Below, piece by piece: positions 1-64,000 of a stretch of 64,000 bases of DNA. How positions within the stretch are numbered: position 1 is the first letter of the stretch; each line of letters starts with the position of its first letter. The DNA is taken from contig JAGIAD010000005.1 in NCBI GenBank assembly GCA_017745075.1, positions 62,001 to 126,000 of the forward strand, written 5' to 3'. Under the pieces are notes generated by a model. That model made no database searches. It worked only from the letters and a program-made list of their open reading frames with translations, and had not been told where the DNA came from. The stretch comes from Sphingobacteriaceae bacterium (lineage in GTDB: Bacteria > Bacteroidota > Bacteroidia > Sphingobacteriales > Sphingobacteriaceae). The translations under genes and the position numbers were made by a program.

Positions 1-23
1 GAACAAATATGAGAATTATGTGT

Positions 24-31
24 TATTTTTG
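24..31 (+). promoter_or_regulatory. Putative -7 promoter box for the gene at 79
   Basis: TATTTTTG matches the Bacteroidota -7 consensus TAnnTTTG and lies 47 nt before the first coding gene. The -33 region falls at the window edge and cannot be judged. Confidence 0.45.
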
Positions 32-78
32 AACACATAGTTACCAACATAAATCGACTAAAAATTCGTTTTAACTTT

Positions 79-1266
79 ATGATGAACCAACAGGATATTT
101 TCAGAAAGATCGGCAGTATTTTAACAGAGTTAAATGAGCAATACCAGTTCTTAGCCCAGAACCCTCAGCAATTAAACGATCTGGAACTTGAGCTCTTCCT
201 GGCCAATGCCCATTTTCTTTCTGATCATGTTAATATCGTAAGAAAATTAAATGCCACAATAGAAAATAAGCCGGCTGAACCTGGAAATCACGCCTTGTTG
301 GCCGAACAGAATACCATTATATTGCCGGAAGCTGAAAAAAGTTATGTGGAAGATGAGGAGTGTTTCGATCCGCAGGAACTGGAAGAAGTGGTAACCGCCC
401 AGGAGGAGGAAGAACGTGTGGATGTGAAACCCGAACAGGAATTGTTGGATGATGAAATTATTAAAGAAGAAAAAGCTGAGACGCTTTTAAAGAATGATTT
501 TTTCAAACCTGATCAGGATGACCACACTTTCGAATTTGTATTGAATACGCATGATGAAAACGATCAGTTTGATTATGAAGCTAAATCTGTAGAAGAAATT
601 TTCGATCGTCCTTTAAGTAAAGAAGAGGCAGAGATTTTAGCGCGGAAAAAGAAAATACACGAAAAAGAAGAAGCCTTAGCGGTGCAATCGGAGCTTTTGT
701 CTGCACAAGAAGACGAAATTGGCCCGGAACCTTTTTTAATTCCGCATAAAGAAGAAGAAGAATCACAAATAACAACTGAAGAACCTGTTGGAGGTGGTAA
801 AGATGAAGGACCGGTTTCTGCTCCAAGCCAACCAATTGAAGCCCTGAAGGATGTTAAATTGGACGATCCTGTTATTTCACCACCTGTTGAAGAGGAGCGC
901 CCTTTGTTTAGGCCCGAAGCTGTTCCTGTAAAACCAGCTCCACAGCCTGAAGTGGTTAAGCCTGCGCCGAGCTTAAACGATTTGCTTGCCAAAACAAACG
1001 GAAAAGGCGAGGAGCCTGTTAAAGCGCCAATTGCCGATCTGAAACAAGCCATCAGTCTGAATGAAAAATTACTTTTCATTAAAGACCTATTTGGCGGGTA
1101 TAATCTGGCCTATTCAGAAGTCATTGATATTATTAATAAAATGAGCAGCTTCGAAGCCGCAGATAGTTACCTGCAGCATAATTATGCCGCGAAAAATAAC
1201 TGGGCCAACAAACAGGCTACTGTTGATCAGTTTTATGAGCTGCTTAACAGAAGGTTTAGTAAGTAG
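79..1266 (+). CDS. Acidic, proline-rich hypothetical protein with conserved C-terminal domain
   Basis: I do not recognise a function for this 395-residue protein. It has no signal peptide or membrane segment, so it is probably cytoplasmic. Residues 1-60 form a helical segment. Residues 80-310 are low complexity, rich in Glu/Asp, then Pro/Val/Lys, and look disordered. The last 70 or so residues (from about NEKLLFIKDLFGG) look like a folded helical domain. A domain-linker-domain scaffold or regulator is possible, but that is inference. Two adjacent ATGs at 79 and 82 could start it. It converges on rodA. A 168-residue open frame on the opposite strand is a shadow of its low-complexity section. 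Confidence 0.75.
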   Translation: MMNQQDIFRKIGSILTELNEQYQFLAQNPQQLNDLELELFLANAHFLSDHVNIVRKLNATIENKPAEPGNHALLAEQNTIILPEAEKSYVEDEECFDPQELEEVVTAQEEEERVDVKPEQELLDDEIIKEEKAETLLKNDFFKPDQDDHTFEFVLNTHDENDQFDYEAKSVEEIFDRPLSKEEAEILARKKKIHEKEEALAVQSELLSAQEDEIGPEPFLIPHKEEEESQITTEEPVGGGKDEGPVSAPSQPIEALKDVKLDDPVISPPVEEERPLFRPEAVPVKPAPQPEVVKPAPSLNDLLAKTNGKGEEPVKAPIADLKQAISLNEKLLFIKDLFGGYNLAYSEVIDIINKMSSFEAADSYLQHNYAAKNNWANKQATVDQFYELLNRRFSK

Positions 1267-1319
1267 AGTAAAAAGTTAAGCGCTAAGCGCTTTTCCTAAC
1301 GGGTATTACTTCGCGCTTT

Positions 1320-1346
1320 CGTCATACTGAATTTATTTCAGTATCT
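1320..1346. repeat. REP-like dispersed palindrome, copy A
   Basis: The short palindrome has arms ATACTGAA and TTCAGTAT around a T-rich centre, preceded by CGTC. Related copies lie near 19948, 54838, 57039 and 58798. It sits between convergent genes. Confidence 0.6.
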
Positions 1347-1713
1347 ATCATGTAATGCTGATGAGAACAAAAATACTTTTAGTTTTTTTGGTCAGGAAAT
1401 GAACGTTCAGTGTTTCACGGGTGCTGTAGTCCCGCCACCACTACAATCTTTTTGGAAAGCGGTTAATAAGACAAACACCTTGGCTACAAAAAGTATTTCC
1501 GTTTTTGTCGGGTTTATTAACCCGGGGCAAGTAGCACTGAATTGCCCACCTCAACCTGGTAAAAGCGAACACGATTAAAGCGTTTAACGAGATCGTCATC
1601 GTTTATAACGAGGATGAATGAAATTGGCATTTGTAATGCCGGTTAAAATTTATTCAGGGTGAGGCATCTCGGTTGAGGTATTGGTTCCAGACTAAGGACT
1701 CCCGACATTAGGA
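1347..1713. other. Structured intergenic region between convergent genes
   Basis: No convincing gene is present. The stretch contains paired words (AAATACTTTTTAG near 1372 against CTACAAAAAGTATTT near 1484), a GTTTAACGAG / GTTTATAACGAG direct repeat near 1580-1613, and several short hairpins such as GGCATTTGTAATGCC near 1626. It resembles a decayed dispersed intergenic element, perhaps the family seen at about 32215 and 63640. Confidence 0.35.
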
Positions 1714-2976
1714 CTAAATAAATCCCATCCGGTTAGAATCCAGTTTTAAAAATATAAACAACAGGATTGTAAAACTCCATAACGAAGATCCGCCATAGCT
1801 GATGAATGGCAATGGAATTCCTATTACCGGAATAATTCCAATGGTCATCCCGATATTGATAAATACGTGGAAAAACAGGATACAGGCCACACTATAACCA
1901 TAAACCCTGGAGAAAGTAGATCGCTGCCGCTCTGCCAGGTTGATCAGCCTGAGCAATAAGAAGAGGTATAAGCCGATTACGATTGAACAGCCCATAAACC
2001 CCCATTCTTCACCTATGGTAGAGAAGATAAAATCGGTGCTTTGTGCAGGTACATAACCATATTTTGTTTGCGTACCCTGTAAAAAGCCGCGGCCGGTTGC
2101 CTGTCCCGAACCAATAGCAATCTGCGATTGGATTACATTATAACCAGCACCCTTGTTATCGGCTTTGAGGCCCAACATCAATTCGATACGGCTGCGCTGA
2201 TGGGGGGCTAAAACTTTTTCGTAAGCAATTTTAACCACAAAAAGATAAGCAATTGCAATGATGGTTACGAGTACTGTAGAAATAATAATTTTTTGTTTTC
2301 TCCTGTTATTATAAATGAAAAGTCCGCCGATGGTCGTAAGAATAAGGATTAATACATAAGTTGGCACCAGGAAATCGGCAACAAACAATACAATCATTCC
2401 TAAGAAAATTAAAAGAAAATAACCTGATAAGCCCTCGCGGTATAGAGGAAACATAAAGGCGAGAAACACCAATGCCGAACCTGTATCGGGCTGTAACATG
2501 ATGAGTAAAAGTGGCGCCAGTACAATAAGTCCGGCAATGACAATCGATTTAAAATCCCTGAATTTGGGATTAAACGTACTCACATACCTCGCCAAAAGAA
2601 GGGCGGTGCCAAATTTAGCAAATTCTGAAGGTTGCAGCCTGAAGGAGCCAATAGGGATCCAGGCCTGGTTTCCACCTACATTTCGGCCAGCAAACAATAC
2701 CACAACGAGTAAAAATAGGGTAGCACCATAAATAAAAGGCGCAAATACGTTAAATAACCTTCCATCGAACAATAAGATCGATAAGCCTAATATCAGTCCG
2801 GTAATTACGTAAATTAACTGCTTGCCATAGCTGCTCGAAAAATCGAAACCTGTAGCTTTATCAGGATTGTAAATAGAAGCGTAAACATTGATAAAACCAA
2901 TTGCGCATAAAGCAATGTAGATTAAAACGGTAATCCAATCTACATTAAAAAAGAAACGGTTTCCCTGTTGTTGCAT
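1714..2976 (-). CDS. rodA: Rod-shape peptidoglycan glycosyltransferase RodA
   Basis: RodA is the SEDS-family polymerase that extends glycan strands from lipid II during side-wall growth, working in the inner membrane with PBP2. The 420-residue protein is almost all hydrophobic helices. It carries the family signature STDFIFSTIGEEWGF at about residues 313-327 and the C-terminal loop VIGIPLPFISYGGSS. Length is normal for RodA. It is the last gene of the mreB-C-D-mrdA-rodA operon and starts 2 nt after mrdA ends, so translation is probably coupled. FtsW is the alternative, but the PBP2/MreB context supports RodA. Confidence 0.95.
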   Translation of the reverse strand: MQQQGNRFFFNVDWITVLIYIALCAIGFINVYASIYNPDKATGFDFSSSYGKQLIYVITGLILGLSILLFDGRLFNVFAPFIYGATLFLLVVVLFAGRNVGGNQAWIPIGSFRLQPSEFAKFGTALLLARYVSTFNPKFRDFKSIVIAGLIVLAPLLLIMLQPDTGSALVFLAFMFPLYREGLSGYFLLIFLGMIVLFVADFLVPTYVLILILTTIGGLFIYNNRRKQKIIISTVLVTIIAIAYLFVVKIAYEKVLAPHQRSRIELMLGLKADNKGAGYNVIQSQIAIGSGQATGRGFLQGTQTKYGYVPAQSTDFIFSTIGEEWGFMGCSIVIGLYLFLLLRLINLAERQRSTFSRVYGYSVACILFFHVFINIGMTIGIIPVIGIPLPFISYGGSSLWSFTILLFIFLKLDSNRMGFI

Positions 2977-2978
2977 CT

Positions 2979-4988
2979 TTATTTATTGGTTACAGGTTTA
3001 TGGTTTACAATAGGCTGGCTTACTTTAGGCTTTTTGGAAAAAGTTTGCTTTAGTATTGCCGGTTTTATTTTTAAACTGTCTTTAACCCTTTTAAGCGAAT
3101 CTGCCTTTTTTAGGCTTAAACTGTCTGATTTTGTCAATTTAACTTTTTTTGTCTTATCGATCAAAGCAGGTAAAAGATTGGTTTCGGAGAATGCTTTTAC
3201 GGTATAACCATTCGAACGAGGTTTAATGCTGTCAGTTAAATATTTTTCTACGATAAAGCTGGATATCGGTGCAGCATAAGATCCCCCGTAACCACCATTT
3301 TCTACAATCACTGCAATGGCAATTTTAGGTTGGTCCATTGGTGCAAAGCCGATAAAAACCGAGTGGTTTTTGCCATGCGGATTTTGTACCGTTCCGGTTT
3401 TGCCGCACATGGTAATATTTGGTATTTGTGATTCTTTTGCTGTTCCCCAGGGGCTGTTAACCGCATCCCTCATTCCGTTAATTACAAGAGGGAAATGTTG
3501 CTCGTCAACACCTACATAATTTTTAACCACATACTCTTTCTTCACCACATTTTTATCGCCAATGCCTTTAATTAAGTGCGGTTTTAAATAATAGCCACGG
3601 TTGGCAATGGCAGCCATTACATTGGCCATTTGCAATGGGGTTGAGGTAATCTCGCCCTGACCAATAGCCTGCGAAATTACAGTAGTATATCCCCAGCGTT
3701 TACCATAAATTTTATCATAATGTTCGGCCGGATAAAATATGCCCTTTTTTTCGAAAGGCATATCGATGCCCAATTTCTGGCCAAAACCCCATTTCGCAAT
3801 CTGTTCGTGCCAGTGCGCATAGGTTTGGCGTTGGTTTTTCATGCCGTTTTTAGTGATGATGTTCTGAAAAACATGGCAGAAATAGGTGTTGCAGGAGCGG
3901 GCAATACCCCGCTGCATGTTAATGGTGCCATCTACGTGTTCGCACTTTACTTTATGGTTTCCGGCCATATAGTAACCCGGACAGAAAAATGTGGTATTTG
4001 GATCGATTGCACCATCTTGCAAGGCAACAAGCGCATCAACCGGCTTAAATGACGATCCTGGCGAATACTGTCCAGCAATTGGCCTTATAAGCTGCGGACG
4101 GTATGGGTTTGCAATCAAATTCATGTAGTTTTTTCCCCAGTCTTTACCTACCAATTGGTTAGGATCATATCCCGGACTGCTCACGAAAGCCAAAATTTCT
4201 CCGGTTGCAGGTTCGATAGCTACAATTGCCCCTACCTTATTTTTCATCAGCTCTTCGCCAAGGCGTTGAATCCTGATATCTAAAGAAGAAATTAAACGTT
4301 CTCCAGATACGGCGTTTACATCGTATTTTCCATTGGCATAACTGCCCTGGGCAATGTTTTTGGCATCGTACAAGGTATTGATCACCCCTTTTTCGCCACG
4401 TAAAAAATCTTCATAAGAACGTTCCAGGCCACTTTTACCAATAAAATCGCCAGGTTTATAATAACCTTCCGACTTTTCAATATCGTCTGGACTTACTTCT
4501 TTAACATAACCAAAAAGCTGACCTGCAATACTATCGGGATAATGCCTGATGGTTCTGTCTTGTGTTCTGAAACCTGGAAAGCGGTACATAATTTCCTGTA
4601 AACGGGCGTAGCTCTGTACCGAAATCTGCCGCTCAAAAAAGGTTGACTGATAAGTAGATTGTGCCCTTGCTTTTTTCAGTTTTTTACGCACATCTTCAAC
4701 AGTAATTTCCAGTGCATTGGCCAGTGCCAGAGTATCGAAAGGTTTAACCTCATTTGGAATGACCATTAAATCGTAAACGGGCTCGTTCTGCACGATTACT
4801 TTCATGTTACGATCGAGAATGGCACCACGGGCAGGGTATTTGTAAATTTTGCGCAGCACATTACTTTCGGCAGAACTGAATGCCTTATCGCTAATGATCT
4901 GGATATAAAACAACTTACCCAACAAAATCAGTGCGATTACAATAAATAATCCCTGAACGATATATTTCCGGTTAAATAACTGATCCAT
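2979..4988 (-). CDS. mrdA: Penicillin-binding protein 2, elongasome transpeptidase
   Basis: This class B PBP cross-links peptidoglycan in the side wall as RodA's partner. The 669-residue protein has one N-terminal membrane helix (about 10-30), a PBP dimerisation domain, and a transpeptidase domain with all three active-site motifs: SSFK at 312-315 with the nucleophile Ser312, SCN at 365-367, and KTGT at 530-533. After about residue 600 there is a Lys/Ser-rich basic tail that is probably disordered and longer than in E. coli PBP2. Its start overlaps the last base of mreD, which implies tight operon coupling. Confidence 0.95.
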   Translation of the reverse strand: MDQLFNRKYIVQGLFIVIALILLGKLFYIQIISDKAFSSAESNVLRKIYKYPARGAILDRNMKVIVQNEPVYDLMVIPNEVKPFDTLALANALEITVEDVRKKLKKARAQSTYQSTFFERQISVQSYARLQEIMYRFPGFRTQDRTIRHYPDSIAGQLFGYVKEVSPDDIEKSEGYYKPGDFIGKSGLERSYEDFLRGEKGVINTLYDAKNIAQGSYANGKYDVNAVSGERLISSLDIRIQRLGEELMKNKVGAIVAIEPATGEILAFVSSPGYDPNQLVGKDWGKNYMNLIANPYRPQLIRPIAGQYSPGSSFKPVDALVALQDGAIDPNTTFFCPGYYMAGNHKVKCEHVDGTINMQRGIARSCNTYFCHVFQNIITKNGMKNQRQTYAHWHEQIAKWGFGQKLGIDMPFEKKGIFYPAEHYDKIYGKRWGYTTVISQAIGQGEITSTPLQMANVMAAIANRGYYLKPHLIKGIGDKNVVKKEYVVKNYVGVDEQHFPLVINGMRDAVNSPWGTAKESQIPNITMCGKTGTVQNPHGKNHSVFIGFAPMDQPKIAIAVIVENGGYGGSYAAPISSFIVEKYLTDSIKPRSNGYTVKAFSETNLLPALIDKTKKVKLTKSDSLSLKKADSLKRVKDSLKIKPAILKQTFSKKPKVSQPIVNHKPVTNK

Positions 4989-5503
4989 TAACGTGGTGTT
5001 CTTCTATAGAATATAAACTCTACCAATAAAATAATAAGCAGTGTAAAGATACAACTTAAGCCGCATCTCATTAAGGTATAACCCATTTCGGTTAACCTGA
5101 ATGTTTCTAAAAAGAACAGCACCAAATGATGCGAAATAACGCAGAGAAAAGCATACAGTGAAAACCATTGGAAACCCATGTAACTTAACGATGGTTCTGG
5201 GTCGTCAATTGCGTCGCGGTTTAAACTGATCGATATAAAGGATATTCTTACAAAAGCCAATACTACGCAGGCTGTAGCATGTACACCCATGGTATCATAA
5301 AAGGCATCGAGGGTTAATCCTGTTCCAAATGCCAATAGGTATAATAAAATATTGGGTATGCCGAATGGAAGCAGGAGTAAAAACAGCACGTAAATAAATG
5401 GTGTAGAAAGATCGTAAAAGCCCATGTTCTTGAGCAGGAATATCTGCACAAAAAGTAGCAAAAACCACCTGATCACATTTACGATTATGATTCTACTATT
5501 CAT
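4988..5503 (-). CDS. mreD: Rod-shape-determining protein MreD
   Basis: MreD is a small inner-membrane protein of the elongation complex. The 171-residue product is strongly hydrophobic, with about five membrane segments and few charged residues apart from a basic tail ending RRTPR. Sequence conservation in this family is weak, so the call relies on size, hydrophobicity and the fixed position between mreC and mrdA. It overlaps the end of mreC by 8 nt and the start of mrdA by 1 nt. Confidence 0.9.
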   Translation of the reverse strand: MNSRIIIVNVIRWFLLLFVQIFLLKNMGFYDLSTPFIYVLFLLLLPFGIPNILLYLLAFGTGLTLDAFYDTMGVHATACVVLAFVRISFISISLNRDAIDDPEPSLSYMGFQWFSLYAFLCVISHHLVLFFLETFRLTEMGYTLMRCGLSCIFTLLIILLVEFIFYRRTPR

Positions 5504-6335
5504 TTGGTTTAATGGCGCTTTCTAAAGCTTTTTGCTCTTCAGCTTTTTTATATTTAACCACATACACGTATTGTAATGTGCTAAAATCGGTAAATAAATT
5601 AACTTCTCCCGATAAGAAATTATCATTGGTGGCTACGTTTGGTTTGCTGATCCTGCCTACTAAAATCCCTTTTGGAAATGAAGCAAAACCCGAAGTCACT
5701 ACAGTATCGCCAACATACATTTTAATGTGGTTAGGTACCTCTTTGATAAATGCTTTTTTGATATCGAAATTGCCATCGCCCCAAACTAAAGAGCCTAAGG
5801 CGTTATTCTTTTTAAGCGTAACACTGATTTTTGTGTCTTTATGCAATAACGATTGGATCGTTGCCAGATGTTCCGAAACATCGCGGATAAAGCCTACAAC
5901 GCCTTTTTGGGGAGCAATAACGGCCATTCCACTTTTAATGCCATCAATGCTGCCCTTATTGATGGTCATAACGTTATTGCGTAAAGTGATCGAATTTTTA
6001 ATCACCTTGGCAGCAAGGTAGGTATAATCCTGGTTTGTTACCGTATCAACAACATTTACATCTTTAGCCGTATCAATCGTCGTTAAACTTAACAGTTGGC
6101 TTTTAAGTTTGGCATTTTCAGCAGCAAGGCTATCGTTAACCATCCCAAGGTTTAAGTAACGCTTAAAAACATTTAACCGCTCGTAAGCAGTGCCTACAAT
6201 TTGATTGGTAGAGTTTAAGGTTACGCTACGCTGATAGGAGTTATTCTTCACCGTTAGGTAGATACCCACAGTAAAAAAGATAATAAAAAGGAAAAATGCG
6301 TTATATCTGCTGATGAAAATCCAAAGGTTACGCAT
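5496..6335 (-). CDS. mreC: Rod-shape-determining protein MreC
   Basis: MreC is a bitopic membrane protein that scaffolds the elongasome and activates PBP2 from the periplasm. The 279-residue protein has one N-terminal membrane helix (about 10-30), a short coiled coil (about 60-90), and the beta-rich MreC core with the phrases VIAPQKGVVGFI and VVTSGFASFPKGILVG, as expected for the family. It is separated from mreB by an unusual 90-nt hairpin-forming spacer. Confidence 0.95.
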   Translation of the reverse strand: MRNLWIFISRYNAFFLFIIFFTVGIYLTVKNNSYQRSVTLNSTNQIVGTAYERLNVFKRYLNLGMVNDSLAAENAKLKSQLLSLTTIDTAKDVNVVDTVTNQDYTYLAAKVIKNSITLRNNVMTINKGSIDGIKSGMAVIAPQKGVVGFIRDVSEHLATIQSLLHKDTKISVTLKKNNALGSLVWGDGNFDIKKAFIKEVPNHIKMYVGDTVVTSGFASFPKGILVGRISKPNVATNDNFLSGEVNLFTDFSTLQYVYVVKYKKAEEQKALESAIKPNE

Positions 6336-6336
6336 T

Positions 6337-6425
6337 TGAGTTTGGAGTTAAAAGTTTGGAGTTCGGGGGTAACAGTTTGGTGTACGAGTGGAAACTCCAA
6401 GCTCACAACCCCAAACTCCAAACTG
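6337..6425. repeat. Long reiterative hairpin between mreB and mreC
   Basis: The spacer repeats the word TTTGGAGTT on one side and AACTCCAAA on the other. Arms at about 6338-6370 and 6408-6425 can pair. There is no T-run, so it is not a classical terminator. It lies inside the operon. Confidence 0.65.
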
Positions 6426-6429
6426 AATG

Positions 6430-7452
6430 TTATTGCATTAAGAATTTATATCCGCCAATATTTTTAAGGGCGATTCCTGTTCCGCGTACTACCGCACGAA
6501 GTGGATCTTCTGCAACGTGAACTGGCAATTTGGTTTTAGCAGCCACACGTTTATCTAAACCTCTTAACAGGGCACCACCACCAGTTAAATAAATACCGGT
6601 TTGGTAAATGTCTGCAGAAAGTTCTGGTGGCGTAATCTCTAATGCCTTTAAAATTGCTTCTTCAATTTTAGAGATCGATTTATCCAGGCAGTGCGCAATT
6701 TCTGTATAAGAAACGGTGATCTGTTTTGGTACACCCGTCATTAAATCGCGGCCCTGAACTGCAAAATCAGCAGGCGCATCCTGTAATTCTGGTAAAGCCG
6801 CACCAACTTCAATTTTGATTTTTTCTGCAGTACGGTCGCCGATCATAATGTTGTGCTGACGGCGGATGTAGTTTACAATATCAGAATCGAAGTTATCTCC
6901 GGCAACACGGATCGATTGATCGCAAACAATACCCGACAAGGCAATAACTGCGATTTCGGTGGTACCACCACCAATATCGATAATCATATTACCCATTGGT
7001 TCCTCAACGTCGATACCAATACCTACTGCAGCAGCCATTGGCTCGTGTATCAGGTATACTTCTTTTGCTCCTGCTATTTCTGCTGAGTCGCGTACAGCAC
7101 GTTTTTCTACCTCTGTAATACCGGAAGGAATACAGATTACCATACGTAGCGATGGGAACATCCAACCCTTACCGCCGTTAAGCATGCGAATCATGCCTTT
7201 AATCATGGCTTCTGCAGCATTGAAATCGGCAATTACACCGTCTTTCAGCGGACGAACGGTTTTAATATTATCGTGGGTTTTACCCTCCATTTGCATGGCC
7301 TGACGGCCTATAGCAATAACTTTGTTTGTAGTACGATCAAAAGCAACAATAGATGGTTCATCTACAACTACTTTATCGTTATGTATAATCAGGGTATTCG
7401 CAGTACCTAAATCGATGGCAACTTCTTGCGTAAACCAGTTAAATAATCCCAT
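6430..7452 (-). CDS. mreB: Actin-like cell-shape protein MreB
   Basis: MreB is the bacterial actin that forms membrane-associated filaments and orients side-wall synthesis. The 340-residue protein has the ATPase phosphate-1 motif DLGTANT (about 14-20), the phosphate-2 region IDIGGGTTEIAVI and the adenosine motif LTGGGALLRGL, with normal family length. The N-terminal MGLFNWF may insert in the membrane as an amphipathic segment. It is the first gene of the shape operon. A putative -7 box lies upstream at 7480-7487. Confidence 0.97.
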   Translation of the reverse strand: MGLFNWFTQEVAIDLGTANTLIIHNDKVVVDEPSIVAFDRTTNKVIAIGRQAMQMEGKTHDNIKTVRPLKDGVIADFNAAEAMIKGMIRMLNGGKGWMFPSLRMVICIPSGITEVEKRAVRDSAEIAGAKEVYLIHEPMAAAVGIGIDVEEPMGNMIIDIGGGTTEIAVIALSGIVCDQSIRVAGDNFDSDIVNYIRRQHNIMIGDRTAEKIKIEVGAALPELQDAPADFAVQGRDLMTGVPKQITVSYTEIAHCLDKSISKIEEAILKALEITPPELSADIYQTGIYLTGGGALLRGLDKRVAAKTKLPVHVAEDPLRAVVRGTGIALKNIGGYKFLMQ

Positions 7453-7479
7453 GTATAAGGTATGTTTTCTTTATTTTAT

Positions 7480-7487
7480 CAAATTTA
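7480..7487 (-). promoter_or_regulatory. Putative -7 box for the mreB operon
   Basis: On the minus strand the sequence reads TAAATTTG, matching TAnnTTTG, 28 nt upstream of the mreB start. No convincing -33 TTG is seen at the usual distance. Confidence 0.4.
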
Positions 7488-7577
7488 TACTATTCCTAAT
7501 GTAAAAATAGCTTTTTTATTGTTTTAAGTTTTATTTTCTTCAGTTATTAAACTGTTTTTAAGACAATTAAATTTTGA

Positions 7578-7662
7578 AAAAAAGCTAAAAGGAGAAAGCT
7601 AAAAGACTAAAGCTACTGTAATGAGCTTTAAGCCTTGGTCTTTCAGCTTTCAGCTCAAAAAA
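7578..7662. repeat. Long reiterative hairpin downstream of purH
   Basis: Arms built of AAAGCTAAAAG and CTTTCAGCTTT words at about 7579-7615 and 7623-7658 can form an imperfect hairpin. A clearly related element lies at 34308-34422. Confidence 0.6.
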
Positions 7663-9189
7663 CTAGTGTTTAAAATGCCTTACTCCGGTAGTTACCATGG
7701 CAATACCTTTTTCATTTGCTTTAGCAATAGAATCAGCATCTTTAATTGATCCACCTGGTTGTAGTACCGCAGTAATTCCAGCATCAGCAGCAATTTCTAC
7801 ACAGTCTGGGAAAGGAAAGAAAGCATCGGAGGCCATTGCGGCGCCCTTTACACTAAATCCGAAAGAGGCTGCTTTTTCAATTGCCTGCCTTAAAGCATCA
7901 ACACGCGAAGTTTGTCCAACACCACTTGCAATCAACACATCGTCTTTAACCAATACGATGGTGTTCGATTTGGTATGTTTTACGATTTTATTGGCGAAGA
8001 ACAAATCTTTCAGCTCTTGTGCAGTTGGTGCTTTATCGGTAACAGTTGTCATTTGCTCCGGACCCTCGATAATTAAATCTTTGTCCTGCTCAATTACGCC
8101 GTTTAATAAGGTCTTAAATTGTTTTTTGCTCAGTTCTACTTCATTACGCTGCAAAATAACACGGTTTTTCTTTTTGCTGAACAATTCTATTGCTTCTGGC
8201 TGGTAAGAAGGTGCAATTAGAACTTCAAAAAACAAGTTGTTAATTTCTTCTGCGGTCTCAAGATCAACCTCTCTATTGGTAATCAATACACCGCCGAAAG
8301 CCGAGACAGGATCGCATGCTAAAGCATCAATCCAGGCTTGTTTAATGGTAGGGCGCGAAGCAATACCACAGGCATTGGTATGTTTTAAGATTGCGAAAGT
8401 TGGATCACTAAACTCGTCTATCAAAGCAACAGCGGCATCTACATCGACCAAATTGTTATAAGAAAGCTCTTTACCGTTCAATTTTGTAAACATGGCATCT
8501 AAATCGCCATAAAATACAGCACCCTGATGAGGGTTCTCGCCATAACGTAAAGTTTTGGCTTCAGTTACACTCTGTTTAAAAACATCAAGCGGTTCTTCCT
8601 GGTTGAAATAATTGAAAATTGCGGTATCGTAGTGCGATGAAGTATGGAAAGCTTTTTTAGCGAAAGATTTACGTTGTGCTAAAGTAGTTTCGCCATTTTG
8701 TGCTTCTAATTGTGCCTGTAAAGTAGGGTAATCATTTTTAGAGGCAATAATCACCACATCGTTAAAGTTTTTAGCGGCAGCACGGATCAGGGAAATACCA
8801 CCGATATCGATTTTCTCGATAATTTCTTCCGGTGTTCCGCCTGCTTTTACAGTTTCTTCAAAAGGGTATAGATCAACAATCACCAAATCAATTTCAGGGA
8901 TATCATATTCTGCAATCTGCTCTTGGTCGCCAGCTAATGCCCTGCGGTTTAAAATTCCGCCAAATACTTTTGGATGCAGGGTTTTAACACGTCCGCCTAA
9001 AATAGAAGGATAACCGGTTAAATCTTCAACTGCCGTAACCGGAAGATTCAAATCTTTAATAAATTGTTCTGTTCCACCGGTAGAAAATAACTGCACACCC
9101 TGTGCGGCCAACAATTTTACCAATGGTTCCAAGCCATCTTTATAATATACTGAGATTAAAGCGTTTTTGATTTTAATGGGTTGACTCAT
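7663..9189 (-). CDS. purH: Bifunctional purine biosynthesis protein PurH
   Basis: PurH carries out the last two steps of IMP synthesis: AICAR formylation with 10-formyl-THF, then ring closure. The N-terminal methylglyoxal-synthase-like cyclohydrolase domain (about 1-150, with FSTGGTEQFI) is followed by the AICAR transformylase domain, including the conserved LRYGENPHQ and KHTNACGIA phrases. I place the start at MSQPIKIKN (9189, 508 residues) rather than the in-frame ATG at 9213, because a -7 box at 9211-9218 would overlap the longer start. It is encoded as a single gene away from purN. Confidence 0.97.
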   Translation of the reverse strand: MSQPIKIKNALISVYYKDGLEPLVKLLAAQGVQLFSTGGTEQFIKDLNLPVTAVEDLTGYPSILGGRVKTLHPKVFGGILNRRALAGDQEQIAEYDIPEIDLVIVDLYPFEETVKAGGTPEEIIEKIDIGGISLIRAAAKNFNDVVIIASKNDYPTLQAQLEAQNGETTLAQRKSFAKKAFHTSSHYDTAIFNYFNQEEPLDVFKQSVTEAKTLRYGENPHQGAVFYGDLDAMFTKLNGKELSYNNLVDVDAAVALIDEFSDPTFAILKHTNACGIASRPTIKQAWIDALACDPVSAFGGVLITNREVDLETAEEINNLFFEVLIAPSYQPEAIELFSKKKNRVILQRNEVELSKKQFKTLLNGVIEQDKDLIIEGPEQMTTVTDKAPTAQELKDLFFANKIVKHTKSNTIVLVKDDVLIASGVGQTSRVDALRQAIEKAASFGFSVKGAAMASDAFFPFPDCVEIAADAGITAVLQPGGSIKDADSIAKANEKGIAMVTTGVRHFKH

Positions 9190-9210
9190 TCTACTGAAAA
9201 TTTTGAGCCG

Positions 9211-9218
9211 CAAAGGTA
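9211..9218 (-). promoter_or_regulatory. Putative -7 box for purH
   Basis: The minus strand reads TACCTTTG, a match to TAnnTTTG, 22 nt before the chosen purH start. It overlaps the longer alternative start and so decides in favour of 9189. Confidence 0.5.
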
Positions 9219-9383
9219 GTAAAAGAGGGTGATTTATTTAGGTGATGAAACCAATAAAAATGAAATTATTTGTATATTTTTCTTTGTTGGGTGTTTTTTG
9301 TCTTTAATAAATATTTCCGGGTGTTGAGCTTGTGCCCGGAATTTACTGTAGTTACTTGTATATCATTGTTTTACTTCTGTTTT

Positions 9384-9752
9384 TTAATGTTTGCTGCCGA
9401 TTTGGAAATTAGCATACCAATCTTCCAAAACGTCAATTACAGGAAGAAGGGTTTTTCCTAAACCGGTGAGTTTATATTCTACCCGGGGAGGAGATTCTGC
9501 AAAAGCCTGCCGTTCAATAAGTCTGTCACGCTCCATTTCTCTCAACTGTGTAGTTAATGTACCCTGACTTAAGAAATTCGTTTCGCGTTTCAGTTCGCCA
9601 AATCTTTTAGGACATTTAGCAGCAATGGCTTTAATGAGCATAATTTTCCATTTACCGCCAATTATTTTAAATACACCCGTCAACGGAGAGTCATTTAAAA
9701 ATAAATCTTCATTTGTAACTGCTTTACGCTCATTATTAGTATTGTTTTGCAT
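9384..9752 (-). CDS. HxlR-family winged-helix transcriptional regulator
   Basis: The 122-residue protein has the full HxlR helix-turn-helix pattern: GGKWKIMLIKAI, then KRFGELKRE, LSQGTLTTQLREMERDRLIERQ and the wing VEYKLTGLGKTL. These dimeric regulators usually respond to reactive aldehydes, quinones or redox stress. Some use a cysteine; here Cys49 (in AAKCPKRF) is present. It is divergent from an efflux pump gene with about 76 nt between starts, so it probably represses or activates that pump and itself. The inducer cannot be read from sequence. Confidence 0.9.
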   Translation of the reverse strand: MQNNTNNERKAVTNEDLFLNDSPLTGVFKIIGGKWKIMLIKAIAAKCPKRFGELKRETNFLSQGTLTTQLREMERDRLIERQAFAESPPRVEYKLTGLGKTLLPVIDVLEDWYANFQIGSKH

Positions 9753-9828
9753 ACCTGGTACTGTTTAAATGACTACTTGATTGCTACTAAAGCCTTTTTT
9801 TCCTTTGGATCTTAAATATAAGAAAAGC

Positions 9829-11226
9829 ATGAAAAAATACAGCAAGTGGTTTCCGTTCCTGATTGCCTCTTCGGCCATATTTTTATCCGTTTTGGATCTG
9901 TTCATCGTTAATGTAGCACTTCCTACAATAAAAACAGGGATAAAAGGTACCCATGCCGATATGCAATTGGTAATTGTGATGTATATTATAGGTTATGCTT
10001 CATTTTTAATTGCCGGCGGCCGTGCAGGCGGGTATTTTGGAAAGAAAAAAGTGTTTTTAACCGGAATGCTGGTTTTTACCATTGCTTCTTTATGCTGTGG
10101 CGTATCACAATCGGCAATCCAGTTAAATTTAGCACGTTTTATACAGGGGATAAGTGGCGCGTTTATGGTGCCACAAGGGATTGCTTTTATCCCTGGTTTA
10201 TTTCCTGATCAAAAAGAACGCATAAAGATGCTGGGGGTTTATGGCAGTATTGCTGGCACTGCTTCTGTTATTGGTCAGTTTTTAGGCGGATTGATTCCTG
10301 ATCTGGGAATTATTCAGCAGGGCTGGCGTTTAATCTTCCTGATTAATGTGCCTGTTGGATTAACCGCTGTTATACTGGGGCTAAAATACCTGAAAGAGCT
10401 GCCCGTTAAAGCTAAAGGAAAATTTGATTTTATCGGCAGTCTTTTGCTGATGTTCACATTAACCTTTTTGATTTACCCATTAATACAGGGCCGGGAGTTG
10501 GGCTGGCCAATTTGGAGCATTTCCATGTTGTTGCTATCATTAGTGTTTTTGTTTGTATTCATTAATTGCCAGCGCCTAAGTATAAAGACTGGAAACACCC
10601 CGTTGATAAGTACAGCTCTTTTTAAAAATTCCGAATTCCGGATAGGGCTTTTAATTTCCCTGTTTTATTATCTTGTTCAGGATTCTTATTTTCTGATCAA
10701 CACTGTTAATTTGCAAAGTGGGATGGGAATAAGTTCTGCACGCACCGGGGTCTATTTTGTTTGCCAGGGACTCGGTTATGTAATGGCATCAATGTTTTTT
10801 ACGCCGCTGGTGGCCCGTTATGGCAAATTTATTTCACTTACAGGATCTGTCATCATGATTGTGGCACTTCTTTTTCATCTGTTCATATTTAATTTAAATA
10901 ACGCATCGCCATTATATATTGGCATGGTGTTGTTTGTGTATGGGATAGGTTGCGGTACAATTTTGCCATCTTTAATGACGATATCATTAAAAAGTACCTC
11001 TGAAGAGGAGATGGGGGCTTCATCAGGTGTCTATTTAACGCTGCAACAGGTTTCTGTGGCCATTGGGGTTGCAGTTGTAGGCGGTGTTTTTTTTGGTAAA
11101 CTCCATCATCCGGTTGAGGTTTCGCAGTTTCCTGTCGCCTATCAATGGGCAACTTTGATGAATATCGGGTTTCTGGTGATTGTTAGCATATTATTAATGC
11201 TGGTGCCAAAAACTAGGAAAGTATAA
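9829..11226 (+). CDS. MFS transporter, DHA2 (14-helix) drug:H+ antiporter type
   Basis: This inner-membrane exporter of the EmrB/QacA type has about 14 hydrophobic helices. It shows the MFS motif A region GGRAGGYFGKKKVF (about 60-75), motif C-like GIAFIPGLF and GSIAGTASVIGQFLGG. I chose ATG at 9829 (465 residues) because the first in-frame codon, a TTG at 9781, lies close to the divergent regulator's start and adds a non-hydrophobic leader. No EmrA-like partner is adjacent. The substrate is unknown. The divergent HxlR gene is the likely local regulator. It converges on purN, with 7 nt between the ends. Confidence 0.88.
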   Translation: MKKYSKWFPFLIASSAIFLSVLDLFIVNVALPTIKTGIKGTHADMQLVIVMYIIGYASFLIAGGRAGGYFGKKKVFLTGMLVFTIASLCCGVSQSAIQLNLARFIQGISGAFMVPQGIAFIPGLFPDQKERIKMLGVYGSIAGTASVIGQFLGGLIPDLGIIQQGWRLIFLINVPVGLTAVILGLKYLKELPVKAKGKFDFIGSLLLMFTLTFLIYPLIQGRELGWPIWSISMLLLSLVFLFVFINCQRLSIKTGNTPLISTALFKNSEFRIGLLISLFYYLVQDSYFLINTVNLQSGMGISSARTGVYFVCQGLGYVMASMFFTPLVARYGKFISLTGSVIMIVALLFHLFIFNLNNASPLYIGMVLFVYGIGCGTILPSLMTISLKSTSEEEMGASSGVYLTLQQVSVAIGVAVVGGVFFGKLHHPVEVSQFPVAYQWATLMNIGFLVIVSILLMLVPKTRKV

Positions 11227-11233
11227 TTTCGGA

Positions 11234-11812
11234 TTACTTTTTTAGCTTTTTTACAATAGTCTCTACTATCCGCGGGTAATGCTGATGCTCGAGCTGCTGG
11301 CCTTTAAATTTTACCATTTCCAGGTTGTCGTTTTTGTCGATCCTGTAGCGGGCCTGGTAAATGTACTCGCCTTCATCGTAATTTTCGTTTACATAATGAA
11401 TAGTGATTCCGCCCTCAGTTTCCCCCGCAGCCATCACAGCATGGTGTACATGGTCGCCATACATGCCTTTTCCTCCAAATTTAGGAAGGATAGCAGGGTG
11501 GATATTTACGATTCTGCCCGGGTAGGCGTGGATCAGGTTTTTAGGGATCAGCCAAAGGAAACCAGCCAGTACGATAAAATCAATGTCGAGATTTTTAAGC
11601 AGGTCCACCACCTCATCGGTTTTATAAAACTCGTTCTTGTCGAAAATGTGGGTAGGGATTTCGAAATTGTCAGCTCTTTGTAACACATAGGCATCGGCGT
11701 TATTGGTTAATACCAAAGAAATTTCAATTTCGTTACTCCTTTTAAAATGTTCCATCAGTTTTTGGGCATTGGAACCAGAACCTGATGCAAAGATGGCTAT
11801 TCGTTTTTTCAC
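11234..11812 (-). CDS. purN: Phosphoribosylglycinamide formyltransferase PurN
   Basis: PurN transfers a formyl group from 10-formyl-THF to GAR, the third step of purine synthesis. The 192-residue protein has the family layout: FASGSGSNAQKLMEHF near the N-terminus for phosphate binding, the catalytic NIHPAILPKFGGKGMYG loop (Asn and His), and the Asp-containing VNENYDEGEYI. The start is supported by a -7 box 18 nt upstream. The MFS gene ends only 7 nt from its stop on the other strand, and no terminator is seen between them. Confidence 0.95.
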   Translation of the reverse strand: MKKRIAIFASGSGSNAQKLMEHFKRSNEIEISLVLTNNADAYVLQRADNFEIPTHIFDKNEFYKTDEVVDLLKNLDIDFIVLAGFLWLIPKNLIHAYPGRIVNIHPAILPKFGGKGMYGDHVHHAVMAAGETEGGITIHYVNENYDEGEYIYQARYRIDKNDNLEMVKFKGQQLEHQHYPRIVETIVKKLKK

Positions 11813-11829
11813 TCAAAAATCGTTTTGCC

Positions 11830-11837
11830 CAAAAATA
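11830..11837 (-). promoter_or_regulatory. Putative -7 box for purN
   Basis: The minus strand reads TATTTTTG, matching TAnnTTTG, 18 nt before the purN start. Confidence 0.4.
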
Positions 11838-12120
11838 GTATTTTTGAGGCTGTTTTCTTACAGCCTGTTCAAAATTCAATAAAAAATAATTATTATCCCC
11901 ACCCGGGCCTGTTAAAGAGCTGGCATTTTAGTGCAAAGAAGGCATCGCGGCATGCTTAGCGGGTAGAAAATTATTATGGCAGATAATAGTGAATAAAATT
12001 TAAAGAGGTATTTAATCGGAAAGAAATTTTTATTCAGCTGAGCTAAAACATTATTAATGAATAATTTTAATATATTTTTGCGGTTGGGAAAGGGGCTTGG
12101 ATTTTAATTGAAAAAAAGTT
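11838..12120. other. Intergenic region upstream of rpsT, no gene seen
   Basis: The stretch is A/T-rich without a supported open frame. A second TAnnTTTG match (TATTTTTG, 12073-12080) could be an additional rpsT promoter. A short GC-rich patch (CCCACCCGGGCC near 11896) has no clear partner. Confidence 0.4.
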
Positions 12121-12129
12121 AAAAGTGTT

Positions 12130-12160
12130 TTGTAGTTTAAAAATATTAATCCTATATTTG
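12130..12160 (+). promoter_or_regulatory. rpsT promoter (-33 TTG, -7 TATATTTG)
   Basis: TTG at 12130-12132 and TATATTTG at 12153-12160 are spaced by 20 nt, the arrangement expected for the Bacteroidota housekeeping sigma factor. A leader of roughly 43 nt would follow. Confidence 0.7.
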
Positions 12161-12209
12161 CAACCCAAATTAAAGGAAACGAATAAGAAAAATAAAAGGC
12201 TAAATAGAA

Positions 12210-12464
12210 ATGGCAAATCATAAATCTTCATTAAAAAGAATTAGAGCAAACGCAACAAAACGTTTACGTAACAGATATCAGGCAAAAACTACACGTACTT
12301 TCATTAAAAGATTGCGTGCTGCAGAAGATAAAAAAACTGCATCTGATTTATTGCCTAAAGTAATCTCTATGTTAGATCGTTTAGCTAAAAAGAACGTTAT
12401 CCATAAAAACAAAGCGGCAAACAACAAATCAAAATTAACGAAATTCGTTAACGGTTTAAAATAA
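12210..12464 (+). CDS. rpsT: 30S ribosomal protein S20 (bS20)
   Basis: bS20 binds 16S rRNA early in small-subunit assembly. The 84-residue, Lys/Arg-rich helical protein starts MANHKSSLKRIR, which is typical of the family, and has the usual length. No Shine-Dalgarno sequence precedes it, as is normal in this phylum. It has its own promoter and an intrinsic terminator, so it is monocistronic. Confidence 0.97.
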   Translation: MANHKSSLKRIRANATKRLRNRYQAKTTRTFIKRLRAAEDKKTASDLLPKVISMLDRLAKKNVIHKNKAANNKSKLTKFVNGLK

Positions 12465-12489
12465 GCCAATTTTTTTACGATATTAGTAA

Positions 12490-12526
12490 AGGCATCTCAA
12501 CTTTTGGTTGAGATGCCTTTTTTTGT
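12490..12526 (+). terminator. Intrinsic terminator of rpsT
   Basis: GGCATCTCAAC and GTTGAGATGCC pair around a TTTTG loop and are followed by a T-run. The hairpin covers the non-ATG start that would otherwise extend radC. Confidence 0.85.
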
Positions 12527-12533
12527 TAAAAAA

Positions 12534-13232
12534 ATGGAAAGCTACGAACAGAAATTAGGTATAAAATTATGGGCCGAAGAAGATCGTCCACGTGAAAAAC
12601 TTTTATTACACGGGCGCAGACATTTAACTGATGCCGAACTTATTGCTATTTTAATCGGCTCGGGAAATAAAAATGAAACCGCCGTAGATTTGAGTAAAAG
12701 GATTTTGTCGTTTTACGATAACAATTTAACAAAACTGGGTAAAGCTTCAATTCTGGAACTTTCGAGGTTTAGGGGAATCGGAGAAGCCAAAGCATTAACC
12801 ATTATTGCAGCTTTAGAGCTTGGGCTGCGGCGAAAGGAAACGGTTGAGGATGCCATTACCCATGTAAATACCTCTAAAGATGTTTACAGGTATTTACATC
12901 AAACCTTCGCTAACCTCAATCACGAAGAATTCTGGATACTACTTCTAAACAGGTCTAACCGCGTAATAGGTAAGTTTTTAATCAGTAAAGGCGGACAGGC
13001 AGGTACCGTAGCCGATCCGAAAATTATTTTTAAAACAGCTTTGGAAAACAATGCTGCAAATATTGTGCTGGCACATAACCATCCTTCGGGAAGTCTCAAG
13101 CCCAGTGAGAGCGATGATAAATTGACCAGGGACATGGTTGCCTCAGGAAATTTGCTGAGCCTGTATGTGGTAGATCACCTGATTTTTGCCAACAACCGAT
13201 ATTATAGTTACAGAGATGAAGATTTGATTTAA
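12534..13232 (+). CDS. radC: RadC family JAMM-domain protein
   Basis: The 232-residue protein has an N-terminal HhH region (FRGIGEAKALTIIAALELG) and a C-terminal JAB/MPN domain with the metal-binding motif HNHPSGSLKPSESD. Despite the name, RadC has no proven role in DNA repair; links to transformation and to anti-restriction-like functions exist in the family. I start it at ATG 12534, because an upstream in-frame TTG (12504) lies inside the rpsT terminator hairpin. No own promoter was found, so readthrough from rpsT is possible. Confidence 0.9.
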   Translation: MESYEQKLGIKLWAEEDRPREKLLLHGRRHLTDAELIAILIGSGNKNETAVDLSKRILSFYDNNLTKLGKASILELSRFRGIGEAKALTIIAALELGLRRKETVEDAITHVNTSKDVYRYLHQTFANLNHEEFWILLLNRSNRVIGKFLISKGGQAGTVADPKIIFKTALENNAANIVLAHNHPSGSLKPSESDDKLTRDMVASGNLLSLYVVDHLIFANNRYYSYRDEDLI

Positions 13233-13340
13233 AAAATGTTCGAATGTTAAAGTATAATTAACGTTCAGTTTGTATCATCGCGGCTCAAATTTAGATGTAG
13301 CTGGCCTGCCAGTACATTAATTAAATGGTGAATTATATTT

Positions 13341-14177
13341 ATGAATACTTTAAAAATTATCCCTGTTTTTCTTTTATTAACCATAATGGCTTTTGCTCAG
13401 AAAAAAGCTGTCCCTGTTAATATCATTACCTACAACATCCGCTTAAATGTGGCATCAGATGGTGTTAATGCCTGGCCTAACCGAAAAGATAATGTAAAAG
13501 CTTTGGTGAAATTTCATGATGCCGATATTCTTTGTGTACAGGAGGCTTTGCCGGAACAATTCGATGCTTTGCTCGAAAATTCCAATTTCGATGTAGTAGG
13601 GGTTGGGCGCGATGATGGTAAAAGAAAAGGTGAGTTTTCAGCAGTTTATTTCGATAAAGATAGATTTGCAAAAAAAGATGGTGGAACATTTTGGTTGTCG
13701 GAAACCCCTGATGTTCCATCGAAAGGATGGGATGCTGCGCTTAACCGTGTATGCAGCTGGGTTAAACTGTACGATAAGCTGAACAAAAAAGAGTTTATTG
13801 TTTTTAATACCCATTACGATCATGTTGGGGTAAAAGCGAGGATTGAATCTGCTAAATTGTTAAAACAGAAAATACAGCAGATTGCTCCAACTTTACCCGT
13901 TGTTTTTACCGGCGATTTAAATGTTACACCTGAAACTGAAGCAATCGCTACAATCAAGTCGTTCCTTATCGATGCGAAAGATATTTCTGTAGAACCTCCA
14001 TACGGCCCGGCAGGTACTTTTAATGGTTTTGATTTTAACAGCGACCTGAAAAACCGGATCGATTATATTTTTGTAAACAAAGGATTTAAGGTGCAGAAAT
14101 TTGCTGTGTTAACTGATAGTAAGGATAAAAGGTATTATTCAGATCATTTACCTGTTTTTTGCCGTTTATTCTTTTAA
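13341..14177 (+). CDS. Secreted endonuclease/exonuclease/phosphatase family protein
   Basis: The 278-residue protein has a cleavable signal peptide (about 1-19, ending MAFAQ) and an EEP-fold hydrolase domain: ITYNIRLN, the catalytic-Glu phrase LCVQEALPEQ, FNTHYDH, FTGDLNVTPE, and the C-terminal SDHLPVF. All expected metal and catalytic residues are present. Members may be DNases, sphingomyelinase-like or inositol/sugar phosphatases, and the substrate cannot be told. The 3 nt gap to the next gene suggests cotranscription with the Lgt-like/radical SAM cluster, so a phospholipid-head-group role is conceivable (inference). Confidence 0.88.
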   Translation: MNTLKIIPVFLLLTIMAFAQKKAVPVNIITYNIRLNVASDGVNAWPNRKDNVKALVKFHDADILCVQEALPEQFDALLENSNFDVVGVGRDDGKRKGEFSAVYFDKDRFAKKDGGTFWLSETPDVPSKGWDAALNRVCSWVKLYDKLNKKEFIVFNTHYDHVGVKARIESAKLLKQKIQQIAPTLPVVFTGDLNVTPETEAIATIKSFLIDAKDISVEPPYGPAGTFNGFDFNSDLKNRIDYIFVNKGFKVQKFAVLTDSKDKRYYSDHLPVFCRLFF

Positions 14178-14180
14178 CAG

Positions 14181-14945
14181 ATGCTGTTAAAATCTGTATC
14201 TCCATTTCCTTTCCAATTCGAACTTTTTGGTAAGCAATACCATTACCACTATATTTTCGAAACCCTGGCCTTTATGGTTGGTGTAAGGTTGTATTATTAT
14301 TATAAAAAGGGAATTGCAGATCCGATATCTGACGAAAACAGGCTGTGGATTATGTTGGGTGCCATGCTTGGCGCTTTAATCGGTTCGCGCATAATTGCCG
14401 TGCTCGAAACTCCTCAGGTACTCAGCCATCTTAGTTTTTCGGTTCTTTACCAGAGTAAAACCATTGTGGGCGGTTTGCTTGGTGGTTTATTCGGGGTCGA
14501 ATTAATTAAAAAGATAATTGGTGTGAATGTCGCCTCCGGAGACATCTATGTTATCCCGATTTTGGTAGCCCTCATTATCGGCCGTATCGGTTGCTTTTCG
14601 ATGGGGATCGATGAGCCAACCTATGGTATTCCTACCCACCTGTTTACCGGGATGGATTTAGGTGATGGTATACGCCGGCATCCCATCATGCTTTACGAAA
14701 TAGTTTACCTCATCCTTTTGATTATTCTTTTTAACAGCATCAAGCATCAGGAACTGATCAATGGCGATCGCTTTAAATTATTTATGTTGTTGTATTTCTT
14801 ATTTCGCTTCCTGATCGAATTTATTAAGCCTTACCATTCATTATTTTTAAGTTTAAGCAGTATTCATTGGTCAGCATTGTTTATTTTTATTTATTATTAT
14901 CGATTCATCATCAGAATTTCAAAGAAGATAACAGCTAAACAGTAA
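14181..14945 (+). CDS. Divergent prolipoprotein diacylglyceryl transferase (Lgt)-like membrane protein
   Basis: The 254-residue polytopic inner-membrane protein has about seven helices. Canonical Lgt moves diacylglyceryl from phosphatidylglycerol to a lipobox Cys. The Lgt landmarks are partly kept: the SKTIVGGLLGGLFG loop (about 92-105) and GRIGCFSMGIDEPTYG (about 134-149), followed by RHPIMLYE. However, the Asn that follows GR-I-G in canonical Lgt is Cys here, and the Glu-containing signature is altered. It therefore belongs to a divergent branch. A canonical lgt is expected elsewhere in the genome. The next gene, a lipid-type radical SAM enzyme, starts 5 nt later, which suggests a joint acyl-lipid reaction. 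Confidence 0.8.
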   Translation: MLLKSVSPFPFQFELFGKQYHYHYIFETLAFMVGVRLYYYYKKGIADPISDENRLWIMLGAMLGALIGSRIIAVLETPQVLSHLSFSVLYQSKTIVGGLLGGLFGVELIKKIIGVNVASGDIYVIPILVALIIGRIGCFSMGIDEPTYGIPTHLFTGMDLGDGIRRHPIMLYEIVYLILLIILFNSIKHQELINGDRFKLFMLLYFLFRFLIEFIKPYHSLFLSLSSIHWSALFIFIYYYRFIIRISKKITAKQ

Positions 14946-14950
14946 ACATT

Positions 14951-16345
14951 ATGGCCAACACAAGAGATTATACATATTACGATTATACCAAAAGTCTTTG
15001 TCCGGAATGTTTACAGCTTTGCGATGCGAAAATTGTTTTTCAGGATGCTAAAGTTTTTATGCTGAAAAATTGCAGAACGCATGGGGATAGTAAAGTGATG
15101 ATTGCCGATGATGTAGAATATTACAAACAGATCAGGAATTACAATAAACAATCGGAAATGCCGCTTAAGTTCAATACCAAAGTGCATTATGGTTGCCCTT
15201 ATGATTGTGGTTTGTGTACCGATCATGAACAGCATTCGTGTTTAACGGTAATAGAGGTTACCGATCGTTGTAACCTTGCCTGTCCAACATGTTATGCCAT
15301 GTCATCACCAAGTTATGGCAGGCATAGGACCCTCGCAGAAATAGAGCGGATGATGGATGTGGTGGTGGCCAACGAGGGGGAGCCGGATGTAGTGCAGCTT
15401 TCGGGCGGGGAACCAACGGTACATCCCGAATTTTTTAAGATTTTAGACCTCGCCAAAACCAAACCCATCAAACATTTAATGGTAAATACGAATGGGATCA
15501 GGATTGCAAAAGACATTAAATTTGTGGAGAAACTGGCCGGTTATATGCCCGATTTTGAAATTTATCTGCAGTTTGATAGTTTCAGCCCCGAAGTATTAAC
15601 CAGGCTGAGGGGGGAAGACCTTAGCGAGGTGAGGAGAAAAGCCATCGATCATTTAAACCAATTTAACGTATCTACAACTTTGGTTGTTACTTTACAAAAT
15701 GGCTTAAATGACCATGAAATTGGCGATATTTTGGATTATGCACTTAAACAGAAATGCGTGCGCGGAGTAACTTTTCAGCCTACCCAGGTTGCAGGGAGGA
15801 ATGATAACTATAACGATCAGCAGGGCAGGATCACCCTGACAGAAGTGCGCAGAAAAATTTATGAGCAATACCCAACCTTTACTCCGCAGGATTTAATTCC
15901 TGTTCCCTGTAATCCTGATGCGCTTTGCATGGCTTATGCCTTAAAAATAGGGGATAAGGTAATCCCGATGACACATTTGATCAACCCGGAAGATTTGCTG
16001 AATAATTCAAAAAATACCATTGTTTTTGAACATGATGAAAAACTGAAAAAGCACATGCTCAATTTGTTTAGTACCGGTGTTTCGGTAGATTGCGCTGAAG
16101 ACACTTTTGGTGAACTGATGTGCTGTTTGCCGAGGGTAAAATCAGACAGTTTAAGCTATGATAACCTGTTTAGGATTATTATCATGAATTTTATGGATCC
16201 GCTTGATTTTGACGTTCGAGCAGTTAAAAAATCATGTGTGCATATTGTGAGCGATAAATATAAAATGGTACCTTTCGAAACCATGAATATTTTTTACCGC
16301 GATAATAAAATAGATCTGATCAGGGAAAAATTAAATATGAACTGA
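14951..16345 (+). CDS. Radical SAM enzyme of the tetraether-lipid-synthase-like (COG1964-type) family
   Basis: The 464-residue protein carries the radical SAM cluster motif CX3CX2C in RCNLACPTC (Cys107/111/114) and a second CX3CX2C just before it (CPYDCGLC, Cys82/86/89). An N-terminal CPEC...C...C set (Cys17/20/24/41) could form a rubredoxin-like site, and more cysteines follow in VPCNPDALC and DCAEDTF...CC. SAM-binding LSGGEPTVHPEF is present. This layout is that of archaeal Tes (MJ0619), which joins lipid tails by a radical C-C bond. I infer a lipid or acyl substrate, not specifically tetraethers. It is cotranscribed with an Lgt-like gene (5 nt before) and small membrane proteins (1 nt after). 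Confidence 0.85.
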   Translation: MANTRDYTYYDYTKSLCPECLQLCDAKIVFQDAKVFMLKNCRTHGDSKVMIADDVEYYKQIRNYNKQSEMPLKFNTKVHYGCPYDCGLCTDHEQHSCLTVIEVTDRCNLACPTCYAMSSPSYGRHRTLAEIERMMDVVVANEGEPDVVQLSGGEPTVHPEFFKILDLAKTKPIKHLMVNTNGIRIAKDIKFVEKLAGYMPDFEIYLQFDSFSPEVLTRLRGEDLSEVRRKAIDHLNQFNVSTTLVVTLQNGLNDHEIGDILDYALKQKCVRGVTFQPTQVAGRNDNYNDQQGRITLTEVRRKIYEQYPTFTPQDLIPVPCNPDALCMAYALKIGDKVIPMTHLINPEDLLNNSKNTIVFEHDEKLKKHMLNLFSTGVSVDCAEDTFGELMCCLPRVKSDSLSYDNLFRIIIMNFMDPLDFDVRAVKKSCVHIVSDKYKMVPFETMNIFYRDNKIDLIREKLNMN

Positions 16346-16346
16346 T

Positions 16347-16541
16347 ATGGGTGGTTTATTCGTATTATTGATTGTTTATTGCCTTACCGCTGTCGTGCTT
16401 TTTGTGGTAGGGATTATTCAGATTATCATTAAGTCATCAAGGAACGAACCGGTAAAACCGGGGTTAAAGTTGCTTATTATTTCGGTAATTATGGTGGTAA
16501 TCGGTTTTGGAGCTTGTGCTGTATTGCTGGCCAACAGTTAA
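16347..16541 (+). CDS. Small two-helix membrane protein, paralog 1
   Basis: I do not recognise a family. The 64-residue protein has two hydrophobic helices (about 3-28 and 42-62) around a short positively charged loop SSRNEPVKPGLK. It starts 1 nt after the radical SAM stop, so it is almost certainly translated from the same message. The next gene is a clear paralog: both share GIIQIIxK, the VKPGLKL turn and IGxGACAV. A role as an accessory or anchoring subunit for the neighbouring lipid enzymes is inference. Confidence 0.75.
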   Translation: MGGLFVLLIVYCLTAVVLFVVGIIQIIIKSSRNEPVKPGLKLLIISVIMVVIGFGACAVLLANS

Positions 16542-16556
16542 TTTCAATATAAATCC

Positions 16557-16751
16557 ATGGGAATTTTCATTATATATTGGGTAATTGTCGTATTGTTGTT
16601 TGTAATTGGCATTATCCAGATCATCGTAAAGGCAATTAAAGATCAATCAGTTAAACCGGGTCTTAAATTGGTTATTGCCTCTGTTATTATGCTGGTAATA
16701 GGCGCTGGAGCCTGTGCCGTAATTCTATCCAATTTAAAGATTGGTCATTAG
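16557..16751 (+). CDS. Small two-helix membrane protein, paralog 2
   Basis: This 64-residue protein is a tandem paralog of the preceding one, sharing VVLLFVIGIIQIIVK, SVKPGLKLVIASVIM and IGAGACAVIL. Both copies keep the loop proline-glycine and a cysteine in the second helix (GACAV). The gap between copies is 15 nt. Conservation at protein level, with clear DNA divergence, means both copies have been kept under selection. Function is unknown. It ends the cluster; the next gene, pheT, has its own promoter. Confidence 0.75.
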   Translation: MGIFIIYWVIVVLLFVIGIIQIIVKAIKDQSVKPGLKLVIASVIMLVIGAGACAVILSNLKIGH

Positions 16752-16805
16752 TCATTTTTATTGCCAAGATAGCGGGTTTAACTTTCTCCTTTGACCTTTA
16801 AATAA

Positions 16806-16813
16806 TATCTTTG
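16806..16813 (+). promoter_or_regulatory. Putative -7 box for pheT
   Basis: TATCTTTG matches TAnnTTTG 68 nt before the pheT ATG. The leader contains a short partial repeat ACTTGATACTCATTACTTGATT. No good -33 element was found. Confidence 0.45.
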
Positions 16814-16881
16814 CGTTTTAATAAATTGATTATCATCTGGGCTTGTCCCGGTACTTGATACTCATTACTTGATTCTCTAAA

Positions 16882-19281
16882 ATGAAAATATCATATAACT
16901 GGTTAAAACAATTTGTACAAATAGACAAAACACCTCAGGAACTTTCTTTAATCCTTACCAATGTAGGTTTGGAGGTAGAAAGTGTAGAAAAAGTACAGCC
17001 TGTTGTAGGCGGCTTAGAGGGATTGGTAATTGGCGAGGTATTAACCTGTGTGCAGCATCCCAATGCCGACCGTTTGCGTATTACCACTGTTAATGTTGGA
17101 GGTAAAGAAAGTCTTCAGATTGTTTGCGGTGCGCCTAATGTAGCTGCCGGACAAAAAGTGGTTGTGGCTACCGTGGGTACAACTGTTTATCCTTTGGAAG
17201 GTGAGCCTTTTAAAATCAAAGAATCGAAAATTAGGGGCGAACTTTCGCAGGGCATGATCTGTGCTGAAGATGAAATCGGTTTAGGTAAATCGCATGATGG
17301 AATTATGGTTTTAGCTGACGATACCGAAGTGGGAATCCGGGCTAAAGACCATTTCAAAATGGAAGACGATTACGTTTTTGAAATCGGCTTAACGCCAAAC
17401 CGTGCTGATGCCGCTTCACATTTAGGTGTAGCCAGAGATTTGGCTGCTTATTTCAGAAGTGAATATGAAATACCTGATCTTGCCGCTTTCAAAACCGATA
17501 ATGAGAATCTCGTTATTCCGGTGGAGGTAGAAGATCTGGCTGCTTGCCCGCGTTACAGCAGCCTAACCATTTCGGGTGTTACGGTGCAGGAATCGCCTGA
17601 GTGGTTAAAAGATAAATTAAAAGTAATTGGTTTACGTCCGATCAATAATGTGGTCGACATTACCAATTATGTACTTCATGGCTTAGGGCAGCCGCTGCAT
17701 GCTTTTGATGCTGATAAAATTACCGGTGGAAAAGTAATCGTTAAAAAAGTTGCTGAGGGCACACCTTTTGTAACACTTGATGATGTAGAACGTAAATTAA
17801 GCGCAGAAGATCTGATGATCTGCAATGCCGAGGCACCGATGTGTATTGCAGGTGTTTTTGGTGGAAAATCATCAGGTGTGGATAGTGCCACTAAAAATAT
17901 TTTCCTGGAAAGTGCTTATTTTAATTCCGTTTCTATCCGTAAAACTTCGAAAAGACATGGCTTAAAAACTGATGCTTCTTTCCGTTTTGAGCGTGGTACC
18001 GATCCTGAAATTACTGTTACGGCTTTAAAGTATGCCGCTTTACTGATTAAAGAATTGGCAGGCGGAGAAATTTCTTCATCCGTTTCTGATATTTACCCAA
18101 GCCATATCAAGCCTTTTGAGTTTGAGGTGAGCTATACCAATATTAACAAACTTATTGGGGCGAATATTCCTTCGGCCGAAATCAAACATATCATTACTGC
18201 TTTAGGCATTTCGGCAACCAACACTTCTGATGATACGCTGGCCTTAAGGGTGCCTTCATTTAAAGTTGATGTTACCCGCGAATGCGACATTACCGAAGAA
18301 GTGCTGCGTATTTATGGGTATAACAACATCGAAATTCCTGCAAAAGTAAATGCATCACTTTCTTACAGCATTAAACCAGAGAAGGAAAACACACATAACG
18401 TAATTGCAGATATGCTAACTTCAAACGGTTATGCAGAAATTATGTGTAATTCGTTAACCAAATCAGCTTATTCGAAAAATTTGGATGAGGCGGTATTTAT
18501 TTTAAATCCGCTAAGCAGTGATCTGAACGTAATGCGCCAGAGTTTGTTAATGCCGGCTTTAGAAAGTGTAGCGTATAACCAAAACCGGAAGAATTCGGAT
18601 GTGAAGTTTTACGAATTTGGTAAAACCTATCACTTAATTAACGAAAAGTATGTTGAACGCCCCAGGTTGTTATTGTTGATTTCTGGTGCTAAACAAAGTG
18701 AGCAATGGAACCATAACACTAAAGCGGTTACTTTTTATAACTTAAAATCGGCTGTTGATGCCATTATTTCACGTTTGGGTATCGAAAGCTATCAATCGGA
18801 TACTTTAGCTGATGAAAACTTTGCCTATGGAATTAAATATTACCGTGGAGATAAAATTTTGGTAAGCTTTGGTGCAGTTTCAAAGGCCGACCGTAAAGTG
18901 GCTGATGTGAACGCTGAAGTATTTTATGCTGATTTTGATTGGGCTGCTTTATTGGATATCGTGAAGAAAAACAAGATCGTTAACAAAGAAATTGCTAAAT
19001 ATCCTGCAGTACGCCGCGATCTATCCTTATTGATTGACCAGTCAGTTACTTTCGATACCTTAAAAGGAATTGCATTCAAAACCGATAAAAAATTGATTAA
19101 AGAAGTTGGGGTATTTGATGTATATGTTGGTGATAAATTACCTGAGGGAAAAAAATCTTACGCCCTGAATTTTATTTTGCAGGATGAAGAGCAGACCCTT
19201 ACCGATAAGCAGATTGACAATACCATGCAAAAGCTGATCGCGAATTTAACCGCACAGGCTGGCGCAGAAATTAGGAAATAA
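16882..19281 (+). CDS. pheT: Phenylalanine-tRNA ligase beta subunit
   Basis: PheT is the editing and tRNA-binding subunit of the (alpha-beta)2 PheRS that charges tRNA-Phe. The 799-residue protein has the normal length and domain order: a tRNA-binding OB fold (about 40-150, HPNADRLRITTVNVG), the B3/B4 editing domain (about 210-400, GLGQPLHAFDADKI), B5, a catalytic-like domain, and the C-terminal anticodon-binding FDX-ACB domain (about 705-799, KYPAVRRDLSLLID). pheS is not in this window. Confidence 0.97.
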   Translation: MKISYNWLKQFVQIDKTPQELSLILTNVGLEVESVEKVQPVVGGLEGLVIGEVLTCVQHPNADRLRITTVNVGGKESLQIVCGAPNVAAGQKVVVATVGTTVYPLEGEPFKIKESKIRGELSQGMICAEDEIGLGKSHDGIMVLADDTEVGIRAKDHFKMEDDYVFEIGLTPNRADAASHLGVARDLAAYFRSEYEIPDLAAFKTDNENLVIPVEVEDLAACPRYSSLTISGVTVQESPEWLKDKLKVIGLRPINNVVDITNYVLHGLGQPLHAFDADKITGGKVIVKKVAEGTPFVTLDDVERKLSAEDLMICNAEAPMCIAGVFGGKSSGVDSATKNIFLESAYFNSVSIRKTSKRHGLKTDASFRFERGTDPEITVTALKYAALLIKELAGGEISSSVSDIYPSHIKPFEFEVSYTNINKLIGANIPSAEIKHIITALGISATNTSDDTLALRVPSFKVDVTRECDITEEVLRIYGYNNIEIPAKVNASLSYSIKPEKENTHNVIADMLTSNGYAEIMCNSLTKSAYSKNLDEAVFILNPLSSDLNVMRQSLLMPALESVAYNQNRKNSDVKFYEFGKTYHLINEKYVERPRLLLLISGAKQSEQWNHNTKAVTFYNLKSAVDAIISRLGIESYQSDTLADENFAYGIKYYRGDKILVSFGAVSKADRKVADVNAEVFYADFDWAALLDIVKKNKIVNKEIAKYPAVRRDLSLLIDQSVTFDTLKGIAFKTDKKLIKEVGVFDVYVGDKLPEGKKSYALNFILQDEEQTLTDKQIDNTMQKLIANLTAQAGAEIRK

Positions 19282-19312
19282 AATATAAATTCGTATTTTT
19301 AGAAATAAATTC

Positions 19313-19603
19313 ATGACTTCTGTTGCAGATCAATTAGATAAGGTATTACAAAAAACGGCCCGGGTAATCGAGCTTTGTAATGCGCTACAGGAAGAAAATG
19401 ATTTATTAAAGCTTGAGAATCAATCGTTAAAAGTTGCACTCGATACTGCGAGAGACAGAAATGTAGAGCTTGATGAAAAACTCAGGGTTACAAAACTGGC
19501 CAAAAGTATAGAGGGGGCGAGCGAAAAATCGCTTGACATTAAGCAAAAAATTAACGATTTTGTGCGGGAGATTGATAAAAGTATCGCATTATTGAAGAAA
19601 TAA
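19313..19603 (+). CDS. Short coiled-coil protein upstream of zapA
   Basis: The 96-residue protein is predicted to be an almost continuous helix, with a heptad-rich stretch about 20-65 (LCNALQEENDLLKLENQSLK). No signal peptide or membrane segment is seen. I do not recognise a characterised family. Its place directly before zapA (32 nt) and its ZapB-like character suggest a cell-division accessory factor that could bind ZapA or FtsZ (inference). Confidence 0.75.
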   Translation: MTSVADQLDKVLQKTARVIELCNALQEENDLLKLENQSLKVALDTARDRNVELDEKLRVTKLAKSIEGASEKSLDIKQKINDFVREIDKSIALLKK

Positions 19604-19635
19604 TGATGCAGAAAATCAGAAACTAAGCTAAACAA

Positions 19636-19926
19636 ATGGGAGAAATCTCGATTAAAATAACCATTTCCGACCGTATCTATCCACTAAAGGTGAATATGGA
19701 AGAGGAAGAAATTGTGAGACGGGCGGCAAAAATGATCAATGAGCGCATAAAGGATTATCAGGATAATTATGCGGTTAGAGATAAGCAGGATCTCCTCTCA
19801 ATGGCAGTATTGCATTATGCAACCGCTGTGTTGAGAACTGAAAACAAAGTACAGAGCCAGGATACTGCTGTTGCCGATAAAGTTGAAGAATTGGATATTT
19901 TACTCAATAATTTCTTTTCAAAATAA
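19636..19926 (+). CDS. zapA: Cell division protein ZapA
   Basis: ZapA binds FtsZ and bundles its filaments at the Z ring. The 96-residue protein has the family pattern: N-terminal beta-rich KITISDRIYPLKV, then EEEEIVRRAAKMINERIKDY, and a C-terminal helix for tetramerisation. It is followed by a candidate 6S RNA and rny. In E. coli zapA is also next to the 6S RNA gene, which supports both calls. Confidence 0.92.
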   Translation: MGEISIKITISDRIYPLKVNMEEEEIVRRAAKMINERIKDYQDNYAVRDKQDLLSMAVLHYATAVLRTENKVQSQDTAVADKVEELDILLNNFFSK

Positions 19927-19947
19927 AGGTTCGTTCTTTAAACATTT

Positions 19948-20008
19948 CGTCGTACTGAACCCGTTTCAGGGTCTTTATCTAGATGCTGAAATAAATTCGG
20001 GATGACGG
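19948..20008. repeat. REP-like dispersed palindrome, copy B
   Basis: CGTCGTACTGAAC...TTTCAGGGTCTTTATCTAGATGCTGAAATAAATTCGGGATGACG has opposing half-sites of the family GTCATGCTGAA / TTCAGCATGAC. It sits between zapA and the candidate 6S RNA. Confidence 0.6.
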
Positions 20009-20016
20009 GAGTTGTA

Positions 20017-20024
20017 TATATTAG
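20017..20024 (+). promoter_or_regulatory. Putative -7 box for the 6S-like RNA
   Basis: TATATTAG differs by one base from TAnnTTTG and lies 13 nt before the start of the predicted RNA stem. It overlaps the 3' side of the REP-like element's flank. Confidence 0.35.
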
Positions 20025-20036
20025 CACAAAAATATA

Positions 20037-20211
20037 GCCGCAGCTAGTTTTTGAGTTTCAAATTTTATAAAACTTAACACTTCAATATCTATAGGGTTAA
20101 GAGGGCGTATTTCATTTGCTTTGCACCTGAAAATGGCTTAAACCCTAATTATGCTTAGTTGAGGTTTAAAATGTATGAGACTTTAAAAAATTAGTTGCGG
20201 TTTTTTTTTTT
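20037..20211 (+). ncRNA. ssrS: Candidate 6S RNA
   Basis: The region has no open frame but a near-perfect 15-bp closing stem: CCGCAGCTAGTTTTT (20038-20052) pairs with AAAAATTAGTTGCGG (20186-20200), with two G-U pairs, and is followed at once by a run of 11 T residues. Inside, CTTAAC/GTTAAG (near 20073 and 20095) and AAACC/GGTTT (near 20150 and 20164) can pair on either side of an A/U-rich centre. Length (about 165-175 nt), the long closing stem with a loose middle, and the zapA-rny location fit 6S RNA, which binds RNA polymerase holoenzyme. The strand follows the T-run. I could not test it against a covariance model. Confidence 0.6.
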
Positions 20212-20225
20212 ACTTAAAAAACAAA

Positions 20226-21797
20226 ATGGAAATAGTTGAAATATTAGGATACGTGTTTGCCGTAATAGCAGGTATCGCTATTGGGGTAGTGGTAGGAAGA
20301 TTTCTCCTGCGTAACTTACTTAAGCAGCAGGAAATAGCTGCACAGAACAAGGTTAAAAAGATTTTAAAAGATGCAGAAAATAATGCTGAAATTTTAAAAA
20401 AGAATAAACTTTTAGAAGCAAAAGAGAAGTTTTTGCAATTAAAAGCCGAGCACGAACAAGAAGTTAGTGCCAGAAACAATACCATTAACCAGCGCGAAAA
20501 CACCATTAAGCAGAAAGAGCAATCGGTAAACCAGCGTATGGAAAACTTCAATAAAAAAGAACAGGAGCTTGACAGGCAAAAGCAAAACCTCGAAAAACAA
20601 ACCGATCTTGCCCTTAAAAAACAGGAAGAAGTTGAAATATTAAAAAATCAGCACCTGAAACAATTAGAAACTATTGCAGGCCTTTCTGCTGAAGAAGCAA
20701 AAGAACAACTGGTAGAAAACCTGAAACAGGAAGCCCGTACCCAGGCCATGATGCAGGTTAAAGATATTGTTGATGAAGCAAAATTAACGGCCAGTAAAGA
20801 AGCAAAAAAAGTGGTTATTCAAACCATTCAACGTACTGCTACAGAGGCTGCCATCGAAAACTCCGTTTCTATTTTCCATATCGAAAGTGACGAAATTAAA
20901 GGTCGCGTAATCGGTAGGGAGGGTAGAAATATCCGTGCACTTGAAGCGGCTACAGGTATTGAGATTATTGTAGACGATACCCCTGAGGCGATCATTTTAT
21001 CAGGTTTCGATCCGGTAAGAAGAGAAATTGCCCGCCTCGCCCTGCACCGCCTGGTAACCGATGGCCGTATTCACCCGGCACGTATTGAAGAGATTGTGGC
21101 CAAAACCAAAAAGCAGATCGAAGATGAGATCGTTGAGATCGGTGAGCGCACCGTGATCGATTTAGGTATCCATGGTCTACATCCCGAACTGATCCGCATG
21201 GTTGGCCGTATGCGTTACCGCTCTTCTTATGGTCAGAACCTGTTGCACCACTCGCGTGAGGTGGCTAATTTCTGTGCGACTATGGCCGCCGAACTTGGCT
21301 TAAATGCTAAAATGGCGAAACGTGCAGGTTTATTACACGATATTGGTAAAGTGCCTGATGATAATCCTGAATTACCACACGCAATTTTAGGCATGCAGCT
21401 GGCCGAAAAATATAAGGAACATCCGGATATTTGTAATGCTATTGGTGCCCACCATGATGAGATCGAGATGACTTCGATGATTTCGCCGATTGTACAGGCT
21501 TGCGACGCCATTTCGGGCGCACGTCCGGGTGCACGCCGTGAAGTAGTTGAAAGTTATATCAAACGTTTAAAAGACCTTGAAGAGCTTGCACTTTCTTATC
21601 CGGGGGTAGAGAAAACATTTGCTATACAGGCCGGTAGAGAGTTACGTGTAATTGTAGAAAGTGAGCGCATTACCGATGCACAGGCAGAACTTTTAGCTGC
21701 TGATATTTCGACCCGTATTCAAACTGAAATGACTTATCCGGGCCAGATTAAAGTTACCGTAATCAGGGAGACCCGTTCTGTAGCCTTTGCGAAATAA
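20226..21797 (+). CDS. rny: Ribonuclease Y
   Basis: RNase Y is a membrane-bound endoribonuclease that starts mRNA decay. The 523-residue protein has an N-terminal membrane helix (about 4-25), a long coiled coil (about 30-190), a KH domain with [16 protein letters not shown] (about 220-235), and an HD domain with the metal motif LLHDIGK (about 372) and AHHDE. Length matches the family. It starts 15 nt after the T-run of the candidate 6S RNA, so how transcription enters the gene is unclear. Confidence 0.97.
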
Positions 21798-21802
21798 TAT
21801 CA

Positions 21803-21834
21803 AGACTTGCAGGTTTTTAAAACCTGTAAGGTCT
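21803..21834. repeat. Short dispersed hairpin after rny
   Basis: AGACTTGCAGGTTTTT and AAAACCTGTAAGGTCT form a 16-bp near-perfect stem without a loop. It resembles one of the short palindromes scattered through Bacteroidota genomes and precedes the rny terminator. Confidence 0.6.
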
Positions 21835-21843
21835 AAAAGATCT

Positions 21844-21876
21844 AAAGCGATGGATATTCCATCGCTTTTTTTGTAT
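21844..21876 (+). terminator. Intrinsic terminator of rny
   Basis: AAGCGATGGA and TCCATCGCTT pair around TAT and are followed by a T-run. It lies 47-79 nt after the rny stop. Confidence 0.8.
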
Positions 21877-21886
21877 TTTTACATTT

Positions 21887-22402
21887 ATGAGCAAGCAGAC
21901 CATTCAGATCGAACCAAAACGGCCGGTTGATGTACTTTTTGATAAGTATGCCGAAAGTCACCAAAACCCAACCAATAAACTGGTACACTGGATCTGTGTG
22001 CCGTTAATTGTATTCAGTTTGTTAGGCCTGATCTGGCAGATTCCTTTTCCACATCTCAGTTTTTTGGGTAGTTATAATGGATTCTTTAACTGGGCATCGT
22101 TTCTTTTGGCCTTTAGCTTATACTATTATTTCACCTTGTCGCCCGTTCTGTTTTTTTTCATGATTTGGGTAGTGGCCATTATGAGTTATGTAATCGTAAA
22201 AATTGAACAGGGTGTCGGACTTGGCAGCAGTACCGCTTACCTTATTTATGCAGCCATATTTGTAGCAGCCTGGATCGGACAGTTTATCGGTCATAAAATC
22301 GAGGGCAAAAAGCCGTCATTTTTAGATGATGTTAAATTCCTGTTAATTGGTCCGATCTGGTTATTGCACTTCATTTGCAAAAAAGCAGGCATCAGGTATT
22401 AA
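21887..22402 (+). CDS. Mpo1-like / DUF962 membrane protein
   Basis: The 171-residue protein has four membrane segments and the family start motif YAESHQNPTNKLVHWICVP (about 19-37), plus the C-terminal KKPSFLDDVKFLLIGPIWLL. Yeast Mpo1 is an iron-dependent 2-hydroxy fatty acid dioxygenase of alpha-oxidation. The His residues expected for iron (His25, His34, and His133 in FIGHKIEG) are present. Sphingobacteriaceae contain 2-hydroxy fatty acids and sphingolipids, so a role in 2-hydroxy fatty acid turnover is plausible but inferred. Confidence 0.82.
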   Translation: MSKQTIQIEPKRPVDVLFDKYAESHQNPTNKLVHWICVPLIVFSLLGLIWQIPFPHLSFLGSYNGFFNWASFLLAFSLYYYFTLSPVLFFFMIWVVAIMSYVIVKIEQGVGLGSSTAYLIYAAIFVAAWIGQFIGHKIEGKKPSFLDDVKFLLIGPIWLLHFICKKAGIRY

Positions 22403-22484
22403 GCCAAAAAGTAGTTAATCTTATGTTAACCTTAAGGTAAAGGAATATTAATTAACACCTAACCTGCTGTTAACATTGTCGTAA

Positions 22485-22492
22485 TAGTTTTG
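22485..22492 (+). promoter_or_regulatory. Putative -7 box for the TonB receptor gene
   Basis: TAGTTTTG matches TAnnTTTG exactly. It overlaps the earliest possible TTG start of the receptor (22490), so the true start should be downstream. Confidence 0.5.
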
Positions 22493-22513
22493 CCTTTATC
22501 AAATAAAGGCAAA

Positions 22514-25297
22514 TTGGAATTACTAAACTCTTTTAGAAGAGCCGCACTTACTGTGCTCGCTCTGACATTGAGCATACTTTCGTATGCGCAAACCGGAAAA
22601 ATTTCTGGAAAAATATCTGATCAAAAAACCGGAGAGACCTTAATTGGTGTTACGGTTAAAATTTCGGGTACAACAAAAGGTACTTCAACTGATATTGAAG
22701 GTAGGTACGTAATTGGAGGTTTAACCACTGGGAAATATGCTATTGAAGTATCCTACGTTGGTTACGCAACTAAAAATGTTGTTGATGTGGAGGTAAAAGA
22801 TAATGCTTCTACTAATCTGGATATTTTGCTTGCAGAGTCGAACTCGCAAAAACTAAATGATGTAGTGATAACTGGAAGTGCAAGTAAAGAATCGATTAAT
22901 ACTTTATATGCCAATCAAAAATCCAGCATCAGTATTTCGAGCGGTATATCTGCTGAACTGATTAAAAGAAGCCCTGATCGTAATACTTCTGAAGTTTTAA
23001 AACGTGTTAGTGGTGCAAGTATTCAGGATAATAAGTTTGTTATCGTTCGTGGTTTATCTGATAGATATAATTCGGCAATGTTGAATAACTCCATGCTTCC
23101 TAATACCGAAGTAGATAAAAGAGCATTCTCATTTGATATTCTTCCTTCCAACTTAATAGATGCAATTGTAATTAACAAAACAGCTTCTGCAGATATTCCC
23201 GCCGATTTTTCGGGAGGGGTAGTACAAGTAACTACAAAAGATTTTCCCGTTAATACTTTTTTAAATGCTTCTTTAGGAACATCATATAATACCCAATCAA
23301 CATTTAAGGATTTTCTTTCATCTTCAAAAAGCGGTAATGAGATTTTCGGATTTTATAATAAAGACAGAGATATTCCAGCTGGATTCCCCTCTTCAAAAGA
23401 TTATCGTGCTTTACCAAATGGAGCTGCCGAAACTTTTACCCTATCAAAACTATTCAAGAATAATTGGGGATATAGTTCGCGTAAATCAACCATGGGACCA
23501 AATTTTCAGGTTAATTACGGATCGAGTAAGGTCTTTGAGGATAAATCAAAATTTGGCGCCGTTTTATCGTTAACATATAGATATGACGAGCGTTTAAAGA
23601 CAAGCGATCAAAAAGCCTATGTTGGACAAGCGCTGGGAGATGTGTATCATGACGATATGTATAATTTTAACACAAATATTGGTGCACTTGCCAATTTTGC
23701 ATATTCGTGGGGTAATAATAAAATATCACTAAAAAACCTATATAACAGAGTTTTAGAGAATCAATTTACTTATCGTGTCGGTAAAGACGATGCTGGTGGA
23801 GAATTTATCAGAACCGGAGATTATTTACTCCAAAGATCTTTAATGTCTAACCAGTTAACGGGCGAGCATTTATTGTCTGCCGAAAGCAAAATTAAGATTG
23901 ATTGGAACTTAAACTATGCCAATACAGATCGGAAAGAACCGGGTTATAAACGCATGGATTATTCTAAAGATGGTATTGCCTCTGTTCAGTCGGGATCTGC
24001 TGTGGCCGGCTTAGCGGGTAACTTTTCATCTGTACTTAATGAGAATGCATACGGTGGTGCGGCCAATTTAACAATCCCTGTTAAGTGGTTTAGAGATAAT
24101 AATAAAATTAAAGCTGGTTATTTTGGGCAATACCGAAAACGCGATTTTAATGCAAGGGTGATCGGTTTTATCAGGAACGGAAATTTCGATACTTCACTGT
24201 TAACGCTTCCCCAGGATCAGATTTTCTCCCCTGAAAACATCCGCCCCAATGGCTTTGTATTAAATGAAATTACGAATGGTAGCGACCAATACCAAGCTAA
24301 CTCTTTATTAAATGCCGGTTACGTAATGTTTGATGGTTATATAACAGAAAAATTAAGATTAGGGATCGGTGCAAGGTTGGAATCTTATAAGTTATCATTA
24401 ACCAGTGAGGATAATGGAAAACCAGTAAATATCGATTCAACTGCTACCAATCTGCTTCCTTCAGCAAACTTGATTTATAATTTAAGTGATAAAGCGAATA
24501 TCCGTTTATCAGGATCTCAGACTATTGGCAGAGCCGAGTTTAGGGAACTGGCACCATTTCCTTTTTACGATTTTAACAAAAACGTTAATGTTAGGGGTAA
24601 TGCCGGATTAAAGCAGTCTAAAACGACCAATATAGATTTAGGTTATGCTATATATCCATCATCTGGTGAAACCTTTTCAATATCAGTATTTTATAAATAT
24701 TTTGATTCGCCAATAGAACAAACACTTCAGTTAGGAACTTCCGGAAGATCTTTAAGTTATACAAACTCTGCATCTGCTACTGTTTATGGAGCGGAACTTG
24801 AAATAAGAAAATCGTTAAAATTTATTGATAACAGTTTAAAAAACTTCACATTTAATGCAAACGGCTCTTATATCAAATCAAAAGTTCAGGTATCCAGGTT
24901 AGTAAATGCGCAAGGTTCAAGGCCGTTGCAGGGACAGTCTCCTTACTTAATTAATGCAGGTTTATCTTATGCATCAGCTGTAGAAAACTCTACAGGTGTA
25001 ACTGTATTATATAATAGGGTAGGACCAAGAATCTGGGCCATTGGTAATGTTGAAGATCCGGATATCTATGAATACTCGAGAAATATCTTAGACTTGCAGG
25101 TTTCGCAAAAATTTGCAAAATCAAAAGGTGAAGTAAAGGTTAACTACAGCGATATCTTTAATAATAAAGCTTATTTCTATCAGAAAGTTAAAGGCTCAGA
25201 TCCAAATGCAGGTTTCGATAAAAAGACAGACAATATAAATATTGCCGATAGGTTTGGATCAACTATATCACTAACGCTATCCTATAAATTTAAATAG
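22514..25297 (+). CDS. TonB-dependent receptor with carboxypeptidase-like N-terminal domain
   Basis: This outer-membrane receptor imports or exports a ligand using TonB energy. After a signal peptide ending SYAQ comes a CarboxypepD_reg-like beta-sandwich (GKISGKISDQKTGETLIGV...), a plug domain with GSASKESINT and VIVRGLSDRYNSAML, and a large beta-barrel ending FGSTISLTLSYKFK. I place the start at TTG 22514 (about 927 residues): no ATG precedes the signal peptide, and the -7 box covers the other TTG at 22490. The following gene encodes a lipoprotein, probably its surface or ligand partner. It is not a typical SusC/SusD pair, as the partner is not SusD-like. The substrate is unknown. Confidence 0.88.
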   Translation: MELLNSFRRAALTVLALTLSILSYAQTGKISGKISDQKTGETLIGVTVKISGTTKGTSTDIEGRYVIGGLTTGKYAIEVSYVGYATKNVVDVEVKDNASTNLDILLAESNSQKLNDVVITGSASKESINTLYANQKSSISISSGISAELIKRSPDRNTSEVLKRVSGASIQDNKFVIVRGLSDRYNSAMLNNSMLPNTEVDKRAFSFDILPSNLIDAIVINKTASADIPADFSGGVVQVTTKDFPVNTFLNASLGTSYNTQSTFKDFLSSSKSGNEIFGFYNKDRDIPAGFPSSKDYRALPNGAAETFTLSKLFKNNWGYSSRKSTMGPNFQVNYGSSKVFEDKSKFGAVLSLTYRYDERLKTSDQKAYVGQALGDVYHDDMYNFNTNIGALANFAYSWGNNKISLKNLYNRVLENQFTYRVGKDDAGGEFIRTGDYLLQRSLMSNQLTGEHLLSAESKIKIDWNLNYANTDRKEPGYKRMDYSKDGIASVQSGSAVAGLAGNFSSVLNENAYGGAANLTIPVKWFRDNNKIKAGYFGQYRKRDFNARVIGFIRNGNFDTSLLTLPQDQIFSPENIRPNGFVLNEITNGSDQYQANSLLNAGYVMFDGYITEKLRLGIGARLESYKLSLTSEDNGKPVNIDSTATNLLPSANLIYNLSDKANIRLSGSQTIGRAEFRELAPFPFYDFNKNVNVRGNAGLKQSKTTNIDLGYAIYPSSGETFSISVFYKYFDSPIEQTLQLGTSGRSLSYTNSASATVYGAELEIRKSLKFIDNSLKNFTFNANGSYIKSKVQVSRLVNAQGSRPLQGQSPYLINAGLSYASAVENSTGVTVLYNRVGPRIWAIGNVEDPDIYEYSRNILDLQVSQKFAKSKGEVKVNYSDIFNNKAYFYQKVKGSDPNAGFDKKTDNINIADRFGSTISLTLSYKFK

Positions 25298-25403
25298 TAT
25301 ATTTTTTAATATTAAAACACACTTCATTTAATGCTGAATTTACATTGGCATAATCTGCAGAAAATATTTTTGAATAAATCATAAAAGGAAAAGGAAAATC
25401 AAA

Positions 25404-26792
25404 ATGAAAATGAAAAACAGATTAAACTTGGGCTTGCTGGCAGTTTTGGTTGCTGGTTCTACTGTAGTTTCTAGTTGTAAAAAAGACAGTGCTCCTATTG
25501 ACGAACCAACAAAACCAGATTCTAACGAATCTTTGGCAGATGCATTTTTTGATAAAGTATCATATAAAGGAGCATTTGGATCTACAGATTGGACCGCAAA
25601 CTGGACTAATTTTACACCAAAAGTAACTGTGTACGCAGAGGCAACTGAAACTTTACAAGGATCAATTGAAGCTAACAGAACATTAGATGCGACTAAAGTT
25701 TACAAATTAGTTGGATTTGTATACATTAAGGATGGTGTTACATTAACCATTCCCGCTGGAACAGTTATTCGTGGCGATAAGGACTCGAAAGCTACTTTGG
25801 TAGTAACCCGTGGTGGTAAATTAATTGCTGAAGGAACAGCAGCAAAACCAATTGTATTTACTTCAAACCAAGCAGTTGGTTCAAGAGCTCCAGGCGATTG
25901 GGGCGGGATTATCATTCTAGGTAAGTCAACCAATAACATCCCTGGCGGAACAGGTTTAATTGAAGGTGGATTAACGCTTCCTGAAGGAAATCATGGAGGT
26001 AATGTTCCTGCTGATAATTCTGGTGTACTTAAATATGTACGTGTAGAATTTCCAGGTATTGCTTATGCTACCAATAATGAAATTAACGGTATTACTTTCG
26101 GATCTGTTGGTTCTGGTACTACAGTAGATTACGTACAAGTTTCATATTCTGGTGATGATTCATTTGAATGGTTTGGTGGAACTGTAAATGCAAAACACTT
26201 GGTTTCTATTGCAAACGTGGATGATGTTTTCGACTTTGACAACGGTTTCTCTGGTAAATTGCAATTTTTGGTAGCTCAAAGAGATCCATCTTTAGCTGAT
26301 CAGGCTGGTCAATCTAATGGTATTGAATCAGACAACTCAGAAAAAGTATTCGATTCAAGTCCACGTACTCGTCCGGTTATTTCAAACATGACCTTAATTG
26401 GTCCTGGAAACGTAGCTGTTGATGCTAAGCATGAATATGCTAACTTATGGAGGAGAGGATCAAAAATGATCTTGGCAAACTCAATTTTCATAGGTTTTAG
26501 GTACGGACTAGATATTCGTGATAAAGAAACTGGTGATGCTTTAACCGATGGAACATCATTAATTAAAAACAATATTTATCAATCGTTTACTGCTGGTAAG
26601 GATATAGTTGCAGACGGAAGCACACCTTCTTTCACAAGTGTAGATATCTTAAAAACATATTTAACAAGTAAAGGAAATACATTCATTGATGAAACTGGTG
26701 CGGCAGCTTTACTAAATAGTCCTTTTAGTTTAACAGCTCCTAGCTTTACATTAAAAGTAGGTTCATCTGCTTCTACCGGTGCAAGTTTTTAA
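25404..26792 (+). CDS. Lipoprotein with predicted parallel beta-helix, partner of the TonB receptor
   Basis: The 462-residue protein has a lipoprotein signal (lipobox SSCKKD, Cys25) followed by an acidic, Pro-rich linker. The body is rich in repeated beta-strand phrases typical of right-handed beta-helices: LTIPAGTVIRGDK, GGKLIAEGTAAKPIVFTS, DWGGIIILGKS, LKYVRVEFPG, VDYVQVSYSGDDSFEWFGG. I do not know its activity. Similar proteins are sometimes labelled multidrug transporter, but nothing here supports that. The gene follows the receptor by 106 nt and ends in a strong terminator, so the two probably form one outer-membrane uptake or attachment unit. Confidence 0.8.
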   Translation: MKMKNRLNLGLLAVLVAGSTVVSSCKKDSAPIDEPTKPDSNESLADAFFDKVSYKGAFGSTDWTANWTNFTPKVTVYAEATETLQGSIEANRTLDATKVYKLVGFVYIKDGVTLTIPAGTVIRGDKDSKATLVVTRGGKLIAEGTAAKPIVFTSNQAVGSRAPGDWGGIIILGKSTNNIPGGTGLIEGGLTLPEGNHGGNVPADNSGVLKYVRVEFPGIAYATNNEINGITFGSVGSGTTVDYVQVSYSGDDSFEWFGGTVNAKHLVSIANVDDVFDFDNGFSGKLQFLVAQRDPSLADQAGQSNGIESDNSEKVFDSSPRTRPVISNMTLIGPGNVAVDAKHEYANLWRRGSKMILANSIFIGFRYGLDIRDKETGDALTDGTSLIKNNIYQSFTAGKDIVADGSTPSFTSVDILKTYLTSKGNTFIDETGAAALLNSPFSLTAPSFTLKVGSSASTGASF

Positions 26793-26899
26793 TATTTAAA
26801 AAATAACATAGCTACTCCATTGACTGCTACAAAAACACTATAGTAAATTATAAGTTTCATGAACGACTCATAGTCAGGTAGCTAATTTTTTAAAAGAAA

Positions 26900-26943
26900 C
26901 AAAATAGGTGTTCATCTCATTGTTGAACACCTATTTTGTTTTA
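26900..26943. terminator. Strong bidirectional terminator
   Basis: AAAATAGGTGTTCA and TGAACACCTATTTT form a 14-bp stem with A- and T-rich flanks on both sides. It serves the lipoprotein gene on the plus strand and the 101-residue gene on the minus strand. Confidence 0.85.
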
Positions 26944-26949
26944 TAAATT

Positions 26950-27255
26950 TTATACAGTTTCTTCTGTTGCAACTTTAGCTTTTTTTACTGTTGCAGATTT
27001 AACCGTTTTTGCTTTTGGTACAGTAACCGATTTCTCCTCTTCCTTAATGAATGGGGTTATAGAATCATCTTGAGTAGTAAAGGCTACTTTTTTAGCCAGC
27101 AGTTTGGCAAATTTCTCAATCGTTTTATCTGCCTTTTTTACTTTTCCATAAGAAGCTGCCACTTCGCTGAAGGCAGTTGTTAATTTTAATTCTAATTCTT
27201 TACGTAACTTTTTGCTTGTCGAATGGTTTTTCGACTTGGATTTATTCTTTTTCAT
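26950..27255 (-). CDS. Lysine-rich small hypothetical protein
   Basis: The 101-residue protein is very basic at both ends (KKNKSKSKNHSTSKKLRK at the start, PKAKTVKSATVKKAK near the end) with a central helical stretch LELKLTTAFSEVAASYGKVKKADKTIEKFAKLLAKK. The tail resembles the Lys/Ala/Val repeats of histone-H1-like bacterial proteins, so nucleic-acid binding is possible. I do not recognise a named family. A -7 box lies 21 nt upstream and a terminator follows, so it is a free-standing gene. Confidence 0.65.
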   Translation of the reverse strand: MKKNKSKSKNHSTSKKLRKELELKLTTAFSEVAASYGKVKKADKTIEKFAKLLAKKVAFTTQDDSITPFIKEEEKSVTVPKAKTVKSATVKKAKVATEETV

Positions 27256-27275
27256 CTAAAATTAATGGGTATTTT

Positions 27276-27283
27276 CAAAGATA
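27276..27283 (-). promoter_or_regulatory. Putative -7 box for the Lys-rich protein gene
   Basis: The minus strand reads TATCTTTG, matching TAnnTTTG, 21 nt before the start codon. Confidence 0.45.
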
Positions 27284-27532
27284 TAGAATCGTAAAGTTAA
27301 ATTTATATTATCATTATGTTAACAATCGCAAGTCCAGTTAACATACAGAATATTTTTAATAACTTATTTTAAATCAGTTGAGTACGGTTTAAAGCTGACT
27401 GTTGTAAATTACCTGGTATTGACCGGAGCTATCGTTTTTAACTGCGTTCCTGTTAGAAGAAATGGAATGGATAACCCGAAAAAGAGGTTATTCAATCCGT
27501 ACGCTTTCAGAAAAAGATGACAGATATAAAAC

Positions 27533-27808
27533 CTAGAACTGAATTCCAGGTGCAACATCCCCGCCTAAATCAAGCGTATTCTGAAATGCTTCAAGATAGC
27601 CCAACAAATGACGTTCGGCATTGGCATAGGAAGTAAATGTTGAGGCCGGTACGTTAGCTTCCTGTTCGCTGGTATTTTTGAAATGCGAGCTTACCTGAAA
27701 GGTAAAGGTCTTATCGTCGTTGATTGGCGATAAGATGCGGGCCTTAACCGGATGGCCATGAATTTCGACAAAGAATTCTTTGATAACAGTATATATGATA
27801 GCGGCCAT
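27533..27808 (-). CDS. Small hypothetical protein
   Basis: I place the start at MAAIIYTVIKEFF (27808), giving 91 residues. An upstream in-frame ATG (27889) would add a Lys/Asn-rich leader of low-quality composition. The protein has beta-rich segments (FFVEIHGHPVKARILSP, KTFTFQVSSHFKN) and a helical part (YANAERHLLGYLEAFQNT). No signal peptide or known motif is seen. The function is unknown. Confidence 0.65.
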   Translation of the reverse strand: MAAIIYTVIKEFFVEIHGHPVKARILSPINDDKTFTFQVSSHFKNTSEQEANVPASTFTSYANAERHLLGYLEAFQNTLDLGGDVAPGIQF

Positions 27809-27921
27809 GTGATTATTCTTTAAAGATAAAAATACTGCAAATAAGCTGTTAATGTGTCTTTTATTGATAAGATAATATTTCCTTAACACTGAATTAACCT
27901 TAATTTAATTTTACAGGTCTT

Positions 27922-29130
27922 TTATCTCTTAATAGGCTCATAGGCATACACCACCTCGTACTTCAGGTGTTTAAGGTTGGTGGCAATTTGCCCTATTTTT
28001 AAGTTTTGTGCCTGGGGTGTAGGTTCACAATAAGAATATTTCTTGCCTTTATAGGTAACTGCTTCACCAATGGGCTTATCGAACTGTACAGCAATGGTTA
28101 AATGTTTAGGGTATAACAAGGCAATCATCGGCAGATTGTATATTTCTTTTACGAGGTAAAAAAACAATGCAGCCCTGTCGTCGCAATCGCTATAGGTACT
28201 CAATAATGTTTGCTCGGGCGAAAAGCGTTTTTCCTTGCCGAAGTTTTCGCTGTCATCTTCATATAAAAAACCATAACGGGTAAATCTCATGAGGTAATCG
28301 ACACCTTTTTTCTGATCCATGTGTTTCAGGTTCTCTTTCAGCGTAGGAATAAGAGAACTGTATGCTTCCCTGCTTAAAGGAATGTTGAAGTAACTTTCGA
28401 AATCTACTATGGGATAGTTTTTGAAAATCGTTTGTACATCTTCATTAACTTTAAGTTTAAAATGATGGACTTTCTGACCATAACTGAATTGAATATCTTT
28501 TTCCTGATAATTTTCGGGTTTAAAATCAGGCATACGGGTAACCTTATAAGAGAATGAATTTTTAGCTTCCGGAAATAAAATTTTAACCGGTTTGTAAGCA
28601 TCTGCCTGTTTAAACAGTTTGCCATAATCGTGATAATTTAAGCAAACGAACTTTTTATCGTCGATCATGAAAAAAGGAATATCGCTGATATCCTCATCAT
28701 TCCGTACGTAAAAAATAACCTGGTCATTACCTACAGCTAACCGGGCATCGTAACCGCATTTACTCAATAAAAACCATTTGTATAATGTATACCGAAAATA
28801 ATTATTGGCCTTAGGGCTGATCTCTTCTGCTGTTTTACGTATCAGCTGGTAATAAATCCAGTCGTTGAGACTGTACTTTTCCTGGTATTTTTTTAATGCA
28901 GCGATTAATGGTTCATAATGACCAGCCGATACATAACTATAAAACTTTGCAGTTTCAGTAGCGGTTGCTTTTTGCGAGGTTTGAAAAACAATAGATGAAT
29001 CGATACTGAAATTGAAAGTGCCGTTATAAAAATCAAATGAGTAATTCTGTCCCCTTGCTGTAATGACATTCACCATCATGCAGACCGGCAAAAATAAACT
29101 CAAGCAATATGTATAAATCTTTCTTTTCAA
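27922..29130 (-). CDS. Secreted transglutaminase-like protein
   Basis: The 402-residue protein has a signal peptide (about 1-27) and is probably periplasmic. The C-terminal part has the transglutaminase/cysteine protease pattern: SDCDDRAALFFYLVKEI with Cys316, then HLTIAVQF with His343, and a CEPT phrase (368-371) where the family usually has an Asp-Pro-Thr; Glu replaces the Asp. The N-terminal 250 residues are beta-rich and match no family I recognise. It may process peptides or cross-links in the envelope. No partner gene is obvious. Confidence 0.75.
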   Translation of the reverse strand: MKRKIYTYCLSLFLPVCMMVNVITARGQNYSFDFYNGTFNFSIDSSIVFQTSQKATATETAKFYSYVSAGHYEPLIAALKKYQEKYSLNDWIYYQLIRKTAEEISPKANNYFRYTLYKWFLLSKCGYDARLAVGNDQVIFYVRNDEDISDIPFFMIDDKKFVCLNYHDYGKLFKQADAYKPVKILFPEAKNSFSYKVTRMPDFKPENYQEKDIQFSYGQKVHHFKLKVNEDVQTIFKNYPIVDFESYFNIPLSREAYSSLIPTLKENLKHMDQKKGVDYLMRFTRYGFLYEDDSENFGKEKRFSPEQTLLSTYSDCDDRAALFFYLVKEIYNLPMIALLYPKHLTIAVQFDKPIGEAVTYKGKKYSYCEPTPQAQNLKIGQIATNLKHLKYEVVYAYEPIKR

Positions 29131-29412
29131 ACCCGCAATATATTTGGTTATATTAAATTTACCTATAATTAATGTAAAAGCAACAATTTGTTTATGTGAA
29201 CAATTTTGGCAAGCTTAACATTGCATTAATACGAAGCGGATTCAGGGAGATTGAAGTTTTTTAAATAAAAAATAAGACTTAGAAACACCTTTTTATTTGT
29301 ATTAACAAATTCTATAAATAACATTTCATTAATATCGATTTAACAAGGCGAGCTTATTTTTGTGGCATAAATATTTGGTTAGTATTTATAAAGTTTAGGT
29401 TAGTTGATAATA
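29131..29412. other. A/T-rich intergenic region, no gene seen
   Basis: The segment separates two minus-strand genes and must hold the promoter of the transglutaminase-like gene. I see no clear TAnnTTTG match on that strand, and no repeat or RNA structure. Confidence 0.3.
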
Positions 29413-29441
29413 AAAAACCCAGATGGATGTCTGGGTTTTTT
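29413..29441 (-). terminator. Terminator of the OlsF-like gene
   Basis: AACCCAGA and TCTGGGTT pair around a short loop with A- and T-runs on both sides, just after the stop of the minus-strand gene. Confidence 0.8.
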
Positions 29442-29453
29442 TATTGCATTAAA

Positions 29454-31205
29454 TTATAAGTTTTTTCCAAGTTTTTCCAGCATTTCAGGTGGAATATTAT
29501 GTGTATCTACCACTAAGAAACCATCCAGGCAGTCTGAAAATTTAGGGTCGATATTGAAAGAGATAATCTTTGCATTCAGGTTCATGTACTGCCTTAACAA
29601 TACCGGAATTTTAATGTGCGAGTTTTCAATATCGCCAATAATACTGTCTAAATCCTTAAAAGACTCACTGCTGTCAACCAGCGTATCGGTTGCGATGGGT
29701 AATAAATCGGCTTTAAATTTATTTCTCGGTTTAACGTATTTGGCCATTTCATAATCGAAGTGGTTTTTCGTAATGTAATCAACAATTAAAGCCTTGCTGA
29801 ATTTTGAGAAGTTGTTGCTGATACTTACCGGGCCAAACATGTAACGGTATTGTGGATTATCAATCAGGTATTTTAAAATGCCTTTCCAAAGCAAGAACAG
29901 TGGAAGCGGTTTGCCCTGGTATTCTTTCCTGATCCACGATCTGCCCAGTTCAATCCCTTGTCTTAACATGGGGTAAAACTGATCTTTCATTTTAAAGAGC
30001 TCAGAGAGGTAGAAACCACGGCGGCCCATGCTTTCTAAAATCTCATCACCTTTGCCGATCCGGTAAGCACCTACAATGTTTTCCAGATCTTTATCCCATA
30101 TAAATAAGTGATTATAGTAGATATCGTAATTGTCGAGATCGATTTTTTTGTTAGTGCCTTCGCCTACCTCACGGAAAGTGATTTCGCGTAAACGGCCAAT
30201 TTCTCTTAAAATATTCGGGATTTTTAAAGTAGGAACAATATAAACCTCATAGTTTTTCTCTGTCCACACCTTAAAATCTTCCAGGCGTTCTACTTCCCCT
30301 TTAATCAGCACCCGCGATGTTTCTTCAATTACTTCGGCTGGCTTCTTTTTAATTTTGAACAGATTAAGCGGATTAAACAGCTTTTTTTCGGTATCCAAAC
30401 CTATGCCGAGTGCATAAGTACGGGCCCTTAAAAAATCCATCAGCTTATTGCTGCTGTTCATGTGCGAAATTTCTGAAACGGCAATCGGCTTACCAATCCT
30501 TACTTTAATGGTGCGGCCATGTTTGTTTAAAAACTCGGAAGGTAATTTTGCAGTACGCAGCGTAGGGTGTATAAAACTTAAAATATTAAAGAAAACACCG
30601 TTATTGCCGTGGAAGTAAATAGGTACAACCGGAACTTTTGCCTTTGCAATAAGTTTTCCAACTACCGGATGCCACATCCTGTCGGTCACCTGCTGAGCAT
30701 CTAATTTAAAGGTAGAAACCTCGCCGGCAGGGAAAATCCCTATTGGCGTTCCGTTTCTAAGCAGATCAAAAGTAGTTTTTAATCCGCTGATACTTGAAGA
30801 ATGCTGTACATTCTCGAAAGGATTTACCGCAACAAAAAATTCATCGAGGTTAGGGATTTTTTTCAAAATGAAGTTTACCATCACTTTTGCATCGGGCCTA
30901 ACCGTACACAAGAGTTTAACTAAAGCCAGGCCTTCTACACCACCATAAGGGTGGTTCGCAATAGCAATAAAAGGACCTGTTTTAGGGATGCTGTTTAAAT
31001 CGTCTTCATCAAATTCTATAGAAACGCCAATGGTTTCCAATATTTTATCTACAAATTCTAAACCCTTAAAGTGTTGGTTTTGAGCGAATACATCGTTGAT
31101 GTCATTCAGCTTCATGATCTCCATCAGCAAACCTGCCAAACCTGGTACACCTAGCTTATCTATCTTCGTTGCTTTCGCAAATTCAGATGTCGTTATGATC
31201 TTCAT
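29454..31205 (-). CDS. Two-domain acyltransferase, OlsF-like (PlsC-type plus GNAT/hemolysin-type)
   Basis: The 583-residue protein joins two acyltransferase domains. Residues about 1-270 are a PlsC-like O-acyltransferase with the catalytic NHPYGG, the FPAGEVS loop and VPVVPIYFHGNN. Residues about 320-583 are a GNAT/hemolysin-type N-acyltransferase with VGAYRIGKGDEI and ELGRSWIRKEYQG. This order is that of OlsF, which makes ornithine lipids in one polypeptide; in Bacteroides two separate genes make glycine lipids. It most likely makes an aminolipid (ornithine, lysine or glycine), but the amino acid cannot be read. It acts at the inner membrane and is monocistronic with its own terminator. Confidence 0.82.
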   Translation of the reverse strand: MKIITTSEFAKATKIDKLGVPGLAGLLMEIMKLNDINDVFAQNQHFKGLEFVDKILETIGVSIEFDEDDLNSIPKTGPFIAIANHPYGGVEGLALVKLLCTVRPDAKVMVNFILKKIPNLDEFFVAVNPFENVQHSSSISGLKTTFDLLRNGTPIGIFPAGEVSTFKLDAQQVTDRMWHPVVGKLIAKAKVPVVPIYFHGNNGVFFNILSFIHPTLRTAKLPSEFLNKHGRTIKVRIGKPIAVSEISHMNSSNKLMDFLRARTYALGIGLDTEKKLFNPLNLFKIKKKPAEVIEETSRVLIKGEVERLEDFKVWTEKNYEVYIVPTLKIPNILREIGRLREITFREVGEGTNKKIDLDNYDIYYNHLFIWDKDLENIVGAYRIGKGDEILESMGRRGFYLSELFKMKDQFYPMLRQGIELGRSWIRKEYQGKPLPLFLLWKGILKYLIDNPQYRYMFGPVSISNNFSKFSKALIVDYITKNHFDYEMAKYVKPRNKFKADLLPIATDTLVDSSESFKDLDSIIGDIENSHIKIPVLLRQYMNLNAKIISFNIDPKFSDCLDGFLVVDTHNIPPEMLEKLGKNL

Positions 31206-31255
31206 ATAAAATTCTTAGGTTGTTGATAGGCAAAACCTGCTCAGTTTTGCAATCC

Positions 31256-31263
31256 CAAAAATA
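31256..31263 (-). promoter_or_regulatory. Putative -7 box for the OlsF-like gene
   Basis: The minus strand reads TATTTTTG, matching TAnnTTTG, 51 nt before the start codon. Confidence 0.35.
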
Positions 31264-31300
31264 AGATTTATATTTATAATACACATGTCATATCGCATCA

Positions 31301-32200
31301 ATGAGAATTTGGCTGAATAAATATTTTGGTTTTGGTAAAGGTGAGTTCAACGGATTGTTGTTGCTGATATTGATTATAGTGGTGCTTAAGGCAATACCTG
31401 TTATATATGGTTATACCCGGCCCATAGAAAAAGACGCTCCGGAGCTTTTGGCGCAAATACAGAAAATAACAATCGCAGATGAAAAATACGCGAATAATCT
31501 CCACGACAGGATTGAAAATTCTTCTCCTGAAAAAACAACCAGGCTTTTCAATTTTGATCCCAATACCTTAGATGCCGACGGTTGGCAGGCGTTGGGTTTA
31601 TCGCCAAAACAGGCAAAAGCAATTATTAATTATACCGCTAAAGGCGGAAAATTTTATAAACCTGAGGATCTTCAGAAGATGTACACCATTTCTCCGAAGA
31701 TGTATGAACGGATCTTGCCTTATGTTAAAATAGCAGAAGGGAATCTAAATGCTTCAAAAAAGTATACCCCATTTGAAAAGAAAGTATTTATTAAAAAAGC
31801 ACCTGTAATTGTAGATATTAACCAGGCAGATTCTGCAGGACTTGATGAAATAAAAGGAATTGGTGCTGTTTTTGCGAAAAGGATTGTCAAATACCGCGAG
31901 CGTTTAGGTGGTTTTTACAAAAAAGAACAATTAATGGAAGTTTATGGCCTGGATTCTGCCAGGTACGCTGAAATTGAAAATCAGATTTCGATCAGTAATG
32001 TTCCTTTAAAAACAATCAATATCAATACAGCGGTTTTTGATGATTTGAGAAGGAACCCTTATCTTTCAAATAAGCAGATCAATGCCATTATCCAATACCG
32101 GAAACAGCACGGTAACTATTCAAATATATCTGACCTGAAAAAGATAATTATCTTAAACCAGCAGGTGATCGATAAAATTGCGCTTTATATTTCTTTTTAG
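31301..32200 (+). CDS. ComEA-like helix-hairpin-helix DNA-binding protein
   Basis: The 299-residue protein has an N-terminal membrane helix (about 15-35) and three HhH repeats: FDPNTLDADGWQALGLSPKQ, then VDINQADSAGLDEIKGIGAV with FAKRIVKYRERLGGF, and ININTAVFDDLRRNPYLSNK. ComEA-type proteins bind incoming DNA at the cell surface or in the periplasm during natural transformation. Three repeats in one protein is common in Bacteroidota but longer than the single pair in Bacillus ComEA. Competence is not shown by this gene alone. Confidence 0.82.
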   Translation: MRIWLNKYFGFGKGEFNGLLLLILIIVVLKAIPVIYGYTRPIEKDAPELLAQIQKITIADEKYANNLHDRIENSSPEKTTRLFNFDPNTLDADGWQALGLSPKQAKAIINYTAKGGKFYKPEDLQKMYTISPKMYERILPYVKIAEGNLNASKKYTPFEKKVFIKKAPVIVDINQADSAGLDEIKGIGAVFAKRIVKYRERLGGFYKKEQLMEVYGLDSARYAEIENQISISNVPLKTININTAVFDDLRRNPYLSNKQINAIIQYRKQHGNYSNISDLKKIIILNQQVIDKIALYISF

Positions 32201-32214
32201 AAGGAATATTTATT

Positions 32215-32475
32215 TTTGGTTTTGGAAAGCAGAACCGGTGTTTCATAGTAAAGTTTCTCCCTGCTCTTCGCTTTACTCCGTTGCACTCCGTGTTCGCTGC
32301 GATCAGGTTTAGGTACGCAGGATAGTGCTGCAATCCTTGCACATAACTAAAGGCATGTTGTTTCTGTATCCTGCAGTCCCAAATCTGACTACTGGCCGCG
32401 CCACCTAAACCCAATGGAAGCGTGCACGAAGTAAAGCGGACAGTGGGACTGTATTATCCTAAACGCTTCCAACTT
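32215..32475. repeat. Dispersed intergenic element (about 260 bp)
   Basis: This non-coding stretch has higher GC than its flanks. It runs from TTTTTGGTTTTGGAAAGCAG to CACCTAAACCCAATGGAAGCG and GCTTGCTTTCCTAAAAAAA-like ends. The phrase CAC-TA--CCC--T-GAAGCG recurs near 63878, and both copies end in a purine-poor block plus an A-run. On the minus strand both begin TTTTTTTA-GGA-AGCAA-like. I recognise the type as an interspersed element seen in Pedobacter genomes, not a gene. The 88-residue open frame over it is spurious. Confidence 0.45.
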
Positions 32476-32738
32476 GCTTTCCTAAAAAAAACAAATCATA
32501 TTTAATGATTTTGAGCTGTTAATATTTTATCCTTATTGAAATCTATTTTCTAAAATATTCGGTATAGTTGTAAAAAATCACAAAAAAAATCTTACCCAAT
32601 TTTCAAGGTTTAAAATTAACCGGTAAACTTATTGAACCGAATACCATTTCATTCTGTAATTGCACGAATATTTAATGGTAACTAACTATAAAATAATTGT
32701 TTATAATTGCCCTTGACTAACTAAAAAATATAAGATTA
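32476..32738. other. A/T-rich upstream region of the acyl-CoA dehydrogenase
   Basis: No gene is seen. The promoter should lie near 32696-32716, where TTGTTTATAATTG gives only a partial TAnnTTTG match. ACTAACTATAA / CTAACTAAAAAATATAA is a weak direct repeat. Confidence 0.3.
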
Positions 32739-33893
32739 ATGAGCGTAAGCTTTGATTTTTCAGAAACAGAAACTCAGCAAAGTGTAAGGGCTATGGTCCG
32801 CGATTTTGCAGAGAAAAACATTCGTCCATATATAATGGAATGGGATGAGGCACAGCATTTTCCTGTCGAATTGTTTAAACAGTTCGGAGAATTAGGCTTA
32901 ATGGGGGTGTTGGTGCCTGAAGAGTATGGTGGTTCGGGTTTAGGTTATCAAGAGTATGTTGATATAATTGTGGAAGTAGCCCGTGTTTGTGGTTCGGTCG
33001 GTTTATCATTAGCCGCACATAATTCTTTATGTACAGGCCATATTCTGAACTTTGCCAACGAAGAGCAGAAGAAAAAATGGTTACCTAAACTGGCAACTGC
33101 AGAGTGGATTGGAGCCTGGGGTTTAACCGAAGCCAATACTGGCTCGGATGCTTTAAGAATGATGACCACAGCCGTTGAAGATGGTGATGATTATATTATA
33201 AACGGTGCAAAAAACTGGATTACGCACGGTAAAAGCAGCGATATTGCGGTTGTTATGGTAAGGACGGGAGAGCAGGGAAGTTCGAAAGGAATTTCGGCGA
33301 TTGTAGTAGAGCGTGATACACCTGGTTTTACTGCGGGTAAAAAAGAAAATAAACTGGGAATGCGGGCATCAGAAACAACAGAAATGATTTTTGATAATTG
33401 CCGCGTACCAAAAGCAAATTTACTGGGAAATGTGGGCGAAGGTTTTAAACAGGCCATGAAGGTTTTGGATGGCGGAAGAATTTCAATTGCCGCATTAGCC
33501 TTAGGTATTGCAAAAGGTGCTTTTGATGCAGCAGTAGCTTACTCAAAACAAAGGCAGCAATTTGGGCAGCCTATTTCTAATTACCAGGCCATTAGTTTTA
33601 AACTGGCCGATATGGCTACAGAAATTGAAGCAGCAGAGCTGTTAATCCGTCAGGCTGCAGATTTAAAGAACAGGCATTTACCCATGACTAAGGAAGCGGC
33701 CATGGCAAAATATTTTGCTTCAGAGGTTTCAGTAAAGGTAGCAACAGATGCCGTTCAGATATTTGGTGGTTATGGTTATACCAAGGATTTTCCGGTGGAG
33801 AAATTTTATCGCGACAGTAAATTATGTACGATAGGCGAGGGTACCTCCGAAATCCAGAAAATTGTAATCGCCAGAGAAATATTGTCGAGGTAG
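32739..33893 (+). CDS. Acyl-CoA dehydrogenase
   Basis: This FAD enzyme makes the trans-2 double bond in acyl-CoAs in the first step of beta-oxidation or branched-chain amino acid breakdown, passing electrons to ETF. The 384-residue length is typical. Signatures are GAWGLTEANTGSDA (about 125-140), the FAD loop NWITHGKSS, RQQFGQPISNYQAI, FGGYGYTKDFPVEKFYRD and the GEGTSEIQK stretch with the catalytic-region Glu. Chain-length specificity cannot be fixed; short- or branched-chain is most likely. It is monocistronic. Confidence 0.92.
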   Translation: MSVSFDFSETETQQSVRAMVRDFAEKNIRPYIMEWDEAQHFPVELFKQFGELGLMGVLVPEEYGGSGLGYQEYVDIIVEVARVCGSVGLSLAAHNSLCTGHILNFANEEQKKKWLPKLATAEWIGAWGLTEANTGSDALRMMTTAVEDGDDYIINGAKNWITHGKSSDIAVVMVRTGEQGSSKGISAIVVERDTPGFTAGKKENKLGMRASETTEMIFDNCRVPKANLLGNVGEGFKQAMKVLDGGRISIAALALGIAKGAFDAAVAYSKQRQQFGQPISNYQAISFKLADMATEIEAAELLIRQAADLKNRHLPMTKEAAMAKYFASEVSVKVATDAVQIFGGYGYTKDFPVEKFYRDSKLCTIGEGTSEIQKIVIAREILSR

Positions 33894-33971
33894 GAAAGTA
33901 TAAGGATTAAGACTAATGTCGACCTCCTAAACCTAAGCCTTTAACCTTATTAAAAACCAAATATATTATGA

Positions 33972-34010
33972 GTAATCCGGATGGTTTAACTACTTCCGGA
34001 TTTTTTTTAT
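33972..34010 (+). terminator. Terminator after the acyl-CoA dehydrogenase
   Basis: AATCCGGA and TCCGGATT pair around a 13-nt loop and are followed by a run of T. Confidence 0.75.
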
Positions 34011-34135
34011 TTAAATTTTAAAACTTCCCATCTCGCTATCATGTTTTTACTAATGACTCAAGTAATAAACAGTTTTCAGTTGGCAATTGGTAATTACAAA
34101 TGACCAATGAGCCATTGCACTAATGAACTAAAAAT

Positions 34136-34309
34136 ATGGCAAAGTATTCAAAAAAAGCAGGTGAAAAAGTAGAAAAAACCATGCACGAAATGAAAGAGGG
34201 CAAGCTTAAAAGCGGCTCTGGTAAAAAAGTAACTTCTAAAAAACAGGCAGTAGCCATCGGATTATCGGAAGCGAGAAAAGAAGGCGCCAAGGTACCTAAA
34301 AAAGGTTAA
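34136..34309 (+). CDS. Small Lys-rich protein, DUF6496-like
   Basis: This 57-residue protein starts MAKYSKKAGEKVEKTMHEMK and ends ARKEGAKVPKKG. It is very basic and Lys/Gly-rich, with the pattern KAGEKVEKTMHEMKEGKLKSG and KKQAVAIGLSEARKEG seen in short, widely spread bacterial proteins of unknown function. It may bind nucleic acid or be stress-induced. The ATG-to-TAA frame is intact. No Shine-Dalgarno sequence or clear promoter was found. Confidence 0.75.
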   Translation: MAKYSKKAGEKVEKTMHEMKEGKLKSGSGKKVTSKKQAVAIGLSEARKEGAKVPKKG

Positions 34310-34422
34310 AAGCTTAAAGACTAAAGCTAAAAGGTCAAAGCTAATTTGAATTTGATTAGCACAACTCTTGATGAAGTTACATGCTGCTTTTGCTTTAGTC
34401 TTTGGACTTTCAGCTTATTGCG
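34308..34422. repeat. Long reiterative hairpin, AAAGACTAAAGCT type
   Basis: Arms AGCTTAAAGACTAAAGCT (from about 34312) and GCTTTAGTCTTTGGACTTTCAG (from about 34391) are complementary and use the same words as the 7578-7662 element. It overlaps the stop of the small plus-strand gene and reaches the stop of the minus-strand gene at 34415. Confidence 0.65.
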
Positions 34423-34801
34423 GTAAATCTTTCGAAGTTAAAATGCTATCTACCACATAAACGCTAAATCCGCGCCATGGCAGGGCATGTTTATATTCTT
34501 TGTAGTGTAATTCGAAAAACTCACCACTGTTGGCCATCATTTTTTCGGCAATTGCCTGGTTAGCGATAGAAAATTCGAATTCGTTGTTCTGAAGCGTACC
34601 TGTTTGTCGCGATTTTATTCCACTCTGGATTAATTTGCCCTCATAGGTTTTAAATATATAGCCTTTTTTTACTACATAGTTTAGCTCTCCTGCTTTAACA
34701 CCTTCGCCAAAAACAAAGAAATACCGGTAATAGCAAACTGCTACGAGTAAAATAACGACTATAACTCCTATAATCGAGCCTATTTTTTTGCCTGTTGTCA
34801 T
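34415..34801 (-). CDS. Membrane-anchored hypothetical protein
   Basis: The 128-residue protein has one N-terminal membrane helix (about 7-25) and a periplasmic domain with YVVKKGYIFKTYEGKLIQSG, LQNNEFEFSIAN and FFELHYKEY. It recurs in Bacteroidota as a protein of unknown function; I cannot name a characterised homologue. Its stop lies in the reiterative hairpin. No partner gene is adjacent. Confidence 0.75.
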   Translation of the reverse strand: MTTGKKIGSIIGVIVVILLVAVCYYRYFFVFGEGVKAGELNYVVKKGYIFKTYEGKLIQSGIKSRQTGTLQNNEFEFSIANQAIAEKMMANSGEFFELHYKEYKHALPWRGFSVYVVDSILTSKDLPQ

Positions 34802-34908
34802 ATATTATTATAATGTATATATAAATGTAACTAAACAACACATAAGTTCAACTAATGATTTAAATAAAAATTCTTTTATAAAATCTTTCTAGTTCTCAAT
34901 ATTTTACT

Positions 34909-34916
34909 TACATTTG
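34909..34916 (+). promoter_or_regulatory. Putative -7 box for rpsU
   Basis: TACATTTG matches TAnnTTTG exactly, 55 nt before the rpsU ATG, leaving a leader that holds a strong Shine-Dalgarno sequence. Confidence 0.6.
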
Positions 34917-34953
34917 CAGCCCGCTAACACGGAAAAAATTAAAAAAGCACGAG

Positions 34954-34960
34954 AGGAGGT
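34954..34960 (+). promoter_or_regulatory. Strong Shine-Dalgarno sequence before rpsU
   Basis: AGGAGGT lies 11 nt before the rpsU ATG. Most genes in the window have no such motif. In Bacteroidota the 16S anti-SD is masked by bS21, bS18 and bS6, so an SD before the bS21 gene points to autoregulation. Confidence 0.8.
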
Positions 34961-34971
34961 ATTTCAGCGTT

Positions 34972-35166
34972 ATGATCATTATCAACATTAAAGACGGCGA
35001 ATCATTAGATAAAGCCCTTAAACGTTTCAAGAAAAAGTTTGAAAAAACTGGTGTATTGAGAGAGCTACGTAGCCGCCAGGCATACGAGAAAAAATCGGTA
35101 ACACGTCGTACTGAAATTAAACATGCTGTGTACATTCAGAATATGAATCAAGATACAACTGCATAG
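34972..35166 (+). CDS. rpsU: 30S ribosomal protein S21 (bS21)
   Basis: bS21 sits next to the 3' end of 16S rRNA. In Bacteroidota it helps hide the anti-Shine-Dalgarno sequence. The 64-residue basic protein has KDGESLDKALKRFKKKFEKTGVLRELRSRQ, typical of the family. Its own mRNA has a consensus AGGAGGT, unlike its neighbours: ribosomes lacking bS21 would expose the anti-SD and translate this mRNA well, giving feedback. It has its own promoter and a terminator before xerC. Confidence 0.95.
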   Translation: MIIINIKDGESLDKALKRFKKKFEKTGVLRELRSRQAYEKKSVTRRTEIKHAVYIQNMNQDTTA

Positions 35167-35186
35167 TTGTTTAAGATATAAACATT

Positions 35187-35225
35187 AAATCCCTTTCGGT
35201 GTAAAATCGGAAGGGATTTTTTTGT
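35187..35225 (+). terminator. rpsU terminator
   Basis: AAATCCCTTTC and GGAAGGGATTT pair across a short loop and are followed by a T-run. Confidence 0.8.
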
Positions 35226-35326
35226 TTTTAGGGTATGCAAAACTTTACAATAAACAATTAATTAATGATTTCTTTATATCAAAACAATTTGTAACTTCAT
35301 ACTAATGCCCCTCAAAAAAATATTGA

Positions 35327-36208
35327 ATGTTGCTAGAAAGTTTTATCACCTATTTAACTCACGAGAAGCGCTATTCTCAGCACACCGTTACTTCTTATCA
35401 GACCGATTTAGATCAGTTTGAGGGATTTATCAAGGAGTCAAGTCTGGATTTTGCCGAAGTTAAACATACGCACCTGCGTAATTACCTGGTAGAGTTAATG
35501 GAAGAGGGGAGATCAGAGAATACCATTAACAGAAAAATCTCTGCTTTAAGAAGTTTTTATAAATTTCTGCACCGTTCAGGGAAAATCGATCAAAACCCCA
35601 GCGCCTTAATCAAAGCACCTAAAATACCTAAAAGGCTACCCGTTTTTGTGGAAGCACAGAAAATGGATCATTTATTGGATTCTGAGCATTATTTTAACGA
35701 AAGCTTTCCTTCTGTACGCGATCACCTGGTAATTGAGCTGCTTTTTGGAACCGGTATGCGTTTAACTGAACTGTTGCAATTAAAGGATAGTGATATCGAT
35801 GTTTATTCAGGAACAATAAAAGTGCTGGGTAAAAGAAATAAGGAGCGCATTATCCCTATAAATAAACAGCTTATTAATCAGGTAAATACCTATATCGGGC
35901 TAAAAAAAATGCAAAATTTTAATAACAATTTACCTATATTAATCGTTACCAATACAGGTGCAGCGGGCTATCCCAAACTGGTATACCGCATTGTTACCTC
36001 ATACCTAAACTATATATCAACCAATGAAAAGAAAAGTCCCCATGTGCTGCGCCATAGTTACGCAACAAGCCTGTTAAATGCAGGAGCAGATTTAAATGCA
36101 ATAAAAGAACTTTTGGGTCATGCCAGCTTAGCGGCTACCCAGGTTTATACGCACAACTCGATCGAAAGATTAAAAACAATTTATAAACAAGCCCATCCAA
36201 AGGCGTAA
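35327..36208 (+). CDS. xerC: Tyrosine recombinase XerC-type
   Basis: XerC with XerD resolves chromosome dimers at dif. The 293-residue protein has an N-terminal SAM-like core-binding domain (about 1-90) and the catalytic domain with the full set: Arg in GTGMRLTELL, Lys in KVLGKRNKER, HVLRHSYATSLL (His-x-x-Arg), GHASLAATQVYTH with His and the nucleophile Tyr. It lies between rpsU and hpf rather than near an integration site, so it is the housekeeping enzyme and not a phage integrase. XerD cannot be excluded by eye. Confidence 0.88.
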   Translation: MLLESFITYLTHEKRYSQHTVTSYQTDLDQFEGFIKESSLDFAEVKHTHLRNYLVELMEEGRSENTINRKISALRSFYKFLHRSGKIDQNPSALIKAPKIPKRLPVFVEAQKMDHLLDSEHYFNESFPSVRDHLVIELLFGTGMRLTELLQLKDSDIDVYSGTIKVLGKRNKERIIPINKQLINQVNTYIGLKKMQNFNNNLPILIVTNTGAAGYPKLVYRIVTSYLNYISTNEKKSPHVLRHSYATSLLNAGADLNAIKELLGHASLAATQVYTHNSIERLKTIYKQAHPKA

Positions 36209-36212
36209 AAAA

Positions 36213-36218
36213 AGGAGG
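36213..36218 (+). promoter_or_regulatory. Shine-Dalgarno-like AGGAGG before hpf
   Basis: AGGAGG precedes the hpf ATG by 4 nt. SD motifs are rare in this window, and this is the second one in the rpsU-xerC-hpf cluster. The spacing is shorter than optimal. Confidence 0.55.
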
Positions 36219-36222
36219 AAAA

Positions 36223-36570
36223 ATGAAAATCGGAGTTCAATCAATCCACTTCAGTGCAGACAGTAAGTTGTTAGACTTTATACAAAAGAAAGCAAATAAG
36301 CTTGATCAGTTTTTTGACCAGATTATTAGCGGCGAAGTGTATTTAAAGCTGGAGAACGTAGAGGACGAGGCCAATAAGATCAGTGAGATTAAACTCATTG
36401 TGCCGGGAGGTACCCTCTTTGCTAAAGAACAATGTAAATCATTTGAAGAAGCCACAGACCTGGCCATCGAGTCGTTAAGGAAACAGATTACTAAACATAA
36501 AGATAAAACGCGTGCAAAATTAAGTGAGCATAAGGCAATCTTAAGCGAGAGCGAAGCTGCTGACTATTAA
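36223..36570 (+). CDS. hpf: Ribosome hibernation promoting factor
   Basis: HPF/RaiA binds the decoding centre of idle ribosomes. The 115-residue protein is a short-type family member with the beta-alpha-beta-beta-beta-alpha order: MKIGVQSIHFSAD, LLDFIQKKANKLDQFF, EVYLKLENV, and the C-terminal helix EEATDLAIESLRKQITKHK. It lacks the long-HPF dimerisation domain. It follows xerC by 14 nt and has an AGGAGG motif and its own terminator. Hibernation and bS21 gene control in one locus may be functionally linked (inference). Confidence 0.9.
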   Translation: MKIGVQSIHFSADSKLLDFIQKKANKLDQFFDQIISGEVYLKLENVEDEANKISEIKLIVPGGTLFAKEQCKSFEEATDLAIESLRKQITKHKDKTRAKLSEHKAILSESEAADY

Positions 36571-36598
36571 TAAAAGCACCTAATTATAAAGATAAAGG

Positions 36599-36632
36599 GA
36601 GCGGTACAGATAATGTGCCGCTCTTTTTGTTT
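36599..36632 (+). terminator. Terminator of the xerC-hpf unit
   Basis: GAGCGGTACA and TGTGCCGCTC pair around GATAA and are followed by TTTTTGTTTTT. Confidence 0.85.
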
Positions 36633-36878
36633 TTGATGGTAACTCCATTTCTGGACGGGAAAAAGCAGTCTTGCCACATCAATTTTAACTTTTAACGAAA
36701 TTAATTCATTTGTTATTTGCTGTTGATTATTGTAATTATACACGGTTATCATGTATACTAGGGTAACAGACGAAAAAAAAGCAAAAAAATATTCGATTTT
36801 AAGCGATTGATTATTAAGCCCGTTCATGAATATAGTGCGCGCTGACTAAAATAACTTCATTATTTTTTTTCAAAATAA
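36633..36878. other. Intergenic region before the tRNA-tuf operon, no gene seen
   Basis: An 86-residue minus-strand frame crosses it but has no start context and a Tyr/Asn/Gln-rich composition, so I do not call it. Only an A/T-rich lead-in to the operon promoter is seen. Confidence 0.35.
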
Positions 36879-36909
36879 TTTTGAAGTGAAATATAAGTGT
36901 GTATATTTG
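36879..36909 (+). promoter_or_regulatory. Promoter of the tRNA-tuf-secE operon
   Basis: TTTTG at 36879-36883 and TATATTTG at 36902-36909 fit the -33/-7 pattern with 18 nt between. The first tRNA starts about 130 nt downstream. Confidence 0.65.
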
Positions 36910-37037
36910 CATTCCCTTTCGGAAACGGTGTTAAGCCCGGAAGAAAAGGTTAGTTCTGTGAAAAGATAAAAGTTTTAAAAAAACACGTTAATAGTATGAA
37001 AAATGAAGATTTTTCGTATCATTGCAGAAAATTTAAA

Positions 37038-37110
<73 letters not shown>

Positions 37111-37149
37111 CTTTTTATGTTAAAGTGTTAGCATTTTAAAGTAAAAAAC

Positions 37150-37232
37150 GGGGAGATACCAGAGCGGCCAAATGGGACAGACTGTAACTCTGTTGTCGTA
37201 AGACTTCGAAGGTTCGAATCCTTCTCTCCCCA
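37150..37232 (+). tRNA. tRNA-Tyr (anticodon GTA)
   Basis: The acceptor GGGGAGA/TCTCCCC, anticodon stem ACAGA/TCTGT with loop CTGTAAC, and a long variable arm (GTCGTAAGAC region) give a class II tRNA of 83 nt. Confidence 0.97.
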
Positions 37233-37311
37233 CACTTTAAATGAATGACCAAATGTTTTAATGATGAGAGAAATCTCTCATTCTTCATTCAATCAATCAC
37301 TAATTTTAAAA

Positions 37312-37384
37312 GCGGAAGTAGCTCAGTTGGTAGAGCGATAGCCTTCCAAGCTATAGGTCGCGAGTTCGAACCTCGTCTTCCGCT
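37312..37384 (+). tRNA. tRNA-Gly (anticodon TCC)
   Basis: The acceptor GCGGAAG/CTTCCGC and anticodon stem ATAGC/GCTAT with loop CTTCCAA are intact. T loop is GAGTTCGAACCTC. Confidence 0.97.
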
Positions 37385-37457
37385 CCAAAATAAAGTGAGC
37401 AGTTAACGGTTGTCAGTTTAGTGGTTTTACTGAAAGCTGAATGCTGAAAACTAAAAA

Positions 37458-37529
<72 letters not shown>

Positions 37530-37657
37530 CAAGAATAATAAAGCTTTGTTAAATCTGTTTAATATACAGGGTAGACAAGGTTTTTTGTGTTGCATTGCAT
37601 CAAAACAATAAATAAAAAATAATAAAAAAGTTAACCTACTAATTAGTTATAAATAAA

Positions 37658-38845
37658 ATGGCAAAAGAAAAATTTGACCGCAGTAAACCGCACTTAAACA
37701 TCGGTACAATTGGTCACGTGGATCACGGTAAAACAACTTTAACAGCGGCTATTACAAAAGTTTTAGCTGATGCTGGTTTAACTGAGGCACGTTCATTCGA
37801 TTCTATTGACTCTGCCCCAGAGGAAAAAGAAAGAGGTATCACTATCAATACAGCTCACGTTGAGTATTCAACAGCTAACCGTCACTATGCACACGTTGAC
37901 TGTCCAGGTCACGCGGATTACGTGAAAAACATGGTTACTGGTGCTGCTCAAATGGACGGTGCAATTATCGTTGTTGCTGCTACTGATGGTCCAATGCCAC
38001 AAACCCGTGAGCACATCCTGTTAGCTCGTCAGGTTGGTGTACCTTCATTGGTTGTATTCATGAACAAAGTGGATATGGTTGATGATCCAGAATTATTAGA
38101 ACTAGTTGAAATGGAAGTTCGTGAATTATTATCTTTCTACGAATTCCCAGGTGATGATATTCCAGTAATCCAAGGTTCTGCATTAGGTGGATTAAACGGT
38201 GATGCTAAATGGGTTGGTAAAATCATGGAATTAATGGATGCTGTAGATAGCTACATTCCAATTCCTCCACGTTTAACTGATCTTCCATTCTTAATGCCTG
38301 TTGAAGACGTATTCTCAATCACTGGTCGTGGTACTGTTGCTACTGGTCGTATTGAGCGTGGTGTAATCAACTCTGGAGATCCGGTTGAGATCTTAGGTAT
38401 GGGTGCTGAGAACTTAAAATCTACAGTAACTGGTGTTGAGATGTTCCGTAAAATCTTAGATTACGGTGAAGCTGGTGATAACGTAGGTTTATTGTTACGT
38501 GGTATTGAGAAAACTGATATCCGTCGTGGTATGGTAATCTGTAAACCAGGTTCAGTAACTCCTCACACTGATTTCAAAGCTGAGATCTATGTATTATCAA
38601 AAGCAGAAGGTGGTCGTCACACTCCATTCTTCAACAAATATCGTCCTCAATTCTATTTCCGTACTACAGACGTAACTGGTGAGATCTCACTAGCTGAAGG
38701 AACTGAAATGGTTATGCCAGGTGATAACGTTACAATCACTGTTAAATTAATTAACGCGATTGCAATGGAAAAAGGTCTACGTTTCGCTATCCGTGAAGGT
38801 GGTAGAACAGTAGGTGCTGGTCAGGTAACTGAAATCTTAGCTTAA
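37658..38845 (+). CDS. tuf: Elongation factor Tu
   Basis: EF-Tu delivers aminoacyl-tRNA to the ribosome as a GTPase. The 395-residue protein has G1 GHVDHGKT (about 19-26), DCPGH, and NKVD, then beta-barrel domains 2 and 3. Codon use is highly biased (CGT, GGT, GAA, TTA), as expected for a top-expressed gene. It is cotranscribed with the upstream tRNAs and followed by a terminator-like hairpin and tRNA-Trp. Only this tuf copy is in the window. Confidence 0.98.
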
Positions 38846-38865
38846 TTTTAAGCTGCAACAATACA

Positions 38866-38896
38866 AAAAGAGCTGGTTTAGGCTAGCTCTTTTTTA
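38866..38896 (+). terminator. Terminator-like hairpin after tuf
   Basis: AAAAAGAGCT and AGCTCTTTTTT pair across GGTTTAGGCT and are followed by T residues. It probably trims or attenuates between tuf and tRNA-Trp/secE. Confidence 0.7.
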
Positions 38897-38901
38897 AACA
38901 C

Positions 38902-38972
38902 ACGGGAATAGTTCAACGGTAGAATAGAGGTCTCCAAAACCTTTGATCAGGGTTCGAATCCTTGTTCCCGTG
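38902..38972 (+). tRNA. tRNA-Trp (anticodon CCA)
   Basis: The acceptor ACGGGAA/TTCCCGT, D stem GTTC, and anticodon stem GAGGT/ACCTT with loop CTCCAAA are intact; the discriminator base is G, as in bacterial tRNA-Trp. Confidence 0.96.
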
Positions 38973-38983
38973 CTTAATATAAT

Positions 38984-39076
38984 GATTGAGTATTTGAATG
39001 AGTGAATGATTGAATTTGAAAGATCGCTTTCGAATGTTATCATTCACTCATTTACTCATTCGGTCATTCAATAATT
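38984..39076. repeat. Long reiterative hairpin between tRNA-Trp and secE
   Basis: GAATGAGTGAATGATTGAA on the left and TCATTCACTCATTTACTCATTC on the right are complementary, built from GAATGA and TCATTC words. It has no T-run. It lies within the operon and precedes secE by 6 nt. Confidence 0.65.
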
Positions 39077-39081
39077 TTAAT

Positions 39082-39279
39082 ATGGCTAAAGTAGTTGAGT
39101 TTATAAAAGAATCGTACGATGAAATGACCCAGAAGGTTACCTGGCCTACCTGGGGCGAGCTGCAAAGCTCTGCAATTCTGGTATTGGTAGCTTCTTTAAT
39201 TATTGCATTGGTAATTTTTGCAATGGATAAAGGCTCTACATTTGTGTTAGATACTTTTTATAAATCACTTTCTAATTAA
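39082..39279 (+). CDS. secE: Preprotein translocase subunit SecE
   Basis: SecE stabilises SecY in the inner-membrane translocon. The 65-residue protein is the short, single-helix bacterial type: cytoplasmic amphipathic EFIKESYDEMTQKVTWPTWGEL followed by one membrane helix (about 30-50). The start is MAKVVEF at 39082; an upstream in-frame ATG would read through the hairpin repeat. It sits 9 nt before nusG, the usual arrangement. Confidence 0.95.
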   Translation: MAKVVEFIKESYDEMTQKVTWPTWGELQSSAILVLVASLIIALVIFAMDKGSTFVLDTFYKSLSN

Positions 39280-39288
39280 TATTTACGA

Positions 39289-39828
39289 ATGAGCGATCTA
39301 AAGTGGTACGTTGTAAGGGCTGTTAGCGGTAAAGAGAAGAAGGTAAAGCAGTACATAGATGCTGAGATCAGCCGTTTGGGTTTCTCTCATTTGGTTCCTC
39401 AGGTATTAATCCCTATGGAAAAATATTACCAAATGAAAGATGGTAAGAAAATTGCCAAAGAGCGTAACTTTTATCCTGGCTATGTTTTAATTGAAGCTAC
39501 ACTGGACGGAGAGTTAGAGCATATCATCAAAGGAATTAACAGTGTTATTGGTTTCTTAGGAGATAAAGAAGGTAACCCGATCCCAATGCGCCAGGCAGAA
39601 GTTAACCGTATTTTAGGTGTGGTTGATGAAATGAGCGAGCAGGGTGAAACCATGAATGTTCCTTATTACGTTGGTGAGAACATCAAAGTAATGGACGGAC
39701 CTTTCAACGGTTTCTCGGGTATTATCGAAGAGGTAAACGAAGAGAAGAAAAAATTGAAAGTAATGGTTAAGATCTTTGGCCGTAAAACTCCGCTTGAGCT
39801 TAACTACATGCAGGTAGAAAAGGAATAA
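39289..39828 (+). CDS. nusG: Transcription termination/antitermination protein NusG
   Basis: NusG binds RNA polymerase and Rho or the ribosome. The 179-residue protein starts with the NGN domain (WYVVRAVSGKEKKVKQYI, FYPGYVLIE) and ends with a KOW domain (IKVMDGPFNGFSGIIEEV, about 125-179). Length is standard. It is followed by a terminator, then the ribosomal protein promoter. Confidence 0.97.
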   Translation: MSDLKWYVVRAVSGKEKKVKQYIDAEISRLGFSHLVPQVLIPMEKYYQMKDGKKIAKERNFYPGYVLIEATLDGELEHIIKGINSVIGFLGDKEGNPIPMRQAEVNRILGVVDEMSEQGETMNVPYYVGENIKVMDGPFNGFSGIIEEVNEEKKKLKVMVKIFGRKTPLELNYMQVEKE

Positions 39829-39852
39829 GAAATTATTTTTGAAGATAATGAC

Positions 39853-39883
39853 GAGCCTCGAATTTATTTCGGGGCTTTTTTTG
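39853..39883 (+). terminator. Terminator after nusG
   Basis: AGCCTCGAA and TTTCGGGGCT pair around TTTAT and are followed by a run of T. Confidence 0.8.
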
Positions 39884-40019
39884 TTTTACCATGCTATTTA
39901 AAACAATATATCGTCCTCTATATCCGTTAAAGATGAATAAGTTCTTAACTTATCTTTAAATAAGGATTGCAGTTTACCAGATCGATAAAAAATAATAATA
40001 ATTAATTTTATCGATACTA

Positions 40020-40050
40020 TTGTTTTACTGTAAGTTAATCCATATCTTTG
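40020..40050 (+). promoter_or_regulatory. Promoter of rplKAJL-rpoBC
   Basis: TTG at 40020-40022 and TATCTTTG at 40043-40050 are spaced by 20 nt. The leader to rplK is about 85-90 nt and could hold a regulatory structure, but none is obvious. Confidence 0.65.
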
Positions 40051-40143
40051 CAGTCCTTTAAGCTTTATAGGAGCCCTAAGGAAATAAAATGTTACATGCT
40101 TCCACTATTTAACATTGAGTTTTAAATAAATAAAAAACACAAA

Positions 40144-40587
40144 ATGGCAAAAGAAATCAGTGCGATGATCAAATTACAGATCAAAGGCGGAGCTGCAAAT
40201 CCATCGCCACCAGTAGGGCCTGCATTAGGTGCTAAAGGGGTGAACATTATGGAGTTTTGCAAACAATACAATGCTCGTACCCAAGATAAAGCAGGTAAAG
40301 TATTGCCGGTTGTAATTACTGTTTATGCTGATAAGTCATTTGATTTCATCATCAAAACCCCTCCTGTAGCTATTCAGTTGAAAGACGCGACTAAATTACA
40401 GAGTGGTTCTGCTGAGCCTAACCGTAAAAAAGTAGGTTCAGTGACTTGGGACCAAATCAAAGTTATTGCTGAAGATAAAATGCCGGATTTAAACGCATTT
40501 ACAATCGAGTCGGCAATGAGTATGGTTGCTGGTACAGCACGTAGTATGGGAATCACCGTTTCTGGTGATGCACCCTGGAAAAATTAA
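40144..40587 (+). CDS. rplK: 50S ribosomal protein L11 (uL11)
   Basis: uL11 forms the GTPase-associated centre of the large subunit with L10/L12. The 147-residue protein has the Pro-rich hinge [20 protein letters not shown] and the rRNA-binding C-terminal domain with [11 protein letters not shown]. Length matches the family. It is the first gene after the promoter. Confidence 0.98.
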
Positions 40588-40607
40588 TTAAAAAACAGTT
40601 TACAACA

Positions 40608-41306
40608 GTGGCGAAATTAACTAAAAATCAAAAAAAGGCGCATGCTAAAATAGAAGCTGGCAAAGCTTATACTTTGAAGGATGCTGCTGCTTTGGTAAAA
40701 GAAATCACTACTACTAAATTCGATGCTTCAGTTGATATTGATGTATCTTTAGGTGTAGATCCGCGTAAAGCCAATCAAATGGTACGTGGTATTGCTACTT
40801 TACCACACGGAACAGGTAAAACTGTACGCGTTTTAGCTTTGGTAACTCCTGATAAGGAAGAAGAAGCAAAAGCAGCTGGCGCAGACTTCGTAGGTTTAGA
40901 CGAGTATGTAGCTAAAATTGAAGGTGGTTGGACCGATGTAGACATTATTATCACTACACCAGCTTGTATGGCTAAGGTAGGTAAATTGGGCCGTGTTTTA
41001 GGTCCAAGGAACTTAATGCCTAACCCTAAATCTGGAACAGTAACCAACGAAGTTGGTAAAGCTGTAGCAGAGGTTAAAGCAGGTAAGATTGATTTTAAAG
41101 TAGACAAAACGGGTATCATACACGCCTCGATAGGAAAAGTATCATTCCCGGCAGATAAAATTTATGAGAACGCACTTGAAATTATTCAGGTGATTTCAAA
41201 ACTAAAACCATCTGCTGCTAAAGGAACTTATTTTAAGAGCATTCACGTGTCTTCTACAATGAGTCCTGGAATTGCAATTGAAACCAAATCAGTAGCGGGG
41301 ATCTAA
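40608..41306 (+). CDS. rplA: 50S ribosomal protein L1 (uL1)
   Basis: uL1 forms the mobile L1 stalk near the E site and often represses its own operon. The 232-residue protein starts at a GTG codon ([15 protein letters not shown]) and contains the signature [23 protein letters not shown]. It follows rplK by 20 nt and runs nearly into rplJ. Confidence 0.97.
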
Positions 41307-41308
41307 TC

Positions 41309-41830
41309 ATGAACAGAGAAGAAAAAAACGAAGTAGTTTTAGAACTACAAGGACAAATGCAGGAGTATGGCAATTTTTATGTTGCTGATACCTCTAGTCT
41401 TTCTGTTGAGCAGATCAATAACATCCGTCGCAAATGTTTTGAGAGTGATATCGTAATGAAGGTTGCTAAAAATACTTTAATCCGCAAAGCGATTGAAGGT
41501 TTGGAAGGCGATGCTTCTGAGATATATGCAAGCTTAAAAGGTTCATCATCATTATTATTCTCAAAAACAGCTAATGCTCCGGCTAAGTTGATCAAAGCTT
41601 TGAGAAAAACCGGCGATAAACCTGTGCTTAAAGCAGCATTTATAGATTCATCAATTTATGTTGGTGACGATCAGTTGAATAACTTAGTAAGCTTAAAATC
41701 AAGAGAAGAGCTTATTGGCGATATCATCGGATTATTACAATCACCAGCTAAAAATGTTCTATCTGCACTTCAATCAGGCGGTAGCAAAATTGCAGGAATT
41801 GTTAAAACTCTACAAGAAAGAGAAGGTTAA
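41309..41830 (+). CDS. rplJ: 50S ribosomal protein L10 (uL10)
   Basis: uL10 anchors the L7/L12 dimers on the stalk. The 173-residue protein has the rRNA-binding N-terminal domain (YVADTSSLSVEQINNIRRKC, KNTLIRKAIEG) and the C-terminal helix that binds L12. It starts 2 nt after rplA ends, so translation is coupled. Confidence 0.97.
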   Translation: MNREEKNEVVLELQGQMQEYGNFYVADTSSLSVEQINNIRRKCFESDIVMKVAKNTLIRKAIEGLEGDASEIYASLKGSSSLLFSKTANAPAKLIKALRKTGDKPVLKAAFIDSSIYVGDDQLNNLVSLKSREELIGDIIGLLQSPAKNVLSALQSGGSKIAGIVKTLQEREG

Positions 41831-41895
41831 CGGACACCTTAAGTTCGCAAATTAAACAAAATTATTTTTACGTAAATTTTTAAAATCTTAATAAA

Positions 41896-42273
41896 ATGGC
41901 AGATTTAAAAGCGTTTGCTGAGCAATTAGTAAACTTAACAGTTAAAGAAGTTAATGAATTAGCTCAAATCTTAAAAGATGAGTATGGTATTGAGCCTGCA
42001 GCTGCTGCTGTAGTTGCTGGTCCTGCTGCTGGTGGTGATGCACCTGCTGCTGCTGCAGAAAAAACATCTTTTGATGTAATCTTAAAAGAAGCTGGTGGTC
42101 AGAAATTAGCAGTTGTAAAACTTGTTAAAGACTTAACTGGTTTAGGTTTGAAAGAAGCTAAAGACTTAGTTGACGGTGCACCAAAAGAATTAAAAGCAGG
42201 TGTTGCTAAAGACGAAGCAGAAGCTCTTAAAAAACAATTAGAAGAAGCTGGAGCAGTAGTTGAGATTAAGTAA
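41896..42273 (+). CDS. rplL: 50S ribosomal protein L7/L12 (bL12)
   Basis: bL12 is the multicopy stalk protein that recruits translation factors. The 125-residue acidic protein has an N-terminal dimerisation part, an Ala-rich hinge ([20 protein letters not shown]) and the C-terminal factor-binding domain with [22 protein letters not shown] hairpin follows before rpoB. Confidence 0.98.
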
Positions 42274-42305
42274 TCACTTAACTTAGCTAAGCTAAAAATG
42301 TATTA

Positions 42306-42333
42306 GACACCGACTGAAAATGTCGGTGTCTTT
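42306..42333 (+). terminator. Attenuator-like hairpin between rplL and rpoB
   Basis: GACACCGAC and GTCGGTGTC pair around TGAAAAT, with only a short TTTA tail. The weak T-run suggests partial termination, which would set rpoBC expression below ribosomal protein expression. Confidence 0.7.
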
Positions 42334-42429
42334 ACCTGTTTATAAACATCTCATTTTGTTTGGTTAATGAGCATGGTTAGAACGAAACCAAACAAATAGT
42401 TTATTCTTAAACTAAAATCTTTTAGTCCA

Positions 42430-45400
42430 TTGGCAAAGACAGTCGAACAAAGAGTAAATTTTGCAACAAGTAAGCACATTATAGACTATCCGGATTTTCT
42501 GGATGTGCAATTGCAATCATTCAGAGAATTTTTCCAGATAGATACCACATCAGACGATCGCTCAAGCGAAGGTTTGTTCAAAGTGTTTGCTGAAAACTTT
42601 CCAATAACAGATTCAAGAAATATCTTCGTATTAGAGTTTCTTGATTATTTTGTTGATCCGCCACGTTACGATATACACGAGTGTATTGAGCGTGGGTTAA
42701 CCTACAATGTTCCATTAAAAGCAAAGCTTAAGCTTTCTTGTAATGATGTAGAACATGAAGATTTTGAAACCATTATCCAGGATGTGTATTTAGGTACTAT
42801 CCCGTATATGACACCAAAAGGTACATTTGTTATCAACGGTGCGGAGCGCGTTATCGTTTCTCAGTTACATCGTTCACCAGGAGTGTTCTTCGGCCAGAGC
42901 CGTCACACTAATGGAACCAAATTGTACTCAGCGCGTGTTATTCCTTTCAAAGGTTCATGGATCGAGTTCGCTACAGACGTTAACAACGTAATGTACGCTT
43001 ATATCGATCGTAAGAAAAAATTCCCGGTTACCACTTTATTACGTGCTATCGGTTACGATTCAGATAAAGATATCTTAGAACTTTTTGATCTTGCCGACGA
43101 AGTAAAAGTTAGCAAATCGGGTTTAAAGAAATACATCGGTCGTAAACTGGCTGCAAGGGTATTGAAAAAATGGGTGGAAGATTTTGTTGATGAAGATACT
43201 GGTGAGGTAGTTTCTATCGACCGTAATGAAGTGATTCTTGAAAGAGAAACCGTTTTAGAAGACGAACACATTGATATGGTTATTGAGGCTGGCGTAAAAA
43301 GCATCATTCTTTCAAAAGAAGATGGCGCAAGTCAGGCTGATTACACCATTATATATAATACATTACAGAAAGATACATCAAACTCAGAAAAAGAAGCAGT
43401 TGAAAACATCTACCGTGCTTTGCGTAATGCAGAACCACCTGATGAGGAAACTGCACGTGGTATCATTGATCGTTTGTTCTTCTCGGATAAACGTTACGAT
43501 TTAGGTGATGTTGGTCGTTACCGCATCAACCGTAAATTAAAGATGAATACCCCTGATGAGGTTAAAGTATTAACAAAAGCAGATATTATTGCGATTGTGA
43601 AATACCTGATCAAATTGATCAACTCAAAAGAAGAGGTAGATGATATCGATCACTTATCTAACCGTCGTGTACGTACGGTAGGTGAGCAGCTGTATGCACA
43701 GTTCGGTGTAGGTTTAGCCCGTATGGCCAGAACTATCCGCGAACGTATGAACATCCGCGATAATGAGGTGTTTACCCCAACTGATCTGATCAACGCGCGT
43801 ACGTTGTCATCAGTAATCAACTCTTTCTTTGGTACAAACCAGTTATCTCAGTTCATGGATCAAACCAATCCATTGGCAGAGATTACGCACAAACGCCGTT
43901 TATCAGCTTTAGGTCCGGGTGGTTTATCCCGCGAGCGTGCTGGTTTCGAGGTACGTGACGTTCACTACACGCACTACGGTCGTTTATGTACAATTGAAAC
44001 ACCAGAGGGACCAAATATCGGTTTGATTTCATCACTTTGTGTGCATGCAAAAATCAATAATTTAGGTTTCATTGAAACACCATATAAACGCGTTGAAGAT
44101 GGTAAAGTAGTAGTAGATTCAGACGTTATCTATTTATCAGCAGAAGATGAGGATGGTAAAACCATTGCTCAGGCTAACGCTGAGTACGATGATAAAGGTG
44201 TGTTCTCTACGCCACGTGTTAAAGCACGTTACGAGGGTGACTTCCCGATTATCGAGCCTGAGAAATTAGACTTGATGGACGTTGCGCCTAACCAGATTAC
44301 TTCAATCGCTGCTTCGTTGATTCCGTTCCTGGAACATGATGATGCGAACAGGGCGTTGATGGGATCTAACATGCAACGTCAGGCCGTACCATTGTTACGT
44401 CCTGAAGCACCAATCGTGGGTACAGGTTTGGAAGGTCGCGTAGCCCGTGACTCAAGAACACTGATCAATGCAGAAGGTGATGGTGTTGTAGAATATGTGG
44501 ATGCAAACGAAATTACCATTAAATATGAGCGTAACGAAGATGATCGTTTAGTTTCATTTGAAGGTGATAGCAAAACATACCGTTTAATCAAATTCAAAAA
44601 AACCAACCAGAATACCTGTATCAACTTAAAGCCAATCGTTAAGAAGGGCCAGCGGGTAAGTAAAGGTCAGGTACTTTGTGAAGGTTATGCAACCGAAAAC
44701 GGCGAATTGGCCTTAGGTAGAAACCTGAAAGTGGCATTCATGCCTTGGCAAGGTTTTAACTTTGAGGATGCGATTGTAATTAACGAACGTATTGTTCGTG
44801 ATGACGTTTTCACTTCATTGCATATTGAAGAATTTGAATTAGAAGTACGTGATACTAAACGCGGAGAAGAGGAATTAACACCAGATATCCCGAACGTTTC
44901 TGAAGAGGCTACAAAAGACCTTGATGAAAACGGTATTATCCGTATAGGTGCTGAAGTAAAAGAAGGTGATATTTTAATTGGTAAGATTACCCCTAAAGGC
45001 GAATCTGATCCTTCACCGGAAGAGAAATTACTACGTGCAATCTTTGGTGATAAAGCAGGTGATGTTAAAGATGCATCTTTAAAAACTCCTCCTTCAATCC
45101 AGGGCGTTGTAATTGATACTAAATTATTCAGCCGTGCTAAGAAAACGACCAAAGCTGAAGAAAAATCGGCCATTGAGAAGTTAGATAAGAGCTATAATAT
45201 CGTAACTGAGAAATTAAAGAACGAATTGGTTGACAAATTATTCGCCATTGTAAACGGAAAAACATCGCAGGGTGTATACAACATTTACAAAGAATTATTG
45301 GTTGCTAAAGGCGCTAAATTTACTCAGAAAATTTTAGCAGAGCTTGATTATAACCACATTAGCCCTAACAAATGGACTACTGATGATGATAAAAACGAGC

Positions 45401-46233
45401 TGATTAAAATGTTGCTTCACAACTACGGTATCCGTGTTAACGAAGAACTTGGTGCTTACAAACGCGATAAATTTGCGATCAGTGTAGGTGATGAGCTTCC
45501 ATCGGGAATTGTACAGATGGCAAAAGTTTATGTTGCTAAAAAACGTAAGTTAAAAGTAGGTGATAAAATGGCTGGTCGCCACGGTAACAAAGGTATCGTT
45601 GCACGTATTGTACGTGACGAAGATATGCCTTTCTTAGCTGATGGTAGCCCGGTTGATATCGTGTTGAACCCGTTAGGTGTACCTTCACGTATGAACCTTG
45701 GCCAGATCTACGAAACCGTATTGGCGTGGGCCGGTAAAGAATTGGGCGTTAAATTTGCTACCCCGATTTTTGATGGTGCTTCGCACGATGAGGTGGAAGA
45801 GTGGATCGCTAAAGCTGGTGTTCCTGCCTCAGGAAAAACCTACTTATACAATGGTTTAACAGGTGAGCGTTTCGATCAGACTACAACAGTAGGTATTATC
45901 TACATGTTGAAATTAGGTCACATGGTTGATGATAAGATGCATGCCCGTTCAATCGGACCATACTCATTAATTACACAACAACCATTGGGTGGTAAAGCCC
46001 AGTTCGGTGGTCAGCGTTTTGGTGAGATGGAGGTTTGGGCATTAGAAGCATTCGGTGCTGCTAATATTCTTCAGGAGATCTTAACCGTTAAATCAGATGA
46101 TGTAATCGGAAGAGCCAAAACTTACGAAGCCATTGTTAAAGGTGAAAACCTACCAACTCCTGGTGTACCAGAATCGTTTAACGTATTGGTACATGAGTTA
46201 CGCGGTTTAGGTTTAGATATTACGTTAGACTAA
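42430..46233 (+). CDS. rpoB: DNA-directed RNA polymerase subunit beta
   Basis: RpoB forms one pincer of RNA polymerase. The 1267-residue protein starts at a TTG codon ([11 protein letters not shown]). The rifampicin region reads [25 protein letters not shown], with the wild-type Asp, His and Ser equivalents of E. coli 516, 526 and 531, so no resistance substitution is visible there. The C-terminus has [19 protein letters not shown] and [20 protein letters not shown]. Codon bias is strong. It is cotranscribed with rplKAJL and rpoC. Confidence 0.98.
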
Positions 46234-46246
46234 GTATTGGGTATTA

Positions 46247-46290
46247 AAGTATCAGGTATCAAGACAGGTAATCCAATCTTGATACCTGAT
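46247..46290. repeat. Near-perfect hairpin between rpoB and rpoC
   Basis: TATCAGGTATCAAGA and TCTTGATACCTGATG form a stem of about 14 bp across CAGGTAATCCAA. It has no T-run. It lies in the 88-nt gap inside the rpoBC operon. Confidence 0.7.
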
Positions 46291-46321
46291 GCTAAGTACT
46301 TGCTACCAAAAACAAAAAGAT

Positions 46322-49300
46322 ATGTCTTACAAAAAGGATAATAAATTAAAAAGCAATTTCACATCAATCACCATTAGTTTATCGTCTCCGGAAACCATTC
46401 TGGAACGTTCAAGCGGTGAGGTGTTGAAACCAGAAACCATTAACTACCGTACTTACAAACCTGAACGTGATGGTTTGTTCTGCGAGCGTATTTTTGGTCC
46501 GGTAAAAGATTACGAATGTCATTGCGGCAAATACAAACGTATCCGTTATAAGGGTATCGTTTGCGACCGTTGTGGTGTTGAAGTAACTGAAAAGAAAGTA
46601 CGTCGTGAGCGTATGGGACACATCGCCTTGGTGGTTCCTGTTGCACACATCTGGTATTTCCGTTCTTTACCAAACAAAATCGGTTATTTATTAGGTTTAC
46701 CTACTAAAAAATTAGATTTAATTATCTATTACGAGCGTTACGTAGTTATCCAATCGGGCTTAATGGCCGAGGAAGGTATCAACTATATGGACTTCTTAAC
46801 TGAGGAAGAATATTTAGATATCTTGGATAAATTACCTAAAGAAAACCAATACTTAGACGATAAAGATCCTAATAAATTCATCGCCAAAATGGGTGCTGAA
46901 GCATTAGAAGATTTATTAAAACGTATTGATTTAGATAGTTTATCTTACGACTTACGTCACCAGGCTGCTAACGAAACTTCTCAGCAACGTAAAAATGAGG
47001 CGTTAAAACGTCTTCAGGTTGTTGAAGCTTTCCGTAGTGCCAATACACGTATCGAGAATCGCCCTGAGTGGATGATTGTTAAAATCGTTCCGGTTATTCC
47101 ACCAGAATTACGTCCGTTGGTGCCATTAGAAGGTGGTCGTTTCGCTACTTCAGATTTAAATGATCTTTACCGTCGTGTAATTATCCGTAACAACCGTTTA
47201 AAACGTTTGATCGAGATTAAAGCACCAGAGGTAATTTTACGTAACGAGAAACGTATGTTACAGGAAGCTGTAGATTCGTTATTCGATAACTCACGTAAAG
47301 TTAATGCGGTAAAAACTGAGGGTAACCGTGCCTTAAAATCACTTTCAGATATTTTGAAAGGTAAACAAGGTCGTTTCCGTCAGAACTTATTGGGTAAACG
47401 TGTGGATTACTCGGCACGTTCGGTAATTGTTGTAGGTCCAAGCCTTAAATTACACGAGTGCGGTATTCCTAAAGATATGGCTGCTGAGCTTTACAAACCA
47501 TTCATCATCCGTAAGATGATTGAGCGTGGTGTGGTAAAAACAGTTAAATCAGCTAAGAAAATTGTAGATAGAAAAGATCCTTTAGTTTGGGATATCCTGG
47601 AGAACGTATTAAAAGGTCACCCGGTATTATTAAACCGTGCACCTACGCTACACAGATTGGGTATCCAGGCTTTCCAGCCAAAACTAATTGAAGGAAAAGC
47701 GATCCAGTTACACCCATTAGTTTGTACCGCATTCAACGCCGATTTTGACGGTGACCAGATGGCTGTCCACTTACCGTTAGGTAACGCAGCAATTTTGGAA
47801 GCCCAGGTATTAATGCTGGCTGCACACAACATCTTAAACCCTGCAAACGGTACGCCAATTACAGTACCTTCTCAGGATATGGTTTTGGGTCTTTATTATA
47901 TTACTAAAGGCCGCAGAACTGATGAGACAAGAGTGGTTAAAGGACAGGATTCTTCTTTCTATTCTCCTGAAGAAGTAATTATTGCTTATAACGAGAAAGA
48001 ATTAGACTTGCATGCATTTATCAAAGTAAGGGTAAATGTGAAACAAGCTGATGGCACTATCGCGAACAAATTAACCGAAACTACGGTTGGTAGAGTATTA
48101 TTCAACCAGTTGGTTCCGGAAGAAGTGGGTTATATCAACGAGTTATTAACTAAAAAATCGTTAAGAGATATTATCGGTGAGGTAGTTAAAATGACTGGTA
48201 TGGCGCGTGCTTCTCAGTTCCTTGATGATATCAAAGAACTAGGTTTCAAAATGGCTTTCCAGGGAGGTTTATCGTTCAACTTACAGGACGTAAACATTCC
48301 GGTAGAAAAGCATACGTTATTAGAGCAGGCTGCTAATGAAGTTGAAGAGGTAAGAAACAACTATAACATGGGTTTCATTACCAACAACGAACGTTATAAC
48401 CAGATTATCGATATCTGGACCCGTATCAATAACAGGTTAACTACATTCGTAATGAACCAGTTATCGAGCGATAACCAAGGTTTCAACTCAGTGTATATGA
48501 TGCTTGATTCTGGAGCACGTGGATCTAAAGAGCAGATTCGTCAGCTTTGCGGTATGCGTGGTTTGATGGCGAAACCTCAGAAATCTGGTTCAGGTGGCGA
48601 TATCATTGAAAACCCGATCTTATCAAACTTTAAAGAGGGATTATCGGTATTAGAGTACTTTATCTCTACCCACGGTGCCCGTAAAGGTTTGGCGGATACG
48701 GCATTAAAAACGGCGGATGCGGGTTACTTAACCCGTCGTTTACACGATGTTGCCCAGGATATGATTGTTAACGATGAAGATTGCGGTACTTTAAGAGGTA
48801 TGTACACTACAGCCTTGAAAGATAACGAGGATATTGTTGAACCATTATATGAGCGTATTTTAGGCCGTACTTCGTTACACGATGTTTACAATCCGTTAAA
48901 TGGTGAGCTTTTAGTTTCTGCCGGTCAGGATATCGATGAAGATTTAGCTAAAATCATTGAAGAATCGCCTCTTGAAGGTATCGAGATCCGTTCGGTATTA
49001 ACCTGCGAGTCTAAACGTGGTGTTTGTGCATTATGTTATGGTCGTAACCTGGCATCTGGTAAACGTGTTCAGAGAGGTGAGGCAGTTGGTGTAATTGCAG
49101 CACAATCAATCGGTGAGCCAGGTACACAGTTAACACTTCGTACTTTCCACGTGGGTGGTACTGCATCAAACATTGCAGCAGAATCTAACATTGTAGCTAA
49201 ATTTGATGGTGTTATCGAGTTCGAAAACATCCGTACCGTAGATACAGAAACTGAAGAAGGAAAAGTACAGGTTGTATTAGGCCGTTCAGGTGAATTCAGA

Positions 49301-50608
49301 ATTGTTGAACCAGGAAGTGGTAGGGTAATTGTTACCAACAACGTTCCTTATGGTGCTTTCTTATTTGTTAAGGAAGGTGATAAAGTTACCAAAGGTGACA
49401 AGATCTGTTCATGGGATCCATATAACGCTGTTATCATCTCTGAATTTGCAGGTAAAGCACAATTCGATGCCATTATCGAAGGTGTAACTTACCGTGAAGA
49501 GTCTGATGAGCAAACAGGTCACCGTGAGAAAGTTATTATCGATACACGTGATAAAACTAAAAACCCTTCTGTTCAGATTGTTGATAAGAAAGGTGAATTT
49601 ATCAAAGGATATAACATTCCGGTAGGTGCTCACGTTTCGGTTGACGAAGGCGAAACTATCCAAACTGGTCAGATTATCGCTAAAATCCCTCGTGCTACCG
49701 GTAAAACCCGGGATATTACGGGTGGTTTACCTCGTGTAACCGAGTTATTCGAGGCACGTAACCCATCTAATCCGGCTGTAGTAACAGAGATTGATGGTGT
49801 GGTAACCTTAGGTGGTGTTAAACGTGGTAACCGTGAGATTACAATCGAATCGAAAGATGGTGAAGTTAAAAAATACCTGGTTCCATTGTCTAAACACATC
49901 CTTGTACAGGATAACGACTTTGTAAAAGCAGGTATGCCTTTATCAGATGGTTCAATCTCGCCGGCAGATATCTTATCAATTAAAGGTCCTGCAGCGGTTC
50001 AGGAATACCTGGTAAATGGTATTCAAGAGGTTTACCGTTTGCAAGGTGTGAAAATTAACGATAAGCACTTCGAGGTAATTGTTCACCAGATGATGCAGAA
50101 AGTTCACATTGAAGATCCGGGCGATACTATTTTCTTAGAGAATAATGCTGTAGACCGTTGGGATTTTGCAGAAGAGAACGACGCGATGTACGACAAGAAA
50201 GTTGTTGAAGACGCAGGCGACTCGACAGATTTCAAACCAGGTCAGATTGTTTCATTACGTAGATTAAGAGATGAAAATTCTCAATTGAAACGTAAAGATT
50301 TAAAACAGATCACGGTTAGAGATGCAAGACCAGCAACTGCAAGTTCTATCTTACAAGGTATTACACGTGCATCATTAGGTACTAAATCGTTCATTTCTGC
50401 GGCTTCGTTCCAGGAAACTACGAAAGTATTAAATGAAGCAGCGATTGCAGGTAAGCGCGATAATATGTTAGGCTTGAAAGAAAATGTGATTGTTGGTCAC
50501 TTAATCCCTTCAGGTACTGGTGTACGTGGTTACGAGCGTATCATTGTTGGTTCTCAGGAAGAATACGATAAACTATTGGCTTCGAAACAAGAAGAAGTAG
50601 AAGCTTAG
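46322..50608 (+). CDS. rpoC: DNA-directed RNA polymerase subunit beta'
   Basis: RpoC carries the catalytic magnesium site. I place the start at [13 protein letters not shown] (46322, 1428 residues); an upstream in-frame codon lies in the hairpin arm. It shows the zinc site [20 protein letters not shown] (about 68-87), the catalytic [12 protein letters not shown], the second zinc site with [13 protein letters not shown], and the trigger-loop/bridge region [20 protein letters not shown]. Length fits Bacteroidota RpoC. A strong terminator follows. Confidence 0.98.
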
Positions 50609-50631
50609 GTTTTAACCTGATATTAATTTTA

Positions 50632-50660
50632 AGCCCCGGCAATTGCCGGGGCTTTTTTAT
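50632..50660 (+). terminator. Terminator of the rpoBC operon
   Basis: AGCCCCGGCAA and TTGCCGGGGCT form a perfect GC-rich stem and are followed by TTTTTT. Confidence 0.92.
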
Positions 50661-50724
50661 GTGGCATACATTTTAGATTTTAATCCGGCTGGAAAATTTA
50701 ATTTTATTTCAAACATTATATCTT

Positions 50725-50761
50725 AAATTCCGTCATTAAGAAGCGGAATTTTTTATTTTTG
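50725..50761 (+). promoter_or_regulatory. Hairpin plus -7 box before the DUF3467 gene
   Basis: AAATTCCG (50725-50732) and CGGAATTT (50744-50751) pair and are followed by T residues, and a -7 match TATTTTTG (50754-50761) comes right after. The ATG is only 8 nt past the box, so the message may be leaderless or nearly so. Confidence 0.5.
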
Positions 50762-50768
50762 AACTATT

Positions 50769-51080
50769 ATGGAAGAACAACAAAACGAAAATCAGTTAAA
50801 TATAGAGTTATCAGAAGAAATTGCTGAAGGGATTTTTTCTAATTTGGCCATCATTACCCATTCCAACACAGAGTTTGTATTGGATTTTATCCGTGTAATG
50901 CCGGGTATTCCGAAAGCTAAGGTAAAATCAAGAATTATTTTAACTCCTGAACATGCAAAACGCTTATTATCAGCCTTGGAAGATAACATTCAAAAATTTG
51001 AAAATGTAAATGGCCGTATCAAGACACAGGAAGAGCCACCTTTTCCTATGGGCTTTGGTGGACCAACAGCACAGGCGTAA
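50769..51080 (+). CDS. DUF3467 family protein
   Basis: The 103-residue protein matches the DUF3467 pattern: SNLAIITHSNTEFVLDFIRVMPG, then KVKSRIILTPEHAKRLLSALEDNI, ending in a Pro/Gly tail. The function is unknown. It is widespread in Bacteroidota next to rpoC. Its charged, cytoplasmic character would fit a transcription-related role, but that is inference from position. Confidence 0.88.
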   Translation: MEEQQNENQLNIELSEEIAEGIFSNLAIITHSNTEFVLDFIRVMPGIPKAKVKSRIILTPEHAKRLLSALEDNIQKFENVNGRIKTQEEPPFPMGFGGPTAQA

Positions 51081-51157
51081 GGCCATTAAAATTCTTACAA
51101 ACAAATATTTGTTTGCTATGTTAGCATAACATATATTTGTTATATAACCATTTATAA

Positions 51158-52381
51158 ATGAAAAAAATTTTATTGAGCGTATTACTCTCTGCTCCACTTT
51201 GGGTTTTGGGGCAGGGTTTCCAGGTTAATTTACAAGGTCAGAAACAAATTGGTATGGCTGGTGCAGGGTCTGCATTGGCTTTAGATGAAGCTTCTGTATT
51301 TTTCAATCCTGGTGCAGTAACTTTCTTAGAGAAAAACTCAGTTTCAGCAGGAGTAAACCCATTATTGTTTAAATCAGCTTTTCGGCAAAACGGATCGAAC
51401 GTTACAGAAAATGTAAAAAATAAAATTGCTCCGCCTTTCGAATTTTATGCCGTTTGGGGGCCAAAATCTAATAAATGGAAGCTGGGTTTAGGTGTTTACA
51501 CACCTTTTGGCGGTTTGGTAGATTGGGGCAATGATTGGTCGGGTAAATATTCCCTAACGTCATTAAATCTGAAGGCCATTTATTTTCAGCCAACTTTAAG
51601 TATTAAAATTACAGATCGTATTGGTATCGGGGCAGGCTTTGTATACAACCATGGCGATGTAAACCTTCAACGTGCACTTCCTGTAAATTATCCTGACGGC
51701 CGTTCTGGCCATGTTACATTGGATGGTACAGGTAAAGGTTACGGATGGAATGCTGGTTTATATATAAAAACGCTGAGCAATATCTCGTTTGCTTTGGTAC
51801 ATAAATCGAAAGTGGTAACCAAATTAGATGGCGGTACTGCCGAATTTGAGGTGCCAAAATCTTTAGAAGGATCATTCCCTCCAGGTAATACCTTTAATGC
51901 AGAACTGCCTTTGCCGGCTACCACAAGCTTGGGCGTAGGAATCCCATTGTCAAAAAGTACAGTCCTGGCATTTGATGCGAGCTGGGTACAATGGCATGTT
52001 TATCAGGATTTAACATTCAATTATGCTCAGCCTGTTAATGGATCTTCACAAACCAAATCTGCTCGCAATTACCATGATGGTTCTTCATTTAAATTGGGTA
52101 TTAACCACCAGGCTTCAGAGAAGTTAGCATTAAGGGCAGGTGTAGGTTATGCTTTTTCTCCCGTTCAGGACGGTTATGTAACTCCTGAAGCACCAGATGC
52201 CGACCGTTATATCTTAAGTGCGGGTTTAGGTTATACACCAACAAGCCATTTCGAAGTTAATGCATCATTCTTTTTCGAAGATGTAAGATCGCGTAAGCAA
52301 AAGAATATAGAAACAGGCCTTGATGGTACTTTTAAAACTTTGGTGTATGCACCGGGTATTTCGTTAACTTATAAATGGTAG
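51158..52381 (+). CDS. Outer-membrane transport protein, FadL/OmpP1/TodX family
   Basis: The 407-residue protein has a signal peptide (about 1-19, ending VLGQ) and the FadL family opening GFQVNLQGQKQIGMAGAGSALA, which forms the plug helix, and then beta-barrel strands ending TYKW. FadL-type channels pass long-chain fatty acids or other hydrophobic compounds across the outer membrane. It overlaps a possible early start of the following lipoprotein gene, and the real gap to its ATG is 11 nt, so the two are cotranscribed. Confidence 0.88.
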   Translation: MKKILLSVLLSAPLWVLGQGFQVNLQGQKQIGMAGAGSALALDEASVFFNPGAVTFLEKNSVSAGVNPLLFKSAFRQNGSNVTENVKNKIAPPFEFYAVWGPKSNKWKLGLGVYTPFGGLVDWGNDWSGKYSLTSLNLKAIYFQPTLSIKITDRIGIGAGFVYNHGDVNLQRALPVNYPDGRSGHVTLDGTGKGYGWNAGLYIKTLSNISFALVHKSKVVTKLDGGTAEFEVPKSLEGSFPPGNTFNAELPLPATTSLGVGIPLSKSTVLAFDASWVQWHVYQDLTFNYAQPVNGSSQTKSARNYHDGSSFKLGINHQASEKLALRAGVGYAFSPVQDGYVTPEAPDADRYILSAGLGYTPTSHFEVNASFFFEDVRSRKQKNIETGLDGTFKTLVYAPGISLTYKW

Positions 52382-52392
52382 GAGAAATTACA

Positions 52393-53688
52393 ATGAAGAA
52401 ATATATATTAAATAGTTTCGTAGCTGCTGCCATCCTTTTTACGGCTGCCTGCAAACCAGAAATTGAAACACCTGCAGGTACAACAGCAGGTCAAGCTAAT
52501 TTTAGCAAATATATTGCTGTAGGTAATTCATTAACCTCAGGCTTTGCCGATGGTGGATTATATTTAGAGGGGCAGAAAGTAGCCTATCCGAACTTAATTG
52601 CAGCTAAAATGGCCAGCGTTGGAGGAGGTACTTTTACTTCTCCGTTTTTTACAGATGAACATTCAAACGGTTCAGGATATCTTGCTTTAACTGCACTCGT
52701 TAATGGCACACCAACTTTAACACAGGTAACTGATAAACTGGCTTATAGAGATGCAGCCAGGCATTTAGATAAATACAATGGCGAAATCCAAAATTTGGGC
52801 ATCCCTGGTATGCGTGTTGATTTATCCTTCGATCCAACTTTGACTTTTAGTGCTGCCAATCCATATTTTGAACGTTTATTAGCTGATGCCCAAGTGGGAA
52901 AAACCAATTACTTTCAGTTTATACAAGGTAGAAATCACACTTTCTTCTCACTTTGGTTAGGAAATAATGATGTTTTAGGCTATGCAACCAATGGTGCAGT
53001 AACTGTTGCCGGTGATCCGACGACTGTGTTAACAGATAAGGTAACCTTCGCGTCTTTATACTCTAATTTATTAAACGCATTGACCGCTGCTGGTCAAAAA
53101 GGTATTGTAGCTACTATTCCGGATGTAACATCAATCCCATATTTCAATACGGTTAAACCATCGTTATTACTTGCAGCAGCTAAGGCAGCGAATCCTGCTG
53201 CCCAGGCGGTGTTTATTCAAACCGGAACAGGTGCAGTAAGAGCAGCGACAGATGAAGACCTCATCCGTTTACCTTTCCAGTCTGCTGGGCTGTTTGGTCA
53301 AGGCACTATTCCTTATGGTTTACATCCCTTAAATCCGATCGAAAATAAGTGGGTATTGGATAAAGATGAAGTAGTTAAAGTGAAAGACTATGTAAACAGC
53401 TACAACAGCAGTATTAAATCTTTAGCTACAAGCAAAGGTTTGGCTATAGCCGATACTTATGCTTATTTTAACCAGGTTGCTACTGTTGATGGAATCAATA
53501 TACAGGGAGTTAATGTAAAAGCATCGTTTATTAGCGGTGGCGCATTTTCTTTAGATGGGATTCACTTAACTCCGCGTGGAAATGCGGTAATTGCCAATGT
53601 ATTTATCGATGCCATTAATGCTAAATACGGGTCTACTGTTCCAACGGTTGATATTGCACAATATAGGGGAGTGAAATTTCCAAATTAA
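52393..53688 (+). CDS. Secreted SGNH-hydrolase-like lipoprotein
   Basis: I start this protein at MKKYILNSF (431 residues), which gives a clean lipoprotein signal (lipobox FTAACKP). It has the SGNH/GDSL pattern: block I YIAVGNSLTSGFADGG, where the usual GDS is GNS; block III WLGNNDVL (Asn); and block V DGIHLTPRGNAVIA (Asp, His). It is likely an esterase or lipase at the outer membrane. The FadL-like neighbour suggests that released fatty acids or lipids enter through that channel (inference). Confidence 0.86.
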   Translation: MKKYILNSFVAAAILFTAACKPEIETPAGTTAGQANFSKYIAVGNSLTSGFADGGLYLEGQKVAYPNLIAAKMASVGGGTFTSPFFTDEHSNGSGYLALTALVNGTPTLTQVTDKLAYRDAARHLDKYNGEIQNLGIPGMRVDLSFDPTLTFSAANPYFERLLADAQVGKTNYFQFIQGRNHTFFSLWLGNNDVLGYATNGAVTVAGDPTTVLTDKVTFASLYSNLLNALTAAGQKGIVATIPDVTSIPYFNTVKPSLLLAAAKAANPAAQAVFIQTGTGAVRAATDEDLIRLPFQSAGLFGQGTIPYGLHPLNPIENKWVLDKDEVVKVKDYVNSYNSSIKSLATSKGLAIADTYAYFNQVATVDGINIQGVNVKASFISGGAFSLDGIHLTPRGNAVIANVFIDAINAKYGSTVPTVDIAQYRGVKFPN

Positions 53689-53708
53689 TTAGAAAATTAC
53701 TTCTAAAT

Positions 53709-53833
53709 AAAAGCTATCTCATAAAATTCAACTTTCGGAGGTTGTTACGTTGAGCCTGTCAAAATGCTTAAATATACATTTTGACGTGTTCTTCGATAGG
53801 CTCAGGATGAGAAAGTAAAATGAGATAGCTTTT
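53709..53833. repeat. Nested palindrome between SGNH gene and miaA
   Basis: Outer arms AAAAGCTATCTCAT and ATGAGATAGCTTTT (53709-53722, 53820-53833) enclose a second pair, GAGCCTGTCAAAATG/CATTTTGAC and GATAGGCTC. The inner part is the common Bacteroidota phrase TTGAGCCTGTC...GGCTCAGGATGAG. The outer arms plus the T-run could act as a terminator for both convergent genes. Confidence 0.7.
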
Positions 53834-53836
53834 TTA

Positions 53837-54772
53837 TTATTTCAGTTTTTCGTTTATCAACTGAATTATTTTCTCCTTTTCATCGGGTTCAAACCAGTTA
53901 ATTTCCCCATCTCTCCTAAACCAGGTAAGCTGGCGCTTTGCAAAACGGCGGGTATTTTGCTTAATCGCAGTAATGGCATCTTCCAATGATAATTTTCCGT
54001 CCAGGTAATCGAAAAGTTCACTGTAACCAACAGTATTTAGTGCGTTATGGTGTTTAAATGGGGTAAGTGCTTTCACTTCGTCCAATAAGCCTGCTGCAAT
54101 CATTTTATCCACCCTGCTGTTAATCCTATCATATAAAACAGCCCTGTCGGTATTAAGACCGATTTTAATGATGTTAAATGGTCTTTCCTTTTTGGTAGCC
54201 GATAGCATGGAGGAAAGTTTTTGTCCTGTTGACAGGGAAACCTCCAAACCCCTGATCATTCTTTGTGGATTCTGCTGATCTACTTTTGCGAAATATTCGG
54301 GATCTAAATGCGCCAGTTGGCTTTGTATAGCAGCTATGCCTTCTTCTTCGAATTGTCTGTTCAGTTTTTCCCTGATGGATAGATCAATATCGGGCATTTC
54401 ATCCAAACCATTAATCAGGGCATTTACATACAAGCCTGATCCCCCAACCATAATGGCAAGATCGTGCTTTTCGAAAATTTCTTCGAGTTTTTTCAGGCCC
54501 TCTACTTCAAAATCGCCTGTACTGAACAGCTGTGTTACGGAATGTGAATCTATAAAATGATGTTTTGCAGCAGCTAATTCCTCTGCTTCAGGCTTGGCAG
54601 TGCCTATTGCCATTTCCTTAAAAAACTGGCGCGAATCTGCAGAAATAATTTCTGTACCGAAATGCCGGGCAATCTGAATGCCCAGGGCTGTTTTACCTAT
54701 CGCCGTTGGACCAACAATAGAGATTAACGTTTTAAGTCTTTTAGGTGAAGATGATTTAACCGTTGACATCAT
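53837..54772 (-). CDS. miaA: tRNA dimethylallyltransferase MiaA
   Basis: MiaA puts a dimethylallyl group on A37 of tRNAs that read codons starting with U. The 311-residue protein has the P-loop GPTAIGKT (about 20-27), the SADSRQFFKEMAIGTAKP block, the DPEYFAKVDQQNPQRMIRGLEV region and the C-terminal QNTRRFAKRQLTWFRRD. Length is normal. Confidence 0.96.
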   Translation of the reverse strand: MMSTVKSSSPKRLKTLISIVGPTAIGKTALGIQIARHFGTEIISADSRQFFKEMAIGTAKPEAEELAAAKHHFIDSHSVTQLFSTGDFEVEGLKKLEEIFEKHDLAIMVGGSGLYVNALINGLDEMPDIDLSIREKLNRQFEEEGIAAIQSQLAHLDPEYFAKVDQQNPQRMIRGLEVSLSTGQKLSSMLSATKKERPFNIIKIGLNTDRAVLYDRINSRVDKMIAAGLLDEVKALTPFKHHNALNTVGYSELFDYLDGKLSLEDAITAIKQNTRRFAKRQLTWFRRDGEINWFEPDEKEKIIQLINEKLK

Positions 54773-54837
54773 TATTTTAAAAGAAAAAGTCAGATATGCT
54801 TTATACCTGACTTAAGTTTTTTATAATTTGTTTAAGT

Positions 54838-54864
54838 AGATGCTGAAATAAATTCAGCATGACG
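54838..54864. repeat. REP-like dispersed palindrome, copy C
   Basis: AGATGCTGAA and TTCAGCAT pair around ATAAA, followed by GACG. It is the reverse-complement form of the CGTCATGCTGAA family, directly after the next gene's stop. Confidence 0.7.
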
Positions 54865-54874
54865 ATAAAGAAGA

Positions 54875-55522
54875 TTAATAATCATCTTTATGACTATCTT
54901 CATCGTAGTGATCATTGTCTGAAAACTCATCGCCAAATTCATCTTCTTCGTTTTCTTCCTCTTCGTCCCTTTCTTCTTCGTTAATACCCATATCGCCCAT
55001 TGCTTCAAGCTCATCGGTATCTTCAGGTACAAAATCCATTTCGTTAAGGAAATCAAATTCACTTGCCGCCGCTGCAGCTCCTCTTGGATCAACTGACTGC
55101 GGACTATTTTGCTCCATAATTTTTGGTGCTTCGCCACTGCTTTTGGCCAAAAATGGGTATTCGATATTAGGATCGGCATCCAAAATGATTTTTACCAGTT
55201 CAACGTGAAAATCATAAGGACGGTCGAAATTATATGTGTAATAAAATTTTTGGTGCGGATCTTCAATAAAACCGCTTAATTTAGAATTTTCCATTAAAAC
55301 TACACGGTCTTTTTTACGCTCGCTAGGTAAATAAGCGATTTCATCACCTTTTAACCAGTTATCGGTGCTTACATAAAAAGACGAAGATTTTTCGGCGTTA
55401 TAACCTGTAGAGCGGTGGATAGCCTTGTGCAGGTCTTCAAATGTTTGGTTTGATTTAATGTCGATCTCTCTTACAACATCATCAAAATCTTCGAAAGTAA
55501 TTCTAAATTTATAAATAGCCAT
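54875..55522 (-). CDS. pRiA4b ORF-3 / IS1096-passenger family protein
   Basis: I start at MAIYKFRITFEDFDD (215 residues); the longer frame adds a leader from non-coding DNA. The N-terminal 130 residues have the family pattern YKFRITFEDFDDVVREIDI, TFEDLHKAIHRSTGY and KFYYTYNFDRPYDFHVELV. The last 70 residues are strongly acidic (EEERDEEEENEEDEFGDEF), which is unusual for the family. Despite the name no transposon is present. The function is unknown. Confidence 0.8.
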   Translation of the reverse strand: MAIYKFRITFEDFDDVVREIDIKSNQTFEDLHKAIHRSTGYNAEKSSSFYVSTDNWLKGDEIAYLPSERKKDRVVLMENSKLSGFIEDPHQKFYYTYNFDRPYDFHVELVKIILDADPNIEYPFLAKSSGEAPKIMEQNSPQSVDPRGAAAAASEFDFLNEMDFVPEDTDELEAMGDMGINEEERDEEEENEEDEFGDEFSDNDHYDEDSHKDDY

Positions 55523-55621
55523 TATTGTATTTTGGAACCGTAAAAATAAAGTTAATTTATAACTACCACAAACATCAAATGCCATAAAAGGCATCCTAAG
55601 TTTGTAATTGGGGCAATTAAA

Positions 55622-57028
55622 TTATTTATTAACAGGATTTAATCCCATTTGTTTTGCCTGATTGAGCATAAAATCGAATGCTTCCAGGTAATCGTTTTTG
55701 ATTTCGCCTTCCAGTATGGCTTCACGGATGGCATTTTTAATTATACCAACTTCTTTTCCTGCCTCAAGCCCGAAAGTTTCCATAATGTCGTTACCTGTAA
55801 TTGGCGGCTGCCAGTTCCTGATTTTATCGCGTTCTTCCACATCCTTGAGTTTTTGTTTTACAAGCTCAAAGTTGTTTCTGTATTTTGTTTTTTTGTACTC
55901 ATTTTTAGTGGTTACATCGGCATTGCAGAGTAACATCAAACTTTCGATTTCTTCGCCGGCATCAAAAAGTAATCGCCTAACGGCCGAATCGGTTACAGTT
56001 TCCTGTGCCAAAACAATAGGGCGTAAATGAAGCTGCACCAGTTTTTGCACATACTTCATTTTTTCATTTAAGGGAAGCTTTAATTGTGCGAAAATTTTCG
56101 GTACCATGCGGGCGCCGCGGTCTTCATGTCCATGGAAAGTCCAGCCATGGCCCTCTTCAAAGCGTTTAGTCGCCGGTTTGGCAATATCGTGCAGAATAGC
56201 TGCCCAGCGCAACCATAAATCATCAGTAGTTTCGCAAATATTATCCAGTACCTCTAAAGTATGGTAGAAATTATCTTTATGGCCTTTACCCTTAATAAAT
56301 TCTACCCCATAAAGTTGCGCCATTTGAGGGAAAATTAAATGTAATAACCCTGTGTAGAAAAGGTGTCTAAAGCCTACTGATGGTTTTTTAGATAAGATGA
56401 TTTTATTCAGCTCATCAGTAATCCGTTCTTTGGATACAATGCTAATACGCTGTTTCTGTGTTTTAATGGCCTGAAGTGCTGCCGGATCGATATCGAAATT
56501 AAGTTGCGAAGCGAAACGGATGGCCCGCATCATGCGTAATGGATCATCAGAAAAAGTAATTTCCGGATCGAGTGGAGTGCGGATCAGTTTATTTTCCAAA
56601 TCCTTAACGCCATCAAAAGGATCTAAAAGTTCGCCAAAATGCTCAGCATTTAAACTGATTGCCAGTGCATTGATGGTAAAATCTCTGCGGAGCTGATCAT
56701 CTTCTAAAGTACCGTCTTCAACAATGGGTTTGCGCGAATCTGAGCGATAAGATTCTTTTCTGGCGCCTACAAACTCGACCTCTAAATCCTGATATTTAAT
56801 GTTTGCGGTTCCAAAGTTCTTAAATACAGCTACTTTAGTGTTTAATTTCCGTCCTACGGCTTCGGCATATTCGATTCCGCTGCCTACCACCACCACATCA
56901 ATATCTTTTGACGGACGGTTTAAAAATAAATCGCGCACAAAACCGCCTATTACATAGGCTTCGGTATTGTTCTTATCTGCTATGGCAGATAAGGTTTTAA
57001 ATATGGGGTTTTGTAGGTGTTGTTGCAT
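55622..57028 (-). CDS. cca: CCA-adding/tRNA nucleotidyltransferase with HD domain
   Basis: This enzyme adds or repairs the 3' CCA of tRNAs. The 468-residue protein has the class II nucleotidyltransferase head [22 protein letters not shown] (about 28-49, with the DxD pair), the [11 protein letters not shown] and [17 protein letters not shown] motifs, then an HD domain with [14 protein letters not shown]. The tRNAs in this window lack encoded CCA, so the enzyme is needed. Poly(A) polymerase is the alternative. Confidence 0.93.
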
Positions 57029-57038
57029 AAAATTGTTT

Positions 57039-57062
57039 CGTCATGCTGAATTTATTTCAGTG
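57039..57062. repeat. REP-like dispersed palindrome, copy D
   Basis: CGTCATGCTGAATTTATTTCAG matches copy A almost exactly, but the right arm is cut short (TG instead of CAT). It sits just upstream of cca. Confidence 0.6.
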
Positions 57063-57135
57063 TAATATAAAACCAAAAAAATAAACCAGGTGACGAATGA
57101 CTTAATGATGCGAAATTAATAAAAACTATTGAGGC

Positions 57136-57702
57136 TTACTTCCTGATAAATTCAAACTGTCCGCCTGAAGAAAGCTTCATAATGGTAGAAGGTTTTCTGT
57201 TGCTCCGGTTTTCCTGTTCAAAATCTACTACATAATCAACCGCGGCAAGAATAGCGGGATCAATATCATCGAAGAATTTTGGCGAAGGCTGTCCGCTCAA
57301 ATTTGCAGAGGTTGATACGATGGGTTTCCGGAAACGCTGAATTAAAGGGGTGCAAAAATCGTGTTTAACAATCCTGACACCTACACTGCCATCTGCATTG
57401 ATTACATTTTGGGCCAGGTTTTTAGCACCTGAAAAAATGATGGTCAGCGGGCTTTCAGCATATTCGATCAGATCGTAAGCCACATCAGGTATTTCGGTAA
57501 CATAACTCTGCAGTTTGCTGTCTACATCAAGTAACACAATTAAGCTTTTTTCGGCCGGTCTGTTTTTAATTTTTAGTAGTTTATCAACAGCCGCTTCATT
57601 TGTCGCATCACAGCCTAACCCCCAAATGGTATCAGTAGGATATAAAATCACCCCTCCTGATTTTAATACTTCTAAAGCTTTGTTAATCTCGTCTCTTAAC
57701 AT
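57136..57702 (-). CDS. tsaC: L-threonylcarbamoyladenylate synthase
   Basis: TsaC/Sua5 makes threonylcarbamoyl-AMP for t6A modification of tRNAs reading ANN codons. The 188-residue YrdC-fold protein has VILYPTDTIWGLGCDA (about 19-34), KIKNRPAEKSLIVLL, and PIVSTSANLSGQPSP. It lacks the extra Sua5 C-terminal domain, so it is the short TsaC type. A -7 box lies only 5 nt before the start codon, which suggests a leaderless or near-leaderless mRNA. Confidence 0.93.
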   Translation of the reverse strand: MLRDEINKALEVLKSGGVILYPTDTIWGLGCDATNEAAVDKLLKIKNRPAEKSLIVLLDVDSKLQSYVTEIPDVAYDLIEYAESPLTIIFSGAKNLAQNVINADGSVGVRIVKHDFCTPLIQRFRKPIVSTSANLSGQPSPKFFDDIDPAILAAVDYVVDFEQENRSNRKPSTIMKLSSGGQFEFIRK

Positions 57703-57706
57703 CTTG

Positions 57707-57714
57707 CAAAGTTA
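57707..57714 (-). promoter_or_regulatory. -7 box immediately upstream of tsaC
   Basis: The minus strand reads TAACTTTG, matching TAnnTTTG. The box ends 4-5 nt before the start codon, so the transcript would begin at or near the ATG. Confidence 0.45.
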
Positions 57715-58108
57715 ATTTATTAACAGGAAGTTAAATAATCTATCCATAAAAGAATTTTACGGCAGCTGCGTATTATTGATCAGTTATATTCTTCTCATTA
57801 TGGAAAAGGAATAGAATGTAAGACCTGGACTGACTCAACCAACCGTACATGTTAAATGCTATTAAAAGCGTTAAGGCTAAAAAAGATTTTGGAGGCAAAA
57901 CAGGTCTTATCAGAATATGTGTCCATTACGAATTCAGCGATTAATCCAATTATAAAATATTTAGTCTGAGTAATATAACGTTAAAACATAGTCAAACAGA
58001 AATCGTTTTATACTTAACAATCTAATTGTAAAAAATTTAAATGTTTTAATATTTGGCTTACAAAATCGTTATATTTATGTTAGGTTATTTATACAAAAGC
58101 GCACAAAA
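57715..58108. other. Divergent upstream region of tsaC and the DUF4136 gene
   Basis: No gene or repeat is seen. Near 58053-58078, TTGGC and TATATTTA give a weak -33/-7 pair for the plus-strand lipoprotein gene. The rest is A/T-rich. Confidence 0.35.
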
Positions 58109-58666
58109 ATGAAAACAGCACAAAAATTATTAATGCTTTTTACAGTGGTATTGGCATTAGCAGGATGTACAACACTCCGTACCGCATCTGACTATGATAA
58201 AAACGTTGATTTAAGCGGTTACAGAACTTACAATTTTTACGATAAAGGTATAGCCAGGATTAAGCTTAACAATTTAGACAAGCGCAGGTTAATGGCTGCG
58301 GTTGAATCTGAAATGAACGCAAAGGGATTTACAAAATCAGACCGGCCAGATCTACTGGTTAACCTGGTTGTAGTAGCCAGAGAAAAAACTGACGTTTATG
58401 GTCCGGCTTACTATGGTGGCTGGGGTTGGGGCTGGCGCGGCGGCTGGGGAAATCCTTTCTGGGGCGGCGGCGGAACCTATGTAAACCAATATATTGATGG
58501 TACCATTATTATCGATTTCCTTGACCCAGCTAAAAAGATTTTATTCTGGCATGGACAGGGATCAGGTTTTAACCTCGACAACTTTAACAAAAGAGAACAA
58601 CGTTTGTACACTGGTGTAAAAGAAATATTGGCGCAATATCCTCCAACTGTGACTGCTGCTAAATAA
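58109..58666 (+). CDS. DUF4136 lipoprotein
   Basis: The 185-residue protein has a lipoprotein signal with the lipobox LAGC (Cys20) and the DUF4136 opening SDYDKNVDLSGYRTYNFYDKG. A Trp/Gly-rich surface loop GGWGWGWRGGWGNPFWGGGG sits in the middle. The C-terminus has REQRLYTGVKEILAQYPP. The function is unknown. It is probably anchored in the outer membrane. Confidence 0.88.
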   Translation: MKTAQKLLMLFTVVLALAGCTTLRTASDYDKNVDLSGYRTYNFYDKGIARIKLNNLDKRRLMAAVESEMNAKGFTKSDRPDLLVNLVVVAREKTDVYGPAYYGGWGWGWRGGWGNPFWGGGGTYVNQYIDGTIIIDFLDPAKKILFWHGQGSGFNLDNFNKREQRLYTGVKEILAQYPPTVTAAK

Positions 58667-58689
58667 GCTGTAAAATATTAAATAACAAG

Positions 58690-58730
58690 AGGGCTGTTGA
58701 ATTTTTAATTAAATTTCAGCCCTTTTTCTT
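58690..58730 (+). terminator. Terminator of the DUF4136 gene
   Basis: GGGCTGTTGAATTT and AAATTTCAGCCC pair imperfectly and are followed by TTTTTC. Confidence 0.8.
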
Positions 58731-58797
58731 TATTAACACAAGTTCGATTAGTATTAGGTTATAATGATTGCTTTTAATAGCTCCTTTACCTATTGCG

Positions 58798-58928
58798 GTC
58801 GTCATGCTGAACTTTTTTCAGCATCTTTCCTGCTATTAAAGACCCTGAAATGAATTACCTTCGGTGAGCTCGCTTAAGGCTCGGTTTACTACGTAGCTTT
58901 CCGCTGCGCTACAGGTCAGGGTGACGAC
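58798..58928. repeat. REP-like composite element, copy E
   Basis: It begins GGTCGTCATGCTGAAC with the hairpin ATGCTGAA/TTCAGCAT, then holds GACCCTGAAATGAA and a GC-rich block, and ends CAGGGTGACGAC. The outer arms GTCGTCA/TGACGAC are complementary. It is the longest member of the family here (about 130 bp) and fills the gap between two convergent genes. Confidence 0.65.
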
Positions 58929-58970
58929 ATTCATAAAAAAATATATTGTAATATATTTAAAAATATATAA

Positions 58971-60092
58971 TTAATGTAATGATTGAAGAGATAGGTAACA
59001 ATCCATTAATTGCTTTGTAACAACTGAACTGTTAAACTTTTGAACAAATTCTAACCCTTTTTCCTTCATTTCTTTTTGAAGACCAGGGTTTTCCAGAATT
59101 TGATTGATGGATTTTGCCAATCCCTCGGCGTCATTTGGCGAAATATATAAGCTATTTGGTCCGCCGGCTTCTTCCAGGCACGAGCCTGTGGCTGCAACCA
59201 CAGGAACGCCCGAATACAAAGACTCAATAATAGGAATGCCAAAACCCTCATAAAATGAAGGATAAACAAAAACGCTGGCCATTTGGTAAATGCCCGGCAG
59301 ATCGGCAAAAGGAATATTTTTTAAGAAAATGATCCGGTTCTTTAAACCGAGTTTTTCGATTTCCTTTTCTACTGTTTTAAAATATCCCGTTTGTTTACCT
59401 ATCACTACAAGTTTATAATCCTCATTAACATTTTTTAAAGCCTGCACTGCCAGTTTCAGATTTTTACGTTCTTCAATGGTGCCAACGTTCAGGATGTATT
59501 TTTCAGGTAATTTATAGGTTGCCTTGATGCGGCTTAAGGTTTCTTTTGGAAAAGGGGTTTTAAAACTGTCGTCACAGCTTTGGTAAATCACCTGTATTTT
59601 TTCTGGATCGATTCCATATAATTCAATAATATCCTTTTTTGTTTTTTCGCTGATGGCGATAATTTTATTGGCATTTTTACAGGCCGATTTACTTTTCCAC
59701 CGGTATAATTGCCTGTCGATAAATTTGTAGTATTGAGGAAAACGAAGAAAAATCAGGTCGTGAATGGTAACGATTGATTTAATCCTGGTATGTTGTATGG
59801 CCAATGGAATTTCGTGACTAAGGCCATGAAAAATCTGGCATCCATCCTGGTTTAAATCTTTAATGATATTCAAGGTTCTCCATAGAAACGGACCATTTTT
59901 AGGGAGCTTAAGTTCGATGTTATCTTTTTTAAAAAAAGCATCGATCTGCTTGGCCTGTTTTACTTTTGGCGAATAAACCAGGTATTCGTGTTCGGGAAAC
60001 TGATATGCCAAATGCTCAATTAAAGCCCGGCTGTAATTGCCCAATCCGGTTAAATTATTGGCTGCACGTTTGCCATCGAATCCTATTTTCAT
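58971..60092 (-). CDS. Glycosyltransferase family 1/4 protein
   Basis: I start at MKIGFDGKRAANNLTG (373 residues). It is a GT-B fold enzyme with the N-terminal acceptor half and the C-terminal nucleotide-sugar half: ILNVGTIEERKNLK, VVIGKQTGYF, FVYPSFYEGFGIPIIESLYSGVPVVAA with the retaining-type EX7E Glu pair. It probably adds a sugar (often mannose) to a surface polysaccharide or glycolipid. It is alone here, not in a capsule cluster, so the acceptor is unknown. Confidence 0.9.
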   Translation of the reverse strand: MKIGFDGKRAANNLTGLGNYSRALIEHLAYQFPEHEYLVYSPKVKQAKQIDAFFKKDNIELKLPKNGPFLWRTLNIIKDLNQDGCQIFHGLSHEIPLAIQHTRIKSIVTIHDLIFLRFPQYYKFIDRQLYRWKSKSACKNANKIIAISEKTKKDIIELYGIDPEKIQVIYQSCDDSFKTPFPKETLSRIKATYKLPEKYILNVGTIEERKNLKLAVQALKNVNEDYKLVVIGKQTGYFKTVEKEIEKLGLKNRIIFLKNIPFADLPGIYQMASVFVYPSFYEGFGIPIIESLYSGVPVVAATGSCLEEAGGPNSLYISPNDAEGLAKSINQILENPGLQKEMKEKGLEFVQKFNSSVVTKQLMDCYLSLQSLH

Positions 60093-60097
60093 TGTTG

Positions 60098-60150
60098 TAA
60101 AGTTGCAGGTTGGAATGTTGAAACGTTGCAACATTCCAACCTTTCAACAA
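60098..60150. repeat. Reiterative hairpin between dapD and the glycosyltransferase
   Basis: GGTTGGAATGTT and AACATTCCAACC form a perfect 12-bp stem around GAAACGTTGC, with flanking TTG/CAA words. It has no T-run on the coding side. It lies inside the probable dapD-glycosyltransferase unit. Confidence 0.7.
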
Positions 60151-60154
60151 TTTC

Positions 60155-60973
60155 TTAAACAGCTACATTATTTTCCCTTAACGCATCGTTAAGTGAGGTT
60201 TTTTTATCAGTACTTTCTTTACGTTTTCCGATAATTAATGCACAAGGTACCTGAAATTCGCCCGCAGGGAATTTTTTGGTATAACTTCCTGGAATTACAA
60301 CGGAACGTGCAGGAACAACGCCTTTATATTCAACAGGTGTTGGGCCGGTAACATCGATAATTTTGGTCGACGCCGTTAATACAACATTGGCTCCAAGCAC
60401 TGCTTCTCTTTCTACTTTAACGCCTTCTACCACAATGGCTCTTGAACCTAAGAAAGCATCATCTTCTATAATTACCGGAGCAGCCTGTACCGGTTCTAAA
60501 ACACCACCAATGCCTACACCACCACTTAAGTGTACCCGTTTACCAATCTGCGCACAAGAACCAACGGTAGCCCAGGTATCAACCATGGTACCTTCATCAA
60601 CATAAGCGCCAATATTAACATACGATGGCATCATGATTACACCTTTTGCCAAAAACGAACCGTAACGCGCGCTGGCCATAGGCACAACGCGAACACCTGT
60701 TGCTTTGTAATCGGTTTTTAATTCCATTTTATCATGGTAAACAAAAGGACCATTTTTAATTTCTTTCATCTCACGGATCGGGAAATATAAAATTACCGCC
60801 TTTTTTACCCATTCATTAATGCCCCAAGAGTTTAAAACTGGTTCTGCAACACGGATTTCGCCTTTATCTAAACCCTGAACTACAGTTTCGATGGCTTCGC
60901 AATAGTTGCTATATTGTAAAAGGGTTCTGTCTTCCCAAGCGGCTTCAATTAATTTCTTTAAATCTGAATACAT
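60155..60973 (-). CDS. dapD: 2,3,4,5-tetrahydropyridine-2,6-dicarboxylate N-succinyltransferase
   Basis: DapD succinylates tetrahydrodipicolinate in the succinylase route to meso-diaminopimelate and lysine. The 272-residue protein (E. coli 274) has the N-terminal helical part with LDKGEIRVAEP and the left-handed beta-helix with hexapeptide repeats: MPSYVNIGAYVDEGTMVDTWATVGSCAQIGKRVHLSGGVGIGG in continuous order. Its start is well supported. It shows that this organism uses the succinylase branch, and DAP also feeds the peptidoglycan system at 1.7-7.5 kb. Confidence 0.96.
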   Translation of the reverse strand: MYSDLKKLIEAAWEDRTLLQYSNYCEAIETVVQGLDKGEIRVAEPVLNSWGINEWVKKAVILYFPIREMKEIKNGPFVYHDKMELKTDYKATGVRVVPMASARYGSFLAKGVIMMPSYVNIGAYVDEGTMVDTWATVGSCAQIGKRVHLSGGVGIGGVLEPVQAAPVIIEDDAFLGSRAIVVEGVKVEREAVLGANVVLTASTKIIDVTGPTPVEYKGVVPARSVVIPGSYTKKFPAGEFQVPCALIIGKRKESTDKKTSLNDALRENNVAV

Positions 60974-61015
60974 GATGTTTTTAAATTTTACGCAAAATAA
61001 ATCAATTTTTGCTTA

Positions 61016-61157
61016 TTAAATGGTTAATTGTTTAAATTGTTTGTTCTTTTGGTTAGCTGGTTATTTAATAGATTAACTGGTTAAGTGTTTAAATTGCTTA
61101 ACTGCCGGATTAAGCTTGGTACAATTAACCGATTAAGCAGTTTAAACAATTAACCCT
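61016..61157. repeat. Long reiterative hairpin between dapD and the S4 gene
   Basis: ATGGTTAATTGTTTAAATTG (from about 61019) and CAGTTTAAACAATTAACC (from about 61138) are complementary. Between them, words such as GGTTA, TTTAAATTG and GCTTAACTG repeat on both strands. It is the longest of this class in the window and may hide the promoters of both divergent genes. Confidence 0.65.
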
Positions 61158-61179
61158 AATTGCGTATTTTTGAACCTTT

Positions 61180-61581
61180 ATGACAGAAACAGAAAAACTT
61201 AGGATAGATAAATATTTATGGGCAATCAGGCTGTTTAAAACCAGGAGCCTTGCAACAGATGCCTGTAAAGCCGGAAGAGTAAAGTTGAAAGGACAGAATA
61301 TCAAACCTTCGGCCATTGTAAAAGTTGGCGATGTTTATCAGGTATCGAAAGGCGTTGAGAAGAAAGTTATTGAGGTGGTAGAACTTTCATATAACAGAAC
61401 AGATTCGCCAACAGCCTTAACTAAATATAAGGATCTGACCCCTGTTGAAGAAACACATGCCTTTAAATCGATGTTCCATGCGCCAAGCCTGAAACGCGAT
61501 AGGGGAACGGGCCGTCCAACTAAAAAAGACCGACGTGAAACGGATGATTTATTGGGTGGTATGTTTGAAGAGGAAGATTAG
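61180..61581 (+). CDS. S4-domain RNA-binding protein, HslR/Hsp15-like
   Basis: The 133-residue protein has the S4 motif EKLRIDKYLWAIRLFKTRSLATDACKAGRVKLKG at the N-terminus and a basic tail. Hsp15-type proteins bind stalled 50S subunits that carry peptidyl-tRNA. The C-terminal 40 residues are charged (KDRRETDDLLGGMFEEED) and probably flexible. It overlaps the stop of the convergent EcsC gene by 4 nt. Confidence 0.87.
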   Translation: MTETEKLRIDKYLWAIRLFKTRSLATDACKAGRVKLKGQNIKPSAIVKVGDVYQVSKGVEKKVIEVVELSYNRTDSPTALTKYKDLTPVEETHAFKSMFHAPSLKRDRGTGRPTKKDRRETDDLLGGMFEEED

Positions 61582-62363
61582 TTTTGGGTTTTCAGCTTAC
61601 GGTTTTCAGTTTCCTGCGAACTGCCAACCGCATACGGCAAGCTAAAATACCTCATGCGGTAACTCATCATGGCTGTTTTACCCAGTTTTTCGATCAATTT
61701 ATAATTGGCTACGGCACCAACAGCTGCGCCTACAAAAGGCAGTAATTGAGCCAGTTTGGCTAAATCGATATAATCGCGGTATTGTTGCTGAAAAGTGAGC
61801 CAATCAAACTCATCGATATTGGTAGGTAACTGGTGTGCCTTATCGTCCCAGTTCTGCATTTTAAAAAATACATTCTGGCTTTCTTCCTTACTCGAAAAGG
61901 CCAGTTGAAAAATATGTAAAATGTATAAACGCTCGCGGTAATCTTTAACATCATATCCGTAAACCGCGGCGATATCAAAAAGCATCTTCATTTTAATACC
62001 CAGCAGTAAGGGGAAATCAGCCAGGCTCATTAAAAAGCCACCAGCGCCCGTAATTCCACCTTCTGCAGCACCTGTTTTTTTATAGTTTTCTATTTTTTGT
62101 TTAATTAATGCTTCGCGGTGCATGAAGGTTAAATCAGTAACGGGTTTTGATGTAGTGAATGTAGAACCAAAAAGAACAGCTTTAACCATCTGCTTTATTG
62201 CGGTGGTAATGGCACTATGCACCTTATCCGGAATGTAACTGTTTATTTTCTTCTGAACTTTACCGGTTACTTTACTCAGGAGCGAAGGTTTCTGTAAGGT
62301 TTTAAACTTCCAGAAATCCAGTTCGCTGTTTATTTTTTGCTCGTAATTCATCTTTGTTTTCAT
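61578..62363 (-). CDS. EcsC family protein
   Basis: The 261-residue protein matches the EcsC family: a helical N-terminal part, GGITGAGGFLMSLADFPLLLGIKMKML (a hydrophobic hairpin, about 98-125), and LLPFVGAAVGAVANYKLIEKLGK near the C-terminus. EcsC is named for the Bacillus ecs operon, but its role is unknown. The last 13 or so residues (TENRKLKTQN) are encoded by a repeat-like tract of the reiterative class and may be a recent extension. Confidence 0.82.
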   Translation of the reverse strand: MKTKMNYEQKINSELDFWKFKTLQKPSLLSKVTGKVQKKINSYIPDKVHSAITTAIKQMVKAVLFGSTFTTSKPVTDLTFMHREALIKQKIENYKKTGAAEGGITGAGGFLMSLADFPLLLGIKMKMLFDIAAVYGYDVKDYRERLYILHIFQLAFSSKEESQNVFFKMQNWDDKAHQLPTNIDEFDWLTFQQQYRDYIDLAKLAQLLPFVGAAVGAVANYKLIEKLGKTAMMSYRMRYFSLPYAVGSSQETENRKLKTQN

Positions 62364-62414
62364 AAAACAGACACTTACTAACCAGTATTTGTTTTATGCG
62401 ATATGGATATGTTA

Positions 62415-62891
62415 TTAGTAATCAATCCGCATCGCAGAAGTTTCCCATAACTTAAAGGCCAGTAAAGCTTCATCACGCATCAGTTGGATAACTGGCAGGC
62501 TTCTGTTTTTCATGGGCTTCTCCAGCTCTTCATATATAAATTTGTCACTAAAACCGATGTGCTCGGCATCTGCCTTGGTATTTGCATAATAAATCGTATC
62601 AATTCTTGCCCAATAAATGGCGCCTAAACACATAGGGCAGGGTTCGCAGCTGGTGTAAATTACACAGCCACTTAAATCGAAAGTATTTAATTCGGTACAG
62701 GCCAGCCTGATGGCCGAAACTTCTGCATGCGCAGTTGGATCGTTGGTAGAAGTTACCTTATTAGCCGATTTGGCAATCACCTTGCCGTCTTTTACCACCA
62801 CAGCGCCAAAAGGCCCGCCAATGCTTTCGCTTACATTCCGTACAGAGAGGTCGATGGCCATCTGCATAAATTCCTGATGCTGTTTTTCCAT
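62415..62891 (-). CDS. Guanine deaminase-like nucleoside deaminase
   Basis: The 158-residue protein is a cytidine-deaminase-fold zinc enzyme with HAEVSAIR (His and Glu) and the PCPMCLGAIYWAR zinc motif. The C-terminus (FSDKFIYEELEKPMKNRSLPVIQ) matches B. subtilis GuaD rather than TadA, which supports a purine-base deaminase acting in purine salvage. The segment IGGPFGAVVVKDG is also GuaD-like. Confidence 0.87.
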   Translation of the reverse strand: MEKQHQEFMQMAIDLSVRNVSESIGGPFGAVVVKDGKVIAKSANKVTSTNDPTAHAEVSAIRLACTELNTFDLSGCVIYTSCEPCPMCLGAIYWARIDTIYYANTKADAEHIGFSDKFIYEELEKPMKNRSLPVIQLMRDEALLAFKLWETSAMRIDY

Positions 62892-62920
62892 AGTTTTCTA
62901 ATATCCGAAAAAATCGGCAC

Positions 62921-62956
62921 AAAAAAAATGCCCCGTTTTTAGGCGGGGCATCCTGA
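62921..62956 (-). terminator. Terminator of the OmpH-like gene
   Basis: On the minus strand, ATGCCCCGCC and GGGGCAT pair around TAAAAAC and are followed by a run of T. It lies between the OmpH-like gene and the deaminase gene. Confidence 0.85.
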
Positions 62957-62973
62957 TTTAAATATTTTATCGC

Positions 62974-63573
62974 TTATTTTTTGCTGTATTCAGCATTTAA
63001 GCCCTTAATTACTTCTGAAGTTACATCTAAGCTCTCATCGGCAAATAAAATGGCACTGTTGCCTTTCGAGTAGGTTAATACCATTTTATATCCTTTTTGC
63101 TTGGCATAACCTTTTAAATAATCGGCTACTTTATCATATAATTTTTCGTTTTCGGCAGCTTGCTCATTCTGTAAAGCACCACCTGCATTTTGCTGGTAGG
63201 TTTGTAGTTCTTGTTGTTTACGTGCTAAACGCTCCTCAGTACTTTTGCGCTGATCGGCAGATAAAGTAGCGGCCGATTGCTGGTATTGTGCAACCTCTCT
63301 TTGAAAAGCCTGACCTTTAGCCTGCATATCTGCCTGTGCATTTTTGGTTTTTCCTTCAAATTTTACTTTAAGATCTTTGAAGTATTCATATTTTGTAAGT
63401 AAAGAGTCGGAGTTTACAAATACAATTTTCTCAGTTGGAGAAACCGCTGCAGTAGTACCCTCTGTTTTTTTAGTTTCAGTAGTTTTAGTGTCTTTGTTCT
63501 GGCATGCAGAGAAAGCAGTTATCAAAGTTGCTGTTGCAAGTAAACCAAAGGTTTTAAAGGTTCTTCTTTCCAT
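62974..63573 (-). CDS. OmpH/Skp family lipoprotein
   Basis: The 199-residue protein has a signal with the lipobox TAFSACQNKD (Cys24), a Thr/Lys-rich linker, and an OmpH/Skp domain: KIVFVNSDSLLTKYEYFKDLKVKFEGKTK, then a long coiled coil (about 75-150) and the globular tail YKMVLTYSKGNSAILFADESLDVTSEVI. Skp normally is a soluble periplasmic chaperone for outer-membrane proteins; the predicted lipid anchor is a departure. It has its own promoter and terminator. Confidence 0.88.
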   Translation of the reverse strand: MERRTFKTFGLLATATLITAFSACQNKDTKTTETKKTEGTTAAVSPTEKIVFVNSDSLLTKYEYFKDLKVKFEGKTKNAQADMQAKGQAFQREVAQYQQSAATLSADQRKSTEERLARKQQELQTYQQNAGGALQNEQAAENEKLYDKVADYLKGYAKQKGYKMVLTYSKGNSAILFADESLDVTSEVIKGLNAEYSKK

Positions 63574-63593
63574 TATTGTTTAATAAATTTTAG

Positions 63594-63624
63594 CAAACTT
63601 ATATAAATTAGTTTTGATATGCAA
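63594..63624 (-). promoter_or_regulatory. Promoter of the OmpH-like gene
   Basis: On the minus strand TTG (63622-63624) and TAAGTTTG (63594-63601) are spaced by 20 nt, the best -33/-7 pair on this strand. The start codon follows about 20 nt after the box. Confidence 0.65.
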
Positions 63625-63639
63625 TTTAAAGAAAGGCCT

Positions 63640-64000
63640 ATTAGGGTGCAAGTTCTGTTTTGCGTTCTGCGTATTGCACAAAGCGTTTAATTTACTTAAG
63701 GCTAGCCGTTCCATCCTATAGGATTATTCCCAGGTAGCATAGCTGCTATTTTTTCGGCATAAAACCCTATTGATTGCAGTATCGCCAGTATTAGGAAATG
63801 AGCGGCTTGTAGTTTTTGGCGTTTTGCAGTCAAAGGTCTCTGCACCCTGCACCTCCCTAAAATGAAATGCTGTTTTGGCCACTTAGCCCCGGTTGAAGCG
63901 TTACCCTGCAGCAACGAAGGAACGAGGCAGCGAAGCGTAAAAGTGAAAAACGGGAAGAAACGGAGTGTTTTGCACCAGCATTGCGCTCCCTATAAAAAAA
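63640..64000. repeat. Dispersed intergenic element at the window end
   Basis: No gene is supported. The stretch contains CACTTAGCCCCGGTTGAAGCG (one base removed in spacing from the copy near 32408) and ends GCGCTCCCTATAAAAAAA. The GC content is higher than in neighbouring intergenic DNA. The 70-residue minus-strand frame (63702-63914) is spurious. The element may continue past the window edge. Confidence 0.45.

Follow-up and report, generated by a model that had tools for sequence, protein, structure and literature searches.

A conserved extended Shine–Dalgarno sequence at rpsU in Sphingobacteriaceae matches the family 16S rRNA tail and probably acts in bS21 feedback

The window, meaning the whole 64 kb stretch of DNA analysed here, carries on its forward strand the gene rpsU (34972..35166, +), which encodes ribosomal protein bS21 (64 aa). 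The product matches PF01165 at 65.9 bits (cut-off 27; E 2.7e-18), is the genome's sole match to bS21 and aligns without gaps to PDB chain 7jil_z, the entry 7jil being one that we take to be from F. johnsoniae. Residue numbering agrees between the two proteins, and Tyr54 is present here as in all 143 bS21 proteins of the family described below. Upstream of the gene, TACATTTG (34909..34916, +) fits TAnnTTTG, the minus-7 element consensus of Bacteroidota promoters, and as a minus-7-like promoter element would give a leader of about 50 nt. The same consensus occurs within 130 nt upstream of rpsU in 138 of 143 family loci, compared with 8 of 142 control stretches, and in 137 of those 138 it stands 28-58 nt ahead of the start. 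Downstream, a terminator-like stem of 14 pairs followed by a T run lies at 35187..35229 (+), as located by a consensus scan that returned 3 terminator-like sites in the region against 1.7 expected. With this layout, rpsU looks monocistronic. It is followed by a tyrosine recombinase gene of the XerC/XerD type (here xerC; 35327..36208, +; PF00589, PF02899), which has no Shine–Dalgarno sequence (SD), and, two genes downstream of rpsU, by hpf (36223..36570, +), encoding an S30AE-domain ribosome hibernation factor of 115 aa (PF02482, E 1.9e-20). Five tRNA genes around tuf come after hpf (37038-38972, +), and a 57-residue lysine-rich ORF is found upstream of rpsU (34136-34309, +).

The initial annotation placed AGGAGGT 11 nt before the bS21 start, and this is confirmed, the motif occupying 34954-34960 and the start codon ATG beginning at 34972. 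The heptamer is unremarkable alone (3 occurrences in the 64-kb window against 3.76 expected) and is the core part of an extended element, GAGAGGAGGTATTTC (34951..34965, +), which at up to two mismatches occurs once in the window where 0.03 occurrences are expected. No 16S match was found in this assembly, and the tail was taken from congeners, in which it reads GGAAUACCUCCUUUCU, with the anti-SD CCUCC intact. Against this genus-type tail, the extended SD pairs without interruption from nt 1529 to nt 1543. In E. coli, helix 45 is closed by nt 1529, and the outermost pairs are for this reason doubtful; the 12 bp formed with nt 1532-1543 surely involve the single-stranded tail. Pairing energies were calculated with ViennaRNA rather than with free_scan, and the leader reaches -19.0 kcal/mol with nt 1532-1544 of the congeners' tail; were nt 1533 a C, the value would be -17.3 kcal/mol. 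For comparison, McNutt et al. (2023; PMC9976891) describe rpsU SDs below -13 kcal/mol, of 9 to 13 bp, in genomes where SDs are otherwise rare. The leader examined here lies well below that threshold, with 12 contiguous bp when paired with the congeners' tail.

With regard to the remainder of the genome, scoring covered 744 kb, made up of the window and 34 further 20-kb stretches, and took in 479 ORFs of 150 aa or more, with starts set mechanically at the first ATG, so that some are wrong. The best of these ORFs reaches -13.1 kcal/mol. At or below -8 kcal/mol there are 10 SD regions compared with 21 mock regions, a deficit that points to avoidance of SDs across the genome and leaves rpsU standing apart. 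In the window itself, 1 of 41 such ORFs has an SD region reaching -8 kcal/mol, as does 1 mock region, and the earlier statement that most other genes have no SD thus holds at both scales. A published value for Pedobacter cryoconitis, counted amongst SD-scarce organisms, is 1 percent SD (PMC10783764). The small gene hpf, whose length is below that of the ORFs scored, has an SD at -12.2 kcal/mol, a feature absent from the initial annotation and considered separately below.

Conservation of the motif at rpsU across Sphingobacteriaceae, proposed in the initial annotation as a check, was assessed in a set of 151 genomes, the family handle f1 having been taken as Sphingobacteriaceae by inference. 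A bS21 match was present in 143 of these, and all 143 rpsU loci were examined. The SD is kept in 142, and in 137 it lies below -13 kcal/mol; the six remaining loci comprise five g11 genomes at -12.5 kcal/mol and G008 (76 percent complete) at -2.2 kcal/mol, the latter being the sole family locus without an rpsU SD. Amongst the 142 SD-bearing loci the bases opposite nt 1533, 1534, 1535, 1536, 1538 and 1543 are invariant, and spacing to the start, counted from the base opposite nt 1534, ranges from 7 to 14 nt. A U-U mismatch interrupts the rpsU SD midway in 14 of 16 g18 genomes (L025, L083, L087 and others). The 10 g18 genomes with the tail in view have an ordinary core, and the mismatch perhaps tunes strength; its retention indicates that a perfect helix is not needed. 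A second, named set comprised the 80 loci kept as the closest named relatives of the hpf protein: 77 from Pedobacter, with Nubsella and two records identified to family level alone making up the remainder. As these relatives are mostly Pedobacter, the genome is best described as Pedobacter-like, within Sphingobacteriaceae. Three of the 80 loci have no rpsU start in reach, and all of the other 77 lie at or below -13 kcal/mol with A opposite nt 1533; the gene order rpsU, xerC, hpf, tuf is the same in 77 of 77 loci counted.

The tail pattern was matched in 86 of the 151 family genomes, of which three (G006, G048, G116) were set aside as chance matches by their letters; the other 83 show GGAAUACCUCC, again with CCUCC intact. 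In 19 further genomes the search for 16S tails gave only chance-like matches, in 3 of them. One genome, G064, has one more 16S copy that reads GGAUCACC; at G064:C1:729098-729115, one of its four 16S-tail matches reads GGATCACC, not GGAATACC, and is perhaps a foreign 16S copy. The family 16S thus has U1533, and the opposing base of the rpsU leader is A in 142 of 142 loci, though G could pair there too.

Outside the family, covariation was assessed in 74 rows for which the tail came from the same genome; 26 with an SD were counted and 48 without one were excluded, 9 of the latter being a divergent f52 bS21 paralog from genomes whose other copy fell outside the sample. The family f52 is termed Flavobacteriaceae-like, since the bS21 of its member G227 is nearly identical to chain 7jil_z, taken to be from F. 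johnsoniae; 61 of 139 f52 genomes matched the tail pattern, and 60 of those show GGAACACCUCC. Of the 24 outgroup loci with C1533 and an SD, 14 have G opposite that base, 8 have U and 2 have A, so the pair at nt 1533 is dispensable there, and it is often missing in f52. Both outgroups with U1533 and an SD (G266 and G273) have A opposite, and G273 has U1532 as well, again with A opposite. In G186, whose core is UCUCA, the rpsU leader is matched to that core, which parallels what has been published for Chryseobacterium. Taken at the level of sequence, the rpsU SD follows the 16S tail, with the qualification that independent switches are few: U1533 together with an rpsU SD was seen in just three lineages. 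In the literature searched, as far as the texts consulted extend, no description of nt 1533 covariation in Sphingobacteriales or Pedobacter was found; it may be tabulated in supplements.

The best-studied counterpart is the rpsU system of F. johnsoniae. There, truncation, the Y54A substitution or depletion of bS21 raises an rpsU'-gfp reporter 3- to >4-fold, and SD-less reporters hardly respond to any of the three; adding AGGAGGU to a tuf reporter makes its output increase >2-fold in the truncation mutant and by 70 percent in the Y54A mutant, and replacing Tyr54 with Ala increases SD-dependent translation (McNutt et al. 2023; PMC9976891). The locus examined here is alike in the gene concerned, in an extended SD of 9 to 13 bp below -13 kcal/mol, in an rpsU that looks to be transcribed alone, in an SD-poor genome and in Tyr54 of bS21 (compared with PMC9976891). 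It is unlike that system in the Sphingobacteriaceae tail with U1533 and an SD with the matching A, and in having a second conserved SD, that of hpf, in the same gene cluster. The F. johnsoniae study describes a genome-wide SD scan covering Flavobacteriales and counts amongst its criteria an rpsU SD stronger than those of the other ribosomal protein genes; it reports that in nearly all Sphingobacteriales the SD of rpsU is the strongest, at below -13 kcal/mol, and predicts the loop for them. The idea of a feedback loop is accordingly not new (PMC9976891). A further parallel is Chryseobacterium, where natural covariation links a UCUCA anti-SD to the SD of rpsU (Jha et al. 2021, via PMC9976891, PMC8710568). 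The rpsU SD of Sphingobacteriaceae likewise changes along with the 16S tail, here at nt 1533; as that work is cited, two core positions are changed in Chryseobacterium, compared with one base 5' of the core, throughout a whole family, in the present case.

On this basis GAGAGGAGGTATTTC is most probably the regulatory SD of rpsU within a bS21 feedback circuit, a reading to which we assign a probability of about 85 %. By analogy with F. johnsoniae, bS21 together with bS18 and bS6 would, on most ribosomes, keep the 3' tail of 16S rRNA within a pocket, leaving SDs unread. A 30S subunit without bS21 would have its tail free, at least 12 bases of which could pair with the rpsU leader, and bS21 would be made preferentially. 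As bS21 refilled the subunits, the tail would be masked again and bS21 synthesis would fall. Tail sequestration, the preference of bS21-free ribosomes and the feedback itself are all carried over from the F. johnsoniae work. The loop proposed in the initial annotation is supported and right in kind, given that the conserved SD tracks the family 16S tail and that the loop has been demonstrated in F. johnsoniae. If the loop operates here, Pedobacter would join the few clear examples of ribosome specialisation in bacteria; the match at nt 1533 provides evolutionary evidence for real mRNA-rRNA pairing beyond the anti-SD core.

The principal competitor to this feedback reading is an ordinary strong ribosome-binding site, with a long SD serving all ribosomes and giving high constitutive bS21 without any sensing. 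Use and regulation are indistinguishable from sequence alone, and the 70S complexes that wild-type F. johnsoniae ribosomes assemble on rpsU mRNA are likewise very stable (PMC9976891). SDs are, however, otherwise depleted in this genome, the bS21 residue involved, Tyr54, is invariant in the family, and the similar F. johnsoniae leader responds 3- to >4-fold to bS21 loss or mutation (PMC9976891); we therefore regard a purely constitutive site as distinctly improbable.

Two other explanations fare worse. Classical autogenous control, in which free bS21 would bind a leader structure and block the SD, is a mechanism common amongst other ribosomal protein genes. The rpsU leader, however, folds no better than its shuffles (z 0.74 and 0.78) and has no stable fold, on which grounds a structured leader bound by bS21 was rejected; this explanation is very improbable indeed. 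That the purine-rich motif arose by chance would agree with the frequency of the heptamer in the window, but not with the rarity of the 15-mer or with an SD at the same place in 142 of 143 family loci. Chance origin is refuted by this conservation, and is the least credible of all the alternatives.

The second SD of the cluster, AAAGGAGG (36211..36218, +), belongs to hpf and ends 4 nt before its ATG at 36223. Of the 143 family loci, 25 had no hpf start in reach, and amongst the 118 counted GGAGG precedes hpf in 112, with 115 below -8 kcal/mol; in 100 of those 112 the motif stands 4 nt from the ATG and in the other 12 it stands 5 nt away, compared with the variable spacing seen at rpsU. The neighbouring xerC has an SD below -8 kcal/mol in only 2 of 122 family loci, and in the named set this threshold is reached by hpf at 80 of 80 loci, by xerC at 2 of 79 and by tuf at 0 of 77. 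The possibility that the SD of hpf arises incidentally from the adjacent xerC stop was rejected, as GGAGG is kept in 10 of 10 g21 loci, where 86-97 nt separate xerC from hpf; in loci other than g21, coupling of hpf to xerC may occur. The pairing energy of the hpf SD falls within the range of -7 to -14 kcal/mol published for rpsR, one of several ribosomal protein genes with SDs in Bacteroidia (PMC9976891), although hpf itself does not encode a ribosomal protein. Searches of titles and abstract openings, in a literature collection with few subscription journals, gave no publication describing an SD at hpf in Bacteroidota, and hpf was not encountered in the consulted parts of PMC9976891; the conserved hpf SD is possibly new.

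Outside the family, an hpf SD below -8 kcal/mol was found at 13 of 65 starts, with 0 of 21 in the Flavobacteriaceae-like f52. When both genes were in reach (65 outgroup loci, dominated by Flavobacteriaceae-like ones), both SDs were present in 1, rpsU only in 24, hpf only in 12 and neither in 28, one tail being applied to all rows so that the UCUCA genome G186 counts as lacking an rpsU SD. Given the preponderance of Flavobacteriaceae-like loci, the Fisher value of this table is no fair test, and the Fisher values calculated here take no account of phylogeny. Several outgroup families have the hpf SD without that of rpsU, and the rare coincidence of the two argues against a general shared regulon. 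Within Sphingobacteriaceae, a bS21-free ribosome might read a small SD-marked set and so favour hpf besides rpsU, a tentative proposal that we consider unlikely on present grounds; the response of hpf to bS21 is predicted from the F. johnsoniae AGGAGGU reporter. Were it correct, ribosomes without bS21 would raise both bS21 and the hibernation factor, tying subunit completeness to hibernation and giving incomplete ribosomes a direct route into it.

Further bS21 genes were seen in the outgroup and viral samples. The class draw comprised 64 loci, being the 30 best-scoring plus those with a known tail, and not all; the f52 bS21 set consisted of 30 hand-picked genomes (G313 plus 29 drawn from the 61 with a tail). 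In 14 of these 30 Flavobacteriaceae-like genomes bS21 is matched two or three times, one match being weak, and 9 of the 30 harbour a divergent bS21 paralog of the KHRN type without an SD (L258, L260, L262, L263, L265, L266, L267, L269 and L270). The bS21 genes of viral contigs (L402-L481) have no extended SD: after exclusion of 1 of 80 loci as too near a contig end, 0 of 79 reach -13 kcal/mol and 6 of 79 reach -8 kcal/mol, so phage bS21 would be expected to escape the host feedback loop. One of the viral set, L405, resembles host DNA, its leader matching that of the UCUCA genome G186.
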